Assembly: GCA_902578445.1 (NCBI GenBank) | Contig: CACHDC010000001.1 | Span: 1-64,000 of the forward strand | Length of the DNA: 64,000 bases | Direction: 5' to 3' | Source of the DNA: an uncultured Synechococcaceae cyanobacterium | GTDB lineage: Bacteria; Cyanobacteriota; Cyanobacteriia; PCC-6307; Cyanobiaceae | The notes under the pieces: model-generated | What the model saw: only the letters and a program-made list of their open reading frames with translations | Told to the model about the DNA's origin: nothing | Database searches by the model: none | Part shown: in pieces, positions 1-64,000 of the stretch | How positions within the stretch are numbered: the first letter of the stretch is position 1 | Layout of the letters: each line of letters starts with the position of its first letter | Made by a program: the position numbers and the translations under genes

Positions 1-1
1 T

Positions 2-636
2 GCTTCAACTATTGCTAAAGCTATTCAAGAAAGCTTTAAGAATTTAATAAATATAGCGGGGAATCTGGGTTCAGGTCTTTTGAAATTAATATTCGTATTA
101 GCAGTAAGTTTGATGATTTCTATTGAACCAAAACAGTATAAAGAAAATATACTTCTTTTAATTCCAAAAAATTATCGCAATAAATTTAGAAATATTCTGG
201 AAAAATGCAATATTGCATTAGCAAATTGGACCTTTTCTATGGTTATCAGCTCATTATCAGTAGGTCTATTATCATTAATAGTTTTGTCTATATTAGACGT
301 CAAATATGTGTCTCAAATGCTTTAATAGCAATGGTTCTTAATATAATTCCAAATATAGGTCCAGTTATTAGTGGTATATTTCCAATCTCAATTGCACTAC
401 TTGATAATTTTTGGAAGCCACTGGCTGTTTTAGGATCATATGTAATAATTCAAAATATTGAAAGCTATATAATAATGCCTTCTATAATGAAGAAAAAAGC
501 CAACTTACTACCTGGTTTGACATTAATATCGCAATTTGGATTTACTTTCATTTTTGGTCCTTTAGGCTTAATACTTTCTCTTCCACTAGCTGTAGTAATT
601 CAGGTTTTAATCAAGGAATCATTTAAAGATATTTAA
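2..636 (+). pseudogene. AI-2E/PerM-family transporter, 5'-truncated by window edge and frameshifted near 303-325
   Basis: Frame 2 is open from base 2 to the stop at 323-325 (ASTIAKAIQESFKNL...LSILDVKYVSQML*); the homologous continuation (NALIAMVLNIIPNIGPVISGIFPIS...) is in frame 1 to 636. Confidence 0.75.
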
Positions 637-639
637 AAA

Positions 640-822
640 CTACTTAATTAATTTTTTATATAAATATGGGTATGAAAAAAGTATAAAGAAAGCTAAGGGA
701 TGTTTACCAATAGCAAAATATAGTGAACTAAATGTAAAATGATCAAATAATATTCTTATCTCGGTAGAAAGATCTATTAAAACTAAAGAAAATAAAATTA
801 TCAAATAGTAATTCAATTTCAT
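640..822 (-). CDS. small hydrophobic hypothetical protein (60 aa)
   Basis: ORF between transporter and secF, two hydrophobic stretches. Confidence 0.55.
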   Translation of the reverse strand: MKLNYYLIILFSLVLIDLSTEIRILFDHFTFSSLYFAIGKHPLAFFILFSYPYLYKKLIK

Positions 823-840
823 AATTTTAGAAGGTTAAGC

Positions 841-1755
841 TCAGTCTTTCAGCAACAAAGATGGAGCCAATAAAATACTTGAATAACTTCCAACTATTAT
901 TCCTAATGATAAGGCCAAAGAAAACCAAAATAGCGAGTAAGATCCAAACAATATTATGCTTAATAAAGGGATAAGGGTTGTAATACTTGTAAAAGTTGTT
1001 CTTCTAAATGATTCGTTAACTGATAATTGAATAGTTTCGTTATAGCCTTCTTTCTTTGATTTTAAATTCTCACGAATTCTATCAAATATAACAACTGTAT
1101 CATTTACAGAATAGCCAGCAATAGTTAACAATGACACAGCAAATAAACTGTTTACCTCGACGGATAATATAATTCCCAACCAAGAGAATATACCGAAAAC
1201 AATAAATAAGTCATGGAATAAAGCTAATAATGCAAATAATGCATATTTTTTATCAAATCTAATGGTTATATATAGAGAAATTGCAAATAAAGAAACCAAT
1301 AATGAAGTAACACAATTAGTAAGTAATCTTTTCCCAAGCTTTGGACCTATTAATCTTGAATCCTTACTCTCATAATTCAGAGGTCCAATAATATTATCAA
1401 GATTAGTAATAAGATTATTTGATTCTTCAATACTTAAATAAGGTGTTCTTATTGATATTAATTTATTATTATTTTGGAATTGTAATTTAAAATTATTTAA
1501 AACATTTTTATTTTTAGAGATCTCTCTTAAATTTTCCAAAACTGAATCAGGGGAAAGATTAGAACATTCCGCTTCACAAACTCTTTCTATTCTTAGTTCA
1601 TTTCCACCAACAAAATCCATCCCTAAATTTATAGGTTTCTTATAAGAAGTATTAAAAGTAGAATATAAAATTCCTAGCAGACTCAACAAAATAAGAACAG
1701 TTGAGAAACTAATTATCTTTTTTTTATTTTTTATTAGTTCAAGATTGTATTTCAT
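841..1755 (-). CDS. secF: protein translocase subunit SecF
   Basis: SecF motifs (MDFVGGNELRIE, AGYSVNDTVVIFDRIREN), adjacent to secD. Confidence 0.97.
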   Translation of the reverse strand: MKYNLELIKNKKKIISFSTVLILLSLLGILYSTFNTSYKKPINLGMDFVGGNELRIERVCEAECSNLSPDSVLENLREISKNKNVLNNFKLQFQNNNKLISIRTPYLSIEESNNLITNLDNIIGPLNYESKDSRLIGPKLGKRLLTNCVTSLLVSLFAISLYITIRFDKKYALFALLALFHDLFIVFGIFSWLGIILSVEVNSLFAVSLLTIAGYSVNDTVVIFDRIRENLKSKKEGYNETIQLSVNESFRRTTFTSITTLIPLLSIILFGSYSLFWFSLALSLGIIVGSYSSILLAPSLLLKD

Positions 1756-1778
1756 GGAAACTTAGAAAAAAAATTTTT

Positions 1779-3248
1779 TTAATTTGAAAAATTATTCCTT
1801 GGCAGATAGAGATTTTTCTGCCTCAAAGATTGATATGTTGTAAAAAATCGCAAAATAGTTTTAGAACAATTTAATGAGGTAAACAAGCTTATTAAGACTC
1901 CAATACCTAATGTTGCAGCAAAACCCTTAACAAAATTTGTTCCTAATAAAAACAATACAAAACAACTAAGAAGAGTTGTAATATGGCCATCAACTATGGA
2001 TGAATTAGCTCTTTGAAAACCGCTATCAATAGATCTTGTAAGAGTATTACCGTCATATAATTCTTCTCTAATTCTCTCAAATATAAGAATATTTGCATCA
2101 ACAGCCATACCAATGCTAAGAATAAGACCAGAAATTCCAGGTAAAGTTAAAGTTACAGGAATTAAAGAATATAGGGCCAAATTAAAGAAACCATATAGTA
2201 CTAGAGAAAGAACTGATACAAAACCTAGAATTCTATAATTAAAAATCATAAATATACCAACAAAAATTAATCCAATAATTGCTGCATAAAGACTTTTTAA
2301 AATGTTTTTGGATCCTAATAGAGCTCCTATTGTATTAGTTTCTACTATTTCTATTGGCAATGGCAATGAACCACCTTTAAGTTGAACTTCTAATTCTCTA
2401 GCGTCTTCAGCGCTAAAATTACCGCTTATTGTTGCTGATCCACCTGTAATCCCAGTACTAGCAAACTGACTACCAACACTAGCTTCACTTATTGATTCAC
2501 CATCAAGAATAATAGCCAATAGTTGATTAGTGCCAGCAATTGACTTTGTGATTTCAGAAAACTTTTCACCTCCTGAATTACTAAAAGTTAATAAAACTTC
2601 CCAATTACTATTTGTTTGTTCTTGTCTCCTTCCTGCGTTAATAAGATCCTTACCAGATAAATCTGTTTTAATAAATAAATTTGTAATTTCTTTATCAACA
2701 TATTTTTTGATTTCAATTAACTTCCCATATAAATCATTACTAGTAGATGAGTAATTCAATTCTTGCTCTATATCCTTAAGATCATCTTGAATAACTTTAA
2801 AGAAATTATCATCATTTTGACTTTTTTCTGCAAAGGAATATTGTTCAATTAATTCTTTAATACTAAATCTCTGTATTTGCAGAGTTTTTAAATCTGTAGA
2901 TGTTCCTTCTTTTTGGGTTCTGAATTCTAATAAAGCAGTCTTACCTAATACCCTTGAAGCAACTAATGGATTTTGTTCACCTGGTAATTCTAAAATCAAT
3001 TGATCTCTACCGAGGGTTTGCAAATTAGACTCAGAAACTCCTAAATTGTTAACTCGCCTATCTATAACCGAATTAACTGCTTCAAGTTCATCACTTGTTA
3101 CGTTACCTTCCTCTTTAATAATTTGTAGTGTAAGTTGAGAACCCCCTTGTAAATCCAATCCCAACTGTAAGGGATAATTTATTAATAGATAAAAAGATAA
3201 AGTAAGTAAAAATATAATAAAAAAAAGCCAACCTTGCCTTTTTTTCAT
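1779..3248 (-). CDS. secD: protein translocase subunit SecD
   Basis: LGLDLQGGSQL; GMAVDANILIFERIREE. Confidence 0.97.
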   Translation of the reverse strand: MKKRQGWLFFIIFLLTLSFYLLINYPLQLGLDLQGGSQLTLQIIKEEGNVTSDELEAVNSVIDRRVNNLGVSESNLQTLGRDQLILELPGEQNPLVASRVLGKTALLEFRTQKEGTSTDLKTLQIQRFSIKELIEQYSFAEKSQNDDNFFKVIQDDLKDIEQELNYSSTSNDLYGKLIEIKKYVDKEITNLFIKTDLSGKDLINAGRRQEQTNSNWEVLLTFSNSGGEKFSEITKSIAGTNQLLAIILDGESISEASVGSQFASTGITGGSATISGNFSAEDARELEVQLKGGSLPLPIEIVETNTIGALLGSKNILKSLYAAIIGLIFVGIFMIFNYRILGFVSVLSLVLYGFFNLALYSLIPVTLTLPGISGLILSIGMAVDANILIFERIREELYDGNTLTRSIDSGFQRANSSIVDGHITTLLSCFVLFLLGTNFVKGFAATLGIGVLISLFTSLNCSKTILRFFTTYQSLRQKNLYLPRNNFSN

Positions 3249-3251
3249 TGT

Positions 3252-4235
3252 CTATATTCTCCCACTAATTAAGTGTTCAACTTTTTCAACTATTTGATGT
3301 GGTTGGATTATTGTCAAATTTTCAAGATTTCCATTATAAGGAGTTGGAATATCCTGACTAGATAATCTAATTGGTCGGGCATCAAGATCATCGAAACACT
3401 CTTCTGTTATCAAGGCAATTAATTCTGCGCCAATACCTCCAGTCTTCATACATTCTTCAACAATAATTACTTTATTTGTTTTTCTTATTGATTTTGAGAT
3501 GGTTGCCATATCAAATGGTTTTAAACTTATTAAATCTATTAACTCAACATCTATTTCTTTTTTTTCTAATTCCTCAACAGCTTTAAGGCAGTGATGTCTC
3601 ATTCTTGAATAAGTCAATAAAGTAATATCTTTTCCTTCTTTTACAACGTCAGCCTGATCTAAAGCGCAGGTATAATCACCCTCAGGCAATTCTTCAGACA
3701 AATTGTATAGAAGAACATGTTCGAAAAATAGAACCGGATTATCATCTCTTATAGCTGCTTTCATTAAACCTTTAGCATTTGTGGGCGTACTACATGCAAC
3801 AATCTTTATGCCAGGAACTGCATGAAAATATGCTTCAAGTCTTTGACTATGCTCAGCACCAAGTTGACGACCAACTCCACCAGGTCCTCGAACTACTGCT
3901 GGTATTTTATAATTTCCGCCACTTGTATATCTAAGCATACCCATATTGTTTGATATCTGGTTAAATGCTAAAAGCAAAAAACCCATATTCATTCCTTCTA
4001 CTATTGGTCTCAAGCCAGTCATTGCTGCACCTACAGCCATACCCGTAAAACTATTCTCTGCAATTGGAGTATCTAAGACTCTTAACTCTCCATATTTTTC
4101 ATATAAATCCTTAGTTACCTTATAAGATCCTCCATATTGACCAACATCTTCCCCCATTACGCAAACATTTACATCATTTGCCATTTCTTCATCAATTGCC
4201 TCTTTCAAAGCATTAAATAATAATGTTCCAGCCAC
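3252..4235 (-). CDS. pdhB: pyruvate dehydrogenase E1 component beta subunit
   Basis: [39 protein letters not shown]. Confidence 0.96.
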
Positions 4236-4414
4236 AATTAATTACCTAATTAATCACATATATAATCCTACCACTTTGAATAATTCAACCTCCTTCAGCG
4301 AAGGTTATGAGTAGTAATATTGATAAAATCATTCCTGGCGACAGCAAAAGGACTAAAAGGCCTAAGTCATGTAAAGACATTCAAAGAAAGTGTTTTCTTA
4401 ATAATATTGGCAAT

Positions 4415-4717
4415 TCAACTTTTCTTCACAATAAAACTTCGAATAAATACAATAAAAAGACCTATACCTATAAAAGCAAACGAAAAAGTTAGCAAAAAAG
4501 ATAATCCAATTATTAAAGTATTAATACTAGAGGAAATATTTTGGACTATTTCAGAAGAATTAGATGGTTTATGTACTGAAAAATATATTGCAATTTTATT
4601 ACTTAAAAAATAAAAAAATATAAATAATAAAAAACTTGTTAATGATCCAACAATAAAATTTAAAGGTCCTTTTTCGGGAATATTTTTTTCAATATTCTCA
4701 TTAATATTATCAGCCAC
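4415..4717 (-). CDS. DUF3082-type membrane protein
   Basis: two TM segments, gene order before ispE as in cyanobacteria. Confidence 0.7.
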   Translation of the reverse strand: MADNINENIEKNIPEKGPLNFIVGSLTSFLLFIFFYFLSNKIAIYFSVHKPSNSSEIVQNISSSINTLIIGLSFLLTFSFAFIGIGLFIVFIRSFIVKKS

Positions 4718-4740
4718 AATAGATTTTTACATAAAAAAAT

Positions 4741-5676
4741 TTAAATGAATGTTATTCCCTTTTCAAGGAAAGTGCAAACCCATGAATCATAGCCTTTTTC
4801 TTTAAATAATTTAGAATTTGCAGTTAATTCTTTTTTAGCAGTCTCTATATCTTTAAATAGTGCAAAGCATGTGGGGCCTGATCCACTCATTGAAAATGTG
4901 AGACAATTTTCTAATTTAGAAAGTAAATATAATGCCTGCTTTACAGAATCATTTTCATTTTCAACAACTAACTGCAAATCATTTTTAATAGATAAATGTT
5001 TATTATTAAAATTTAAGTTATTTAAACTATTATCTCTTAAATTTTTCCTGATGTTCTCAATCATTACTCTATCAGTAATATATTGATCACAAAATCTTTT
5101 ACTATATTTTTTATAGGTTTCAGCAGTTGATACTGATACATTCGGATTTTTTAAAAGAACTGCTCCATATTCAAGGGTTGAATCTAATTTCTCCAAAATT
5201 TCGCCTCTTCCAAAACATAATTGAACACCACCATTTATAAAAAAGGGAATATCAGATCCTAAAGTTGATGCTAATGAACATAATGTTTCTTGATCTAAGT
5301 TCAAATCCCATAACTTATTAAGACCTATTAATGTTGCGGCTGCATTACTGGATCCACCAGCTAATCCTGCGCCAATTGGAATATTTTTTCTTAAAAATAT
5401 ATTCGCACCGTATTCTATATTTGATTTTTTCCTTAATAGATTTGCTGATTTAACAATTAAGTTATCATCAGATAAACTTAAATCATTACAATCAGATTCA
5501 AGTTTAATTAAACCTTCATTATTAATTTCAAATTCTAAATAATCTGAAAGATCGATATTTTGCATAATCATTGCTAACTCATGAAATCCATCCTCTCTTT
5601 TACCAATAACTTCAAGGTGCAAATTTATTTTGGCAGGAGATTTTATATTAATTTTCGTTTTAGCTAAATCTTGCAT
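4741..5676 (-). CDS. ispE: 4-diphosphocytidyl-2-C-methyl-D-erythritol kinase
   Basis: GHMP kinase motif PIGAGLAGGSSNAAATL. Confidence 0.96.
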   Translation of the reverse strand: MQDLAKTKINIKSPAKINLHLEVIGKREDGFHELAMIMQNIDLSDYLEFEINNEGLIKLESDCNDLSLSDDNLIVKSANLLRKKSNIEYGANIFLRKNIPIGAGLAGGSSNAAATLIGLNKLWDLNLDQETLCSLASTLGSDIPFFINGGVQLCFGRGEILEKLDSTLEYGAVLLKNPNVSVSTAETYKKYSKRFCDQYITDRVMIENIRKNLRDNSLNNLNFNNKHLSIKNDLQLVVENENDSVKQALYLLSKLENCLTFSMSGSGPTCFALFKDIETAKKELTANSKLFKEKGYDSWVCTFLEKGITFI

Positions 5677-5688
5677 ATATTTAAATTT

Positions 5689-6513
5689 TTATTTTTTAAT
5701 TTTAATACAATTTTCTGCAAGCTTAATCCATTGTTCAATTGAAATATCTTGTGGTCTTAAATTAAAACAAATTTTTGAAGATTCAGATAATTCACTTATC
5801 TCTTCATTTGAAAGTATTGAATTAAGAGTATTTCTAAGCATTTTTCTTCTTGAATTAAATGAAATTCTAAGAAGTTTATCTATATATTTTTCTAAACTTA
5901 AGTCCATTCTTAAATTATTTTTGATTGGTTCGAAAACTACTAAAGAAGAAAAAACTTTTGGAGGCGGACTAAATGATGAAGGCGGTACATCACATATTCT
6001 TTTTATTTTTGATAGAAGTTGCATTCTTATACTAAGCGCTCCAGCATTGGGACTACCTTCTTTTGACAAAATCCTATCTACAACGTCTTTCTGCATTAAA
6101 AATATTATTTTTTCGTAATGATAGTTTCTTATAATGCCCAATCGACCTATAAAAATATCCAATATCGGGCCAGTTATATTGTAAGGAATATTTGCAATCA
6201 CTTTTGTAATCTTCTTATTAATCGAATCTAAATTTACAGAAAGAATATCTCCCTGCTGCAGTGAAAACTTATCATTATTATTGAATTTATCATTTAATAA
6301 ATTTATTAAATCTTTATCTAATTCAACTGCATGTAATTTTTTTATTTCTGAATCTAACAACTTAGATGTTAAAGCTCCTTTACCAGGACCAATTTCTAAA
6401 ATAAAGTCATTTTCATTAAGAACAGCAACTTCTTTAATTTTTTCTAATATCTTTTTATTTACCAACCAATGTTGTCCAAATCTTTTTTTTTGATGATAGT
6501 TTTTAGAATTCAT
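5689..6513 (-). CDS. rsmA: 16S rRNA dimethyladenosine transferase
   Basis: [30 protein letters not shown]. Confidence 0.96.
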
Positions 6514-6569
6514 CTAAAAGATAAATAATATGTTTAAATTAAATATGAATTTATTTAATACTTTATATC

Positions 6570-6902
6570 ATGAGCTTATCAAAAAAGAATTTAGATAAAC
6601 TCAATAAATTTAAAAAAAAGAAAAATTTAAATAACGAAAGTAAAACTATAAATAATTACACAAATATAAATAATAATGATAATTTAATCACCAATTCACT
6701 TAATTCAGAAGATCCCAATAAAATTTTTTATTCGTTAATTGATAATTCAGAATCTTTAGAAGAGACTTCTAACGTTAATAATTCATTAAGAAAAAGTGAG
6801 CTTAATAAAATTAATATGAATTCTAAAAAAGATAATATTTCCAGGAAATTAACAACCGAAGAGGAACTATATGATGAATTTAATTATCTTCTTGATGAAT
6901 AA
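6570..6902 (+). CDS. Asn/Lys-rich hypothetical protein
   Basis: ORF upstream of rlmH; low complexity. Confidence 0.5.
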   Translation: MSLSKKNLDKLNKFKKKKNLNNESKTINNYTNINNNDNLITNSLNSEDPNKIFYSLIDNSESLEETSNVNNSLRKSELNKINMNSKKDNISRKLTTEEELYDEFNYLLDE

Positions 6903-6921
6903 TTAGTTTTAACATTTACTT

Positions 6922-7338
6922 ATGCTTCAGAGTAATAGATTAGTAGTTCATGCTATCGGCAAAATAAAGAAACTTTGGATTAGAGATGGAATTAATCAAT
7001 ATAAAAAAAGAATGCCTGAACTTATCGTTAATGAGTTAAAGACTTTTAATTTAAATAATCTTAGTTCCAATAACAATATTATTATATGCCTAAGTGAAGA
7101 AGGGAAACAGTTTAATTCAGTTGAACTATGTTCCTTGCTCTTGAATTTTAAAAATAAAAAAATTAATTTCTTAATCGGTGATACTGATGGAGTTAGTTCA
7201 GATATAAAAGAAAAATCAGATCTTGTACTAAGCCTGTCTCCTTTAACTTTTCCTCATGAATTAGCTAGATTAATCCTAATCGAGCAAATCTATAGAGCTA
7301 TTTCTATATCTAACAACTCCCCTTACCATCGTTCTTAA
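6922..7338 (+). CDS. rlmH: 23S rRNA (pseudouridine1915-N3)-methyltransferase
   Basis: [43 protein letters not shown]-terminus. Confidence 0.94.
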
Positions 7339-7409
7339 AAAGATTAGATTTAATCTAAAATTAATCTATAAAACTTTAATAACTAACTATTTTTTGTTTT
7401 TTTATTATA

Positions 7410-7425
7410 TAGTACATATATACTA
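7410..7425. promoter_or_regulatory. LexA (SOS)-like box upstream of umuD
   Basis: TAGTACATATATACTA; one mismatch to cyanobacterial RGTACNNNDGTWCB. Confidence 0.6.
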
Positions 7426-7436
7426 TTAATTTAACC

Positions 7437-7853
7437 TTGGATTCTTTTGATTCAACTACTAAAAAATTTAAAATCCCCTTATTAACTGATTCAGTATCAG
7501 CAGGGTTTCCTTCTCCTGCAGATGACTATACGGAAGAAAATATTGATTTAAACGAACATTTAATATCTAATCCGTTTAGCACTTTTTTTCTTAGAGTTAA
7601 AGGTGACTCAATGATAAATGCAGGAATTAAAGATAAAGATTTAATAATAGTAGACAAGAGCTTAACAGCCCGACCAGGGAATATCATCATTGCGATGATA
7701 GACGGAGAATTTACAATAAAAAGATTATCTATAAAAAATAATGAATTATATTTAAAAGCAGAAAATCATAATTATCCTGATTTTAGATTTAAAAACCATA
7801 TTGATGTACAGATATGGGGAGTTGTTATTTATTCAATACATAGCTATTTATGA
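7437..7853 (+). CDS. umuD: UmuD-like SOS mutagenesis peptidase (TTG start)
   Basis: SAGFPSPADDY cleavage region, GDSMINAGIKDKD, IDGEFTIKRL. Confidence 0.93.
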   Translation: MDSFDSTTKKFKIPLLTDSVSAGFPSPADDYTEENIDLNEHLISNPFSTFFLRVKGDSMINAGIKDKDLIIVDKSLTARPGNIIIAMIDGEFTIKRLSIKNNELYLKAENHNYPDFRFKNHIDVQIWGVVIYSIHSYL

Positions 7854-9136
7854 GAATTTCAAATATTGATGCAATAGCTCTTATAGATGCTAATAATTTT
7901 TACGCGTCATGTGAACAAAATATTAATCCTCATTTGAGAAATAAACCAGTAGTAATCTTATCTAATAATGACGGATGTATCATTGCAAGAAGCCCTGAAG
8001 CACGAGCTTTAAAAATTAAAATGGGAACTCCGTATTTTAAGGTCAAAGAAAGACTAAATAAATTAGATGTAGCAGTCTTAAGCTCAAACTACTCGCTTTA
8101 TGGGGATATGAGCAGAAGACTAATGAATTTACTGAAAAACTACTGTGAACAGATAGAAATTTATTCTATTGACGAAGCATTCGTCTCAATATCTAGACCT
8201 AATGATGAAAATCTATATCCTTGGGCAAGAAGCATAAGATCATTAATATATCAGAATCTAGGGATCACCATAACAGTAGGAATAGGAGAAAATAAAGTAA
8301 GAGCAAAAATTGCTAATAAACTAGCTAAAAATATTGATTATTCAGCTGGAATATTTGATTTAGCTAGAACCGAAAATGAGAATAATTATTTGAAAAGAAT
8401 TCGTATAGATAAGATATGGGGAGTCGGGAAACAAACCTCTAATTGGTTGCAAAGTAAAGGTATTAAAAATGCAAGAGAACTAAGAGATATGGAAGAAAAT
8501 GAAATCATTAAGAAATTAGGCATCGTAGGGAAAAGACTGCAATTAGAACTGAAAGGCCATAGATGCCTGCCCATAGAAAAAAACAAGAAATCAAAAAAAG
8601 AAATTCAGGTGAGCAGGAGTTTCGGCACGCCTATCACAAAATTAGAAGACTTAACTCAAGCACTGGCAACTCACGCAATAAAAGCCTCTGAAAAAATGAG
8701 AAGTCAGAATTTGCAATCATCCAATATTAGAGTATTTGCTAGAACCAGTAAATATTCAAGTCAAAATTATCAAAGAAGTGCTCATAGAAAACTTACAAAT
8801 GCAACAGATGACACAAACAGCATTTTAAAAATAGTAGTTGAATTATCTAAAGAAATTTATAATCCCGAATATAAATTCTCAAAAGCTGGTGTTTTAATGC
8901 AGGATTTAACAAATAGCGAATATTTACAGCAATCAGTTATCAATTACAAATCTCAGAAAGTCTTAAAAAAATCAACAAATCTTATGAAAACGATTGATTT
9001 ATTAAATAAAAGATTTAATAACAATGCAATTACATGGGCCATTACAAAAAATCCACAAAGTTGGAAGATGAATAAGAATTTCTTAAGTCGCTCATCTACA
9101 ACTGATATAGAACAAATCCCGACTATAGTGAAGTAA
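7850..9136 (+). CDS. umuC: Y-family DNA polymerase UmuC
   Basis: IDANNFYASCEQ, YSIDEAFVS; overlaps umuD by 4 nt. Confidence 0.95.
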   Translation: MRISNIDAIALIDANNFYASCEQNINPHLRNKPVVILSNNDGCIIARSPEARALKIKMGTPYFKVKERLNKLDVAVLSSNYSLYGDMSRRLMNLLKNYCEQIEIYSIDEAFVSISRPNDENLYPWARSIRSLIYQNLGITITVGIGENKVRAKIANKLAKNIDYSAGIFDLARTENENNYLKRIRIDKIWGVGKQTSNWLQSKGIKNARELRDMEENEIIKKLGIVGKRLQLELKGHRCLPIEKNKKSKKEIQVSRSFGTPITKLEDLTQALATHAIKASEKMRSQNLQSSNIRVFARTSKYSSQNYQRSAHRKLTNATDDTNSILKIVVELSKEIYNPEYKFSKAGVLMQDLTNSEYLQQSVINYKSQKVLKKSTNLMKTIDLLNKRFNNNAITWAITKNPQSWKMNKNFLSRSSTTDIEQIPTIVK

Positions 9137-9146
9137 ACAAAATAGA

Positions 9147-9614
9147 ATGGAATTTATATTATTTTTGAGCAAATTAGATAAAGAGATTCTTAACTTATTA
9201 ATAAAAGCAAACTACATAGTTGAAGAAAATAAAATTGAATGTCTATTAAACAAAGAAATAAAAGGGCTACATAATTTTATAGAAAATAAAATAATAATAT
9301 GCACTGAAAATGCAAAAAGGAAAACAAATTATAGAAATAAGAATAAACAACCAAATAAAGATAACTTCAAAACAGAAAGAGCAATAAGAAAAGCATTAAG
9401 ACACGAAGCAACTCATGCGATACAAAAATGTAATGACAATAAAACAATAGGAGATATAAAAAAATTAGAAAGCAAATTGCATCAAAGTAAAAGAAAAGCA
9501 TTAGAGTTCTCTAGTTCAAATTTTTTTGGGACTTATGCGAAGGAAGTAGAAGCTTATGTTCTTGAAGATAAACCCAAAAAAGTTAAAAACTTGATTAAAA
9601 AATACTGCCTATAA
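9147..9614 (+). CDS. putative HExxH zinc metallopeptidase-like protein
   Basis: LRHEATHAIQ and downstream YAKEVEAYVLE; starts 10 nt after umuC. Confidence 0.6.
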   Translation: MEFILFLSKLDKEILNLLIKANYIVEENKIECLLNKEIKGLHNFIENKIIICTENAKRKTNYRNKNKQPNKDNFKTERAIRKALRHEATHAIQKCNDNKTIGDIKKLESKLHQSKRKALEFSSSNFFGTYAKEVEAYVLEDKPKKVKNLIKKYCL

Positions 9615-9630
9615 ATTAAAATTTTTTATA

Positions 9631-11664
9631 TTAACTAGCTATGAAATTGCCACAACGTTGTTTATCTAAAAAATTAATATGTTGCCTTTCTAAGTAATAT
9701 AATTCCTGAAATTTTATCGCATCTGCGTTTAAATCCTTAAAAAGATCATCTATCTCTTTATTTGTATTTGAAGAACCTGAAGAAGGATTATCAATTAAGA
9801 TAGATATACAATTTTCTAAAGTTTTTAATCTTTGAGATCCCCAAGATTCGATTAAGTGTCTACATCTTTTAAGAGAATTATATTTCTCAAGAAGTGATAA
9901 TGTTCCTAGTAAATTATCTTTAGGATTACTCAGCAATGTTAAAAACAACTCATTTGGATTAATAAAAATATTAATTTTATTTGATGATTCAGGATTATTG
10001 AGAGCTAAGTAATCAGGCAGAAGTGAAATTAAATTAATTGAAGAAAAATCTTTTTGAAGATTTTGACTATTGGATTGTTTTAATTCATTTAAATAATTTA
10101 AACCCAAATTATTTTGTTCAATTTTTGAAATAGCTTCCCATAAACTTTGAATATAACAAGTATTAAAACCATTAATTTCTCTTTTAAGAAATTCATCACG
10201 AATAAATTGCCTAAGATCTGGACAATGTAAATAATAAAAAATTATTTCCGATTCATTTTTCTCCCGTCGGGAAATTTCATTTGGTTGTTCAAATTTTTTT
10301 GATCTACCATGCCAACGAAATCCCTTTACTTGATTTCTTAAATCTTGTTCAAACTGTATTGCTAACCTAGCTTGTCCCTTACTTAATTGTTCGGAAACTT
10401 TTTGTAAGTAATGTGTTCTGGTTGATGATTGTGGTAATTTACTCAACAATTTTACCAATGACGAAATAACACTCTGGAAAATTTCAGACTTAGTTAAATC
10501 TTTATCTTTAAAGATCTGAGCAATCTCCCAATCAATCCAAAAGGATGAATTATCAATTAAATTAAAATAATCTTCAGGAGTATGACTATTCAAATATTCG
10601 TCAGGATCTTTAAAATCACTTAGTTGAAGTATCTTAAGATTAATTTGATCATGAAGGGATAGACTCTCGACTTCTTTAATTACTCTTTTTGTAGCTAAAA
10701 TTCCTGCATTATCAGAATCAAAATTCAAAATTATATTTTTATTATCTGTACATCTACATAGTTGAGAAATTTGATACTTATTTAATGCAGTACCGAGAGA
10801 AGCCACAGAATTAGTAATACCTTTTGAATGAAGAGAAATCACATCAAAGTAGCCTTCAACAATGATAGCTTTATCTCTTTTCCTAATATTGCTAGAAGCT
10901 TTTTCGAATGCAAACAACATTTTGCCCTTTTCAAATATCTCTGATTCAGGAGAATTAAGATATTTGGGTTCCTGTCCATCAAGAGACCTTCCACCAAAAG
11001 CAACTACTCTTCCCTGCATATCATGTATTGGAACAATTAATCTATTTCTAAAACGATCATAAATCTTGTCAGAATTATCTTTAGAAATTGCAAGACCTGA
11101 TGCCAATATTAATTTAATTGGAAATTTTTCTACCTTAGACAGATAGTTAAATAAATCATTCCATGAATTTGGGGCAAATCCTAATTCAAAGTCATCAATA
11201 ATTTTATTACTCAATTTTCTCTTCGATATTAAATATTTCATAGCTTCAACACCTAAAGAATTATTTAATTGAGACTTAAACCAATTTTTACTGACTCTTA
11301 ATATTTTATAAAGCTCTTCCTTTCTAGATAATTGTTTTTTATATGCTTCTACTTGGGGACCTTCAAGATTTTCAACATTAATATTATTTTTCTTAGCAAG
11401 AGAAAGTACAACATCAGAAAAGTTTGCACGAGTAAATTCCATTAAAAATTTAATAGAGTTACCACCAGCACCACAAGAGAAACAATAGTAGAATTGTTTA
11501 CTTGGTGATACTGTCATAGAGGGTTTAGTATCATCATGAAAAGGACAAATCCCAACAAATTCCTTGCCTTTCTTCTTGAGAACAATATGTTCAGATATAA
11601 CGTCAACAATATCTGCCTTTTCCTTAACCTCTTGAATAGTTCTTGGGTGTATGGAATGAACCAT
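9631..11664 (-). CDS. dnaG: DNA primase
   Basis: zinc finger CPFHDDTKPSMTVSPSKQFYYCFSCG, toprim EGYFDVISL. Confidence 0.97.
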   Translation of the reverse strand: MVHSIHPRTIQEVKEKADIVDVISEHIVLKKKGKEFVGICPFHDDTKPSMTVSPSKQFYYCFSCGAGGNSIKFLMEFTRANFSDVVLSLAKKNNINVENLEGPQVEAYKKQLSRKEELYKILRVSKNWFKSQLNNSLGVEAMKYLISKRKLSNKIIDDFELGFAPNSWNDLFNYLSKVEKFPIKLILASGLAISKDNSDKIYDRFRNRLIVPIHDMQGRVVAFGGRSLDGQEPKYLNSPESEIFEKGKMLFAFEKASSNIRKRDKAIIVEGYFDVISLHSKGITNSVASLGTALNKYQISQLCRCTDNKNIILNFDSDNAGILATKRVIKEVESLSLHDQINLKILQLSDFKDPDEYLNSHTPEDYFNLIDNSSFWIDWEIAQIFKDKDLTKSEIFQSVISSLVKLLSKLPQSSTRTHYLQKVSEQLSKGQARLAIQFEQDLRNQVKGFRWHGRSKKFEQPNEISRREKNESEIIFYYLHCPDLRQFIRDEFLKREINGFNTCYIQSLWEAISKIEQNNLGLNYLNELKQSNSQNLQKDFSSINLISLLPDYLALNNPESSNKINIFINPNELFLTLLSNPKDNLLGTLSLLEKYNSLKRCRHLIESWGSQRLKTLENCISILIDNPSSGSSNTNKEIDDLFKDLNADAIKFQELYYLERQHINFLDKQRCGNFIAS

Positions 11665-11759
11665 TGAGATTTTGTATCAAAAAACAATTTATAATTTATT
11701 TGTTATAGGTCAAAATGAAATAAGAATCTACCTAATTTCACAATAAAACTATTTTTTAA

Positions 11760-12650
11760 ATGATAAGTATCACAGAATTTGAAAAAAAATTTAATTCATT
11801 GAATAAGTTTAACTTGGTATTAGCCTCATTCTTCTTTAGTTTGATGACATTGTTCGTAAAAAATATTGATAAAAGGATACCTATTTATGAATTAGTTTTA
11901 TTCAGATCATTTTTAAGTTTAATGATTACATTATTCATAATTAATCTAAAAAATATAAATCCCTGGGGCAAAAATCGGCCATTACTTATCCTAAGAGGTC
12001 TTTTAGGAACTATAGCTTTAGTTTGTATTTTTTATGCTATTAGAAATATGCCTCTTAGTATATCTACTGTCATTCAGTATACATATCCTATTTTTATATC
12101 TATATTTGCTGGAATATTTATAAATGAAAAAATAACTCGGAATATAGTTATTGCTTTAATTATTGGTTGGATTGGAATATTAGTAATTTTAAATCCAATT
12201 CAACTATCAAATATAAACGTTGAAATTGAAACTATTTCGATTTCTATTGCATTTCTTGGAGCAATCTGCACTGCATTAGCCTACGTTACAGTAAAGAAAC
12301 TTTCTTTTACTGAAGATGTTTATGTAATTATTGAATATTTTCCGCTTGTTTCTTTTATAACTTTATTGCCAATTGTATTAATTAATTGGGTTACCCCAAA
12401 TTGGAATGAATTACTATGGATAATTGGCATTGGCTTATTTACTCAATTAGGTCAGACTTTCTTAACTATAGGGTTAAAAAATTTACCTGCTTCTGAAGCT
12501 TCATCAATTAACTATTTGCAAGTTTTTTTCGGGTCAATTTGGGGGATTTTGTTTTTTCGTGAAATTATAAACATAAATTTTTTATTAGGCGCCTCACTAG
12601 TTTTATTAGGAACTATTATTTCTACTACCAAAATAGTCAAAAGGACATAG
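11760..12650 (+). CDS. EamA/DMT-family transporter
   Basis: 10-TM EamA repeats. Confidence 0.88.
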   Translation: MISITEFEKKFNSLNKFNLVLASFFFSLMTLFVKNIDKRIPIYELVLFRSFLSLMITLFIINLKNINPWGKNRPLLILRGLLGTIALVCIFYAIRNMPLSISTVIQYTYPIFISIFAGIFINEKITRNIVIALIIGWIGILVILNPIQLSNINVEIETISISIAFLGAICTALAYVTVKKLSFTEDVYVIIEYFPLVSFITLLPIVLINWVTPNWNELLWIIGIGLFTQLGQTFLTIGLKNLPASEASSINYLQVFFGSIWGILFFREIININFLLGASLVLLGTIISTTKIVKRT

Positions 12651-12675
12651 AATATAGTTATCAATAAATATTAAA

Positions 12676-13029
12676 GTGAAATTTTCCTATTTAGTTTTAT
12701 TATTTTGTTTTTCTCCTATTGTGCAAGTTAATGCAACGACCCCAAAGTCAGTAACTTGTACAAGAACTGAATATAGAGAGGAGTACATTCCTGGAACTAA
12801 ATCAAATCCAGGCTACGTAAAAAGTTATGAAGTAGACGTTGAAATACCTTGTGGAGGTCAAAGTAAAGCAAAGATAGATGATAATGACTGTAGTGAAGGC
12901 TCTGTTATTGGAGGTATTCTTGGAGCTGGAATAGCACTATCCTCCTCTAGAGGTAAGGACAGATTTTGGGCCGTTCCTGCTGGCGGTACTGCAGGAGCGT
13001 TAATTGGATGTCAGGTGGATGGTGGTTAA
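12676..13029 (+). CDS. secreted protein with glycine-rich (glycine-zipper-like) C-terminus
   Basis: signal peptide, GSVIGGILGAGIALSSSRG...GGTAGALIGCQ. Confidence 0.65.
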   Translation: MKFSYLVLLFCFSPIVQVNATTPKSVTCTRTEYREEYIPGTKSNPGYVKSYEVDVEIPCGGQSKAKIDDNDCSEGSVIGGILGAGIALSSSRGKDRFWAVPAGGTAGALIGCQVDGG

Positions 13030-13704
13030 TTGATTAGTTGGATAAAAGGAGAGTTAATTGAATTATGGCAAACTAATCAAAAGTTTTTTGTTTTAATAAA
13101 TTGTCAAGGATTAGGATACGAAATTCAAATTCTAGAATCCTTTTTTCTCAAATTAAAAACAAATCAGATACCAAATAAAAACATAACTCTTTGGATAAAA
13201 CATATTAAGAAAGAAGATTCAGATTTATTATTTGGGTTTATATCAAAGGATGAAAAGAATTTCTTTACTGAAATTTTAAGTATTAGAGGTGTTGGATCTC
13301 AAATTGGAATGGGGATATTAAATAAATTTTCCATTAGTGATGTTATCAATGCAATAAAAACACAAAACAAAAAATTAATTTGTTCCGTACCAGGTGTAGG
13401 ACAAAAAATGAGTGATAGATTAATTTTAGAATTAAAAAGTAAATTTAAAACTGAGATACAATTTGTTGAAGAAAAAGGCAAAGATGAATTTGAGAATAAT
13501 GATCCTGAAATAAAAAAAATAATTGAAGACCTTCAGTTAACCCTTCAATCATTAAATTACAAAAACAAAGAAATTAACGCTATTTTGCCAATTATTATTG
13601 CTGAAATAGATCTACTTTCTAAAAAAGAAATTCACTCATCATTTGAAAATTTATTGAAATTAGCTATGAATTATCTTGATAAGAATACTAGTAAATTAGT
13701 TTGA
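13030..13704 (+). CDS. ruvA: Holliday junction DNA helicase RuvA
   Basis: OB-fold/HhH: SIRGVGSQIGMGIL, VPGVGQKMSDRLILELK. Confidence 0.94.
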   Translation: MISWIKGELIELWQTNQKFFVLINCQGLGYEIQILESFFLKLKTNQIPNKNITLWIKHIKKEDSDLLFGFISKDEKNFFTEILSIRGVGSQIGMGILNKFSISDVINAIKTQNKKLICSVPGVGQKMSDRLILELKSKFKTEIQFVEEKGKDEFENNDPEIKKIIEDLQLTLQSLNYKNKEINAILPIIIAEIDLLSKKEIHSSFENLLKLAMNYLDKNTSKLV

Positions 13705-13739
13705 TGACGTAGTATCATAATATAAAAGTAATAAATTTT

Positions 13740-14009
13740 ATGTCATTAGATACTGCTGAAAAACAGAATTTGATTGAAACTCATCAAGTACATCCAACTG
13801 ATACAGGTTCCGTTGAAGTTCAGGTTGCAATGCTCTCTAAAAGAATATCTAAATTAAGTGACCACCTTCAAGGAAATATTCATGATTTTGCTTCAAGGCA
13901 AGGATTATTAAAAATGATTGGTAAAAGGAAAAGATTACTAACTTACATAAAAGACAAAAACTTTCAGAAATATCAAGAGTTAGTTAAGAAAATTGGAATA
14001 AGAGGGTGA
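13740..14009 (+). CDS. rpsO: 30S ribosomal protein S15
   Basis: [19 protein letters not shown]. Confidence 0.98.
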
Positions 14010-14468
14010 TTGCAATTAATGAAAAAAAAGCAATCTAAAAATAAGACACAAAATAAAAAGAAAAAAAATTATTCTGAGAAAACTGCATTTGCTAATTTAG
14101 AAAAAACATCTAATACACTACCTACCCCAAAGCGATCATCAAGTGGGATACCTAAATATGTTGCTGATAGAATGGCAAGAAGAATATTTTTTACAGCAGG
14201 AATACCCACAATATTAGGCATGTCGGTTTTTGTTGTCAGCTACATAATCGTTACAAGAAATATTGCTGAGATACCTCCTTCCTCAACAATTGCAATTTCA
14301 GCGTTGTTTTTCTTATTAGGTCTCGCAGGTTTAAGTTTTGGAATTTTATCCGCTAGTTGGGATAAGGAGCCTGGATCTTTTTTTGGTATTGAAAATATTC
14401 CAATGAATATACAACGAGCAAAAGCAGCCTTTAAACCTGCAACTCAAAATTTTGAAGAGAATGGTTAA
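14010..14468 (+). CDS. PAM68-like (DUF3464) photosystem assembly protein
   Basis: two TM, SFGILSASWDKEPGSFFGIENI. Confidence 0.85.
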   Translation: MQLMKKKQSKNKTQNKKKKNYSEKTAFANLEKTSNTLPTPKRSSSGIPKYVADRMARRIFFTAGIPTILGMSVFVVSYIIVTRNIAEIPPSSTIAISALFFLLGLAGLSFGILSASWDKEPGSFFGIENIPMNIQRAKAAFKPATQNFEENG

Positions 14469-14469
14469 G

Positions 14470-17400
14470 TTAAGAAACTAAAGATTTCAAATTAACTTGG
14501 AATGATTTATCTTCTAATAATTTACAGGCTCCCTTTATATCACCAATACAAAATTGTTCCCCAAATTTAACGTAAGTAACACTTTTTTTATTTTTTACTG
14601 CAGCTAAAACTGGGATCTTGATTCCACATTTACCATTATCTGGTTTAAATTTAATTAAACACTCTCTCAATGTATTTTGTACCCTTACATCCGATGCTTG
14701 AGAACTTTCTAGATTAATGATAAGCAATTTAAGGTTGTCTATTTCTCTACAATCATCAATTATTAATTGAGTCTTATCACTTTTTTTATCTATGGTTCCC
14801 CATACCAATAATCTAGTATCAGTTAAAAGAAATTCTGATAATCTGACATAGGTTTTTGGGAAAACTATAGCTTCGCAACTTCCAGAAAGATCTTCTAACT
14901 GAACTATAGCCATCCTATCTCCTTTTCTAGTCGTAATTTGCTTTAAATCTGGGATCATCCCAACTAATGAGACTTTGGTTCTATCTTTTGTTTCTTCTAA
15001 CTGTGAAATGCTTATAGGAGATATAAGTTTTGCTGGCTTAGTTAAATGTTTAAGGGGATGATCAGATAAATAAAATCCCAATAGTTGTTTTTCTAACTTT
15101 AACTTCTCAATAAGTGAATAATCATCAACCTTAACTAATTGTGAATCTGAAAAAGCAACATTAGAAAATTCTTCTTTAGAGTCAAATAAATTTCCTTGAC
15201 CAGATAATCTATCACGATTTCTTGAAGAGGCCCACTCAATAACATGTTCGAGATCTGACAATAACTGAGCTCTATTATTATCATTTGAAAACTCATCTAG
15301 TGCTCCACAATGAATTAGAGATTCAAGACTTCTTTTATTAAGAACATTAGAAGGTAAACGATCGCACAAATCAGATAGTGACTTAAAGATCCCAAAACTA
15401 TTTCGGTTTTCGATTATATTTCTTATTGCAGAATCTCCTAAATTCTTAATTGCAGATAACCCGAATAAAATCTGATTATTTTTAATAGTGAAATCGACTC
15501 CAGAAAAATTAATGCTAGGTGAAATAACTTCTATTCCCATAGAATAACAATTAGAAATATATCTTTGCATCTTGTCGCTAGAGCCAGAATTTACACTTAA
15601 AAGGGCTGCCATATATGCAACAGGAAAATGGGCTTTTAAAAATGCAGTTTGATAAGTTACCGCGCCATAAGCAGTTGAGTGACTTTTGTTAAAACAATAT
15701 TCTGCGAATAAAACCATTTGATCAAAAAGATCATTTGCTAATTTTTCATTTACACCTTTATTAACAGAACCGTCTACAAAAATGTTCCTATGCTTTACCA
15801 TCTCAGATACTTTCTTTTTGCCCATTGCTCTTCGAAGTAAATCAGCATCACCTAAAGAATAACCGGCTAGGTCTTGAGCAATTTTCATGATTTGTTCTTG
15901 GTAAACCATAATTCCATAGGTTTCAGTGAGAATTGATTTAATAAAAGGATGAGGGAAATCAACCTTTTCGTTCCCATTTTTTCGATTTATGAACTTAGGT
16001 ATAAGGCCTGCATCAAGAGGACCAGGTCTATAAAGAGCAAGTATGGAAGAAATATCCTGTAGAGAGTTAGGTTTAAAATCTTTAACGACCTGCTTCATCC
16101 CAGAAGATTCAAGTTGAAAAATCCCTTCAAGGTCTCCTCTGGCAATAAGATCAAAAGTTTTACGATCGTTTTGAGGTAAATCATCAATATTTATTGTCTT
16201 ACCGCTTGATTGATTAATAAGAGAAACTGTCTTTTCAATCATCGTTAGATTCTTAAGACCCAAGAAGTCCATTTTCAATAATCCAAGAGATTCAATATCA
16301 TCCATAGAATATTGGGTTATTATTTGTCCATCATTATTCCTTTGAAGAGGTACAAGTTCATCGAGGGGGTCAGATGCAATAACAACTCCTGCAGCATGAA
16401 CACCATATGTTTTATTAGTCCCTTCAATTCTTAAAGCTAAATCAATCCATTTTTTGACCCTATTGTCATTAATATATTTATCCCTAAACTCTTGACTAGG
16501 AGAATCCTTAGCTATCATTTCATTAAGTTTATAAGGTTTTCCTCTTACAACAGGTATTAACTTAGCCAATTTATCGGCCTCGCCGTAAGGAATATCTAGG
16601 ACCCTTGCAACATCTTTTAAAACCGCCTTAGAAGTCATTTTATTGAAAGTAATTATTTGAGCAACTTTATCCTCTCCATATCGATTAGTAACATAATCAA
16701 TAACTTCATTTCTTCTATCAATACAAAAGTCTGTATCAATATCTGGCATAGACTTTCTGGCAGGATTTAAAAATCTCTCAAACAATAATCCATGCTCAAC
16801 TGGATCTATATTTGTGATTTGAAGGGCATAGGCTACTAATGAGCCTGCAGCAGAACCTCTACCAGGTCCTACTGGAATAGAATTGTCCCTAGCAAATTTG
16901 ATATAGTCCCAAACAACCAAAAAATAATCAGGGAAACCCATATCTTTTATAATGTTTAATTCCGTAGATAGTCTTTTTTTATAACTTTTATCAACTTCAG
17001 TAAGATCGTTTTTTTTAAGTCTTTTTAAAAGACCTTCGTTAGATAATTGCGTTAATAGAGAAAATGAATCTTTTTCTTCCTCAAGAGGGAATTTTGGCAT
17101 TCTATATTTACCAAACAAATCAAATATTTCAATTTTTTTTGAAATTTCTACAGTATTGTTCACTGCCTCTTTAATTGATTCATCGTCTAAATGATCTTTA
17201 AAAAGTTCAAGCATTTCATTTTCACTTTTAATATATTCTGTCCCGGTATATCTCAATCTTTTTTCATCGCTTATTAGTTTCCCTGTCAATACACAAAGTA
17301 AAGCATCATGTGCTTCAACATCCATATTGGATATGTAGTGAGCATCGTTTGTCGCGATAACTTTTATTTTATGCTTCTTCCCAATTTTCAATAATTCGAT

Positions 17401-17973
17401 ATTAACAATTCTATCTTCAATAGAGCCGTGATCTTGTATTTCAAGATAAAAATCATCTGCAAATAAATTTTTGTACCAAAGAGCTATGTCCTCTGCTACA
17501 TCTAATCTTCCTTTCAAGATAGCTTGAGGTATCTCACCACCAAGACATGCTGTAGAAATAATAAGACCCTCGCTATATTTACTTAAAAGAAATTTGTCAA
17601 TACATGGTCTAGAAAAAATTCCTCGGCCTCTCATCCCATTTAAGTGACTAAGAGTTGTCAACTTTACGAGATTTCTATACCCAGTATGATTTTTTGCTAA
17701 GACAACCAAATGATATCTTTTTTCTTTTTTAGGTTGAGGATCATCAATTGATCCATTAATAACATACATTTCATTACCAATAATTGGCTTTATACCTTTC
17801 TCTTTACACCTCTTGACCAAATCAAGAACTCCATACATAACTCCATGATCTGTCAGAGCAATAGAATCCATCCCAAGATCACAGGCTCTTTCAACAATTT
17901 TAGAAATTTGACTTGCTCCATCAAGGAGGCTGTAGTCACTATGATTATGAAGCGGAACGAAACCCATATTCAA
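14470..17973 (-). CDS. dnaE: DNA polymerase III alpha subunit
   Basis: PHP domain PLHNHSDYSLLDGA, PDIDTDFCIDRR, GVHAAGVVIA; uninterrupted 1167 aa. Confidence 0.97.
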   Translation of the reverse strand: MNMGFVPLHNHSDYSLLDGASQISKIVERACDLGMDSIALTDHGVMYGVLDLVKRCKEKGIKPIIGNEMYVINGSIDDPQPKKEKRYHLVVLAKNHTGYRNLVKLTTLSHLNGMRGRGIFSRPCIDKFLLSKYSEGLIISTACLGGEIPQAILKGRLDVAEDIALWYKNLFADDFYLEIQDHGSIEDRIVNIELLKIGKKHKIKVIATNDAHYISNMDVEAHDALLCVLTGKLISDEKRLRYTGTEYIKSENEMLELFKDHLDDESIKEAVNNTVEISKKIEIFDLFGKYRMPKFPLEEEKDSFSLLTQLSNEGLLKRLKKNDLTEVDKSYKKRLSTELNIIKDMGFPDYFLVVWDYIKFARDNSIPVGPGRGSAAGSLVAYALQITNIDPVEHGLLFERFLNPARKSMPDIDTDFCIDRRNEVIDYVTNRYGEDKVAQIITFNKMTSKAVLKDVARVLDIPYGEADKLAKLIPVVRGKPYKLNEMIAKDSPSQEFRDKYINDNRVKKWIDLALRIEGTNKTYGVHAAGVVIASDPLDELVPLQRNNDGQIITQYSMDDIESLGLLKMDFLGLKNLTMIEKTVSLINQSSGKTINIDDLPQNDRKTFDLIARGDLEGIFQLESSGMKQVVKDFKPNSLQDISSILALYRPGPLDAGLIPKFINRKNGNEKVDFPHPFIKSILTETYGIMVYQEQIMKIAQDLAGYSLGDADLLRRAMGKKKVSEMVKHRNIFVDGSVNKGVNEKLANDLFDQMVLFAEYCFNKSHSTAYGAVTYQTAFLKAHFPVAYMAALLSVNSGSSDKMQRYISNCYSMGIEVISPSINFSGVDFTIKNNQILFGLSAIKNLGDSAIRNIIENRNSFGIFKSLSDLCDRLPSNVLNKRSLESLIHCGALDEFSNDNNRAQLLSDLEHVIEWASSRNRDRLSGQGNLFDSKEEFSNVAFSDSQLVKVDDYSLIEKLKLEKQLLGFYLSDHPLKHLTKPAKLISPISISQLEETKDRTKVSLVGMIPDLKQITTRKGDRMAIVQLEDLSGSCEAIVFPKTYVRLSEFLLTDTRLLVWGTIDKKSDKTQLIIDDCREIDNLKLLIINLESSQASDVRVQNTLRECLIKFKPDNGKCGIKIPVLAAVKNKKSVTYVKFGEQFCIGDIKGACKLLEDKSFQVNLKSLVS

Positions 17974-18051
17974 ATAATTTATATATATAAGATAGAGAAA
18001 ATTTCTAAAAGATCTATAATATGGGCCTACAAGTTAATTATTAATACAAAT

Positions 18052-19500
18052 TTAAAATAAAGGTCTGTCCTTAATTACCTGAGCATCAATTTCAAATATA
18101 TTTGCAGCATTCAAAATTCTATCTTCTTCTAATACATTTCCTATTAGTTGCATTCCTATAGGTAATCCTTTTTTATCAAAACCGCAAGGAATACTTATGG
18201 CTGGGAGTCCTGCTAAATTAACAGGAACAGTTAATAGATCAGACAAATACATTGAAAGTGGATCATTGACAAAATCACCCTTTAAAAAAGCTGTAGTTGG
18301 ACAAGTTGGGGTTAATAAAATATCTACTTTCTTAAAAGCGTTATCAAAATCTTTTCTTATAAGTGTCCTGACTTTTTGTGCCTTCTTGTAATAGGCATCA
18401 CTGTATCCAGCTGACAAAGCATAAGTTCCTATCAATATTCTTCTTTGCACTTCATCTCCGAATCCTTCGGCTCTACTTTTTGATGTCATATCAATAAGAT
18501 TTGAACAATCTTTCGATCTGTAGCCATATTTGACTCCATCATATCTAGCTAAATTTGCAGAGGCTTCAGATGGTGCAATGACATAATATGTAGCAATTCC
18601 GTCATTAAATCTAGGACAATCAACTTCGATAATTTCAGCTCCTAAACTTTTGAATCTTTCAACTCCAGAAAGAACAGATTCTTTGACTTCTGGATTAAGA
18701 CCTTGGTGTTCAAAACATTCTTTAATCATTCCAATTTTTATTCCCTTTATAGATTTATTTAAATTAGTAAGATAATTTGGAACTGGTTTATCAAGACATG
18801 TTGAGTCAGAGGGGTCTTTCCCAGATATTGAATAAAGAATTTCGGCAGCATCTGAGACAGTATTAGTAATTGGGCCAATTTGATCAAGAGAACTAGCAAA
18901 TGCTACCAGCCCCCATCTACTAACTCTGCCATAAGTGGGTTTAAGCCCAACAACACCGCAAAAAGAAGCTGGTTGTCTTATTGATCCTCCCGTGTCAGAA
19001 CCAATAGCTGCCGCACAAAAACCAGCAGCTACTGAAGCAGCACTACCTCCTGAACTTCCTCCTGGCACTCTATTGATATCCCAAGGATTTGAAGTAACAC
19101 CAAATACAGAGGTTTCAGTTGAACTTCCCATAGCAAATTCATCTAAATTTGTCTTCCCTAAACAAATACCTCCTGAAGACCATAATTTACTTGAAGCTGT
19201 AGCTTCATAAGGCGCAACAAATTTTTTAAGCATTTTACTCGCACAACTAGTTACAACACCTTTGGTACAAATATTGTCCTTTATTGCTATTGGGATCCCT
19301 GCAAGGGGAGGAAGTTTTTCATTATTTTGAATTAATTTGTCTATATTCTCGGCTTGTTCAATAGCGCTATCTTTTGTAGTACAAATATAAGAGTTAATTT
19401 CAGGATCTTTATGTTCAATTTTCGTAAAGATGTCATTAACTAATTCTTTAACAGAAGCATTATTACTGATAATTTCCTTTCTTATATAATTAAAATTCAT
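18052..19500 (-). CDS. gatA: Asp-tRNA(Asn)/Glu-tRNA(Gln) amidotransferase subunit A
   Basis: amidase signature [31 protein letters not shown]. Confidence 0.97.
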
Positions 19501-19518
19501 TTCTTGAAATTGAAATTA

Positions 19519-19734
19519 TCAAAAAGTTAGTGGTTCTTCTTTTTTGCAGCGAACAAAGCTATGTTGAATATTTTCAGCCCCTTCATCGGAAAGTTCTTTA
19601 ATAAAAGAAGACATATTTTCCTTTAAACTATTTTTTGTAATAAACGGGCCGAACCAGTAAGTACCACTAGGTTGATCTGTCTCAATTTTAGCCCACCAAG
19701 CTAATCCGAGTTTGTTTCCAAAGTTTCTAATCAA
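19519..19734 (-). CDS. DUF1816 protein
   Basis: WWAKIETDQPSGTYWFGPF. Confidence 0.85.
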   Translation of the reverse strand: MIRNFGNKLGLAWWAKIETDQPSGTYWFGPFITKNSLKENMSSFIKELSDEGAENIQHSFVRCKKEEPLTF

Positions 19735-19868
19735 TTTAATTGACCTTTTAAAACATCAATTCTTGTTAAATTCTATACAATTTTGTAGTGAAAATTCAAT
19801 AATTTTTTATTAATCATACAAATATATTGAAACAACAACATTTTAGATTTCATTAATAACATATGAAA

Positions 19869-20876
19869 TTATTTACTTGTCAAGTGAAAGAGTGATATGG
19901 CTGCTGCCACCGAGGCATTTAAACTTGAAGTCTTACCTTTAAGTGGAATACTTAATAAAAAATCGCATTTTTTTTGAGTAAGTAAAGAAATACCTTTATC
20001 TTCAGAACCAACTATAACTACCAAGGGTGCTTTTTCTTGAAAATTTGAAATAGGTAATTGACCATCACCAGATAAACCAACAACAAGAAAACCATTTTTC
20101 TTAAGCTCTTCAAGTGCTCTATTTAAGTTGACTACTCTACTGACTTGCAAGTGCTCTAAAGCTCCTGCAGCTACCTTTGCGACCGTTCCTGTCAATCCAG
20201 CAGATCTTCTCTGAGGAATTATGATGCCTTTGCAATCAAAAGCTTCCGCTGATCTTATAATCGCACCGACATTATGAGGATCAGTTATACCGTCTAATGC
20301 AAGTATTATAGGATTTGCACAGTTATGTTTAGATAAGTCGATTAATTCTTCTAGAGATATAGTTTTAGAGCATGCTAATTGCAATGCTACCCCTTGATGT
20401 GAAGCACCATAAGTCAATTGAGAAAGCCTGTTCCAAGAAACTTCTTCAATGAGGACTCCTTTTGATTTAAGGTCCTTAAGCAAAATATAGAATTTATCTG
20501 AAGAAAAAATTTCTGAAGTACACCAAATCCTATTGATTGCTCTTTCACTACAAAGAGCCTCATAAACAGAATGTTTACCCCATATCCAATCATCAAAATT
20601 TTTCTTATTAGTAAAATCCTCAAGAATATCATGATTTTTATTAGGAAATTCTGTATTTGATTTAAATATTTGATTTCTTCTTTTTGAAGTTGAAAAAGAA
20701 TTATTTTTATCTATTTTATTTGTATTTTTAACATTATTATTTTTAGCATAATTGTTTATAAATCTCTCATTTTTTTCTGAACGATTTGCATTTTTTGAGT
20801 AATAACCGAAATCTGAATTTTTTTTGGACTCTTTATTATTTTTTCCGGGAAAATTTTTTTTAGAGAATTTTTTCAT
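19869..20876 (-). CDS. rlmB: 23S rRNA 2'-O-methyltransferase (TrmH/SpoU family)
   Basis: LDGITDPHNVGAIIRSAEAF, VVGSEDKGIS. Confidence 0.93.
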   Translation of the reverse strand: MKKFSKKNFPGKNNKESKKNSDFGYYSKNANRSEKNERFINNYAKNNNVKNTNKIDKNNSFSTSKRRNQIFKSNTEFPNKNHDILEDFTNKKNFDDWIWGKHSVYEALCSERAINRIWCTSEIFSSDKFYILLKDLKSKGVLIEEVSWNRLSQLTYGASHQGVALQLACSKTISLEELIDLSKHNCANPIILALDGITDPHNVGAIIRSAEAFDCKGIIIPQRRSAGLTGTVAKVAAGALEHLQVSRVVNLNRALEELKKNGFLVVGLSGDGQLPISNFQEKAPLVVIVGSEDKGISLLTQKKCDFLLSIPLKGKTSSLNASVAAAISLFHLTSK

Positions 20877-20891
20877 AGGTTCAATTCATTT

Positions 20892-21278
20892 TTATTCTAA
20901 ATATTCAAAAAGTGTTGATAATCTTTGAGGATCTTTTAAAAATAGCCAGCCTACTAGAGTTTCAAAACCTGTCGCTCTAGAGTATATGGTAGGGTCTGAA
21001 GACTTTGGATATCTCTTTGTTTTATTTCTAGCACGCCTAATTAAATCCATTTCATTTGAATTTAATAAATGTTCAATTTGACTTAATGATTTTGACTGAG
21101 ATTTTGCTTTTACTTCATTTACCACAGATAAGTGGAGATCTTTCGATTTCAAAGGAAAATGAACATGCCTTAGTCTTTGATGAAGCTCCCATACCGAATC
21201 TCCAAGCCAAGCTAGTTGAATAACTCCTATATCATCGGGAGATCCATATGGAACCAAGTTTTGAATCCAATAATTCAA
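20892..21278 (-). CDS. mrnC: Mini-ribonuclease III-like protein
   Basis: AWLGDSVWELHQRLRH, RARNKTKRYP. Confidence 0.85.
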   Translation of the reverse strand: MNYWIQNLVPYGSPDDIGVIQLAWLGDSVWELHQRLRHVHFPLKSKDLHLSVVNEVKAKSQSKSLSQIEHLLNSNEMDLIRRARNKTKRYPKSSDPTIYSRATGFETLVGWLFLKDPQRLSTLFEYLE

Positions 21279-21640
21279 TTTTTTAAATAATTTAATGCAT
21301 CTTCAAGGCTTGACTTCAAGTTAAGAAAATCCCCTAAACGAACAAGTTTAATTGTTTGGGCCACTCTCGAATTACCAACAACAGAGAAACCAAGTTTAGA
21401 TTTTTTGCTTTCTTTAGCAGTCTGAACAAGAGCTCCAAGACCAGAAGAATCTAAAAAATCTATTTTTGTAAGATCAATAATAAATGGAAGCTCATTTCTT
21501 AAATTATTAGCAACAAAATTCTTAAATTGTTTTTCTGAGAAAGCATCAAGTTGGCCTTTAAAAGTAAAAACAATAGTGTTTTTTTTAATCTCAAGGTTTC
21601 CTCTTAAAGAAACCGTTAACTTCTGGTAATCTTCTATGAT
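21275..21640 (-). CDS. STAS-domain anti-sigma factor antagonist-like protein; no ATG/GTG/TTG near the N-terminus (first codons ATC ATA)
   Basis: Manual translation: (I)IEDYQKLTVSLRGNLEIKKNTIVFTFKGQLDAFSEKQFKNFVANNLRNELPFIIDLTKIDFLDSSGLGALVQTAKESKKSKLGFSVVGNSRVAQTIKLVRLGDFLNLKSSLEDALNYLKN*; SD GGAGG at 21647-21651; absent from the supplied ORF track. Confidence 0.85.
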   Translation of the reverse strand: MIEDYQKLTVSLRGNLEIKKNTIVFTFKGQLDAFSEKQFKNFVANNLRNELPFIIDLTKIDFLDSSGLGALVQTAKESKKSKLGFSVVGNSRVAQTIKLVRLGDFLNLKSSLEDALNYLKN

Positions 21641-21701
21641 CTAATACCTCCAAAAAATTAATATATCAAATGTAATTATCAAATCAAAAGAAAACAATAT
21701 G

Positions 21702-22844
21702 TCAACATCTTTCTAACATTAGAGAAACAAATTTTTTAAATAAATAATCTGAATCATGTGGGCCAGGCCCTGCTTCTGGATGGTATTGCACACTAAATAT
21801 TGGCTTATTATTAACTTCTAGGCCAGCCACAGTGTAATCGTTAAGGTTATAGTGGGTTATTCTAACTTTATCCTTCAAGAGAGAATCAGGATCAATAGCA
21901 AAACCATGATTCTGACTAGTTATCTCAATTTTATTATTTTCACCACAAGGGTGATTTAAACCACGATGTCCAAAAGGTAATTTATAAGTCGAACCTCCTA
22001 ATGCCAATCCAAATATTTGGTGGCCTAGGCAAATACCAAACATTGGTATTTCACCATATTCAATAAGTGATTTTGCTAACTTTATACCTTCAGAAACAGA
22101 AGAAGGGTCGCCTGGACCGTTTGAGAAAAATATACCATCGGGATTGTTGCATAGAACATCATTTAGAGAAGATGAAGAGGGCAAAACCAAAACATCACAA
22201 CCATGGGACACAAGTCTATTTAGAATTGAATTTTTAATTCCAAAATCAATTGCTACTATTTTTAATTTTTTAGAAGATTCTTCATAACTTTTTCTTAAAT
22301 CAAAAATTGTTTGTGTATGACTATTCCATAAATATTGTTGCTTTGTTGAAACTACTTTTGATAAATTTAATCCTTTCATCTTTGGCGTATCATGAATTAT
22401 CTTTAAACAACTTTCAACGGTATTATCTTCAGAGGTAATAACTCCGTTCATCGAACCATTAGATCTTAAAATCTTAACAAGAGCTCTTGTGTCAATTCCA
22501 TAAAGACCTACTATATTTTTTTCAACCAACCATTGATTGAAATTCTTTTTAGATCTCCAATTGCTGTTATTCGATGAAAAATTTCTAACAATTATCCCTT
22601 TAACATTAATATTAGACTCTGAATCTTCAAAATTAATACCAGTATTTCCAATCTCAGGGTAAGTGAATGTTAATATCTGCCCGTAATAACTTGGATCAGT
22701 AATAACTTCTTGATAACCTGTCATTCCCGTATTAAACACTATTTCACCATTTGCTGTGCCAGAAGCACCAAAATGAAATCCAGGGAATACAATTCCATTA
22801 CTTAAAACTAATTTCGAGTTTTTCTTATATGGATTAATCGTCAT
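21702..22844 (-). CDS. carA: carbamoyl-phosphate synthase small subunit
   Basis: GTANGEIVFNTGMTGYQEVITDPSY, FGICLGHQIFGLALGG; start refined to MTINPY. Confidence 0.96.
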   Translation of the reverse strand: MTINPYKKNSKLVLSNGIVFPGFHFGASGTANGEIVFNTGMTGYQEVITDPSYYGQILTFTYPEIGNTGINFEDSESNINVKGIIVRNFSSNNSNWRSKKNFNQWLVEKNIVGLYGIDTRALVKILRSNGSMNGVITSEDNTVESCLKIIHDTPKMKGLNLSKVVSTKQQYLWNSHTQTIFDLRKSYEESSKKLKIVAIDFGIKNSILNRLVSHGCDVLVLPSSSSLNDVLCNNPDGIFFSNGPGDPSSVSEGIKLAKSLIEYGEIPMFGICLGHQIFGLALGGSTYKLPFGHRGLNHPCGENNKIEITSQNHGFAIDPDSLLKDKVRITHYNLNDYTVAGLEVNNKPIFSVQYHPEAGPGPHDSDYLFKKFVSLMLERC

Positions 22845-22855
22845 TTTGAAATAAA

Positions 22856-23890
22856 TTAATTTGCAGATAAATAATTTTTTAAGAGTAAAAACTTTTTCCA
22901 AGGATCACCTTGATTAATGGAACATAAAGCTTTATTAAATCCTTCATTTAAATCATCCTCAATTCCTGCTGCCCAAAGCACTAGAGCAGAATTCAAGGCA
23001 ACAACATAAACGTGAGATTTTTGTCCAGAACCATTTAAAACAGACTTTAATATTTCCTCATTAGACTCAAGATCAGAAACCATAAGATTTTCGTTAGCAA
23101 TATTATCAAGGTTAAAATCTGAGATATTTATTTCTGAAAACCGTAATTTACCATTTTCAACAAACACTAATTTATTTTCCCCTTGAAGAGAAGCTTCATC
23201 AAGGCCACCAGCACCATGAACGACTATTGCTCTATTCATACCCATTTTTAAAAGCGCGCTTCCCATAGGTTTTAAAAGATCCTCTGAAGCAACACCCAAA
23301 ACTTGAGCATTAGGTCTTAAAGGATTTACCAATGGTCCAAGTTGATTAAACACTGTCCTTATTCCAAGGGTCTTTCTTAATGGAGCAAGTTTTATTAAGG
23401 ATTTGTGCCAAGCAGGTGCGAACAAAAAAGTTATTCCAATTTCACTTACTGCCTTGATTACTTTTTCTAATGAACAATTTAAATTCAAACCAAGATTCAA
23501 CAAAACATCAGCAGACCCAACTTTCCCACTAGCACTTTTATTTCCGTGTTTAGCAATTTTTACTCCACAAGATGCAGCTACAAATGCTACTGCAGTTGAA
23601 ATATTAAATGTATTAGCTCCATCCCCTCCTGTTCCACAAGTATCTACCAAATACAAATTTGGTCTTGCTACTGGCAATTTGCAAACATTTAAGAGTTCCT
23701 CAGCCATCGAACTTAGTTCGACACCCGTACAGCTTTTAGCTCTCAAAGCACTCAAAAAAGCACCAGTTTCAACATCTGAAATTTCGTCATTAAGCCATCT
23801 TTGCATTAAGGATCTAGAAGTTAAATCATCAAGGTTCCTCCCCTTTAACAAATTATTTAGAATTTCAGCGTTTGATGGATTAGAAAACAT
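22856..23890 (-). CDS. trpD: anthranilate phosphoribosyltransferase
   Basis: [34 protein letters not shown]. Confidence 0.97.
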
Positions 23891-23925
23891 TTAATTTATT
23901 GAAGAAAAAATTATGCAGATAAAAT

Positions 23926-24222
23926 TCAATTTGAGGTATCAAAACCTGAACCAACTAAATCTTTATTTGTATTAGAAGGCCTGAAGCCTTTTGACCAAAT
24001 ATTTCTTGTTTTTGAAAAAAGTTCATCATTAGTGATTTTCCAAAATTTTAAAGTTTTTTCTATATCATTTTTAATTTCGATTTCCCCAGGGAAATTAATA
24101 TAACGATTTATTAATCTAGCTAGATTTATATAGTCAATATCTTCAGGGGTTTTTTTAGAGATAAGGGAATCTATAATATTCTTGTCGGTTTCATGTAATG
24201 GATGAGTTTGCTCGTTACCCAT
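23926..24222 (-). CDS. DUF3288-type protein
   Basis: QTHPLHETDKNIIDSL...LARLINRYINFPGEIEIKNDIEKTLKFWKIT. Confidence 0.75.
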   Translation of the reverse strand: MGNEQTHPLHETDKNIIDSLISKKTPEDIDYINLARLINRYINFPGEIEIKNDIEKTLKFWKITNDELFSKTRNIWSKGFRPSNTNKDLVGSGFDTSN

Positions 24223-24302
24223 AGATAAATAATGAATCATTTATAAAATTAGCTCACATATTCAAAAATGAAACATTATCTTAATCATATCGGCAAAATT
24301 AA

Positions 24303-26048
24303 ATGAAAAATTTAAAAATAAAAATTATATCTAAATACCTAAGACCTTACAAAAAAGAATTTTTATATGGAGCTTTAGCTCTCTTAATTGTAAATATATT
24401 AAGTGTTGTAATACCACTAGAAGTAAAAAACATAATTGACCAATTACAAAATGGGTTTTCTTCGGATTTTGTTATTTCTAAATCTTTGTGGTTAATATTT
24501 TTAGCAACTTGTATGGGTTTAATAAGATTATTTTCAAGACAGATTGTCTTCGGCATAGGTAGAAAGGTAGAGGTAAATCTTCGCCAAAAACTTTTTGAAC
24601 ATTTACTTATTCAAGATCCAGAATGGATTCAGAAAAAAGGTAGTGGAGACATTATTACAAGAGCCACAAGCGATGTTGAAAACATAAGAAGACTTTTAGG
24701 TTTTACTGTTTTAAGCTTATGCAACATTGTCTTAGCCTATTCATTCACAATTCCATCAATGTTTTCTATTAATAAAACATTAACAATATCGGCTTTATTG
24801 ATATTTCCATTAATCCTTGGAATAGTAAGTCTATTTGGAGGGAGAATGGTTAATCAAAGAAAAACCCAACAACAATCATTATCAAAACTAAGTGATCTAA
24901 TACAAGAAGATCTTTCTGGTATAAGCGCCATCAAAATTTATGCCCAAGAGAATGCAGAGAAAAAAGAGTTTGACAGATACAATAATGATTACCAAAACTC
25001 AGCGATAAAACTTGCAAGAACAGCGAGTACCCTTTTCCCATTGTTGCAAGGTATTTCTTCAATTTCATTATTAATTTTATTAGGATTAGGAACTTTTCAA
25101 CTAGAAAGTGGATTTGTTTCGATAGGTGGTTTAGTAGCTTTAATCCTATACGTAGAAAGACTTGTCTTCCCTACAGCTCTATTAGGTTTTACCTTAAATA
25201 CTTTTCAACTCGGTCAAGTAAGTTTAGATCGCGTGGAAGAACTCTTTCAGAATAAGCCAAATATTGTAGATAAAGAAGACAGTAAATTTTTAAAAAGAAA
25301 GGCTAAAGGATTTTTAGAAGCCAAAGGTTTAACGATAAAGTATCCAGGTTCAAAATTTAATTCATTAAATGGTCTCAATTTTAAAATCTATCCTGGAGAA
25401 CTTATTTCAATAGTTGGCCCAGTAGGTTGCGGAAAGACAACACTAGCAAAGTCTCTAGGAAGAACAATTGAAATTCCCGACAATCAATTATTCTTAGATA
25501 AGGTTGATATAAAAACATTAAAATTAAGTGATCTTAGAAAAAATATTTCAATCGTTCCTCAAGAAGCATTTTTATTTACTTCTACAATTTCAGAAAATTT
25601 AAGTTTTGGTGAACCTAAAGCTTCTAAATTTTTAGTTAAAGAAAGCGCTATAAAAGCTGGATTAATTGATGATATCAATAGTTTTCCTCAAAAATTTAAA
25701 ACTATTGTTGGTGAAAGAGGTATTACATTAAGTGGTGGACAAAGGCAAAGAACTGCACTAGGAAGAGCACTACTTGTTAATTCTCCTGTTGTTGTTCTTG
25801 ATGATGCTTTAGCAAGTGTAGACAATAAAACAGCCGCAAGAATAATAGATGAAATTAGTGATAGAAGTAATAAAACAATCATAATGATCAGTCACCAACT
25901 TTCTGTTGCAGCTACTTGTGATAGGGTTTTAGTCATGGACAAAGGAGAAATAGTACAAGAAGGTACCCATAAAGATTTATTAAAAGAGAATGGGCTATAC
26001 AAACAACTTTGGGAAAGAGAACTAGCTACCAAAATTGTTAAGAGCTAA
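24303..26048 (+). CDS. ABC exporter (fused TM and ATP-binding domains, MdlB-like)
   Basis: Walker A GPVGCGKTT, signature LSGGQRQR. Confidence 0.93.
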   Translation: MKNLKIKIISKYLRPYKKEFLYGALALLIVNILSVVIPLEVKNIIDQLQNGFSSDFVISKSLWLIFLATCMGLIRLFSRQIVFGIGRKVEVNLRQKLFEHLLIQDPEWIQKKGSGDIITRATSDVENIRRLLGFTVLSLCNIVLAYSFTIPSMFSINKTLTISALLIFPLILGIVSLFGGRMVNQRKTQQQSLSKLSDLIQEDLSGISAIKIYAQENAEKKEFDRYNNDYQNSAIKLARTASTLFPLLQGISSISLLILLGLGTFQLESGFVSIGGLVALILYVERLVFPTALLGFTLNTFQLGQVSLDRVEELFQNKPNIVDKEDSKFLKRKAKGFLEAKGLTIKYPGSKFNSLNGLNFKIYPGELISIVGPVGCGKTTLAKSLGRTIEIPDNQLFLDKVDIKTLKLSDLRKNISIVPQEAFLFTSTISENLSFGEPKASKFLVKESAIKAGLIDDINSFPQKFKTIVGERGITLSGGQRQRTALGRALLVNSPVVVLDDALASVDNKTAARIIDEISDRSNKTIIMISHQLSVAATCDRVLVMDKGEIVQEGTHKDLLKENGLYKQLWERELATKIVKS

Positions 26049-26086
26049 AATTAAATTTTTTTACTTATAATTAATAGATTTAAATT

Positions 26087-26815
26087 ATGTTTAAATTCCT
26101 AAACAAAATTATGAATAATGAGAATGTAAATTTCACTAATGATGCTTATTCATTACATAGAATATTAAAAACAGATATTAAAAAAGATCCAAATAATCAG
26201 GAAGATGAAATAATTTTTGGATGTGGTTGTTTCTGGGGAGCCGAAAAATGTTTTTGGAAACTTCCTGGAGTTGTAACAACTTCCGTTGGTTATGCTGGTG
26301 GTGAGAAAAGAAATCCAACTTATTACGAAGTATGTTCCGGCATAACTGGTCATTCAGAAGTTGTAAGAGTTATTTGGGATAAAAGGGAAATAGATATAAG
26401 TGATTTATTAAAAATGTTCTGGGAATGTCATGACCCAACTCAAAAAAACAGGCAAGGAAATGATATGGGAACTCAATATAGATCAGCAATATATTATAAA
26501 AATGAAAATAATTCTAAAATCATATTAGCCAGTAAGGAACAATATCAAGAGGAACTAAACAAAAAAAATCTTGGATTAATCGAAACGGAAATAAAAATGA
26601 TTGATGCATATTTTTATGCAGAACAATACCATCAACAATATCTCGCAATAGCTGGAAGTAGGCAGTATTGTTCTGCTTCTCCCACAAAAGTTAAATTGGG
26701 AAATTTTACTGGAAGCAACTACAAATTAAAAGACCAAATATGGGAAAACTTTAATTGGGAAGTTGATAAGTGTGTATTGAGATCTAATAACAATCCTATA
26801 AAGAATAACATTTAA
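26087..26815 (+). CDS. msrA: peptide methionine sulfoxide reductase A
   Basis: GCGCFWGAEKCFWKLPGVVTTSVGYAGG. Confidence 0.96.
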   Translation: MFKFLNKIMNNENVNFTNDAYSLHRILKTDIKKDPNNQEDEIIFGCGCFWGAEKCFWKLPGVVTTSVGYAGGEKRNPTYYEVCSGITGHSEVVRVIWDKREIDISDLLKMFWECHDPTQKNRQGNDMGTQYRSAIYYKNENNSKIILASKEQYQEELNKKNLGLIETEIKMIDAYFYAEQYHQQYLAIAGSRQYCSASPTKVKLGNFTGSNYKLKDQIWENFNWEVDKCVLRSNNNPIKNNI

Positions 26816-26842
26816 ACCAATCTTATCTTTATAGTAAAGAAA

Positions 26843-26916
26843 CGGGGCGTAGCGCAGTTTGGTAGCGCACCACTTTGGGGTAGTGGGGGTCGTGGGTTCA
26901 AATCCCGCCGTTCCGA
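26843..26916 (+). tRNA. tRNA-Pro (anticodon GGG)
   Basis: cloverleaf: CGGGGCG acceptor, CCACT-TTGGGGT-AGTGG anticodon arm, GTGGG-TTCAAAT-CCCGC T arm. Confidence 0.96.
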
Positions 26917-26965
26917 TTAATTATCGTCTTCATTTATAAGGGATTTGTATAATTTATATGAACTT

Positions 26966-27094
26966 ATGCCTACGGCTATGAATGTAAAAGAAGAAAAAAA
27001 AGCTAAAATCAAGATTGTAAGATTTGAAACTTCCACTTCACCTAGTTGGAAAGATATAAAAATATTCATTAGAAAGAATTTTTTTAAACCTTAA
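26966..27094 (+). CDS. small basic hypothetical protein (42 aa)
   Basis: MPTAMNVKEEKKAKIKIVRFETSTSPSWKDIKIFIRKNFFKP*. Confidence 0.4.
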   Translation: MPTAMNVKEEKKAKIKIVRFETSTSPSWKDIKIFIRKNFFKP

Positions 27095-27124
27095 CACAAT
27101 TGAAAAAAAAATTTATAGAAGCAA

Positions 27125-27925
27125 TTATAAATTCAAAAGAATTACGACACCAAAGATTACTCTATAGATGACAAATATTTTTAAACCATTAGAAGAAAAA
27201 TACTTTAATAAGAAATCAATAGCTAATAAAGAGGACAAAAATGTCGTAATAAGACCAACAATAAGAGGAACGAAACCTAACGAAAAAAAATCGTTAAAAG
27301 AAGAAATAAACTCAACAATCGAAGCAATAGTGATAGCTGGCATCCCTAAAAGAAATGAAAATTTTGCAGCATCGCCTCTTTCCCATCCTGATATTAGAGC
27401 GCAAGAAATAGTAACACCCGATCTTGAAACACCCGGAAAAATAGCAAATGCCTGAAAGAAACCTATTAAAAAACTATCTGAATAATTATGGTTTTTAATA
27501 TTAATAGAACCTCTTTTCGAACTATCTGCCAAGTACATAAAAAAAGCCATTAGGAATGAGACCAATGCTATTGATAAATTAGAACGCAGAACGTTATCAA
27601 AAAAATAAGGTAAAAATAATTTTATACTTCCACCAAGCAAAACAATTGGGATAGTACCAATCAAAATAGACCTTAATAATCTTTCATGTAAGAGATATTC
27701 AATAAATTTTTTTGAAGATTGACTTCTGAAATTAAAAAAATCATTCCTAAAATACCAAGCTATAGCCAAAACACTTCCAAGTTGAATAATTGCTGATAAA
27801 GAGGCACCAGGATCATCAATACCTAAAAAATGAGATATAACTTTTAAATGCGCTGTACTACTTACAGGAATAAACTCTGTTAAACCTTGAATTAAGCCAT
27901 ATAAAATAAATTTTAAATATTCCAA
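27125..27925 (-). CDS. uppP: undecaprenyl-diphosphatase
   Basis: GLIQGLTEFIPVSSTAHL, FPGVSRSGVTI. Confidence 0.96.
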   Translation of the reverse strand: MEYLKFILYGLIQGLTEFIPVSSTAHLKVISHFLGIDDPGASLSAIIQLGSVLAIAWYFRNDFFNFRSQSSKKFIEYLLHERLLRSILIGTIPIVLLGGSIKLFLPYFFDNVLRSNLSIALVSFLMAFFMYLADSSKRGSINIKNHNYSDSFLIGFFQAFAIFPGVSRSGVTISCALISGWERGDAAKFSFLLGMPAITIASIVEFISSFNDFFSLGFVPLIVGLITTFLSSLLAIDFLLKYFSSNGLKIFVIYRVIFGVVILLNL

Positions 27926-28262
27926 AAAATATTAAATTACCTTATTAATTAATAGCAATTTACATTTAATAATTAAAAGCTTATATATAAAAATGAAAAA
28001 AATAAAGTTTATTACTATCTTTCTTCCTTGATCTTTTCTGATTCTGCAAAAGTTATTTGTTAATAATTGGAACTTAAAGACAAGATCCTCGAAGTCTAGG
28101 TGTAAACAGAATAAAAGACTTCATTACATCGTATTCTTACAAAAACTCAGGATACATAAATAAGCAATCAAAATAATTAAAATTGAAAAATATTAAATCT
28201 GTCTACGATTTGATATTAGATTGAGTTATGTATTAAGAGGTGATTAGTAATAAATAATAAAG

Positions 28263-28397
28263 TTACCTTTTAACATCGTGAGCACAACCATCTCCTTTAT
28301 AGTTTTCACTCTCGTAAAAATCATTTTTTGTACCAAAGTAAACTGTCAACAAAACAAAAGGTAAGCTTAATATAAATAAAATAGTTGTTAAATCCAT
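28263..28397 (-). CDS. small single-TM hypothetical protein (44 aa)
   Basis: MDLTTILFILSLPFVLLTVYFGTKNDFYESENYKGDGCAHDVKR*. Confidence 0.6.
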   Translation of the reverse strand: MDLTTILFILSLPFVLLTVYFGTKNDFYESENYKGDGCAHDVKR

Positions 28398-28461
28398 AGT
28401 GTTAACTCATTTAGGATGGTCATGAAAAATTTAAATAACCAATGGTTTAATAAATTGAATT

Positions 28462-28587
28462 TTAATAATCTGTGGGTCCTTTAATGCCAAGATAAAAGAA
28501 GGCTCCTAAACCAACCAAAAGTAAAACTCCAGCGATAGCTGCAGAAGGAACAAAACCCCCTATTGCAAAGGAAGAGAAATAATACAT
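28462..28587 (-). CDS. small single-TM protein (41 aa), size and composition like a photosystem/cytochrome accessory subunit
   Basis: MYYFSSFAIGGFVPSAAIAGVLLLVGLGAFFYLGIKGPTDY*. Confidence 0.65.
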   Translation of the reverse strand: MYYFSSFAIGGFVPSAAIAGVLLLVGLGAFFYLGIKGPTDY

Positions 28588-28672
28588 CTATAAAACTAAA
28601 ACTAGTTAGATAATATCAATAAAAAAAGAGTATTTGTAAAAAATTTTGACTCGAAGACAATTAAAAATCTAT

Positions 28673-28903
28673 TTAAGCCACTAAGGTTGAATCTTCATTA
28701 TTAGCAGATATTCTTATCCTCTCTTCCAACTTAGGGCCATATAATTCATTTCCCCAGATTTCAACTCTTGAGTCATTTGGAGCCATGAAAGTAAGAATGT
28801 CACTTGGGAATAAAACTCTCTCTAAAAAAAAATTTGAAGGACCAATACATCTCAAGACGACCATTCTGCAGCTTTCATTTGTGTAAGAAAACTCAACCAT
28901 CAA
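28673..28903 (-). CDS. DUF1830 protein
   Basis: FSYTNESCRMVVLRCIGPSNFFLERVLFPSDILTFMAP. Confidence 0.82.
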   Translation of the reverse strand: MMVEFSYTNESCRMVVLRCIGPSNFFLERVLFPSDILTFMAPNDSRVEIWGNELYGPKLEERIRISANNEDSTLVA

Positions 28904-28991
28904 TAAATAGCAAATTATAGTTAATTAAATACCATTAAGACCAATAAAAAATGTATAAAAAATTACTGAAAAAAAAGAAATTTTGAAAACG

Positions 28992-29936
28992 CTACAAATT
29001 TAATCCAGCCTCAATTAAATTTCTTTCTTGATCAATTAATAAAAGCGCATAAGAATTTATAAAATCAAAACTTTTATGAGGAATAGAGACATTAAGCATT
29101 CTCAAGAAATTAGATAATTTTTCATCTTTAAGGGCATTACCTTTCTGTAAAAACATTTCTTTTTCTTGGTTTATTTTCCAAGTATTCATGTATTCATTCT
29201 TCAAGGGCTTTATATGCCAAATTTTGTCTATTAAATTCCAAATATCTAAATATTCATTTAGGTTATTTTGAATGGTTAACATATAAGAAGATTCATCAAT
29301 ACTCAAATCTGCTGCATTTACAGATGGATCAATTATGTCAGAAGAGTAAGGTTTTATTCCTAAAAACCATCCTTCAATAATTAATAAATCAGGTTTATCC
29401 AATCTCCAATGAGATCTATCTCCTAAACCGTTTCTTAAAGATTTATCGAAAACTGGTACATTTAATTCTCCATTTATCTTCCAATTTAATAATTTTTCAT
29501 ACATTAAATTTACTGAGTGACTACCAGGAAAGCCTCTTGAAACATTCCATGGGTTATTTTTAATTGCTAATTTCATTTCATCTGATTGGAGATAAAAGTC
29601 GTCAATTGATATAACCGAAATTTTGAAGTTTAATTTTAACGATATAGCTTCAAGCCAATTACCTAGTGTTGTTTTACCTGTCCCAGGGAGAGCTGAGATC
29701 CCAATTATTTTTCTATCAGTAAAATAATTATGAAATTTATAAGCCTGAGATAAAAGAGGTAAAGCTAAACCCCAAATCCAATCATCATTTACTTTGTTTT
29801 TCCAATATTGATCAATTGAAAGAAAGTTTCTTTGATTATTCCAAAAATTGAACCAATCATCCAAAGATTCCCAACCAATGTCAATAATTAATTTTTCAAA
29901 TTTATCAAGAGGAAAATTAATATCTAAATCTTTCAT
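28992..29936 (-). CDS. D-glycerate 3-kinase-like protein
   Basis: P-loop ISALPGTGKTTLGNWLEA, SIDDFYLQSDE, IIEGWFLGIKP. Confidence 0.85.
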   Translation of the reverse strand: MKDLDINFPLDKFEKLIIDIGWESLDDWFNFWNNQRNFLSIDQYWKNKVNDDWIWGLALPLLSQAYKFHNYFTDRKIIGISALPGTGKTTLGNWLEAISLKLNFKISVISIDDFYLQSDEMKLAIKNNPWNVSRGFPGSHSVNLMYEKLLNWKINGELNVPVFDKSLRNGLGDRSHWRLDKPDLLIIEGWFLGIKPYSSDIIDPSVNAADLSIDESSYMLTIQNNLNEYLDIWNLIDKIWHIKPLKNEYMNTWKINQEKEMFLQKGNALKDEKLSNFLRMLNVSIPHKSFDFINSYALLLIDQERNLIEAGLNL

Positions 29937-29940
29937 CTTT

Positions 29941-30759
29941 CTAACTAAGTCCTCGCTTATTTATCAATTTATTGAGTTCATTTTTCCAACCATATCCATT
30001 TGGTTCAGAAGCTAAAGTAAAATCCAAATCTTTTAATTGGTCTAGTAAATTTAAATTAGGTCCATCTATTCCAGGAATAACAATTTTAATATCCGAGTTT
30101 AAAAGGAGAGGTAAATCATTTGGAGAATCGCCTAAACCTATAATCTCAATATCTTGAACATTTGAATATTCTTTAAGAGCATTTATCGCTTTACCTTTGT
30201 TCGATTTTGTAGATAATAAGTGGCTCATTCTATTTCCCTTAAAAATATCAACATTGAACTTTTTACAACAGGCATTGATTTTCTCTTCTAAATAACTTGG
30301 AGGATTTAAAAAAGGCATGCTCCAATGCCTATCACGCATTAAGTTTAATGAGCTGCCTTCTAAGCCTGTTAGCTGGGTAGTTTCTTGATCAGTTAATTTA
30401 TTAAGAGGAGTAAGTTTATAATCGATTTCATTTGAAATAAAATTTAAGATTTCTTCGAGTGATTCGTATTTTATTCCCAGAATAATTTCTCCATTTACTC
30501 TTGTAAGAGATTCACCATATATTGCGGCACCATTTTCAACAATATATGGATCAGTCAAGTTAAGTTCCTTTCTAATAACTCTAACCTCTGATGCAGTTTT
30601 GCTTGTACAAAGAATTACGGGTATAGATAATTTTTGTAGTTTTTTTATAGTTTCTCTAGCAGGTGATAAATCATATGAGTGATCCATTAAAGTACCATCT
30701 ACATCACTTACTACCCAAATAGGAGAATTTTCAATCATTTTTCTAAAGCACCTAGCCAA
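29941..30759 (-). CDS. HAD-family glucosyl/mannosyl-3-phosphoglycerate phosphatase
   Basis: VVSDVDGTLMDHSYDLSPARE, GLGDSPNDLPLL. Confidence 0.85.
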   Translation of the reverse strand: MARCFRKMIENSPIWVVSDVDGTLMDHSYDLSPARETIKKLQKLSIPVILCTSKTASEVRVIRKELNLTDPYIVENGAAIYGESLTRVNGEIILGIKYESLEEILNFISNEIDYKLTPLNKLTDQETTQLTGLEGSSLNLMRDRHWSMPFLNPPSYLEEKINACCKKFNVDIFKGNRMSHLLSTKSNKGKAINALKEYSNVQDIEIIGLGDSPNDLPLLLNSDIKIVIPGIDGPNLNLLDQLKDLDFTLASEPNGYGWKNELNKLINKRGLS

Positions 30760-32501
30760 ATTACTTGAAAAGGATCAAGACTAATATTTTTGAAATTGTA
30801 TTTAGTGGATGTTAAAAGATCTTGGGTATTGAAATCATTATCAATTTTTTTTGGCAGATCATTATCACTCAATTGATAATTAATTTTATTATCGGTCATA
30901 TTATGGATTGCAAAAACAGATTCAGCACCTTTACTTCTTTTGATTACAACAATATCACTTCTACCTTTAGACAAACATTTCATTTCTGAACAAGGATGAA
31001 ATTGCTTTAATTCTGATCTGACATCCATAGCATTACGAAGATATTTTAAGTTTTTATTAGCATAAGATTCAGGATTATTTAAAACAGCTAAAAGATTTTC
31101 TGATTTAAACTTTTCTCTATTGAGGTCTCTTCTTTGACCTGTTATAGAAAAACTTTTGATATCATTTTCTGAAGCTAGTAATGCTGGTAAATAAAATGCA
31201 GGGACCCCTTTCAGAGCCATTACAAATAATTGACTCAAAATAAATCTCTCATATTGATATCTTTTAGCATCTCTACTGGAGTCTTCCATTGCACTCCACC
31301 AACTAATATTCAATTCATAAGGTTTATCATCACCATTTGATAAACGTCTATGACTTACTAATCCGCCTCTTTTCTCGCAATTAATTAATAAATCTTTAAT
31401 TCTCTGCTCATTCATTAAACCCTCGAGAGCTCTAAGCCCAACCCCATCGTGCGATGCAGTGAAATTAAATAAAGTAGTATCTTCTGGTAATATGGGCCAA
31501 TCAAAAATCCATGAGTTTAGAATATCAGCCCTAGAAGTAATTATTGCCTCTAGGAGAAGAGGAGGCAATGGAAAATTGTATGCCATATGGGCTTCATCAT
31601 CAGGAATAAGATAGGATAGATTTTCCTTCTGAGGAACGTTAGTTTCAGTAATTAAAACTCCCTCATCAAGAAGATTATTTAAAAGAACTCTTAAGAGTTT
31701 CACAATTGAATGTGCTTTTGATAAATGAAGGCACGTTGTTCCTGATTCCTTCCAAATAAAACCTACAGCATCAAGCCTCAACCATTTAATTCCATTAGAT
31801 AAATAAGTAATAATTAAATTTAAGAACTCAAGAGTCATTTTTGGATTATGCCAGTTCAAATCAATTTGATCAGGACCAAAAGTTGTCCAAACTTGTTTAG
31901 TACCATCTTCAGTATTTATTTGAGAAAACAAAGAGGAACTCCTTGGCCTAACAACATTTGACCAGTCAAGATTTTGTTTAGGTGAAAAAACATTTGATAT
32001 TCCCGGTTCCTGGGATTTAATAAATTGTTGAACCCATGGGTGAGACGATGAGACATGGTTAAGTACTAAATCAGCCATCAAATAATGATCTTTAGAAATA
32101 CTTTTGAGATCTTCCCAACTACCAAACTTCTCTTCTAAAGAATCATAACTTGAGACTGCAAAACCTCCATCACTTGTAGATTTCAAAAAAGGAAGAATAT
32201 GTACAACTTTAGAAAGGCTGCCAAAATGTTTACTTAACAATTCACTAAGAGTTATTAATGTTGCCTCCCCATTTTTATAAATACTATCTGCATAAGTTAT
32301 CAAAACTGAATAAGATTCGTTCCACCTTTCCTTATCTCTTATTTCTTCATAAGAAGATTTCTCTGAGAAATCATCTAAAATCTGTAATAATTGGTTTGAA
32401 ATAAAATTAATTTCTTCTGTAGTATTATTTGAATAAATTGTTTTTAACAATTTATCAATATTTAATCTATCTAATTTTTTCTCTGAATCAATTTGCTTCA
32501 C
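30735..32501 (-). CDS. GH13 sucrose-phosphorylase-like enzyme (candidate glucosylglycerate phosphorylase)
   Basis: DLVLNHVSSSHPW, WLRLDAVGFIWKE, ITETNVP, FTASHDGVGLR. Confidence 0.85.
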   Translation of the reverse strand: MKQIDSEKKLDRLNIDKLLKTIYSNNTTEEINFISNQLLQILDDFSEKSSYEEIRDKERWNESYSVLITYADSIYKNGEATLITLSELLSKHFGSLSKVVHILPFLKSTSDGGFAVSSYDSLEEKFGSWEDLKSISKDHYLMADLVLNHVSSSHPWVQQFIKSQEPGISNVFSPKQNLDWSNVVRPRSSSLFSQINTEDGTKQVWTTFGPDQIDLNWHNPKMTLEFLNLIITYLSNGIKWLRLDAVGFIWKESGTTCLHLSKAHSIVKLLRVLLNNLLDEGVLITETNVPQKENLSYLIPDDEAHMAYNFPLPPLLLEAIITSRADILNSWIFDWPILPEDTTLFNFTASHDGVGLRALEGLMNEQRIKDLLINCEKRGGLVSHRRLSNGDDKPYELNISWWSAMEDSSRDAKRYQYERFILSQLFVMALKGVPAFYLPALLASENDIKSFSITGQRRDLNREKFKSENLLAVLNNPESYANKNLKYLRNAMDVRSELKQFHPCSEMKCLSKGRSDIVVIKRSKGAESVFAIHNMTDNKINYQLSDNDLPKKIDNDFNTQDLLTSTKYNFKNISLDPFQVIWLGALEK

Positions 32502-32551
32502 TTTGAAAAAATCAACGAAGTATTAATACTATTCTGCACATCAATTAGAAA

Positions 32552-33778
32552 ATGGACTTTCAACAAGGGTTAATCACAACAATACATGAATATGGAGTCA
32601 CAAGAAATTTACTTAAAGAATTAAACAAAAGTCTTAAAAAAAGATCAACTAGCATTTTAATACCTTGCTTATACGAGGAGTTTGAGCGCCCAGCATTAAA
32701 AGATATAAGAGAAGTTTTAAAAAACCTTACAGGCTTAAATGAATTAGTTATTGCTCTTTCTGCAAAAACTGTTGAGCAAGTCAAAGCAGCAAAAGAATTT
32801 TTTGACTCCATGCCGTTCTCAGTTCACGTACAATGGACTAATTCTCCCTCTGTAATTGAGCTGTTAAAAAGCCAAGAAAAAAATGGATTAGAACTTTTAG
32901 GTACTCCAGGCAAAGGATGGGCTGTCTGGCAAGGCATAGGAGTTGCAACAAGAAAGTCAGAGGTTGTTGCTCTTTTTGATGCTGATATAAGAACTTTTAG
33001 TCCTTTGTATCCTTCAAGAATGATACTTCCACTTCTGGATGAATCATATGGGATATCATATGTAAAGGCTTTTTACAGCAGGTTGTCTTTAGAAACAAAT
33101 CAACTGCAAGGTAGAGCAACAAGATTATTTGTAGGGCCTTTGTTAGCAAGTCTTGAGCAGTTAGTTGGGAAGGGTCCCTTTTTACAGTATCTACAATCGT
33201 TTAGATATCCATTAGCAGGTGAGTTTGCTTTTACTAAAGACCTTGCTATGAATTTAAGAATACCTTGTGACTGGGGTTTAGAGATAGGTTTATTATCAGA
33301 GGTTTATAGAAACGTAAGGACATCAAAAATAGCCCAAGTTGACCTAGGTTTATTTGATCATAAACATAAGAATATTGGTAATTCTTCTAAAGAAGGATTG
33401 CAAAAAATGTGTAAAGAAATACTTTCAAGTGTTTTAAGAGGTCTCATGGAACATCAAGCAGAAACCTTAACTAGCACTCAACTAGCAACTTTAGAAGTTC
33501 TCTATAAAAGAGTTGGAGAAGATCGGGTAAAGCAATTTGGATTAGATTCAGCAGTTAATCAACTTCCATACGATAGGCATGAAGAAGAGCTATCAGTACA
33601 AAAATTTGCGAAACTATTAAGACCTGCCACAGAAGATTACCTTGCTTGCCCTACGACACAGCAGTTACCAAGTTGGTCAAGAGTGCTATCTTGCGAGAAC
33701 AAACTTCAGGAAGATTTAGCCATTGCAGGGTCAAAAGACATAAAGACGAGTGAAAAAGAATTAATTAAAAACTTCTAA
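32552..33778 (+). CDS. gpgS: glucosyl-3-phosphoglycerate synthase
   Basis: [40 protein letters not shown]; genomic context. Confidence 0.88.
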
Positions 33779-35484
33779 AGCAAAAAATATCTTTGAGCCA
33801 TTGGGACTTCTTCAAGTGGCTCACAAGTAAGAAGTTCCCCATCAGAAAAAACTTCATAAGTTTGGGGATTAACTGAAATATTTGGAAGTTTACTATTAAG
33901 TTTTAAGCTTGATTTGCTGATATTTCTTGTATTTTCTACGGCAATACATTTCTTTTGTAAACCTAATTTATTAGGAATATTTTGATCAATTGAATTTTTA
34001 CTTAAAAAGGTAAAAGAACTCTTAATCAGAGATTGACCGAAACTTGCAAACATAGGGCGTCCATGTACAGGACCAGGAGTAGGTATTGAAGCATTTGCAT
34101 CACCCATTTGGGACCAAACGATAGATCCTCCTTTAACAACTAATTCAGGCTTTACCGCAAAAAAGGAAGGTTTCCACAATACCAAATCCGCAATTTTACC
34201 CTTTTCTATAGACCCAACATGTTTATCAATACCGTGAGCTATTGCAGGATTAATTGTGACTTTAGAAATATATCTCTTTACTCTGTAATTATCGTTTCTA
34301 TCAGAATCCTGAGAAAGCGGCCCCCTTTGGACTTTCATCTTATGGGCTGTTTGAAAAGTTCTTGTAATTACTTCACCAACTCTTCCCATAGCTTGAGAAT
34401 CACTAGCAATAATTGAAAAGGCACCTATATCATGCAAGATATCCTCAGCTGCAATAGTCTCTCTTCTGATCCTTGATTCGGCAAATGCAATATCTTCTGG
34501 GATTTTAGAATCTAAATGATGACAAACCATTAACATGTCAAGATGTTCTTCTAATGTGTTCCTGGTATAGGGTCTTGTTGGATTAGTGCTACTTGGAAGA
34601 ACATTTTTTTCTCCACAAATTTTTATGATGTCTGGCGCATGACCTCCACCTGCTCCTTCAGTATGAAAAGTATGAATAGTTCTTCCTGCAATAGCGTTTA
34701 TAGTATCTTCAACAAAGCCTGCCTCATTCAAAGTATCAGTATGAATACATACTTGTACGTCAAACTTATCTGCAACATTAAGACAGGAATTTATTGTAGA
34801 GGGAGTCGTTCCCCAATCTTCATGCAGCTTCAATCCACATGCACCTGCTTCAACCTGATCAATAAGATTGCTCTCGTTTGTTGAGTTTCCTTTTCCAAAA
34901 AAACCTAAATTCATGGGAAATGCATCTGAAGATTGAAGCATTCTTGCAATATGATAAGAACCAGGAGTACAAGTAGTAGCATTTGTGCCAGTTGCAGGTC
35001 CAGTTCCTCCTCCTAACATGGTTGTAATTCCGGAGGCTAATGCTGTCTCAATTTGTTGGGGACAGATAAAGTGAATGTGGGTATCTATTGAACCTGCAGT
35101 GAGAATATGGCCTTCTCCAGCTATTACTTCTGTTGATGCACCAATAACAATATCGACATTATCCTGGATATCAGGATTACCAGCCTTACCAATTTCAAAA
35201 ATCATTCCATCTTTTATACCCACATCAGCCTTAATTATTCCCCACCAATCTATGATCAAAGCATTAGTTATTACAGTATCTACAGCTCCATCAGATCTTC
35301 TTACTTGAGACTGTCCCATCCCATCTCTAATAACTTTACCTCCACCGAATTTAACCTCATCTCCGTATGAAGTTAAATCCTTTTCTACTTCTATAAAAAG
35401 TTCAGTATCAGCAAGTCTTACTCTATCTCCTGTAGTGGGTCCGTAAGTTTGCGCATAAGTATTTCTGTCGATTTTATAGGACAT
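33775..35484 (-). CDS. ureC: urease subunit alpha
   Basis: [36 protein letters not shown]. Confidence 0.98.
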
Positions 35485-35488
35485 AATT

Positions 35489-35809
35489 TTAAGTATCTAA
35501 AGAACCGTTAACCAATGAATTGAACCCATGTACAATTCTTAACCCTGAATAAGGAACTAATTTGACATCAGTTGTATCTCCAGGTTCAAATCTAATTGCT
35601 GTTCCTGCAGGAATGTCAAGACGCATACCAAGTGTTAATTCTCGATCAAAAATTAAAGCCTTGTTAGCTTCAAAAAAATGATAATGAGATCCAATTTGTA
35701 CAGGTCTATCTCCTGAATTAGAAACTTTTACTGTTTTAACTTCCTTACCAAGATTTAATTCGATTTCACCTTGTTCAGGAATTATTTCGCCAGGAATTAA
35801 ATTACTCAT
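35489..35809 (-). CDS. ureB: urease subunit beta
   Basis: [17 protein letters not shown]. Confidence 0.98.
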
Positions 35810-35811
35810 AA

Positions 35812-36114
35812 CTAGTTAATGGGATTGTGGATAGTAACTAATTTTGTCCCATCAGGAAAAACTGCTTCTATTTGGACTTCATCAACCATTTCAGGAATGC
35901 CCTCCATAACTTGTGATTTTGAAAGCCAGGTAGTGCCTTCTGACATTAATTGACTTACACTTTTTCCATCTCGAGCTCCTTCAAGAACTTGAAAACTCAA
36001 AAAAGCAATTGTTTCAGGATAATTAAGCTTAAGACCTCGACTAAGCCTTCTTTCAGCTAAGAGCGCAGCAGAAAAAATCAATAATTTATCCTTTTCTTGA
36101 GGTGAAAGATGCAT
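35812..36114 (-). CDS. ureA: urease subunit gamma
   Basis: [23 protein letters not shown]. Confidence 0.98.
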
Positions 36115-36164
36115 AATAAAAAATTAGTCTATAAATTCTTAAAAAAGGTTCTTTCTGAACATAA

Positions 36165-37067
36165 TTAATAATTCATAGAATCTTGTAAAGGCCATACACC
36201 TTGATATTTTGGCTCACAAAATCCACTAACAGATCTAATTTGTTTCCAAATACAAAAAAAACATTTCCTAGCTTCCTGAGAAGAACTCCCCAGGAATCTT
36301 ACAGAGATTCCATTTTCGAGGATTCCAATAGATAAATTTTGATCAGTTTTATTGAAAGTCTTTTTTATATTTCCCACAAGATTATTTATTTTTGACGTAG
36401 AAAAATCTTTTTCGCAAATCCAAATTAAAGATCCAAAAACAGGCATGTAATCCATACCTGACTTGGCCGCATAACTTGCCTTAGATAATTCAATTTGATC
36501 AACATATTCCCAATCATCATATAAATCATTATTTCTCATAATTTCTAATTTAGACCTAAAAACTCCACTTTCAATAGATTCTCCAGAAGAAGATCTTCCA
36601 AGTCTTATTAAATCAGTAAATAAAAAACTTGAAGTATCTGAAATAGATACTTTAAACTTTTGCTCAAATAAACCATTTGCAAAGATAATTGTTTCTTGAG
36701 GGAGATATTCCAAATGAGAATTATCAAGAATATTTATGAGATTTTTTTGCTTTGAAAAAGTTCCTTTTGGATTGATTTTAGATATCCCAACTGATCCATA
36801 TACTTTCTGAGCTGAAGAAGTAGTCAACAATACCTTAGAGTTTTTCTCAAGATTAACCTCAAACTTAAGTAAATCGCCGCCAACCAATCCGCCCGCAGTA
36901 TGAAGAACAGGTAAAATGCACCTACCCTCCTGATCATGAGTAGACTTTAATAACTTGTAAGGAGAAGTTGATTTAGATTTAAAGATTGTTTTATTAACAT
37001 TTCCTAAACTTGATTTATTATTGAAAAAATTTAAGAAACAATTACCTTCCCAAGAAGTTTTAATCAT
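36165..37067 (-). CDS. ureD: urease accessory protein UreD
   Basis: [29 protein letters not shown]. Confidence 0.95.
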
Positions 37068-37109
37068 AAATTGTTTTCTTTAATTACTAAATTAAAGTAA
37101 CCAAAAATT

Positions 37110-37565
37110 TTGATTATGAGAATGAATAAACAAATTGTTGTAACTGATTGGATTAAGGAAAAACCGAAATTAGGTTCATTTTTAAAACTTACCCTAAGTT
37201 CAGATGAAAGAAGAATCTTACGAGGAAAAAGAATAACTGATTGTGATCAAGAAATAATTTTACAACTACCTAGAGAGGGCAAATTAAATGATGGAGATAT
37301 TCTTACAACTAATGAGTCCAATTTTTATGTAGAGATAATTGCCAAAACAGAAAATTTAATTGAAATAAGTTCAAATTCAAAAATTGAACTCATTAAAACT
37401 GCTTATCATCTTGGAAATAGGCACGTAGAAGTAGAAATCGAAGAAGGAATTCTTCTAACAAAAAGTGATTATGTTATTAAAAATATGCTTCTTAATTTTA
37501 AAGTTAATATAAAAAATACGAATAAAAAGTTTTTTCCGGAAAGAGGTGCCCATAGTCATGATTAA
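37110..37565 (+). CDS. ureE: urease accessory protein UreE
   Basis: TAYHLGNRHVEVEIEEG; position. Confidence 0.93.
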   Translation: MIMRMNKQIVVTDWIKEKPKLGSFLKLTLSSDERRILRGKRITDCDQEIILQLPREGKLNDGDILTTNESNFYVEIIAKTENLIEISSNSKIELIKTAYHLGNRHVEVEIEEGILLTKSDYVIKNMLLNFKVNIKNTNKKFFPERGAHSHD

Positions 37566-38244
37566 AAGTCACCTATTAAAATATTTATTAATAAGTCCTA
37601 ACTTACCAGTTGGAGGATTTTGTTATTCTGAGGGTCTGGAGAGTTTTCTTCATAAGAATAATTTAACAGATTCAAACTCGGTAAAAAAATTAATCATAAG
37701 TGAACTAGAAATCGGTCAGATAAGACTAGATGCAAGACTTTTACTAGATTTTTTTAATATTTTTAATGAGATAAACGATCGCAAAAATTTAAAAGGTAAT
37801 TTGCAAAACCTAGTGAGTTTGGATAAATGGATCCTCTCATCTAAGGACTCTTTCGAAATGAGAGAACAACAAATTCAAATGGCAAAATCTCTCTTTGATT
37901 TAACTAAAGAATTTGGATTTGAATATCCTTATGAAAATAATAAAAAAAGCTCCTGGCCATTAGCCTGGAGTTGGGCTTGTTATTGTTTTGAAATTACCAA
38001 GTTAGAAATGGTTGAGAATTTTTTTTATGCGTGGAGTGCAAACCAACTTAGTGCTGCGTTAAGAATTATTCCTATTGGGTCAACAAAAGCACAATTAATT
38101 CAGAGAGACTTATTAGCCATAATTTCTAAAGTTTCTAAAGAAATTATGGACAAAGAAATTGATGACATCTATTTTGGCAATGTAGGTTTAGCTATGGCTC
38201 AACAAAATCATAATGACCTTTATACAAAACTTTTTAGAAATTAA
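37558..38244 (+). CDS. ureF: urease accessory protein UreF
   Basis: ISPNLPVGGFCYSEGLE; start ATG overlaps ureE stop. Confidence 0.94.
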   Translation: MIKSHLLKYLLISPNLPVGGFCYSEGLESFLHKNNLTDSNSVKKLIISELEIGQIRLDARLLLDFFNIFNEINDRKNLKGNLQNLVSLDKWILSSKDSFEMREQQIQMAKSLFDLTKEFGFEYPYENNKKSSWPLAWSWACYCFEITKLEMVENFFYAWSANQLSAALRIIPIGSTKAQLIQRDLLAIISKVSKEIMDKEIDDIYFGNVGLAMAQQNHNDLYTKLFRN

Positions 38245-38247
38245 TTT

Positions 38248-38859
38248 ATGAGCAGCAAATTGAGAGTAGGGATTGCTGGGCCTGTTGGTTCAGGAAAAAC
38301 TGCATTGGTAGAGACTCTATGCTTAAGCCTGAAAAAAAATTATGAGATAGCAATTGTCACAAATGATATCTACACGAAAGAAGATGCTAACTTTCTAATA
38401 AATAAAAAGGTTTTAGAGGAAGGAAGGATTATTGGCGTAGAAACAGGAGGTTGTCCTCATACCGCGATAAGAGAGGATTGTTCATTAAATAAAAATGCAG
38501 TTTTAGATTTAGAAAATAAATATAATCCTTTAGATTTTGTTTTTGTAGAAAGTGGAGGTGATAATTTAGCATCTAGTTTTAGTCCAGAACTTGTAGATTT
38601 ATCAATTTTTGTAATTGATGTATCTGCCGGAGACAAAATTCCTAGGAAAGGCGGACCAGGAATTACAAGGTCGGACTTATTATTAATAAACAAAATTGAC
38701 TTAGCAGATAAAGTTGGTGCAGATTTAAATATTATGAAAAGTGATACTGAATTTATGCGAAAAGGGAAACCTTGGTTTTTTACCAACCTAAGTAATGGCA
38801 TAGGAGTTGAAGAAATAACACGGTTTTTAGAATCACATATACCCAACAATCGGAACTAG
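38248..38859 (+). CDS. ureG: urease accessory GTPase UreG
   Basis: [29 protein letters not shown]. Confidence 0.97.
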
Positions 38860-38897
38860 AAAAATGTTCATTGATAATATATTGGATTCAACAAAAA

Positions 38898-38939
38898 GTT
38901 ACTACTGATACAAAACGAATCCTCACTCGTTAATAACTT
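38898..38939 (+). promoter_or_regulatory. NtcA-type activated promoter for urtA
   Basis: GTT-N8-TAC at 38898-38911, then 22 nt, then TAACTT (TAN3T -10) at 38934-38939. Confidence 0.6.
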
Positions 38940-38987
38940 TTACTTTATCCCCTTAATGAGGGTCAATTACCTAATTTATCCTAATTC

Positions 38988-40265
38988 ATGAGAATTTCAA
39001 GGCGTATTTTGGCAGGTTTAGCTACTGCCTCACTTGCGGTCACCGCAACTTCGTGTGGTGGAGGCGGAACCTCCGGAAGTTTCGATGACACAGTAACCGT
39101 TGGTATTTTGCATTCGTTATCCGGAACAATGGCTATCTCTGAATCAACTCTTGTTGATACAGAAAAAATGGCTATTGAAGAGATAAATGCTGCTGGTGGT
39201 GTCACGGTTGGCGGCAAGAGCTACAAAATAGAATACATAGTTGAAGATGGTGCATCTGACTGGCCTACTTTTGCTGAAAAATCAAAGAAACTTATAGACC
39301 AAGACGGAGTTCCTGTCGTATTTGGAGGATGGACATCTGCAAGTAGAAAGGCAATGTTACCTGTCTACGAATCAAAAGATGCGTTCCTTTACTACCCAAT
39401 TCAATATGAAGCTCAAGAATGTTCTAACAACATTTTCTATACAGGAGCCACACCAAACCAACAATCAGAGCCCGCTACAGATTTCATGTATAAGCGTTCT
39501 CCCGCAGCTGGTGGAGATTTCTTCCTTGTAGGCTCTGATTATGTTTTCCCAAGAACTTCAAACACAATCACAAAAGCTCAGGTAAAACAGTTAGGCGGTA
39601 AAGTTGTTGGAGAAGATTACCTTCCATTAGGAAATACTGAAGTTGCTCCAATTATCTCAAAAATCAAAAAGGCTCTTCCTGAAGGTGGAATAATCATTAA
39701 TACACTTAATGGTGACCAAAACGTTGCATTCTTCAAACAGATTCAAGACGCAGGTATCACACCTTCGAGTGGCTACTACGTAATGAACTATTCAATTGCT
39801 GAAGAAGAGATTAGTACAATTGGTCCTGAGTTCCTTGAAGGTCACTATGGCGCTTGGAACTACATGATGTCAATTGATACTCCTGCATCTAAGAAATTTG
39901 CTAAAAGTTTCAAGAAAAGATGGGGAGCAGATCGCGTTGTAGCTGATCCTCAAGAATCTGCTTATAACATGGTTTACTTATGGAAACAAGCAGTTGAAGA
40001 AGCAGGAACATTCGACGACAATGAAGTAAGGAAAGCTCTAATTGGACAAAAGTTTGATGCCCCACAAGGCCCAGTTGAAGTTATGCCTAACCATCACTTA
40101 TCTCAAACAGTAAGAATTGGAGAGATTAATGCAGAGGGTGGCTTTACAATTCTTGAAGAGACAGGAGTTGTTCTTCCTCAAGCATGGAACCAAAAGCATC
40201 CAAGCTCAAAAGGATTTGCATGCGATTGGACAGATCCTTCAAAAGGAGAAAAGTATAAGCTTTAA
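38988..40265 (+). CDS. urtA: urea ABC transporter substrate-binding lipoprotein
   Basis: lipobox region TATSCGGGG, TVGILHSLSGTMAISES. Confidence 0.96.
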   Translation: MRISRRILAGLATASLAVTATSCGGGGTSGSFDDTVTVGILHSLSGTMAISESTLVDTEKMAIEEINAAGGVTVGGKSYKIEYIVEDGASDWPTFAEKSKKLIDQDGVPVVFGGWTSASRKAMLPVYESKDAFLYYPIQYEAQECSNNIFYTGATPNQQSEPATDFMYKRSPAAGGDFFLVGSDYVFPRTSNTITKAQVKQLGGKVVGEDYLPLGNTEVAPIISKIKKALPEGGIIINTLNGDQNVAFFKQIQDAGITPSSGYYVMNYSIAEEEISTIGPEFLEGHYGAWNYMMSIDTPASKKFAKSFKKRWGADRVVADPQESAYNMVYLWKQAVEEAGTFDDNEVRKALIGQKFDAPQGPVEVMPNHHLSQTVRIGEINAEGGFTILEETGVVLPQAWNQKHPSSKGFACDWTDPSKGEKYKL

Positions 40266-40291
40266 TTTAATTAAAACCTATGCTTCAAAAT

Positions 40292-40315
40292 AAAAGGAGG
40301 TTAACACCTCCTTTT
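40292..40315 (+). terminator. hairpin with T-rich tail between urtA and urtB (terminator/attenuator)
   Basis: AAAAGGAGGT-TAAC-ACCTCCTTTT followed by ATTTTATAT. Confidence 0.75.
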
Positions 40316-40347
40316 ATTTTATATAAACAAAAATTTTCTTTTTCAAA

Positions 40348-41502
40348 TTGGAGTTACTTCTCGACAGTCTTTTTAATGGTGTTGCGATCGGATCTGTACT
40401 ACTTGTTGCTGCATTAGGTCTTGCGATTGTTTTTGGTCTTATGGGTGTTATTAATCTTGCCCATGGAGAACTTATGATGCTTGGGGCTTACACAACGTAC
40501 GTTACACAATTAATTTTCAAATTACCTATATTAAAACCCTTTTACAATTCGTACATAATAGTTTCAATTTTCCTTGCTTTTATTGTTAGTGGAGTAGTAG
40601 GCATTCTCCTGGAAAAAACTATAATAAGAAAGCTTTATGGAAGTCCTCTAGAAACTCTGCTCGCCACTTGGGGGGTTAGCTTAATTCTTCAACAATTTGT
40701 CAGAAGTGTACCATTGGCTTATGGGACCGGTCTAGTTATAAGTCTTATAATTGGTTTATTTTTACCAACAACATTTCCTCCAAAAATAAAAGAATCAATA
40801 AATTTCAAATATTTTAAATTTAGTTCTTGGATATTGGCTGCTTTAACTGGGGTTCTCACCGGTAGCGTTATTTCATCTACTGTAAGCAAACTAAGTAGAG
40901 CGAGTGCTCGTAATGTTGATGTAACAGCTCCCTCATGGATGAGAGGTCAAGTAGAAATTTTAGGGACTGCATTTCCTAAAACAAGATTAATGATAATTGT
41001 AATTACACTTATCTCTGTAGTAGCAATAACATTATTTCTAAACCAAAGTGCTTGGGGGATGCGTATTAGAGCAGTTACTCAGAACCGACAAATGAGTGAC
41101 TGCCTTGGTATTTCTACTGAAAAAGTGGATATAATTACCTTCGGAATAGGATCTGGCTTAGCAGGTGTTGCTGGAGTAGCAGTATCACTATTAGGTTCTG
41201 TAGGACCAAATGTTGGCGGAAATTATATAGTTGGTTGTTTTATGGTTGTAGTGCTGGGAGGAGTAGGAAATTTATTAGGTACAGTACTTGCTTCCTTTGG
41301 AATAGGAATAATGACTGATTTAATTGGAGCTGGAAGGCTCTTATCAATATGGCCAGATATGCCTTTAACACTATCAAACACAATCAACTTTTTTGCGACA
41401 ACAAGTATGGCAAGAGTAATGATATTTGCATTAATAGTTATATTCTTACAATTTAAACCTACAGGTTTATTTCCTCAAAAAGGCAGGATGGTGGAAAACT
41501 AA
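40348..41502 (+). CDS. urtB: urea ABC transporter permease UrtB (TTG start)
   Basis: branched-chain-type permease; position after urtA. Confidence 0.94.
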   Translation: MELLLDSLFNGVAIGSVLLVAALGLAIVFGLMGVINLAHGELMMLGAYTTYVTQLIFKLPILKPFYNSYIIVSIFLAFIVSGVVGILLEKTIIRKLYGSPLETLLATWGVSLILQQFVRSVPLAYGTGLVISLIIGLFLPTTFPPKIKESINFKYFKFSSWILAALTGVLTGSVISSTVSKLSRASARNVDVTAPSWMRGQVEILGTAFPKTRLMIIVITLISVVAITLFLNQSAWGMRIRAVTQNRQMSDCLGISTEKVDIITFGIGSGLAGVAGVAVSLLGSVGPNVGGNYIVGCFMVVVLGGVGNLLGTVLASFGIGIMTDLIGAGRLLSIWPDMPLTLSNTINFFATTSMARVMIFALIVIFLQFKPTGLFPQKGRMVEN

Positions 41503-42632
41503 TGTCTCTAGGTAAATTTAAATTTGATAAGAAAATAGTTTTATCATTCTGGATTATTTTAATAGCTCTAATTATTGCAGCACCAACCTTACTCCCTGTA
41601 TTTAGACTAAATCTTCTTGGTAGATACTTATCTTTGTCCATAGTTGCTATTGGTGTAGATCTTATCTGGGGATATACAGGTTTACTAAGTCTTGGACAAG
41701 GTATATTTTTTGCATTAGGTGGATATTGCGCAGCAATGTATTTGCAAATAACCAGCTCTTCTGAATTCCCAAATAATATTCCTGAATTTTTCGCTTTATA
41801 TGGTGTTGAAAAATTGCCTTTTTTCTGGGAACCGTTTAAATCTCCAATTTTTACCTTCTTCGCTATCTGGATAATTCCAGCATTGGTTGCGGGTTTAATT
41901 GGATTTCTTGTTTTCAGGAATCGAATCAAAGGGGTTTATTTTTCTATACTTACTCAAGCTTCTCTTCTTGTATTCTTTAACTTCTTTAATGGACAACAAA
42001 AACTTATAAATGGAACAAATGGATTAAAAACAGATGTAACACAACTATTTGGTCAGATGGTAGGTTCTGAGTACATGCAAAGAATATTCTTTTGGATAAC
42101 GGCCATACTAGTGATAGCCGCATGGTTTTTTGCAAAGTGGGTAGTTAGAGGAAGATTTGGAAATATTCTTATAGGAATACGAGATGATGAACCAAGAGTT
42201 AGGTTTACAGGATATAACCCGGTTATATTTAAGACGATAGTATTTTCTATTGCTGGAGGTCTCGCTGGAATTTCGGGAGCTTTATATACTGTTCAGTCTG
42301 GAATAGTATCACCTCAATTTATGACAGTTCCCTTTTCTATAGAAATGGTTATATGGGTTGCTGTCGGAGGTAGAGGAACTTTATTGGGAGCAATACTAGG
42401 AGCAGTTTTCATCAACTACGCAAAAAGTCTAGTAAGTGAAGCTTTACCTGCTAGCTGGATGTTTATCCAAGGAGGATTATTTATCTTAGTTGTAACAGCT
42501 CTGCCAGAAGGAGTTTTAGGATGGATTCAAGGAGATGGTCCTAGGAATCTTCTTCAAAGATTTGGTTTGAAAAGGAAGATTGAAACCTACCCAAGTTTAG
42601 AAGTTAACAATAAGGAGGGGAATAATGAATAA
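41502..42632 (+). CDS. urtC: urea ABC transporter permease UrtC
   Basis: LivM-like permease, operon context. Confidence 0.94.
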   Translation: MSLGKFKFDKKIVLSFWIILIALIIAAPTLLPVFRLNLLGRYLSLSIVAIGVDLIWGYTGLLSLGQGIFFALGGYCAAMYLQITSSSEFPNNIPEFFALYGVEKLPFFWEPFKSPIFTFFAIWIIPALVAGLIGFLVFRNRIKGVYFSILTQASLLVFFNFFNGQQKLINGTNGLKTDVTQLFGQMVGSEYMQRIFFWITAILVIAAWFFAKWVVRGRFGNILIGIRDDEPRVRFTGYNPVIFKTIVFSIAGGLAGISGALYTVQSGIVSPQFMTVPFSIEMVIWVAVGGRGTLLGAILGAVFINYAKSLVSEALPASWMFIQGGLFILVVTALPEGVLGWIQGDGPRNLLQRFGLKRKIETYPSLEVNNKEGNNE

Positions 42633-43374
42633 TAAAGATCTTCTAAATTTAATAGATATTACTGTTAGTTTCGAAGGATTTTTAGCTCTTAACAAACTTA
42701 ATTTAAATTTAAAGAAAGGAGAATTAAGAGCTGTAATAGGACCCAACGGGGCAGGTAAAACAACATTTCTTGATGTAATAACTGGAAAGGTTAAGCCAAC
42801 AAAAGGCGAAGTGATTTTCAAAGGAAAATCTTTAGTAGGTAGAAAGGAGCATAAGATTGCTCGACTTGGAGTGGGAAGAAAGTTCCAAAGTCCAAGAATC
42901 TTTGAAAATCTTACAGTTAAAGAAAATCTTGAAATATCAGTTTCAACTCCTAAAAGTCCCTTAAACCTTATAAATAAAAGTATTAAGGATGAGCAGCTTA
43001 ATGAGATTGAACGTCTTATGAAGATTGTCAATTTAGCTCAAAAAGTTGATTCTAAAGCTGGTTCTTTATCACATGGCCAAAAACAATGGCTCGAGATAGC
43101 CATGTTAGTAGGACAGAAGCCAGATTTAATGTTGGTTGATGAACCTGTTGCTGGTTTAACTGATGAAGAAACTGATCTTACAGCTGATTTATTAAAATCA
43201 TTATCCGGAGAAAATACTGTAGTGGTAATAGATCACGATATGGAATTTATAAGAAGACTTGATAGTAATGTTTCAGTATTAAATCAAGGCACAGTATTAT
43301 GCGAGGGGACAATGGAGACTATACAAAAGGACCAAAAAGTTATTGATGTTTATCTAGGAAGGCCTGAGGATTAG
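42625..43374 (+). CDS. urtD: urea ABC transporter ATP-binding protein UrtD
   Basis: GPNGAGKTT, LSHGQKQWLEIAM. Confidence 0.95.
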   Translation: MNNKDLLNLIDITVSFEGFLALNKLNLNLKKGELRAVIGPNGAGKTTFLDVITGKVKPTKGEVIFKGKSLVGRKEHKIARLGVGRKFQSPRIFENLTVKENLEISVSTPKSPLNLINKSIKDEQLNEIERLMKIVNLAQKVDSKAGSLSHGQKQWLEIAMLVGQKPDLMLVDEPVAGLTDEETDLTADLLKSLSGENTVVVIDHDMEFIRRLDSNVSVLNQGTVLCEGTMETIQKDQKVIDVYLGRPED

Positions 43375-43376
43375 TT

Positions 43377-44087
43377 ATGAAAAACTTATTGGAAATCAAA
43401 TCATTGAATACATATTATGGCGAAAGTCATATTCTCAGAGATGTAGATTTAAATGTTCAATCAGGAGAAATGGTTTGTTTGATTGGAAGAAATGGAGTTG
43501 GCAAAACAACTTTATTGAAATCACTTATTGGTTTGTTAAGACAAAAAAAAGGCGATATTTATTTGATCGGCGAAAATATCAATAGAAAAGCGCCTCATCA
43601 GAGGGCGAGGAAAGGAATGGCTTACGTTCCTCAAGGGAGAGAAATTATTCCATACCTATCAGTTGAAGAGAATCTTATGTTAGGAATGGAGTCGCTGCCA
43701 GGTGGATTATCTAAGAACAAGAAAATAGATCCATTTATTTACGATCTCTTCCCAATCCTAAAAGATTTTCTACAAAGGAAAGGAGGAGATCTCAGTGGTG
43801 GACAACAACAGCAACTAGCTATTGCCAGAGCATTGCTAGGCAAACCTAAACTACTATTACTTGACGAACCAACGGAAGGGATTCAGCCAAATATAGTTTT
43901 AGACATAGAAAATGCAATCAATCAGATAATTAGAGATACAGGAATTGGTGTTTTATTAGTAGAACAACACTTGCATTTTGTAAGACAAGCCAATAGATAT
44001 TATGCGATGCAACGCGGAGGTATTGTTGCAAGCGGAAATACTAGTGAGTTGAGTCAAGCAGTTATAGATAAGTTCTTAAGTGTTTAA
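43377..44087 (+). CDS. urtE: urea ABC transporter ATP-binding protein UrtE
   Basis: GRNGVGKTT, LSGGQQQQLAIARALL. Confidence 0.95.
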   Translation: MKNLLEIKSLNTYYGESHILRDVDLNVQSGEMVCLIGRNGVGKTTLLKSLIGLLRQKKGDIYLIGENINRKAPHQRARKGMAYVPQGREIIPYLSVEENLMLGMESLPGGLSKNKKIDPFIYDLFPILKDFLQRKGGDLSGGQQQQLAIARALLGKPKLLLLDEPTEGIQPNIVLDIENAINQIIRDTGIGVLLVEQHLHFVRQANRYYAMQRGGIVASGNTSELSQAVIDKFLSV

Positions 44088-44118
44088 ATAAATTATCCAA
44101 ATTACTCAAAACTTTTAT

Positions 44119-44298
44119 TCATTTTTCGCATCTGATTAGGTCAATGCTGTTTGGATGTTCATTTATATACTTATTAAATTCCATTGCTAGTGTTCTAGCC
44201 TCGTAAGCGTCAGAAGCATAAAAACAATTTTCTAATCTTATATTTTGAAAATCACGGTAATGCACTGTATATGGCTTCAACATATTATTTTTGTTCAT
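44119..44298 (-). CDS. small hypothetical protein (59 aa)
   Basis: MNKNNMLKPYTVHYRDFQNIRLENCFYASDAYEARTLAMEFNKYINEHPNSIDLIRCEK*. Confidence 0.55.
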   Translation of the reverse strand: MNKNNMLKPYTVHYRDFQNIRLENCFYASDAYEARTLAMEFNKYINEHPNSIDLIRCEK

Positions 44299-44438
44299 TT
44301 TAATTTGCTAAAAAGCATTAACTATATATCAACCATGCATATGTTCATAAATTTAAAGCACTACTTTTGTTGTTATCAAAATATATTCACTTAATTTATG
44401 TATTTAAAAATACTTTATAAAGAAAAAAAGTAATTAAT

Positions 44439-44549
44439 CTATTTTTTTTTATTTTTAGTGTCTTGCTTTTTACCTTCTATTAAAAAAACAAATTTAGATA
44501 AAATAAAACCAAAAACTGGAACCCAAAACTTTTCATAAAAATATTTCAT
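44439..44549 (-). CDS. small hydrophobic/basic hypothetical protein (36 aa)
   Basis: MKYFYEKFWVPVFGFILSKFVFLIEGKKQDTKNKKK*. Confidence 0.35.
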   Translation of the reverse strand: MKYFYEKFWVPVFGFILSKFVFLIEGKKQDTKNKKK

Positions 44550-44554
44550 AAAAA

Positions 44555-44728
44555 TTAAGCAGCCAATGATTGGTCATCTTTAGTTTCAATTTTATTTATA
44601 AGCTTCAAATCTATAGAATTAAATAAATGTTGCATAAGAAGAAAATCAAGTTCCCCTTTTAACAAATTAACATCGGATGAAAGTAGATCATCAACAAAAT
44701 CATCAAAAGTATCTGAAAGAGGATTCAC
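44555..44728 (-). CDS. small acidic hypothetical protein (57 aa, GTG start)
   Basis: MNPLSDTFDDFVDDLLSSDVNLLKGELDFLLMQHLFNSIDLKLINKIETKDDQSLAA*. Confidence 0.45.
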   Translation of the reverse strand: MNPLSDTFDDFVDDLLSSDVNLLKGELDFLLMQHLFNSIDLKLINKIETKDDQSLAA

Positions 44729-45125
44729 AATTAAAATTTATTTTTGTCATTATCGTCTCATTAAAAATAAAAGTCAACCAAAATTGAATATTAATTTTTG
44801 ATATTTTAAAAATTAATGAATAAAGACTAAAAATTTAAATAATAAATATAAATAAGCAAAATAATAGATTTAATATCAAGCTTAGGGTCTTTGAATTAAA
44901 TTTCATTTATCTAGCTTTTCTTATTTTTATATCTCTCCTGATAAGCATTATCAAAACGACCAAACACATATTTGCTAAATAGAAGTTTAAATAATTCATC
45001 ATCAAATCAATTAATTTATTTATAGCATGACTATTGATTTGCTAATTCGAAAAGAATCAAAAAATTTGAAGTGGCAATACATTTTTGATGGTAATCAAAG
45101 TTGATAATATAAATCCGATATAAAA

Positions 45126-45440
45126 TTATTTTTTAATTAGCTCGAAGTAACCATTTTTATTTAATAAGTACTTATCAAACCAAAGGCTTAATAGATTGTC
45201 TAATCCTATTCCATTCATTTTATTTATTTGAGAAGTCTTATAGTCTGAAAGTGCAAGCAATAAATACGGAAAAATCATATCAGAAACCCCTTTTGGCAGT
45301 TTTTCTAAAGGTACTCCATGCGCTCTATCCCATAAAATTTGCATATCCTGAGAGAACAAAGAACTCCAATAACTAAAATTACAATGTAACTTGTCTGGAG
45401 GGAGTAGATTTACAGATAAAACTGGGAGAGATGAATTCAT
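45126..45440 (-). CDS. hypothetical protein (104 aa)
   Basis: ORF without recognised domain. Confidence 0.55.
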   Translation of the reverse strand: MNSSLPVLSVNLLPPDKLHCNFSYWSSLFSQDMQILWDRAHGVPLEKLPKGVSDMIFPYLLLALSDYKTSQINKMNGIGLDNLLSLWFDKYLLNKNGYFELIKK

Positions 45441-45566
45441 AGGAATAAATATTTATGGATAAATTTAATTTAAGTTTTTGAAATGGTAATAAATAATTTC
45501 TAATACGAAAGCCCCATTTAATTGCAAATCAAATCTAGCGCACAGTACAGCACTAAGCAACACCTC

Positions 45567-45965
45567 TCATGTATCATATTTTTCTGTCATTTCCTGAAAT
45601 TTAAGGAATGATAAAAACTTTTTATAAGTTTTCAAGTCAAAAGCCTCATTATTTACTTCATTTAAATGGATAGAATTACTTGGATTAAGATGATTAACTA
45701 ATTTAGTATCGATTGAGGGTTCTGATTTATCTATAAAGTCAGCAGAATTATCAGATAAGTTTTTCTGATTAGTCTCAGGAAGTTGAAATGATGGGGTTGC
45801 TTTACCATTATTTTTATTAAATATACCCCTTATAGAAAGTGCTTCCTCTACCAAAATACTTATTATTTTTGAATTACTTAAATTGTTCTCGATGCTCAAC
45901 TTATCAATTATTCTCATAACATCTTCTCTAGGGATAAAACCAACTCTTTTTTTCTTGGTAGGCAT
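45567..45965 (-). CDS. putative ribbon-helix-helix-like DNA-binding protein with low-complexity tail
   Basis: N-terminus MPTKKKRVGFIPREDVMRIIDKLSIENNLSNSKIISILVEEAL. Confidence 0.6.
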   Translation of the reverse strand: MPTKKKRVGFIPREDVMRIIDKLSIENNLSNSKIISILVEEALSIRGIFNKNNGKATPSFQLPETNQKNLSDNSADFIDKSEPSIDTKLVNHLNPSNSIHLNEVNNEAFDLKTYKKFLSFLKFQEMTEKYDT

Positions 45966-46035
45966 TTATAAATTAATTAAAGTTCAGCACTTGACTGTAG
46001 TAAGTGTTGCACTATATTCATTATAAGTCAATTGA

Positions 46036-46185
46036 ATGTTAATGATTTTACCAACAACTTTACTTTTAGGAGCCCTTGGATATCTTTTCTACACCTCAAA
46101 AAAAGAACTTTCACTAGATCACCTTGACCCTAAAGAAAAAGAAAATGATGATTTGTATAAAGATTTAGAAGATCTATTTATTTAA
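46036..46185 (+). CDS. small membrane-anchored acidic protein (49 aa)
   Basis: MLMILPTTLLLGALGYLFYTSKKELSLDHLDPKEKENDDLYKDLEDLFI*. Confidence 0.5.
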   Translation: MLMILPTTLLLGALGYLFYTSKKELSLDHLDPKEKENDDLYKDLEDLFI

Positions 46186-46279
46186 AAATTATTCACTTAA
46201 CAATAAAAAACTTTGTTTCTTGACTAAATATATACAAAACCTTAAACATAATTAGAATAAAAATATAGATTTAAAATAA

Positions 46280-46576
46280 ATGACTGTTCATCAAGATTAC
46301 GAATTAAAAATCAATTTAAATGAATTGATTGAGAAGAGAATTCCATGTTGTGATTTACTTCATCCAGATCATTGTCTAACTGAAAAACAAGTCTCTGAAA
46401 TTGCGCATGATATTCGTATGGATTTAAATTTGCATGATCTTTACAAGCAAGTGGATCAACATATTTTGAATTATGTAAATGCAGCTGGTATTGATAACAA
46501 AGACCATTGGGTTGAACCACATCTTCCCGATTTGGAGAGAGATTTAAAAGAAGAAGTTGGTATAGAATTTGATTAA
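46280..46576 (+). CDS. hypothetical protein (98 aa)
   Basis: acidic ORF with plausible coding composition. Confidence 0.65.
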   Translation: MTVHQDYELKINLNELIEKRIPCCDLLHPDHCLTEKQVSEIAHDIRMDLNLHDLYKQVDQHILNYVNAAGIDNKDHWVEPHLPDLERDLKEEVGIEFD

Positions 46577-46585
46577 TTATTTTTC

Positions 46586-46723
46586 CTAAAAAAAAATTAA
46601 TAAATGTATTTTATAAATACTTTTAGCTGATCTTTTTCTTTTTTTTAAAATTCTAAAAACTATAAATCCAGTCAATACTGCAAAAATAGGTGTGAAAATA
46701 ATAATTTCATGATTCATAACCAT
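46586..46723 (-). CDS. small single-TM protein (45 aa)
   Basis: MVMNHEIIIFTPIFAVLTGFIVFRILKKRKRSAKSIYKIHLLIFF*. Confidence 0.4.
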   Translation of the reverse strand: MVMNHEIIIFTPIFAVLTGFIVFRILKKRKRSAKSIYKIHLLIFF

Positions 46724-46892
46724 CAAACAGAAGCATATTATTAAAATTATTAAAAAGTCTCCACCAATAAAATAGGTACTTTATACAAACAAATATCTTT
46801 CACTATAAAAAATTAAGATTTCTCATGGAAAAGTGAAAGAATTAAAATTTTTTGTAAATTAGGTAGATGTAAATTTTAATTCAATAAAGATA

Positions 46893-47075
46893 ATGATTAA
46901 TTATTTTGCTTTAACAGTAACTGAGATGGGGATCGGCAAGATAGAGTTAGCAGTTATTGGGGCGGTAATTTTAATATTTCCAGTTTTATTTGTTTATGCA
47001 TCTAAAAACCTTGATGCTAAGGGGGTTTTCGAGTGGATGATGGAGAAACCCAATGATTGGATAGGTAAAAAATAA
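46893..47075 (+). CDS. small single-TM protein (60 aa)
   Basis: IELAVIGAVILIFPVLFVYASKNLDAKGVFEWMMEKPNDWIGKK. Confidence 0.65.
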   Translation: MINYFALTVTEMGIGKIELAVIGAVILIFPVLFVYASKNLDAKGVFEWMMEKPNDWIGKK

Positions 47076-47097
47076 GACTTTAACAATTTACATTTTT

Positions 47098-47439
47098 CTA
47101 GTTGAATTTTAAATTTTCTAATTTACTAATAGCAAAATCATAAACTTGGCAATTATTTTCTAAATCATTAACTATTGAATTTTTTAATAGAGAATAATCT
47201 ATAAACTTATTGAGTTTATTATTTTTAAATTCCTTATTAGTCTCTCCAATAGCAAATGCCAAAGCTCCATCATAAGAAATCCCGAATTTGGTAGTGTTGC
47301 AATAAGTTCTAGTGAACTTATTAGAAATCTTTTTAGTATACTTTTCAAGAGTTTTAGAGGAAGTATCTAATGAGTAAACTGGACTATTAAATAGAAGAAG
47401 CAAAGTTAAAATGAATATCGTAAAAACTCTTTTAATCAT
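47098..47439 (-). CDS. secreted hypothetical protein
   Basis: N-terminal signal peptide MIKRVFTIFILTLLLLFNSPVYS. Confidence 0.6.
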   Translation of the reverse strand: MIKRVFTIFILTLLLLFNSPVYSLDTSSKTLEKYTKKISNKFTRTYCNTTKFGISYDGALAFAIGETNKEFKNNKLNKFIDYSLLKNSIVNDLENNCQVYDFAISKLENLKFN

Positions 47440-47544
47440 AAAATTTCATAAATTGCAGGGTTAATATAGTTTAGAATTTAACTATACTGACTAAGTTTTA
47501 TTAAAAATATAGAAATTAAAAAATTGTTGAACATAACAGCTATT

Positions 47545-47640
47545 TCATATTTTTGAAGATAAAAACTCTCTAAATGAGTACTTTAAAGTTTTAATTTTTT
47601 TTGGGAGTTTTTTTAAAAAACGCCTAAATGCTTTTGGCAT
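47545..47640 (-). CDS. very basic microprotein candidate (31 aa)
   Basis: MPKAFRRFLKKLPKKIKTLKYSFREFLSSKI*. Confidence 0.3.
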   Translation of the reverse strand: MPKAFRRFLKKLPKKIKTLKYSFREFLSSKI

Positions 47641-47804
47641 AATAAAATCCCTATCAATAATTAATAGATAACAAATAATACTTGGGTATTCAATAATTAA
47701 TTATCCAAAAATAAGTAAAGTAATTATTAAATATATGAATTGAGCTATGGAAATGTATTTGAACATGAATTATTGTTTAATTAAGTATTAAATACAAATT
47801 AAAT

Positions 47805-47999
47805 ATGGCACTACCAGAACTTGTATATGCTCCTATAGATGGGGGAACTATACATAGATATGAGATTAGTGGTGGCAAGAGAAAATTCTTAAGATTTATA
47901 GGTTGTTATTTAGGCCAGTGTAATTTCCACAAAAATATTGATGATGCTATTGATTACATAAAAAATTTGAAAGAATCACAAAAGATACAAAAAACATGA
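47805..47999 (+). CDS. hypothetical protein (64 aa)
   Basis: MALPELVYAPIDGGTIHRYEISGGKRKFLRFIGCYLGQC... Confidence 0.55.
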   Translation: MALPELVYAPIDGGTIHRYEISGGKRKFLRFIGCYLGQCNFHKNIDDAIDYIKNLKESQKIQKT

Positions 48000-48156
48000 A
48001 ATAAAAATACATAAATACGATAGGGAATCAATATTTTTCAATAACTACATAATTATTGCTACAAATAATAGAGAATTTTCTTTTTATAAGAAATTGATTA
48101 TTTACTTGGGTTATAGTTCCGAAAGATAAACAGTCAATTAAAAAAGAAATTAATTT

Positions 48157-49479
48157 ATGGATAACAGACAAATTAATTTTTTTAAATCAAAAGACTTTAA
48201 TACCGTTCTTAAGCCATTTAAAGAAGGAACGGTAGTAAAAATTGACTCGTTAGATATTAGAGAAAATCAAAATGAATTAAAAGTAGGTTTATTTGGTTGG
48301 TATGCAATTTGTCCTTCAAAAGAATTAAAAAAAAATAAGCTGAATTATTTTTCACTCTATAATGAGCCTCTTGTTCTTTATAGAGATGAAAATGAAAAAG
48401 TTAGGTGCATTAAAAATATTTGCCCACATAGGGGAGCCTCCTTTTTTGGAGGAACACTATCAGATGGAGTTATAACCTGTCCATATCATGGAGCTAAATT
48501 TTCATCTGTTGGAAGTTGCCAAAATCTTGATAGAATAACATGTAGTCACATAGTTGATAATAACTACGATAACTACGCCAAAAGAATTCACTTATCTCAA
48601 TACAAAGCTCTAGAAAAGAATGGATATATTTTTGTACATTACTCTAGAAAATCCGACACCAATTTAAACAATATTAGTGAAGATTCACCAATAAGTAACT
48701 ACGATTTAACTGATAATGGTTTTTCAGAAAAGGATTATGTATTTGAAGAAGCATTAGTCGACTTTAAATGTGATTGGTCAAGGATAATTGAAAATCACTT
48801 AGATATCCTTCATCTATTTTGGGTTCACGGCGATACAATTCCTGATAAAGATGTTAATAAAAATGTACTAGTTAGTTTCAACCAGAAAATAAATGTTACA
48901 CCTAAATATATTGAAAGTATTTATTACTACAAGAACAACCCTAATAATGAATTTATCCGGATAAAATACATCCCACCTGGACGGATATTAATTTATAAAG
49001 GCGATCCTTCTGCAGCTAGATATTTACAAGTTTTAGATCATATTCCACTAGGAGATAACAAAGCAAGAGTAATAGTTAGGCACTATCGGAAATTTCTACA
49101 AAATAAACTACTTAACAACCTCTTATTATTTAAAGAAAATCAAAGAAAGATCTTTTATAAGATATTTGATGAGGATTATATGATTTTAAAAACGCAAACA
49201 TATAATCACAATATGGGATATGTAAGTAAAGATGAAATAAAATTATTGGGAGAAGATAGAATAATAAATTACTTTTGGAAATGGTATAAGAAGTCTGAAG
49301 ATAAAGATGAACCTTGGAGGAATATTAATAAAATTCAAAATCTCGATGTATACGACAAAGTTATAATGAAATACCCACCTGAGGTAAAAAAATTAGAAAT
49401 CATAAATAATATAAATATCATAAGAAAAACATTTATAAGATTTGCTGCTCCGCTTATATTTTTTATGTTAATAATATAA
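48157..49479 (+). CDS. Rieske non-heme iron oxygenase, PaO/CAO-like (candidate chlorophyll(ide) a oxygenase)
   Basis: Rieske CPHRG-N16-CPYHG; mononuclear iron NHLDILHLFWVH (D-x2-H-x4-H); C-terminal TM. Confidence 0.85.
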   Translation: MDNRQINFFKSKDFNTVLKPFKEGTVVKIDSLDIRENQNELKVGLFGWYAICPSKELKKNKLNYFSLYNEPLVLYRDENEKVRCIKNICPHRGASFFGGTLSDGVITCPYHGAKFSSVGSCQNLDRITCSHIVDNNYDNYAKRIHLSQYKALEKNGYIFVHYSRKSDTNLNNISEDSPISNYDLTDNGFSEKDYVFEEALVDFKCDWSRIIENHLDILHLFWVHGDTIPDKDVNKNVLVSFNQKINVTPKYIESIYYYKNNPNNEFIRIKYIPPGRILIYKGDPSAARYLQVLDHIPLGDNKARVIVRHYRKFLQNKLLNNLLLFKENQRKIFYKIFDEDYMILKTQTYNHNMGYVSKDEIKLLGEDRIINYFWKWYKKSEDKDEPWRNINKIQNLDVYDKVIMKYPPEVKKLEIINNINIIRKTFIRFAAPLIFFMLII

Positions 49480-49482
49480 TTT

Positions 49483-49584
49483 ATGAAGAAAGTAAATAGA
49501 CCTTCATGGTTGAATTGGCTTTATCTTTTGATATTTATTTTAAGCTCAATTCAATTAATTATATTTTGGAGCAATAAGTTTTAG
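49483..49584 (+). CDS. 33-aa single-TM microprotein between Rieske and ABC genes
   Basis: MKKVNRPSWLNWLYLLIFILSSIQLIIFWSNKF*; starts 3 nt after Rieske stop and its TAG overlaps GTG of the next gene. Confidence 0.55.
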   Translation: MKKVNRPSWLNWLYLLIFILSSIQLIIFWSNKF

Positions 49585-50372
49585 TGGTTAATAACTTTTG
49601 GTTTGAGGCAAAAAATATAAATTGTTTTAAAAATGACTTTAAAGTAATTAAAGATTTAAATTTAAAGATAGCATATTCAGAGAATGTAATATTAATTGGA
49701 CCAAATGGCTCAGGTAAATCATCTTTAATAGAAGTAATTAATAGAAACATATATCCTGTAATAGCTAATGAATCGAAATTAAAAATATTTGGCAAAGAAC
49801 TTATAAATTTATGGGAACTAAGAAAAAGAATAAGTACCGTAAATAATGATATAAAAAATAGAATAAATCCAAATCTGCAAGTTTTTGATTTAATTTTAAG
49901 TGGACTATATGGAAGGTATTGTTACGTACAAAATAAATCTGAAAGAGACTCTTATAAGGTTGAAAAAATAATGAAGAAAATGGATATTTCTAATTTATCT
50001 AAAAAATATTTTTCCTATCTATCAGATGGAGAAAAAAAAATTTCTCTCATTGCTAGGGCGTTGATAAAAAAACCAGATATCTTGATCCTAGATGAACCAA
50101 TTGCAAATTTAGATTATAAATCAAAGTTTTTTGTTCTTGATAAAATTGATGAATTATCAAAATTAAATACCAGAATTTTTTGCGTTACCCATGATATCTC
50201 TATGATTACAAGAATATATGATCGCGTCCTAATGCTAAAAGATGGCATGATAATCGCTGATGGTCATCAAAATAAGGTTATAAACAGTGAGAATCTTAAA
50301 AAGTTATACGGCACTGATGTAGAAGTGGTTAAAAATAATGGACGTTGGAATATAAAAAGATTATCTAAATAA
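49584..50372 (+). CDS. ABC transporter ATP-binding protein without adjacent permease
   Basis: GPNGSGKSSLIE, LSDGEKKISLIARALIKKPDILILDEP. Confidence 0.88.
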   Translation: MVNNFWFEAKNINCFKNDFKVIKDLNLKIAYSENVILIGPNGSGKSSLIEVINRNIYPVIANESKLKIFGKELINLWELRKRISTVNNDIKNRINPNLQVFDLILSGLYGRYCYVQNKSERDSYKVEKIMKKMDISNLSKKYFSYLSDGEKKISLIARALIKKPDILILDEPIANLDYKSKFFVLDKIDELSKLNTRIFCVTHDISMITRIYDRVLMLKDGMIIADGHQNKVINSENLKKLYGTDVEVVKNNGRWNIKRLSK

Positions 50373-50553
50373 CAATTATAAAAATAGCTATGGCAATAGC
50401 AAGAAATACAAACTTTTTGCTTTTAAAAAATGAAGAGGATTTATTTTTAAATGCAGAAGATCCACATTTAGAGCAGACAATCTTACCTCCTAAAGAACGA
50501 TCTGAGACAAACGAAGAACTTCCACAATTAAAACAAACTCTATTAACGCTCAT
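50365..50553 (-). CDS. small zinc-ribbon membrane protein
   Basis: CFNCGSSSF...CSKCGSSAF plus C-terminal TM. Confidence 0.75.
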   Translation of the reverse strand: MSVNRVCFNCGSSSFVSDRSLGGKIVCSKCGSSAFKNKSSSFFKSKKFVFLAIAIAIFIIVI

Positions 50554-50630
50554 ATAAAATAAAATTTTTAGCAATTCTATCTAAATTATATTGCTAAATA
50601 CTATGTAAAGAAAAACTTCAGAATGAATAT

Positions 50631-50649
50631 GATAATGAGAATCTATTGC
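50631..50649. promoter_or_regulatory. Fur-like box 1
   Basis: GATAATGAGAATCTATTGC, 14/19 to GATAATGATAATCATTATC. Confidence 0.5.
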
Positions 50650-50675
50650 AATAAGTTAATTTATAGTGCATAATT

Positions 50676-50694
50676 GATAATAATTCTCATTATC
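50676..50694. promoter_or_regulatory. Fur-like box 2
   Basis: GATAATAATTCTCATTATC, 16/19 to consensus; 8-bp perfect arms TTGATAAT/ATTATCAA. Confidence 0.65.
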
Positions 50695-50707
50695 AAATCA
50701 TTTATTA

Positions 50708-51295
50708 ATGAATTTCCATAGTTATGGAGAATCTCCGTCAAAACTAGTAAGGATAATAACTGGGCAATCCGTATTAATAGATCCTTCATCAAGACCAAAA
50801 GGGACTTGCCTAGAAGTCGAGAGTGGAATTGCAAGAGTTTATTGTCCTTGTGAAGAAACTGAAGGAATGACACTCGCATTTTTACAATCAGGAGATCAAT
50901 TAAGGACAGACCTTTTATGTAGCGAAGGTGTCTGCGTTGAAGCCCTAACAGATTTGTCGTTTCACAGCAATGTAAATATTGAGGAGAATATGGGTTTCGA
51001 TGCAGTAAATGAATGGACTTTGCAACTCCTTAGGATTAGACACTTAGGAAATGCAGAACAGCGATTACAAGCCTTGTTTTCAATACTAGTAAATCGTCTA
51101 GGTAGAAGATGTGGTCAATGGTGTGAGTTACCATTTAGGTTAACTCACGAAAGGATTGGCGAATTAATCGGTTCTACACGAGTAACATCAACAAGATTAA
51201 TATCTAAATTAAGATCATCTGAGCTATTAATAGCTCCTATCGGGACCCAAACAGTCAGTGTTGCCCCTTCTTTTATTGAAACATCGCCGCTATAA
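50708..51295 (+). CDS. Crp/Fnr-family transcriptional regulator
   Basis: cupin-like N-terminus and HTH TH-ERIGELIGSTRVTSTRLISKL; Cys-rich. Confidence 0.9.
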   Translation: MNFHSYGESPSKLVRIITGQSVLIDPSSRPKGTCLEVESGIARVYCPCEETEGMTLAFLQSGDQLRTDLLCSEGVCVEALTDLSFHSNVNIEENMGFDAVNEWTLQLLRIRHLGNAEQRLQALFSILVNRLGRRCGQWCELPFRLTHERIGELIGSTRVTSTRLISKLRSSELLIAPIGTQTVSVAPSFIETSPL

Positions 51296-51299
51296 AAAC

Positions 51300-51587
51300 A
51301 TGAAGGATTCACAATCACTTACAAATAACTTATTAATGGAAGTTGATGTTTTATCGAATAGACTCAGAAATATCAAGCAATCCTATAAAACTACAGAAAA
51401 TAAAGCATTGAAGGGAAGATTATTTGCTGAAAACAAAAATATTTTTAAAAGAGTTAATGAGATTCATAAAATAGCTAAACTATTAAATAAAAATAATGAG
51501 AAAATTAACTTTTCGAATTTACTTTTTGAAATAACCAAAAGGACATTGAATGAAAATAAATTTGAAAGTAATTTATTTTTTCTTTAA
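51300..51587 (+). CDS. hypothetical protein downstream of crp-like gene
   Basis: ORF starting ATG 51300. Confidence 0.6.
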   Translation: MKDSQSLTNNLLMEVDVLSNRLRNIKQSYKTTENKALKGRLFAENKNIFKRVNEIHKIAKLLNKNNEKINFSNLLFEITKRTLNENKFESNLFFL

Positions 51588-52127
51588 ATCACTATCTATT
51601 AGTAATATTGCCGAAGGTTGATTAGAAGCAAACTTTACCTTGCCCAGTATGTTCGCAAATTCATCTTCTGATTGTGTTTGAGCCTCAATGATTGGATCTA
51701 AAAATACGTTCGTTCTTGTATCTGAAATTCTTTCTGATATGGAATAAAGTTGTTGTAGAGATGAAGTTAAATCAGCCTCCATGTTAAAAGAATAAGAAAT
51801 CAGCTCCTCTATAGAATCCCATGTTTGAACGGGTGCAGGAATTTCATCTAATTTTACGCTTTGTCCTCTTGCGATTAAGTAATCTGCAAATTTCTGAGCA
51901 TGTTCCATTTCGCCTTGTGATTCTCTTAGAAAATGAGAGGCGAATCCATTTAAATCACGTTCTTGAAACCATAGATACATAGAAAAATATTGAACATTGG
52001 CATATCTTTCCATTGTTAAATGTTCAAAAATGTTATCCAATAAACTATTGTCTATCGGTTGAGCAACAGCTCTTCCAGATGGACCAAAATTAATTAATTT
52101 CTTTGTTTTTAAATTATTTTCATTCAT
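51573..52127 (-). CDS. ferritin
   Basis: E-rich 4-helix bundle: MERYANVQYFSMYLWFQERDLNGFASHFLRESQGEMEHAQKFADYL. Confidence 0.95.
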   Translation of the reverse strand: MNENNLKTKKLINFGPSGRAVAQPIDNSLLDNIFEHLTMERYANVQYFSMYLWFQERDLNGFASHFLRESQGEMEHAQKFADYLIARGQSVKLDEIPAPVQTWDSIEELISYSFNMEADLTSSLQQLYSISERISDTRTNVFLDPIIEAQTQSEDEFANILGKVKFASNQPSAILLIDSDLKKK

Positions 52128-52211
52128 ATTTAACTGAGTATCTAAATAAATAATACAACATTTTGTATAAATTAGTAATTAATAAATCCTTTAAATTAAA
52201 TTAAATAATAT

Positions 52212-52230
52212 GATAATGAAAATCACTCGC
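52212..52230. promoter_or_regulatory. Fur-like box 3, in divergent region of ferritin and microprotein
   Basis: GATAATGAAAATCACTCGC, 15/19 to Fur consensus. Confidence 0.5.
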
Positions 52231-52240
52231 AATACTATAA

Positions 52241-52363
52241 ATGAATTTAGAGTACAGTTTTTCTGAACTGCTATTAACTAAAAAAAAATATAAAAGTAAA
52301 AAAAAGAAATGTAAAAAGAAAAAATGCTCTAATTGGAAGGGCGGTAAATGTAATTGCCTATAA
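52241..52363 (+). CDS. 40-aa Cys/Lys-rich microprotein
   Basis: MNLEYSFSELLLTKKKYKSKKKKCKKKKCSNWKGGKCNCL*; Fur-like box immediately upstream. Confidence 0.5.
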   Translation: MNLEYSFSELLLTKKKYKSKKKKCKKKKCSNWKGGKCNCL

Positions 52364-52370
52364 ATAAATT

Positions 52371-53429
52371 CTATATATATACCTTATGTGCTCCAGGATA
52401 TAAAAAATAATAACTATTTTTATTTATAGAAAGAGAACATTTATCACCATTATTTAGAAGATTATTAATATCAGTTCTAACTCGCAATATGTTTCCATTA
52501 ATAGTTACTTTGTATATAAGAAATTCTCCAAGAAATTCTTTAGATATAACAATCGCATCACCAGATTCTGATCTTTTAATTGAAATAAATTTAGGCGAAA
52601 TTGACATACTTTGGATACTTGTATTTTTCAAATACTCTGAACTATTTATTTCACCTAAACAAGAAATATATGAATTACCATGTTTTTTGAGATTAATAAT
52701 ATTATTGCCCAAAATAAAACTACTAACAAATATGGTCTTGGGATTATTTAGAAGATTAATTGGTGTATCAATTTGATGGATTTTTCCCTCATTCATAACG
52801 GCGACTTTATCGCAAATTGACATTGCTTCTTCCGGATCATGAGTAACCATCAATCCACTTGCATTACAACCTTTTAGGATATTAGGAAGTTCACTTCTCA
52901 ATTTTAGTTTGACATGCATATCAAGACTACAAAAAGGTTCATCCAACAAAATAAAATTTGTCCCTGGAGCAAGAGCTCTCGCAATTGCGAGTCTTTGTTT
53001 TTGACCTCCAGACAATTCATGTGGGTACCTTCCAACAAAACTATCAAGACCCACAACATTTAATAAGTAATCAACTCTAGATCTGTCTTTTTTGTTTTTC
53101 AAACCAAACATTACATTGTCCAAAACAGTTAAATGGGGGAAAAGTGCATAATCTTGAAATACCATACCAATATTTCTTTTCTCAGGACTAAGAATTTTTT
53201 TCCTGCTTGAAATTTCCTCATCATTTAGAGAAATCCTTCCTTTAGAGGGATATTCGAACCCCGCGATTAATCTTAAAAGAGTTGTCTTTCCGCAACCAGA
53301 AGGACCTAGCAATCCTAACAATTCGCCATTTTCAATTTTTAGGTTAATTTCGTTTAATATCCAATTTGAACATTCTCGCATATCATATTTATGATGCAGA
53401 TCATCAATTATTAACGCATCATTTTTCAC
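52371..53429 (-). CDS. iron(III)-type ABC transporter ATP-binding protein (FutC/FbpC-like)
   Basis: GPSGCGKTTLLRLIAGFE, LSGGQKQRLAIARAL, TOBE-like C-terminus, next to ferritin. Confidence 0.88.
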   Translation of the reverse strand: MKNDALIIDDLHHKYDMRECSNWILNEINLKIENGELLGLLGPSGCGKTTLLRLIAGFEYPSKGRISLNDEEISSRKKILSPEKRNIGMVFQDYALFPHLTVLDNVMFGLKNKKDRSRVDYLLNVVGLDSFVGRYPHELSGGQKQRLAIARALAPGTNFILLDEPFCSLDMHVKLKLRSELPNILKGCNASGLMVTHDPEEAMSICDKVAVMNEGKIHQIDTPINLLNNPKTIFVSSFILGNNIINLKKHGNSYISCLGEINSSEYLKNTSIQSMSISPKFISIKRSESGDAIVISKEFLGEFLIYKVTINGNILRVRTDINNLLNNGDKCSLSINKNSYYFLYPGAHKVYI

Positions 53430-53524
53430 TAAGTTCTTCTTATTTAAATATATTAAGTTAGCAGAAAATATTCACCTAAAATATCCCTTGTATAATTTTA
53501 TACACCATTTTAATTTCAAATTTA

Positions 53525-54178
53525 ATGAGAAAGTCTGAAAGAGCAGAAATAATACTTAAGGAACTCAAAAAGCTATATCCATCGCCTCCCATACCCCTTG
53601 ATCATACAAATGCATATACACTTCTAGTGGCAGTAGTTTTAAGTGCTCAATCAACAGATAAGAAAGTTAATGAATTAACAAAAAGCTTATTTAAGGTTGC
53701 AGATAATCCAGAAAAAATGATGCAGCTAGGTATTAATGGCATTTACGAATACATAAAATTTTTAGGTCTATCTAATCAAAAATCAAAGAACATCTATAAC
53801 TTATCTAAACTTTTGATTGAGAAGCATAATGGTATGGTCCCAGATTCATTTGAGAAGCTTGAATCTCTACCAGGGGTAGGTCATAAAACAGCATCAGTTG
53901 TAATGTCTCAAGTGTTTAAAATACCCTCATTCCCAGTAGATACTCACATACACAGGTTGGCACAAAGATGGGGCCTATCAAATGGAGATAGCGTAGTTCA
54001 AACAGAAAAAGACCTAAAAAAAATATTTCCTGTTAATGATTGGAATAACTTGCATTTGCAAATAATCTTTTACGGCCGAGAATACTGCACAGCAAGAGGC
54101 TGTGATGGAACAAAATGTTATTTATGTCGCACTCTTTATCCCAAAAGAAAAAAGAAATTTATATGTAAAAAGCCTTAA
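53525..54178 (+). CDS. nth: endonuclease III
   Basis: LPGVGHKTASVV, Fe-S loop CTARGCDGTKCYLC. Confidence 0.95.
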   Translation: MRKSERAEIILKELKKLYPSPPIPLDHTNAYTLLVAVVLSAQSTDKKVNELTKSLFKVADNPEKMMQLGINGIYEYIKFLGLSNQKSKNIYNLSKLLIEKHNGMVPDSFEKLESLPGVGHKTASVVMSQVFKIPSFPVDTHIHRLAQRWGLSNGDSVVQTEKDLKKIFPVNDWNNLHLQIIFYGREYCTARGCDGTKCYLCRTLYPKRKKKFICKKP

Positions 54179-54213
54179 GAAATATATATAATATTAAAAT
54201 CAATTTATTAATC

Positions 54214-54873
54214 ATGAGAATAGCAATTACTGGTGCATCAGGGAAAACAGGTTATAGAATTTCCGAAGAAGCAGTTAAGAAAGGTTATAAAGTAAGGCAA
54301 ATCATCAGAAAGAATTCAAAAGTATCAGCAGGACTAGAGAGTTTAGAAACAATTAGGGTTTCATTATACAAAAAAGGCGAACTTGATAATGCTTTAAAAG
54401 ATATTGATGCTTTGATAATTGCGACTGGAGCGAGAGCATCATTAGATTTAACTGGTCCTGCAAAGGTTGATGCATTAGGTGTATACAGGCAATTAGAGAG
54501 TTGCAAAAGAGTTGGTATTAAAAGAGTTATTCTAGTTAGTTCCCTTTGTACTGGTAAATTATTTCACCCATTAAACTTATTTGGTTTAATTCTTATTTGG
54601 AAGAAATTAGGTGAAAACTTTCTACGAAATTCAAATTTCGAATGGACTATTATTAGACCTGGAGGATTAAAGGAAAATGAAGATATTAAATCAGAAAATA
54701 TAAATTATTCAAAGGAGGATACTCAAATTAATGGATCAATCCCAAGAAGATTAGTTGCGCAATGTTGTATAGATTCTCTAAAAAACAAAGAATCTATAAA
54801 TAAATTAATAGAAGTTACAAGTTCGAATGATAATAAAAAGATATCCTTTAAAAAAGCTATGCAAATGATTTAA
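54214..54873 (+). CDS. NAD(P)-binding SDR-like protein
   Basis: AITGASGKTGYRISEEAVKKGY. Confidence 0.88.
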   Translation: MRIAITGASGKTGYRISEEAVKKGYKVRQIIRKNSKVSAGLESLETIRVSLYKKGELDNALKDIDALIIATGARASLDLTGPAKVDALGVYRQLESCKRVGIKRVILVSSLCTGKLFHPLNLFGLILIWKKLGENFLRNSNFEWTIIRPGGLKENEDIKSENINYSKEDTQINGSIPRRLVAQCCIDSLKNKESINKLIEVTSSNDNKKISFKKAMQMI

Positions 54874-54899
54874 AAGATGTAAATATATAAACTAAAACT

Positions 54900-55088
54900 A
54901 TGAAAATAAATCCCAAAATTGACGCATTACAATTAATGCTTACTGATTTAAGAACTAGAAATGAGCCAATAAGACATAAAGCTGCATTTAAAGGTTGTCA
55001 ACCAGAGTTTCAAAGTCTTGTATCAAGATTAATAAAGCAGTTAGAGGACGAATTAGTTGCTGAAAAGCTTACTAATCGTGATAGTTAA
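54900..55088 (+). CDS. small hypothetical protein (62 aa)
   Basis: ORF after SDR gene. Confidence 0.6.
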   Translation: MKINPKIDALQLMLTDLRTRNEPIRHKAAFKGCQPEFQSLVSRLIKQLEDELVAEKLTNRDS

Positions 55089-55098
55089 AAAATTTAGA

Positions 55099-55710
55099 TT
55101 ACTTAAATGAAATTAAGTTATCCAATTTTGCTCGTTCTGAAAGTTCATCATATCCTCCAAAAAATTTATTATCCAAAAATATTTGAGGGAAAGTATTATG
55201 ACTACTTTGTGCCATTATTTTTTGAAAGCTCTCATCATTATCTATAAGAGTAATTTCATGAGGGATAGATAAAGAATTAAGCAACCTAATTGCTCTTTTA
55301 GACCAAGGACAATCCTTTAAAATATACGCTTTTACACGTGATTGATTATTATTTAAATCATTATTTGAGATATTAATAATTTTCTGTTCAAAAGAAAGTA
55401 ATAATATATCTGTACCTTTTTTTACAATACATCCCTTCTCAAGATGCCCGCCAAAAACATTACATCCCTCATCGGCAAAACTCAAATGTAAATGAACATC
55501 TCCTTTATTAAAATGTCCGTTTAAAGAAACTATCTCTAGATTCCCTTCAAATTTATTTATCTCTTGATTACCTGGGCATTGAATACAAACTTTTCTAAGA
55601 TTACCAACAACTCCAGATACATACCCGTATAAATTGTTCGATAAAGAATATTCTTTAATTGAATTTATCAAATCAGATTCTGGAGATAGCTTTAGGCTAT
55701 GAGGCTGCAT
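55099..55710 (-). CDS. DUF296 (PPC)-glutaredoxin fusion protein
   Basis: N-term YVSGVVGNLRKVCIQCPG...VSLNGHFNKGDVHLHLSFADEGCNVFGGHLEKGC (DUF296); C-term CPWSKRAIRLLNS...FPQIFLDNKFFGGYDEL (Grx). Confidence 0.85.
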   Translation of the reverse strand: MQPHSLKLSPESDLINSIKEYSLSNNLYGYVSGVVGNLRKVCIQCPGNQEINKFEGNLEIVSLNGHFNKGDVHLHLSFADEGCNVFGGHLEKGCIVKKGTDILLLSFEQKIINISNNDLNNNQSRVKAYILKDCPWSKRAIRLLNSLSIPHEITLIDNDESFQKIMAQSSHNTFPQIFLDNKFFGGYDELSERAKLDNLISFK

Positions 55711-55894
55711 TAGATGAAAGGAATAATTTTGTAATATAAAACATCATCATTCATAAAGAGAAGTTGAGTTTATAATCTTTAGGATTCAGATTTAAATTAA
55801 ATTTTAGAATCTAGTATCATAAACCATTTAAAATTTTTACTAAAAATTTAAGTTTGTTGAGAGTGTAATATATTTTTTATATACAAAAACTAAT

Positions 55895-56434
55895 TTGTTA
55901 TTAAGAAAAAATCTCAAAAATTTGGCATTGAATATTCCCAATTTATTATCGATATCTCGCCTTTTTCTTGTATTTCCATTAATACTTTTTTTAGAAATTA
56001 AAAGACCTTTTTATGTCTTTATATTGATTATTATTGGAGGTTTAACTGATTATTTAGACGGGTTAATTGCAAGGAAATTTAATCTTAAAACCAGATTAGG
56101 AGCTATCCTTGATCCCTTAAGCGATAAAGTATTTTATTTAATTCCTTTGACTTTCCTTTGTAAAAATAATTTTATACCCTTCTGGTCTTTGTCATTAATT
56201 TTATTTAGAGAATTAATTATCTCTAGCCTAAGGAACTCGACAAAAGACGGTTTACCAGCATCAATGTTAGGAAAATATAAAACATTTTTCTTTTTTATTT
56301 CAGTAATTACCTTCTTTACACCATTAAAAATTAGCTTTTTGAATAATTTGGCTTTAATTTTTTATTGGTTAGGATTCATCCTGACTTTTGTGACTTTATT
56401 AGGGTATTTAAGAATTAAAAAGAATATTATCTGA
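55895..56434 (+). CDS. pgsA: CDP-diacylglycerol-glycerol-3-phosphate phosphatidyltransferase
   Basis: CDP-alcohol motif DYLDGLIARKFNLKTRLGAILDPLSDK. Confidence 0.92.
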   Translation: MLLRKNLKNLALNIPNLLSISRLFLVFPLILFLEIKRPFYVFILIIIGGLTDYLDGLIARKFNLKTRLGAILDPLSDKVFYLIPLTFLCKNNFIPFWSLSLILFRELIISSLRNSTKDGLPASMLGKYKTFFFFISVITFFTPLKISFLNNLALIFYWLGFILTFVTLLGYLRIKKNII

Positions 56435-57334
56435 ATTTCCTTCAAACTCCTCACTTTTTTTATTATTAAAATCATTCACAAAACTATCCTTTAGACCATT
56501 AAGTAAATCAAAAGTTGGCGCCCACTTTAAATCACGTTTTATCTTAGAGATATCAGTCTGATAATGATTTAATCTAATTGGAAATCCCTTTCGAGACTTA
56601 GGATCTAATTTTTGATAATCAAATGTTCTTAAAGAAATCTCATTTTGGTTTAATCCAAGAACATTCGCACAGAAATAAATTAAACCCTTGATAGTTACTC
56701 CTTTTTCACCTGAACAATTGTAAATATTATTTTTGGAATTTTCAAAATTTATGCACCTAATCATTACATCAGTTAGATCCGAAACATGGCCTAGCTGAGT
56801 AATTAAAGAACCGTCACCAGGGATTGGTATAGACTTTTTAGTAAATAACCTTTCAAAAAACCAATTTTCAATTTTATTATAATTTCCTGGTCCATAAATA
56901 TAAGTAGGTCTAAAACTTGTAAAAGGAATTTTTTGTTTTTTTAACCAATTTTCTGTCTCAAACTTGCCTTTGTGCCTACTTTCTGGATCAATTGGATCAA
57001 CTTCGGACAAGGGTAGTTCACAATTATCCTTATAAACACCTGCAGAGCTGACATATATATATCTCTGGAAAGAGTTATTTAAATTTTCTATAAGAAGTTT
57101 GGTTTGTTCTAACTCTCGTCCAGAAATATCATAAACAACATCATACTTTTTATTTCTTAGTCTGACGATATCTTCTGAATTATTTCTATCACCCTTAATT
57201 AAATTTGTTTTTTCAGGATTACTTTTATTGCCTCTCGTGAAAATATCAATATCATAATTTTTACTTAATAACTTTCCAACCAAAGACTTGCCCACAAATC
57301 TAGTGCCGCCCATTACAAGAATTTTCATATTCAA
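56408..57334 (-). CDS. NAD-dependent epimerase/dehydratase (CSP41-like)
   Basis: VMGGTRFVGKSLVGKLL, YVSSAGVYKD. Confidence 0.88.
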   Translation of the reverse strand: MNMKILVMGGTRFVGKSLVGKLLSKNYDIDIFTRGNKSNPEKTNLIKGDRNNSEDIVRLRNKKYDVVYDISGRELEQTKLLIENLNNSFQRYIYVSSAGVYKDNCELPLSEVDPIDPESRHKGKFETENWLKKQKIPFTSFRPTYIYGPGNYNKIENWFFERLFTKKSIPIPGDGSLITQLGHVSDLTDVMIRCINFENSKNNIYNCSGEKGVTIKGLIYFCANVLGLNQNEISLRTFDYQKLDPKSRKGFPIRLNHYQTDISKIKRDLKWAPTFDLLNGLKDSFVNDFNNKKSEEFEGNSDNILFNS

Positions 57335-57420
57335 AAAATATTTAACTGAAGTAGTAATCTTAAATAGAATTACATATTGAATAGTACTACTAATAAGTTA
57401 TTAATGAAAAGGATGATTCT

Positions 57421-58188
57421 ATGGACCTAATACCAGCAATTGATTTAATGAATGATAAGTGTGTAAGGCTTTTTAAAGGCGACTTTAGTAAAAGAAAAGA
57501 CTTCACTAAAGAGCCTCATGAGCAAGCTAAATTTTGGGAAAGCGAAGGGGCAAAATATATACATATAGTTGATTTGGATGCTGCAAAAACTGGATCACCA
57601 ATAAACGATAAATCAATAAAAAAGATTGCAAAAACAGTCAACATACCTATTCAAATAGGTGGAGGGATAAGGTCTCAAGAAAGGATAGAACAACTATTTT
57701 CTTATGGTATTGATAAAGTTATCATGGGAACCTCTGCAATAGAAAATAAAGAACTAGTTAAAGACTTATCAAATAAATTCCCTGGCAAGATAATTGTTGG
57801 GATAGATGCAAAAGATGGAAAAGTTAGTACAAGGGGTTGGCTTGAGCAATCTAACATTTTTGCCACAGATCTAGTAAAAGAGTTTTCTTCATTTAAAATT
57901 GCTAGTTTTATTGTTACAGATATAAATACAGATGGGACGTTAGAAGGGACAAATGAAGAATTCATTAAAAGCATACTTGAAATTACAGATATTCCAGTAA
58001 TAGCCTCAGGAGGTGTTGGTTCAATTTCTGATTTATTATCGTTAGTAAAATTTGAAAACTCTGGACTCTTTGGAGTAATTGTAGGTAAAGCTCTATATGA
58101 AAATAAATTCACGATCAACGAAGCTAATAATGTATTGTCATCAGAGAGATTAAATGACTTTGATTTAAACAGAAATTACTACGCTTAA
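57421..58188 (+). CDS. hisA: phosphoribosylformimino-5-aminoimidazole carboxamide ribotide isomerase
   Basis: MDLIPAIDLMNDKCVRL, IPIQIGGGIRS, VIASGGVGSISDL. Confidence 0.96.
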   Translation: MDLIPAIDLMNDKCVRLFKGDFSKRKDFTKEPHEQAKFWESEGAKYIHIVDLDAAKTGSPINDKSIKKIAKTVNIPIQIGGGIRSQERIEQLFSYGIDKVIMGTSAIENKELVKDLSNKFPGKIIVGIDAKDGKVSTRGWLEQSNIFATDLVKEFSSFKIASFIVTDINTDGTLEGTNEEFIKSILEITDIPVIASGGVGSISDLLSLVKFENSGLFGVIVGKALYENKFTINEANNVLSSERLNDFDLNRNYYA

Positions 58189-58267
58189 AAGAGTATAAAA
58201 ATTGATTTAAGGCTGGTGTTTGCAGTAATTGTTAGTTAATTTTGTATAAGAGATAAAAAATCTAGTC

Positions 58268-59884
58268 TTGGAATTAATTTCAAAAAAATCGATATTGATT
58301 ATTGCTCCAAGCTTAATAGCAGAATCTTTATCGCTTAAGTTAACATCACTAGACCAAAATTTAGACATTAATTTTAATAATGGAACTGGTGATAAAACTC
58401 CGGATTTAGTTATATGGAATGTTCTTAATTTCCAATCAGAAGATCTTATAAGATTAGAATTATTAAAATTAAGAGAAAGATATGATGAGTCAAAGTTTCT
58501 TATAATTCTCTCTGGCGAACTTGTTTATGAAGCAAATACCACTCCATCCTTAAATGCTGAAGGTTTTCTTTTAAATCCCAGTGCAGAAAAAGTTCTTGAA
58601 TCTATTGATACCATTTTAAATGGAGGAAGGGTATTTGATATTGAAAATAATTCCCGAGTTCAATTAAACAAAAATAACCCTCTCTCTTTTAGTCAAAAAA
58701 TTCTAACTTCAGGTCTTAAGCAAATAGATTCTGAAATTAACTATATATTCAAATATGTCAACTCTGATTCAACACCAGAATTTTATAAATTCATTTTAAA
58801 AGGAAGATTAAGAGAACTTATTACTGCAAAATCTTTTCTAATTTTTTTATGGGGTAATTCACTAGAACTTTATACAGAGGCAGTTTACACTGAAAATAAA
58901 ATTAATCTTGAAAATAAGAACACTGTATTCATTAAAGATAAAAACACTACAGAAATATGGAATTTAATTTTAAATAGACTAAAAGAAAGGTACAGCTCAA
59001 CTAACTTACAGGTTGAATTCAATAATTCATCAATAATTCTTTCTGGGATAAAAAATGAATTCATTTCACGACTAATTTGCAAAATGTTAGATGAGTTAGA
59101 TAATTTAGTAAAGAATATTAAGGAAAACTATAAGGAGAAAGATTTTAAAGATGATTTAAATTCTCTTATAAAAGAACTTAAAGTAAATACAATTTCAAAT
59201 ATCACAGACAGCTATTTTCGATTAAAAAAAGGAAGCGAATCTATTTCAATAAATGATTTCATTTATAATGAGGTAAGTTGTGAAGAGATAGATCGAGAAT
59301 CACATGAATCAATAATGTTTATTGAGCCAATTATTAAAAATGAAGCTCTTGACTATGATGGGAAATTACTCCCTCTATATGAAACAGAATCGTTTTTGAT
59401 CCTTGAGAATATCATTTCGAATTGGACAATAAGGAACTGTAACCTATTAGCTTCTGAAATCTTTAATATTTGTTCTTCTTGGCCTGAATTAAGAACTGTA
59501 CTTATAAATCCCGAATTACAATCAACAAGAAATTTTGAAAGATTTAGAAATAATATAAATAACTACAACCGTTGGCATGACTATATTTATATGCCTATCT
59601 ACTTGTATGAGAGTAAACGAGAATATATTGATATTATCGATAAAAAATTTACCCGTTACTTTAAAAATGAAAATAGGGAGAAAGAATTAGAGAATCTAGA
59701 ATGGCTACAAAAACAAGTTACATTGTTAGTTGAGATAAGAGATGCCGTAGCTCCGCAGTTAGAAGTTGCTGTAAAATATATCGGTAATCTTTTTGTAACT
59801 TTTCTTACAAAGGTCGTTGGCAAAGCTATCGGTTTAGTTGGGAAAGGAATCCTTCAAGGATTAGGAAGATCAAGTTCAAAGTAA
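58268..59884 (+). CDS. DUF3685/Ycf55-like protein
   Basis: C-terminal YIGNLFVTFLTKVVGKAIGLVGKGILQGLGRS; size and context. Confidence 0.78.
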   Translation: MELISKKSILIIAPSLIAESLSLKLTSLDQNLDINFNNGTGDKTPDLVIWNVLNFQSEDLIRLELLKLRERYDESKFLIILSGELVYEANTTPSLNAEGFLLNPSAEKVLESIDTILNGGRVFDIENNSRVQLNKNNPLSFSQKILTSGLKQIDSEINYIFKYVNSDSTPEFYKFILKGRLRELITAKSFLIFLWGNSLELYTEAVYTENKINLENKNTVFIKDKNTTEIWNLILNRLKERYSSTNLQVEFNNSSIILSGIKNEFISRLICKMLDELDNLVKNIKENYKEKDFKDDLNSLIKELKVNTISNITDSYFRLKKGSESISINDFIYNEVSCEEIDRESHESIMFIEPIIKNEALDYDGKLLPLYETESFLILENIISNWTIRNCNLLASEIFNICSSWPELRTVLINPELQSTRNFERFRNNINNYNRWHDYIYMPIYLYESKREYIDIIDKKFTRYFKNENREKELENLEWLQKQVTLLVEIRDAVAPQLEVAVKYIGNLFVTFLTKVVGKAIGLVGKGILQGLGRSSSK

Positions 59885-59898
59885 GTTTTTAAACTTTA

Positions 59899-60447
59899 AT
59901 GAAAATAATTCAATGGGTCCTAGTAGCATTAATTTTCTTAAGTCCATATAAAGCAAATGCCTCTAGAGATTCTGATAGTTACGATGGTAACATCTTTCCT
60001 ATATACGCAGGTAATGGGGCTATAGTTCCTCCCCAGACAACTCTTCAGGAATCATTAAAAAATAAAAGAGTCTCAGTTTTATTTTTTTATCTTGACGATA
60101 GCTCAGATAGTAAAGCTATGGCTCCGATAATATCTGGTTTAGATTTGATATGGAGAAATAATATAGATATTATTGCTCTAACTACTGATGAATTACAGGA
60201 TAAAGAAAAGTCTGATCTTAGAAATGAACCAAATTATTATTGGAACGGATTAATTCCACAAACCATTATTTTAAATAGTGATGGCGAAGTAAAATATGAT
60301 AAAAATGGAATGATTAAAATCGATGAATTAAACAAAGTTATAGGAGAACTAAAAGGAATTGATATAGAAGATACGACATTTTCTGTAGAAAGTTTTAACG
60401 AATACAACAGTATCATTTCTGAAAAAAAAGATAAAAACAAAAATTAA
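59899..60447 (+). CDS. thylakoid thioredoxin-fold-like protein with signal peptide
   Basis: signal peptide; VSVLFFYLDDSSDSKAMAPI, YYWNGLIPQTIILNSDGEV. Confidence 0.72.
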   Translation: MKIIQWVLVALIFLSPYKANASRDSDSYDGNIFPIYAGNGAIVPPQTTLQESLKNKRVSVLFFYLDDSSDSKAMAPIISGLDLIWRNNIDIIALTTDELQDKEKSDLRNEPNYYWNGLIPQTIILNSDGEVKYDKNGMIKIDELNKVIGELKGIDIEDTTFSVESFNEYNSIISEKKDKNKN

Positions 60448-60455
60448 TTAAAAAA

Positions 60456-61622
60456 ATGATATTAATAAATATCCTCTTAGTTCTTTTAATTTTTTTAATT
60501 CTTTCAGATTTATATATCAAAAACTCACCCAAATCAAAGTTAAATCTCTTACCTATAAGTTACAAAATCAAAAAAAAGGATGGTTTAAACGAATTAATTA
60601 TTGATTTAAAAATAACTAATACAAGTAAAAACAAAGAGACAATGGTATCAAATATAAATTTTGAATTAGATTTTTTTAAAAGTAAAGGTAACGAATATTG
60701 CCAAAATTTAAACTATCAAGAAGATATTTATATATATGAAAATGATAAACTTAAGAATTTAAATAATTATTGGCCAACAACAATTATCAAGTCAAATTCA
60801 GAATTATGTGTAAAAATCATATATAAATTTAGCAATAATAATTTTAGAAAAAAAATAAAATATCTATGGTTAAAAGTATTTTGGGAGAACTATGGACATT
60901 TTGGCATTTCAAATCATAAGGATTGTTTCTTAATTAATTTAGATGGACAAAAACCAAGACCTAAAGAAGTTATTGAAATTCCTTTAAATAATAAATTTAA
61001 AGCTTTTGCTATTAAAACTGATTTACTTGGTTGCTTTGATAACCCAGTAAATACTGTGATTGAATCCTGTAAAGGAATTGTAGAAAAAAATGATATTTTA
61101 ACAATCGGTGAGAGTCCTCTTGCGATTATGCAAAATAGATATATTGCCCCTCAAAATTTAGAATGTAGTTTATTTTCGAAAGCGTTATGTTATTTTTTTC
61201 ACCCCACAAGCAGTCTAGCAACAGCTTGCGGCATGCAATTGTTAATAAATAGAATTGGAGTCACAAGAATAACCTTTGCATTATTTGTTGGATTTCTCTT
61301 TAAATTATTTGGTATTAAGGGGATGTTTTATAGATTAACGGGTTCAGAATCATCTCTTATTGATGATATAAGCGGTACAGTCACTCCTTATGACAAGAGT
61401 ATAGTTATGGGTCCTCTGGATGCTGATTTGTTTTGTAGGGAGGTTTCGAAATATCTAAATATAGATGTTGCAGTAGTCGATGTTAATGATCTTGGAGGTG
61501 TAAAAGTTTTAGCTAGTTCAAATAAGACAATAAATAAAATACTTAAAAGAAACCTAATATCTAATCCAGCTGGCAATGGAGATGAAAAAACTCCTATAGT
61601 GTTAATAAGAGAAAAAAAGTAA
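60456..61622 (+). CDS. membrane-anchored protein with F420-0:gamma-glutamyl ligase (CofE)-like domain
   Basis: N-terminal TM plus C-terminal ...TIGESPLAIMQNRYIAP...ESSLIDDISGTVTPYDKSIVMGPLDAD...VVDVNDLGGVKVLASS. Confidence 0.72.
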   Translation: MILINILLVLLIFLILSDLYIKNSPKSKLNLLPISYKIKKKDGLNELIIDLKITNTSKNKETMVSNINFELDFFKSKGNEYCQNLNYQEDIYIYENDKLKNLNNYWPTTIIKSNSELCVKIIYKFSNNNFRKKIKYLWLKVFWENYGHFGISNHKDCFLINLDGQKPRPKEVIEIPLNNKFKAFAIKTDLLGCFDNPVNTVIESCKGIVEKNDILTIGESPLAIMQNRYIAPQNLECSLFSKALCYFFHPTSSLATACGMQLLINRIGVTRITFALFVGFLFKLFGIKGMFYRLTGSESSLIDDISGTVTPYDKSIVMGPLDADLFCREVSKYLNIDVAVVDVNDLGGVKVLASSNKTINKILKRNLISNPAGNGDEKTPIVLIREKK

Positions 61623-62678
61623 ATGAAAAAAGATACCTCTAATTCTTTTCAATCTAAAAAAGGAATGGAAGTAACTTTTGAAGAACTCCATATCCGGCAC
61701 ATTAACCTTTTAATAGATATCAAAAATAAGGAATTGAATAATTGGTTTTTAAAGATGGCTATTACAAATACCTTTGATGACTTAAAAATTTTTTTAAATA
61801 ATCTTAAGAAAAATAAAAAAAAATGCATAATTGCTATTTTTGGAAACGAAATTATTGGTTATTTGAATATTTTTCCTTTAAACAAAAAAGAGACTTGCTT
61901 AAAAATATCTAAGCCCAAGTTGATTAACAACAAGTGTTCTTTAACAGATAAACAATTAACTTTTGGATTGATAAAAAAATCCATCTCAATAAAAGATATC
62001 AAAACTTCAAGTTGGATAATTAACGCTGATATAAATAATGCTGGCCTCATATCAACCTCAAGAGAATTAGGCTTTCAACCGTTTGGAGAGATACTCCTTT
62101 GGGATGGTTCTGATCTAAATAAATCTATGAAGCAAAATACCAATCCCTATGCATTAATTAATGAATTCCAAAACATTAATAAACACAATATATTAAAAAT
62201 AGTGAATTTCATAAGATCAAATCAATCCCCATTAATAAGAAATATTTTAGATTTTGATCAAGACGACATTCTTAAAAGAAATAACTCCAAAAGTGGTGCC
62301 TTAATATATGAAAATTCAGTTTTATGTACAATTTTAAGAGATATAAATTATCAAAACGAAGAAATTTATACTTTAACTATAAGTAGATATTGGGATAATA
62401 GATTCAATTCTATTTTAAAAGAATTTATAAAAAGATTTTTTGAAAAATCACCTGTTTCATATTTAAAAACCTATAAAGAAAATTCTCAATTAAATCTTTT
62501 TCTCGAAGAATGTAATCTCAAAGAAAAAAATCAAGAAATAATTCTTATCAGGAACACAATAGTTAAGAATGAAGCCAAACAAGTAAATATAATTAATCAA
62601 TCGTTGGAATCAATATTTGAAAAATTAAGCCCACAAGGTAATCCATATCCATCCCCTTTTCCATTAAAAACTAAGTGA
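61623..62678 (+). CDS. GNAT-like acetyltransferase-domain protein
   Basis: [40 protein letters not shown]. Confidence 0.55.
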
Positions 62679-63136
62679 AATTTTGCAAACCCAAACCCAA
62701 GTCAATTTTGAGTTTGGATATAGGTACCAAAAGAATAGGATTAGCTTATTGTGATGCCCTATGCATAACATCAAATATACTTCCAGCAGTAAAACGGTTT
62801 GAAAATAATCAAGAGATTAAAATCATTAGAAATTATATAAATAAATTTAATTTGACTGGGTTTATTGTGGGTATTCCGCTAGATGAGAAAGGTCAAATGA
62901 CCACTCAAGCTATTGACTGTAAAAATTACGGTCAATTACTTTCAAATGAATTAAAGCTTCCATTTTCTTACGTCAACGAACATAGTTCAACTTGGGAATC
63001 TTCAGATAGATTTGGAATTAAAAAAGATAAATCCGGATTGATTGATAGTTTTTCAGCAAAAATAATACTTGAACAATGGATCCAAGAGGGTCCTGAATTA
63101 GAAGAAATAGCTGGTAAACGTCAGATAAAATACTAG
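62675..63136 (+). CDS. ruvX: Holliday junction resolvase-like YqgF/RuvX
   Basis: [37 protein letters not shown]. Confidence 0.92.
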
Positions 63137-63162
63137 TATTAAAAAGGATAGTTAAATTTTAA

Positions 63163-63699
63163 ATGAAAGAAGCCAACTCAAATGATAATCATAATGCTCA
63201 GACTCTTTTATTAAATGACTCAAATGGAAACGAGCTATTTTGTTATCTTGAACAATTAGTAAGCGTTGAAGGCCAAGAATATGCTTTATTAACGCCAGTT
63301 GATACTCCAGTAAGTCTTTTTAAGATAAATGAAAAAGATGAACCTGAACTAATTGAGAAAATAGATAAAAATGAACAAATACTAAAAAATGCTGAAGCAG
63401 TTCTTCAAGAACATGATTTAAAACTTATCAGATCAGCAGTTACACTAACAGTATCAGGAGAACTTGAAGAACCAATTTACGATGAATTGGAAGAAGATTA
63501 CGTCGATGATGATAGTGAGAGTTATGAATTACTCGTTAACTTTAATCTTTTTGACCAAGAATATGGCTTATATATTCCACTAGATCCTTTTTTTATTGTG
63601 GGCAGATTAAAAGATAAAGGTGCCTTATTAGTTGAAGATGATGAGTTCGATAAAATTCAACCTTTGATTGAAACTGAACTGGAAAAAAGTAGTTCTTAA
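63163..63699 (+). CDS. DUF3727 protein
   Basis: acidic; LLNDSNGNELFCYLEQLVSVEGQEYALLTPVDTPV. Confidence 0.85.
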   Translation: MKEANSNDNHNAQTLLLNDSNGNELFCYLEQLVSVEGQEYALLTPVDTPVSLFKINEKDEPELIEKIDKNEQILKNAEAVLQEHDLKLIRSAVTLTVSGELEEPIYDELEEDYVDDDSESYELLVNFNLFDQEYGLYIPLDPFFIVGRLKDKGALLVEDDEFDKIQPLIETELEKSSS

Positions 63700-63704
63700 A
63701 ATAA

Positions 63705-64000
63705 ATGAAATCTATCCTAAAAGTCAATTGGGATTCAGACTTACCAATATACATGATTTCTCAATCTGAGTTGCAAAAAAAAGGAGTTAATTCTTTATTG
63801 CTAGACGTGGATGGGACTCTAATAAATAGGAAATCAAATATGATCCCAAAAGCTGTAAAAAATTGGATCATAGAATCTAAAAAACTTTTCTCCTTATATC
63901 TAATAAGTAATAATCCATCAAAAAAAAGAATCGCAAAAATAGCAAAAGAATTAAATTTAAGGTACAAATACAATGCATCAAAACCAAGAAAAAAAATAAC
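63705..64000 (+). CDS. YqeG-family HAD IIIA phosphatase (truncated at window end)
   Basis: LLLDVDGTLINRKSNMIPKAVKNWI; no stop before window edge. Confidence 0.85.
   Translation, partial: MKSILKVNWDSDLPIYMISQSELQKKGVNSLLLDVDGTLINRKSNMIPKAVKNWIIESKKLFSLYLISNNPSKKRIAKIAKELNLRYKYNASKPRKKI

Follow-up and report, generated by a model that had tools for sequence, protein, structure and literature searches.

On the minus strand of the window (the whole stretch of 64,000 nucleotides that was analyzed), an open frame lies between carA, encoding the small subunit of carbamoyl-phosphate synthase (21702-22901; its listed TTG start is a mechanical call), and mrnC, encoding mini-ribonuclease III (20892-21278; PF00636, E 4.5e-21). 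The frame (21278-21640) is bounded by TAG (21641-21643) on the side of carA, which ends at 21702, and by the TGA (21275-21277) that overlaps the TTG start of mrnC as TTGA, as had been recognized in the initial annotation. The STAS domain assigned to it there was borne out by the Pfam model PF01740 (E 9.2e-17; 61.2 bits against a cut-off of 22.6) and by TIGR00377 (59.5 against a cut-off of 53.45). The lack of any ATG, GTG or TTG near the N-terminus was likewise confirmed: the earliest such codon in frame is 92 codons in from the opening ATC, within the domain itself, and hence no canonical start can give the STAS domain. A scan of the 64-kb window for other long free frames devoid of these three starts yielded one (44559-44798, plus strand; 80 codons), which bears no gene-like sign.

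The coding sequence presented here runs from ATA (21635-21637) to the TGA, 120 codons and stop (21275-21637, minus strand), and its product is the ortholog of the anti-sigma-factor antagonist Ssr1600. A Shine-Dalgarno (SD) core GGAGG (21647-21651) is positioned 9 nt before the ATA and 6 nt before the preceding ATC (21638-21640), exactly as first read from the sequence. The ATC is not the start itself; its last two bases form the conserved di-pyrimidine at -2,-1. The TAG directly upstream of it rules out a farther-upstream start in the source strain. No signal of RNA structure was obtained at the start (z -1.35 for the window sequence and -0.04 for the related locus L144). The hexamer TACATT (21669-21674) is at best suggestive of a -10 box, TAYAHT being found in many families at a distance of 36-38 nt upstream of the start. 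Of the TAYAHT-like boxes in this region (21660-21674), the genus also has one 28 nt before the start, and the gene may possess its own promoter with a short leader.

Evidence for the start codon

Of the two candidates originally put forward for initiation, AUC and AUA, only the latter withstood comparison with relatives. Eighty of these were retrieved from genome contigs for a first comparison, and the anatomy of the gene was identical in all 80. All 121 distinct sequences of the genus have ATA at the start position, which is more than chance or sequencing error would produce. Only two of the 120 codon columns of the genus alignment were invariant, this ATA and one GAT; the other isoleucine columns vary, with mostly ATT and exchanges. 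In some relatives the preceding ATC becomes AAC, ACC, GTC or AAA, and since the ATA is never replaced there, the start is placed at 21635-21637 and the coding sequence at 21275-21637. AUC was rejected as a start; it is not invariant, and its -2,-1 context is wrong. One locus (L128, genome G365) has two codons deleted from the otherwise invariant N-terminal LTVSLRG, where it reads QKVSLRG.

Outside the genus, the equivalent codon is ATA, ATT or ATC (ATH in the DNA, AUH in the mRNA), and the signals that surround it are those of a start. An SD core precedes ATH in all 213 distinct loci, as GGAGG or AGGAGG in 168 of them, with a spacing of mostly 5 or 8-9 nt. Among the 33 long ATG ORFs of the window, for which the start calls are mechanical, a single one is preceded by GGAGG. 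A di-pyrimidine at -2,-1, described as a feature of translation starts in cyanobacteria (PMC5622118), was present at 207 of 214 loci (120 of 122 in the genus and 87 of 92 others), and its position favors ATH over the preceding ATC. These signals weigh against the proposal that initiation occurs at variable upstream canonical codons, with the conserved ATH being an internal isoleucine. An in-frame canonical codon does exist somewhere upstream in 59 of the 213 loci, at scattered positions, and a mechanical ORF list provides the f31 locus L303 with an ATG 15 codons upstream. However, ATG, GTG and TTG are absent between the nearest upstream in-frame stop and ATH in 154 of the 213 loci, where the stops refute such initiation, and in Prochlorococcus a stop often lies just one codon ahead of ATA, with the frame upstream shifted by indels. 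Upstream initiation is thus considered extremely improbable.

A second proposal would dispense with a proper start codon altogether, by coupling translation of the STAS gene to that of carA or by ribosomes reading on from it. In its favor, all family loci have carA at a distance of approximately 60 nt upstream, and the carA C-terminal motif was detected upstream at all 211 of these. Among 50 loci of other families, the motif was found at 16, a lower bound given that carA was recognized by motif; ATH is nonetheless present at the 34 that lack it within 400 nt, and also at L303, where the upstream gene is unrelated. The variation of the upstream gene between groups, with the start unchanged, points to ATH as the start, and dependence on carA is regarded as highly improbable. 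A frameshift from the upstream TTG contained in TTGGAGG was also contemplated and rejected; that frame stops after approximately 20 codons, and neither the TTG nor its spacing is retained. Use of the AUH start is strongly supported by these comparisons of sequence.

Distribution across the Cyanobacteriia

The suggestion in the initial annotation that alignment might reveal ATG at this position elsewhere has a nearly uniformly negative answer. In other genera of the same family the start position is ATA, ATC or ATT, and in approximately 30 further families ATT, ATC or ATA follows GGAGG. Every one of the 224 good genomes in a class sample has an ortholog, and none was identified in the listed members of the phylum from other classes. 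In a motif scan of 390 class genomes, 373 contained the ATH form; with ATG, GTG or TTG substituted in the motif, the scan retrieved one true ortholog (ATG, in genome G540) together with ten other matches that proved unrelated on inspection. The genomes without a motif match included four ATT orthologs with a diverged motif, one ortholog with CTG (G724), and one cut by a contig end; the remainder were mostly incomplete or had only weak paralogs. One near-complete class genome, G675, yielded just a weak STAS paralog and may have lost the gene.

Over 215 distinct loci, the start position reads ATA in 139, ATT in 45, ATC in 27, ATG in one and CTG in one, with a near-start insertion reading ATC in two; because the samples of loci and genomes overlap, these start-codon counts cannot be treated as independent. 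At least 13 changes at the third base of the start were counted on a quick tree, two of them to G, indicating that A, C and T interchange and that G is avoided. Near-cognate initiation, as it was first suspected, is consequently upheld by the AUH pattern across the class, and the two conditions named at the time as fatal to it, a strain-specific degraded start or an indel masking an upstream one, are both ruled out by hundreds of genomes. As judged from the genomes compared, the unusual AUA/AUU/AUC start is shared by approximately 99% of the species examined and the protein is present in nearly all cyanobacteria; AUH is retained across the class, with AUG almost never accepted. The loci of G540 (L305, ATG) and G724 (L304, CTG), the sole exceptions found, show that the AUH rule can be broken and represent natural tests of it.

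The antagonist and its partners

Twenty residues reported for Ssr1600 of Synechocystis PCC 6803 (L24, D25, F27, S28, R33, G43, F56-S60, L62, G63, V66, Q67, K70, L93, V94, L96, and F99) map onto the orthologs when shifted by a constant 6 positions, with agreement at 20 of 20 in the best loci and at 19 of 20 in L237, from an f31 genome. This constancy identifies Ssr1600 as the ortholog, its published residue 1 corresponding, by the numbering, to Leu7 here, and the published numbering implies that the annotated start of Ssr1600 lies six codons too late. The main text of the study on Ssr1600 (PMC12329169) makes no mention of a non-canonical start. That the protein might genuinely begin at the Leu7 codon, which is TTG in some species, would suit the numbering, with all 20 residues fitting Leu7 as residue 1. 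However, of 122 genus loci, 92 encode Leu7 by TTA and 25 by CTA, and only 21 of 92 others have TTG; the SD sequence would be more than 20 nt off, and the residues preceding Leu7 are conserved as protein. A start at Leu7 is therefore very unlikely, and the AUH codon is retained as the start in what follows.

According to the main text of the same study, Ssr1600 is an anti-sigma-factor antagonist that controls RNAP-SigC and is a phosphorylation target of Slr1861 and PmgA; its binding to an anti-sigma factor, released by phosphorylation, was demonstrated with Slr1861 (PMC12329169). Synechocystis grows more slowly in high CO2 when Ssr1600 is raised, and a mutant is rescued by loss of the protein (PMC12329169); these effects indicate that dose matters. 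The window protein has the STAS domain together with a phosphorylatable serine in the pattern D-S-[ST]-G, as DSSG at residues 63-66, of which Ser64-Ser65 (21443-21448) correspond to S59/S60 of Ssr1600, which are phosphorylated (PMC12329169). An RsbW-like kinase and a PP2C phosphatase are encoded in the same genome (G000:C55:2466-2735 and G000:C18:18177-18758, respectively), and each Prochlorococcus genome searched has one HATPase_c_2 (RsbW-like) kinase and one SpoIIE phosphatase. Sequence matches in the PDB were to antagonists of the SpoIIAA type. The STAS fold and the DSSG phosphorylation motif are common to the present protein and the SpoIIAA/RsbV antagonists; unlike those, the STAS gene here has a non-AUG start and no adjoining kinase gene.

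Non-canonical starts and a possible translational input

To our knowledge, conserved starts other than AUG, GUG and UUG are known for only a handful of bacterial genes. In Escherichia coli, infC begins with AUU, by which initiation factor IF3 regulates its own synthesis. The STAS gene resembles infC in having an AUH codon with an SD sequence and differs from it in that the gene so equipped is not that of IF3. The sigR gene of Streptomyces starts at GTC with AGGAGGTG and is under IF3 repression; replacing its start by a canonical one upsets the balance of the switch (PMC5472188). Like the STAS gene, sigR combines a non-canonical start with a strong extended SD sequence, belongs to a sigma-factor switch, is conserved in its clade and has been misannotated (PMC5472188). 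However, sigR encodes a sigma factor and has GTC or GTT within Streptomyces, whereas the present gene encodes an anti-sigma antagonist and has AUA, AUU or AUC class-wide; moreover, repression by IF3 was demonstrated for sigR (PMC5472188), while IF3 control of the cyanobacterial gene would follow by analogy. Proteogenomics of Nostoc PCC 7120 provided peptide support for ATA and ATT starts, and these may or may not include that of the STAS gene, the genes being unnamed in the main text (PMC8557916). A literature search that reached few subscription papers found no earlier report of the conserved AUH start. With a conserved start other than ATG, GTG or TTG and an SD core at 213 of 213 loci, the STAS start is of the infC/sigR kind by design, and, by analogy, may be so in its response to IF3.

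The cyanobacterial infC loci checked (L201-L230) have canonical start candidates, and the infC gene of Prochlorococcus has ATG, with no visible SD sequence, at 15 of 15 uncut loci. On the basis of these loci, the AUU-infC loop is not retained in Prochlorococcus; with infC lacking AUU in cyanobacteria, IF3 sensitivity would here act on behalf of the sigma switch rather than for homeostasis of IF3.

We consider it likely that the AUH start, with its strong SD sequence, holds the antagonist at low abundance compared with its partners while its output tracks IF3 and the 30S subunit, giving a SigC-type switch a translational input. The SD sequence would position the 30S subunit on the AUH codon (AUA here), which initiator fMet-tRNA would decode despite a mismatch at the third position. 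Selection would act against a full-strength start because initiation at AUH would be discriminated by IF3. The weak start would hold the antagonist below its kinase/anti-sigma partners, a scarcity that is only relative given that Ssr1600 is visible on western blots. Antagonist output would then vary with IF3/30S status in the cell, and the partner switch would gain this input beside phosphorylation. A wider form of the proposal is entertained with somewhat less than even confidence, namely that an IF3-sensitive AUH start sets the antagonist of the SigC switch class-wide, relaying initiation-factor/30S status to sigma choice, and that this sensor replaced the AUU loop of infC.

Alternatively, the weak start may simply fix protein abundance at a low and constant value, with no sensing of IF3 or of the state of translation. 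Non-AUG starts lower initiation and the dose of the ortholog matters, and such a role is compatible with every observation made here. However, a weak SD sequence or a GTG or TTG start would suffice for it, yet a strong SD sequence with AUH, which is the infC/sigR design, has been retained throughout; this simpler role is therefore judged unlikely, if still a serious contender. Beside the proposed input from IF3, the gene presents a conserved weak start in a regulator linked to carbon and light acclimation, class-wide, with its third base freely exchanged among A, C and T and G almost absent, and so offers a clean test of the idea that selection maintains weak start codons for control. Gene callers that accept only three start codons miss the gene or misplace its N-terminus, and this apparently extends to the numbering of the Ssr1600 constructs.

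The overlap between the STAS stop and the mrnC TTG (TTGA; 21274-21278) was retained at 98 of 98 related loci, and its invariance in the genus makes it plausible that translation of mrnC in Prochlorococcus is coupled at this site. At L303 there is a gap instead, and mrnC begins with an ATG of its own.
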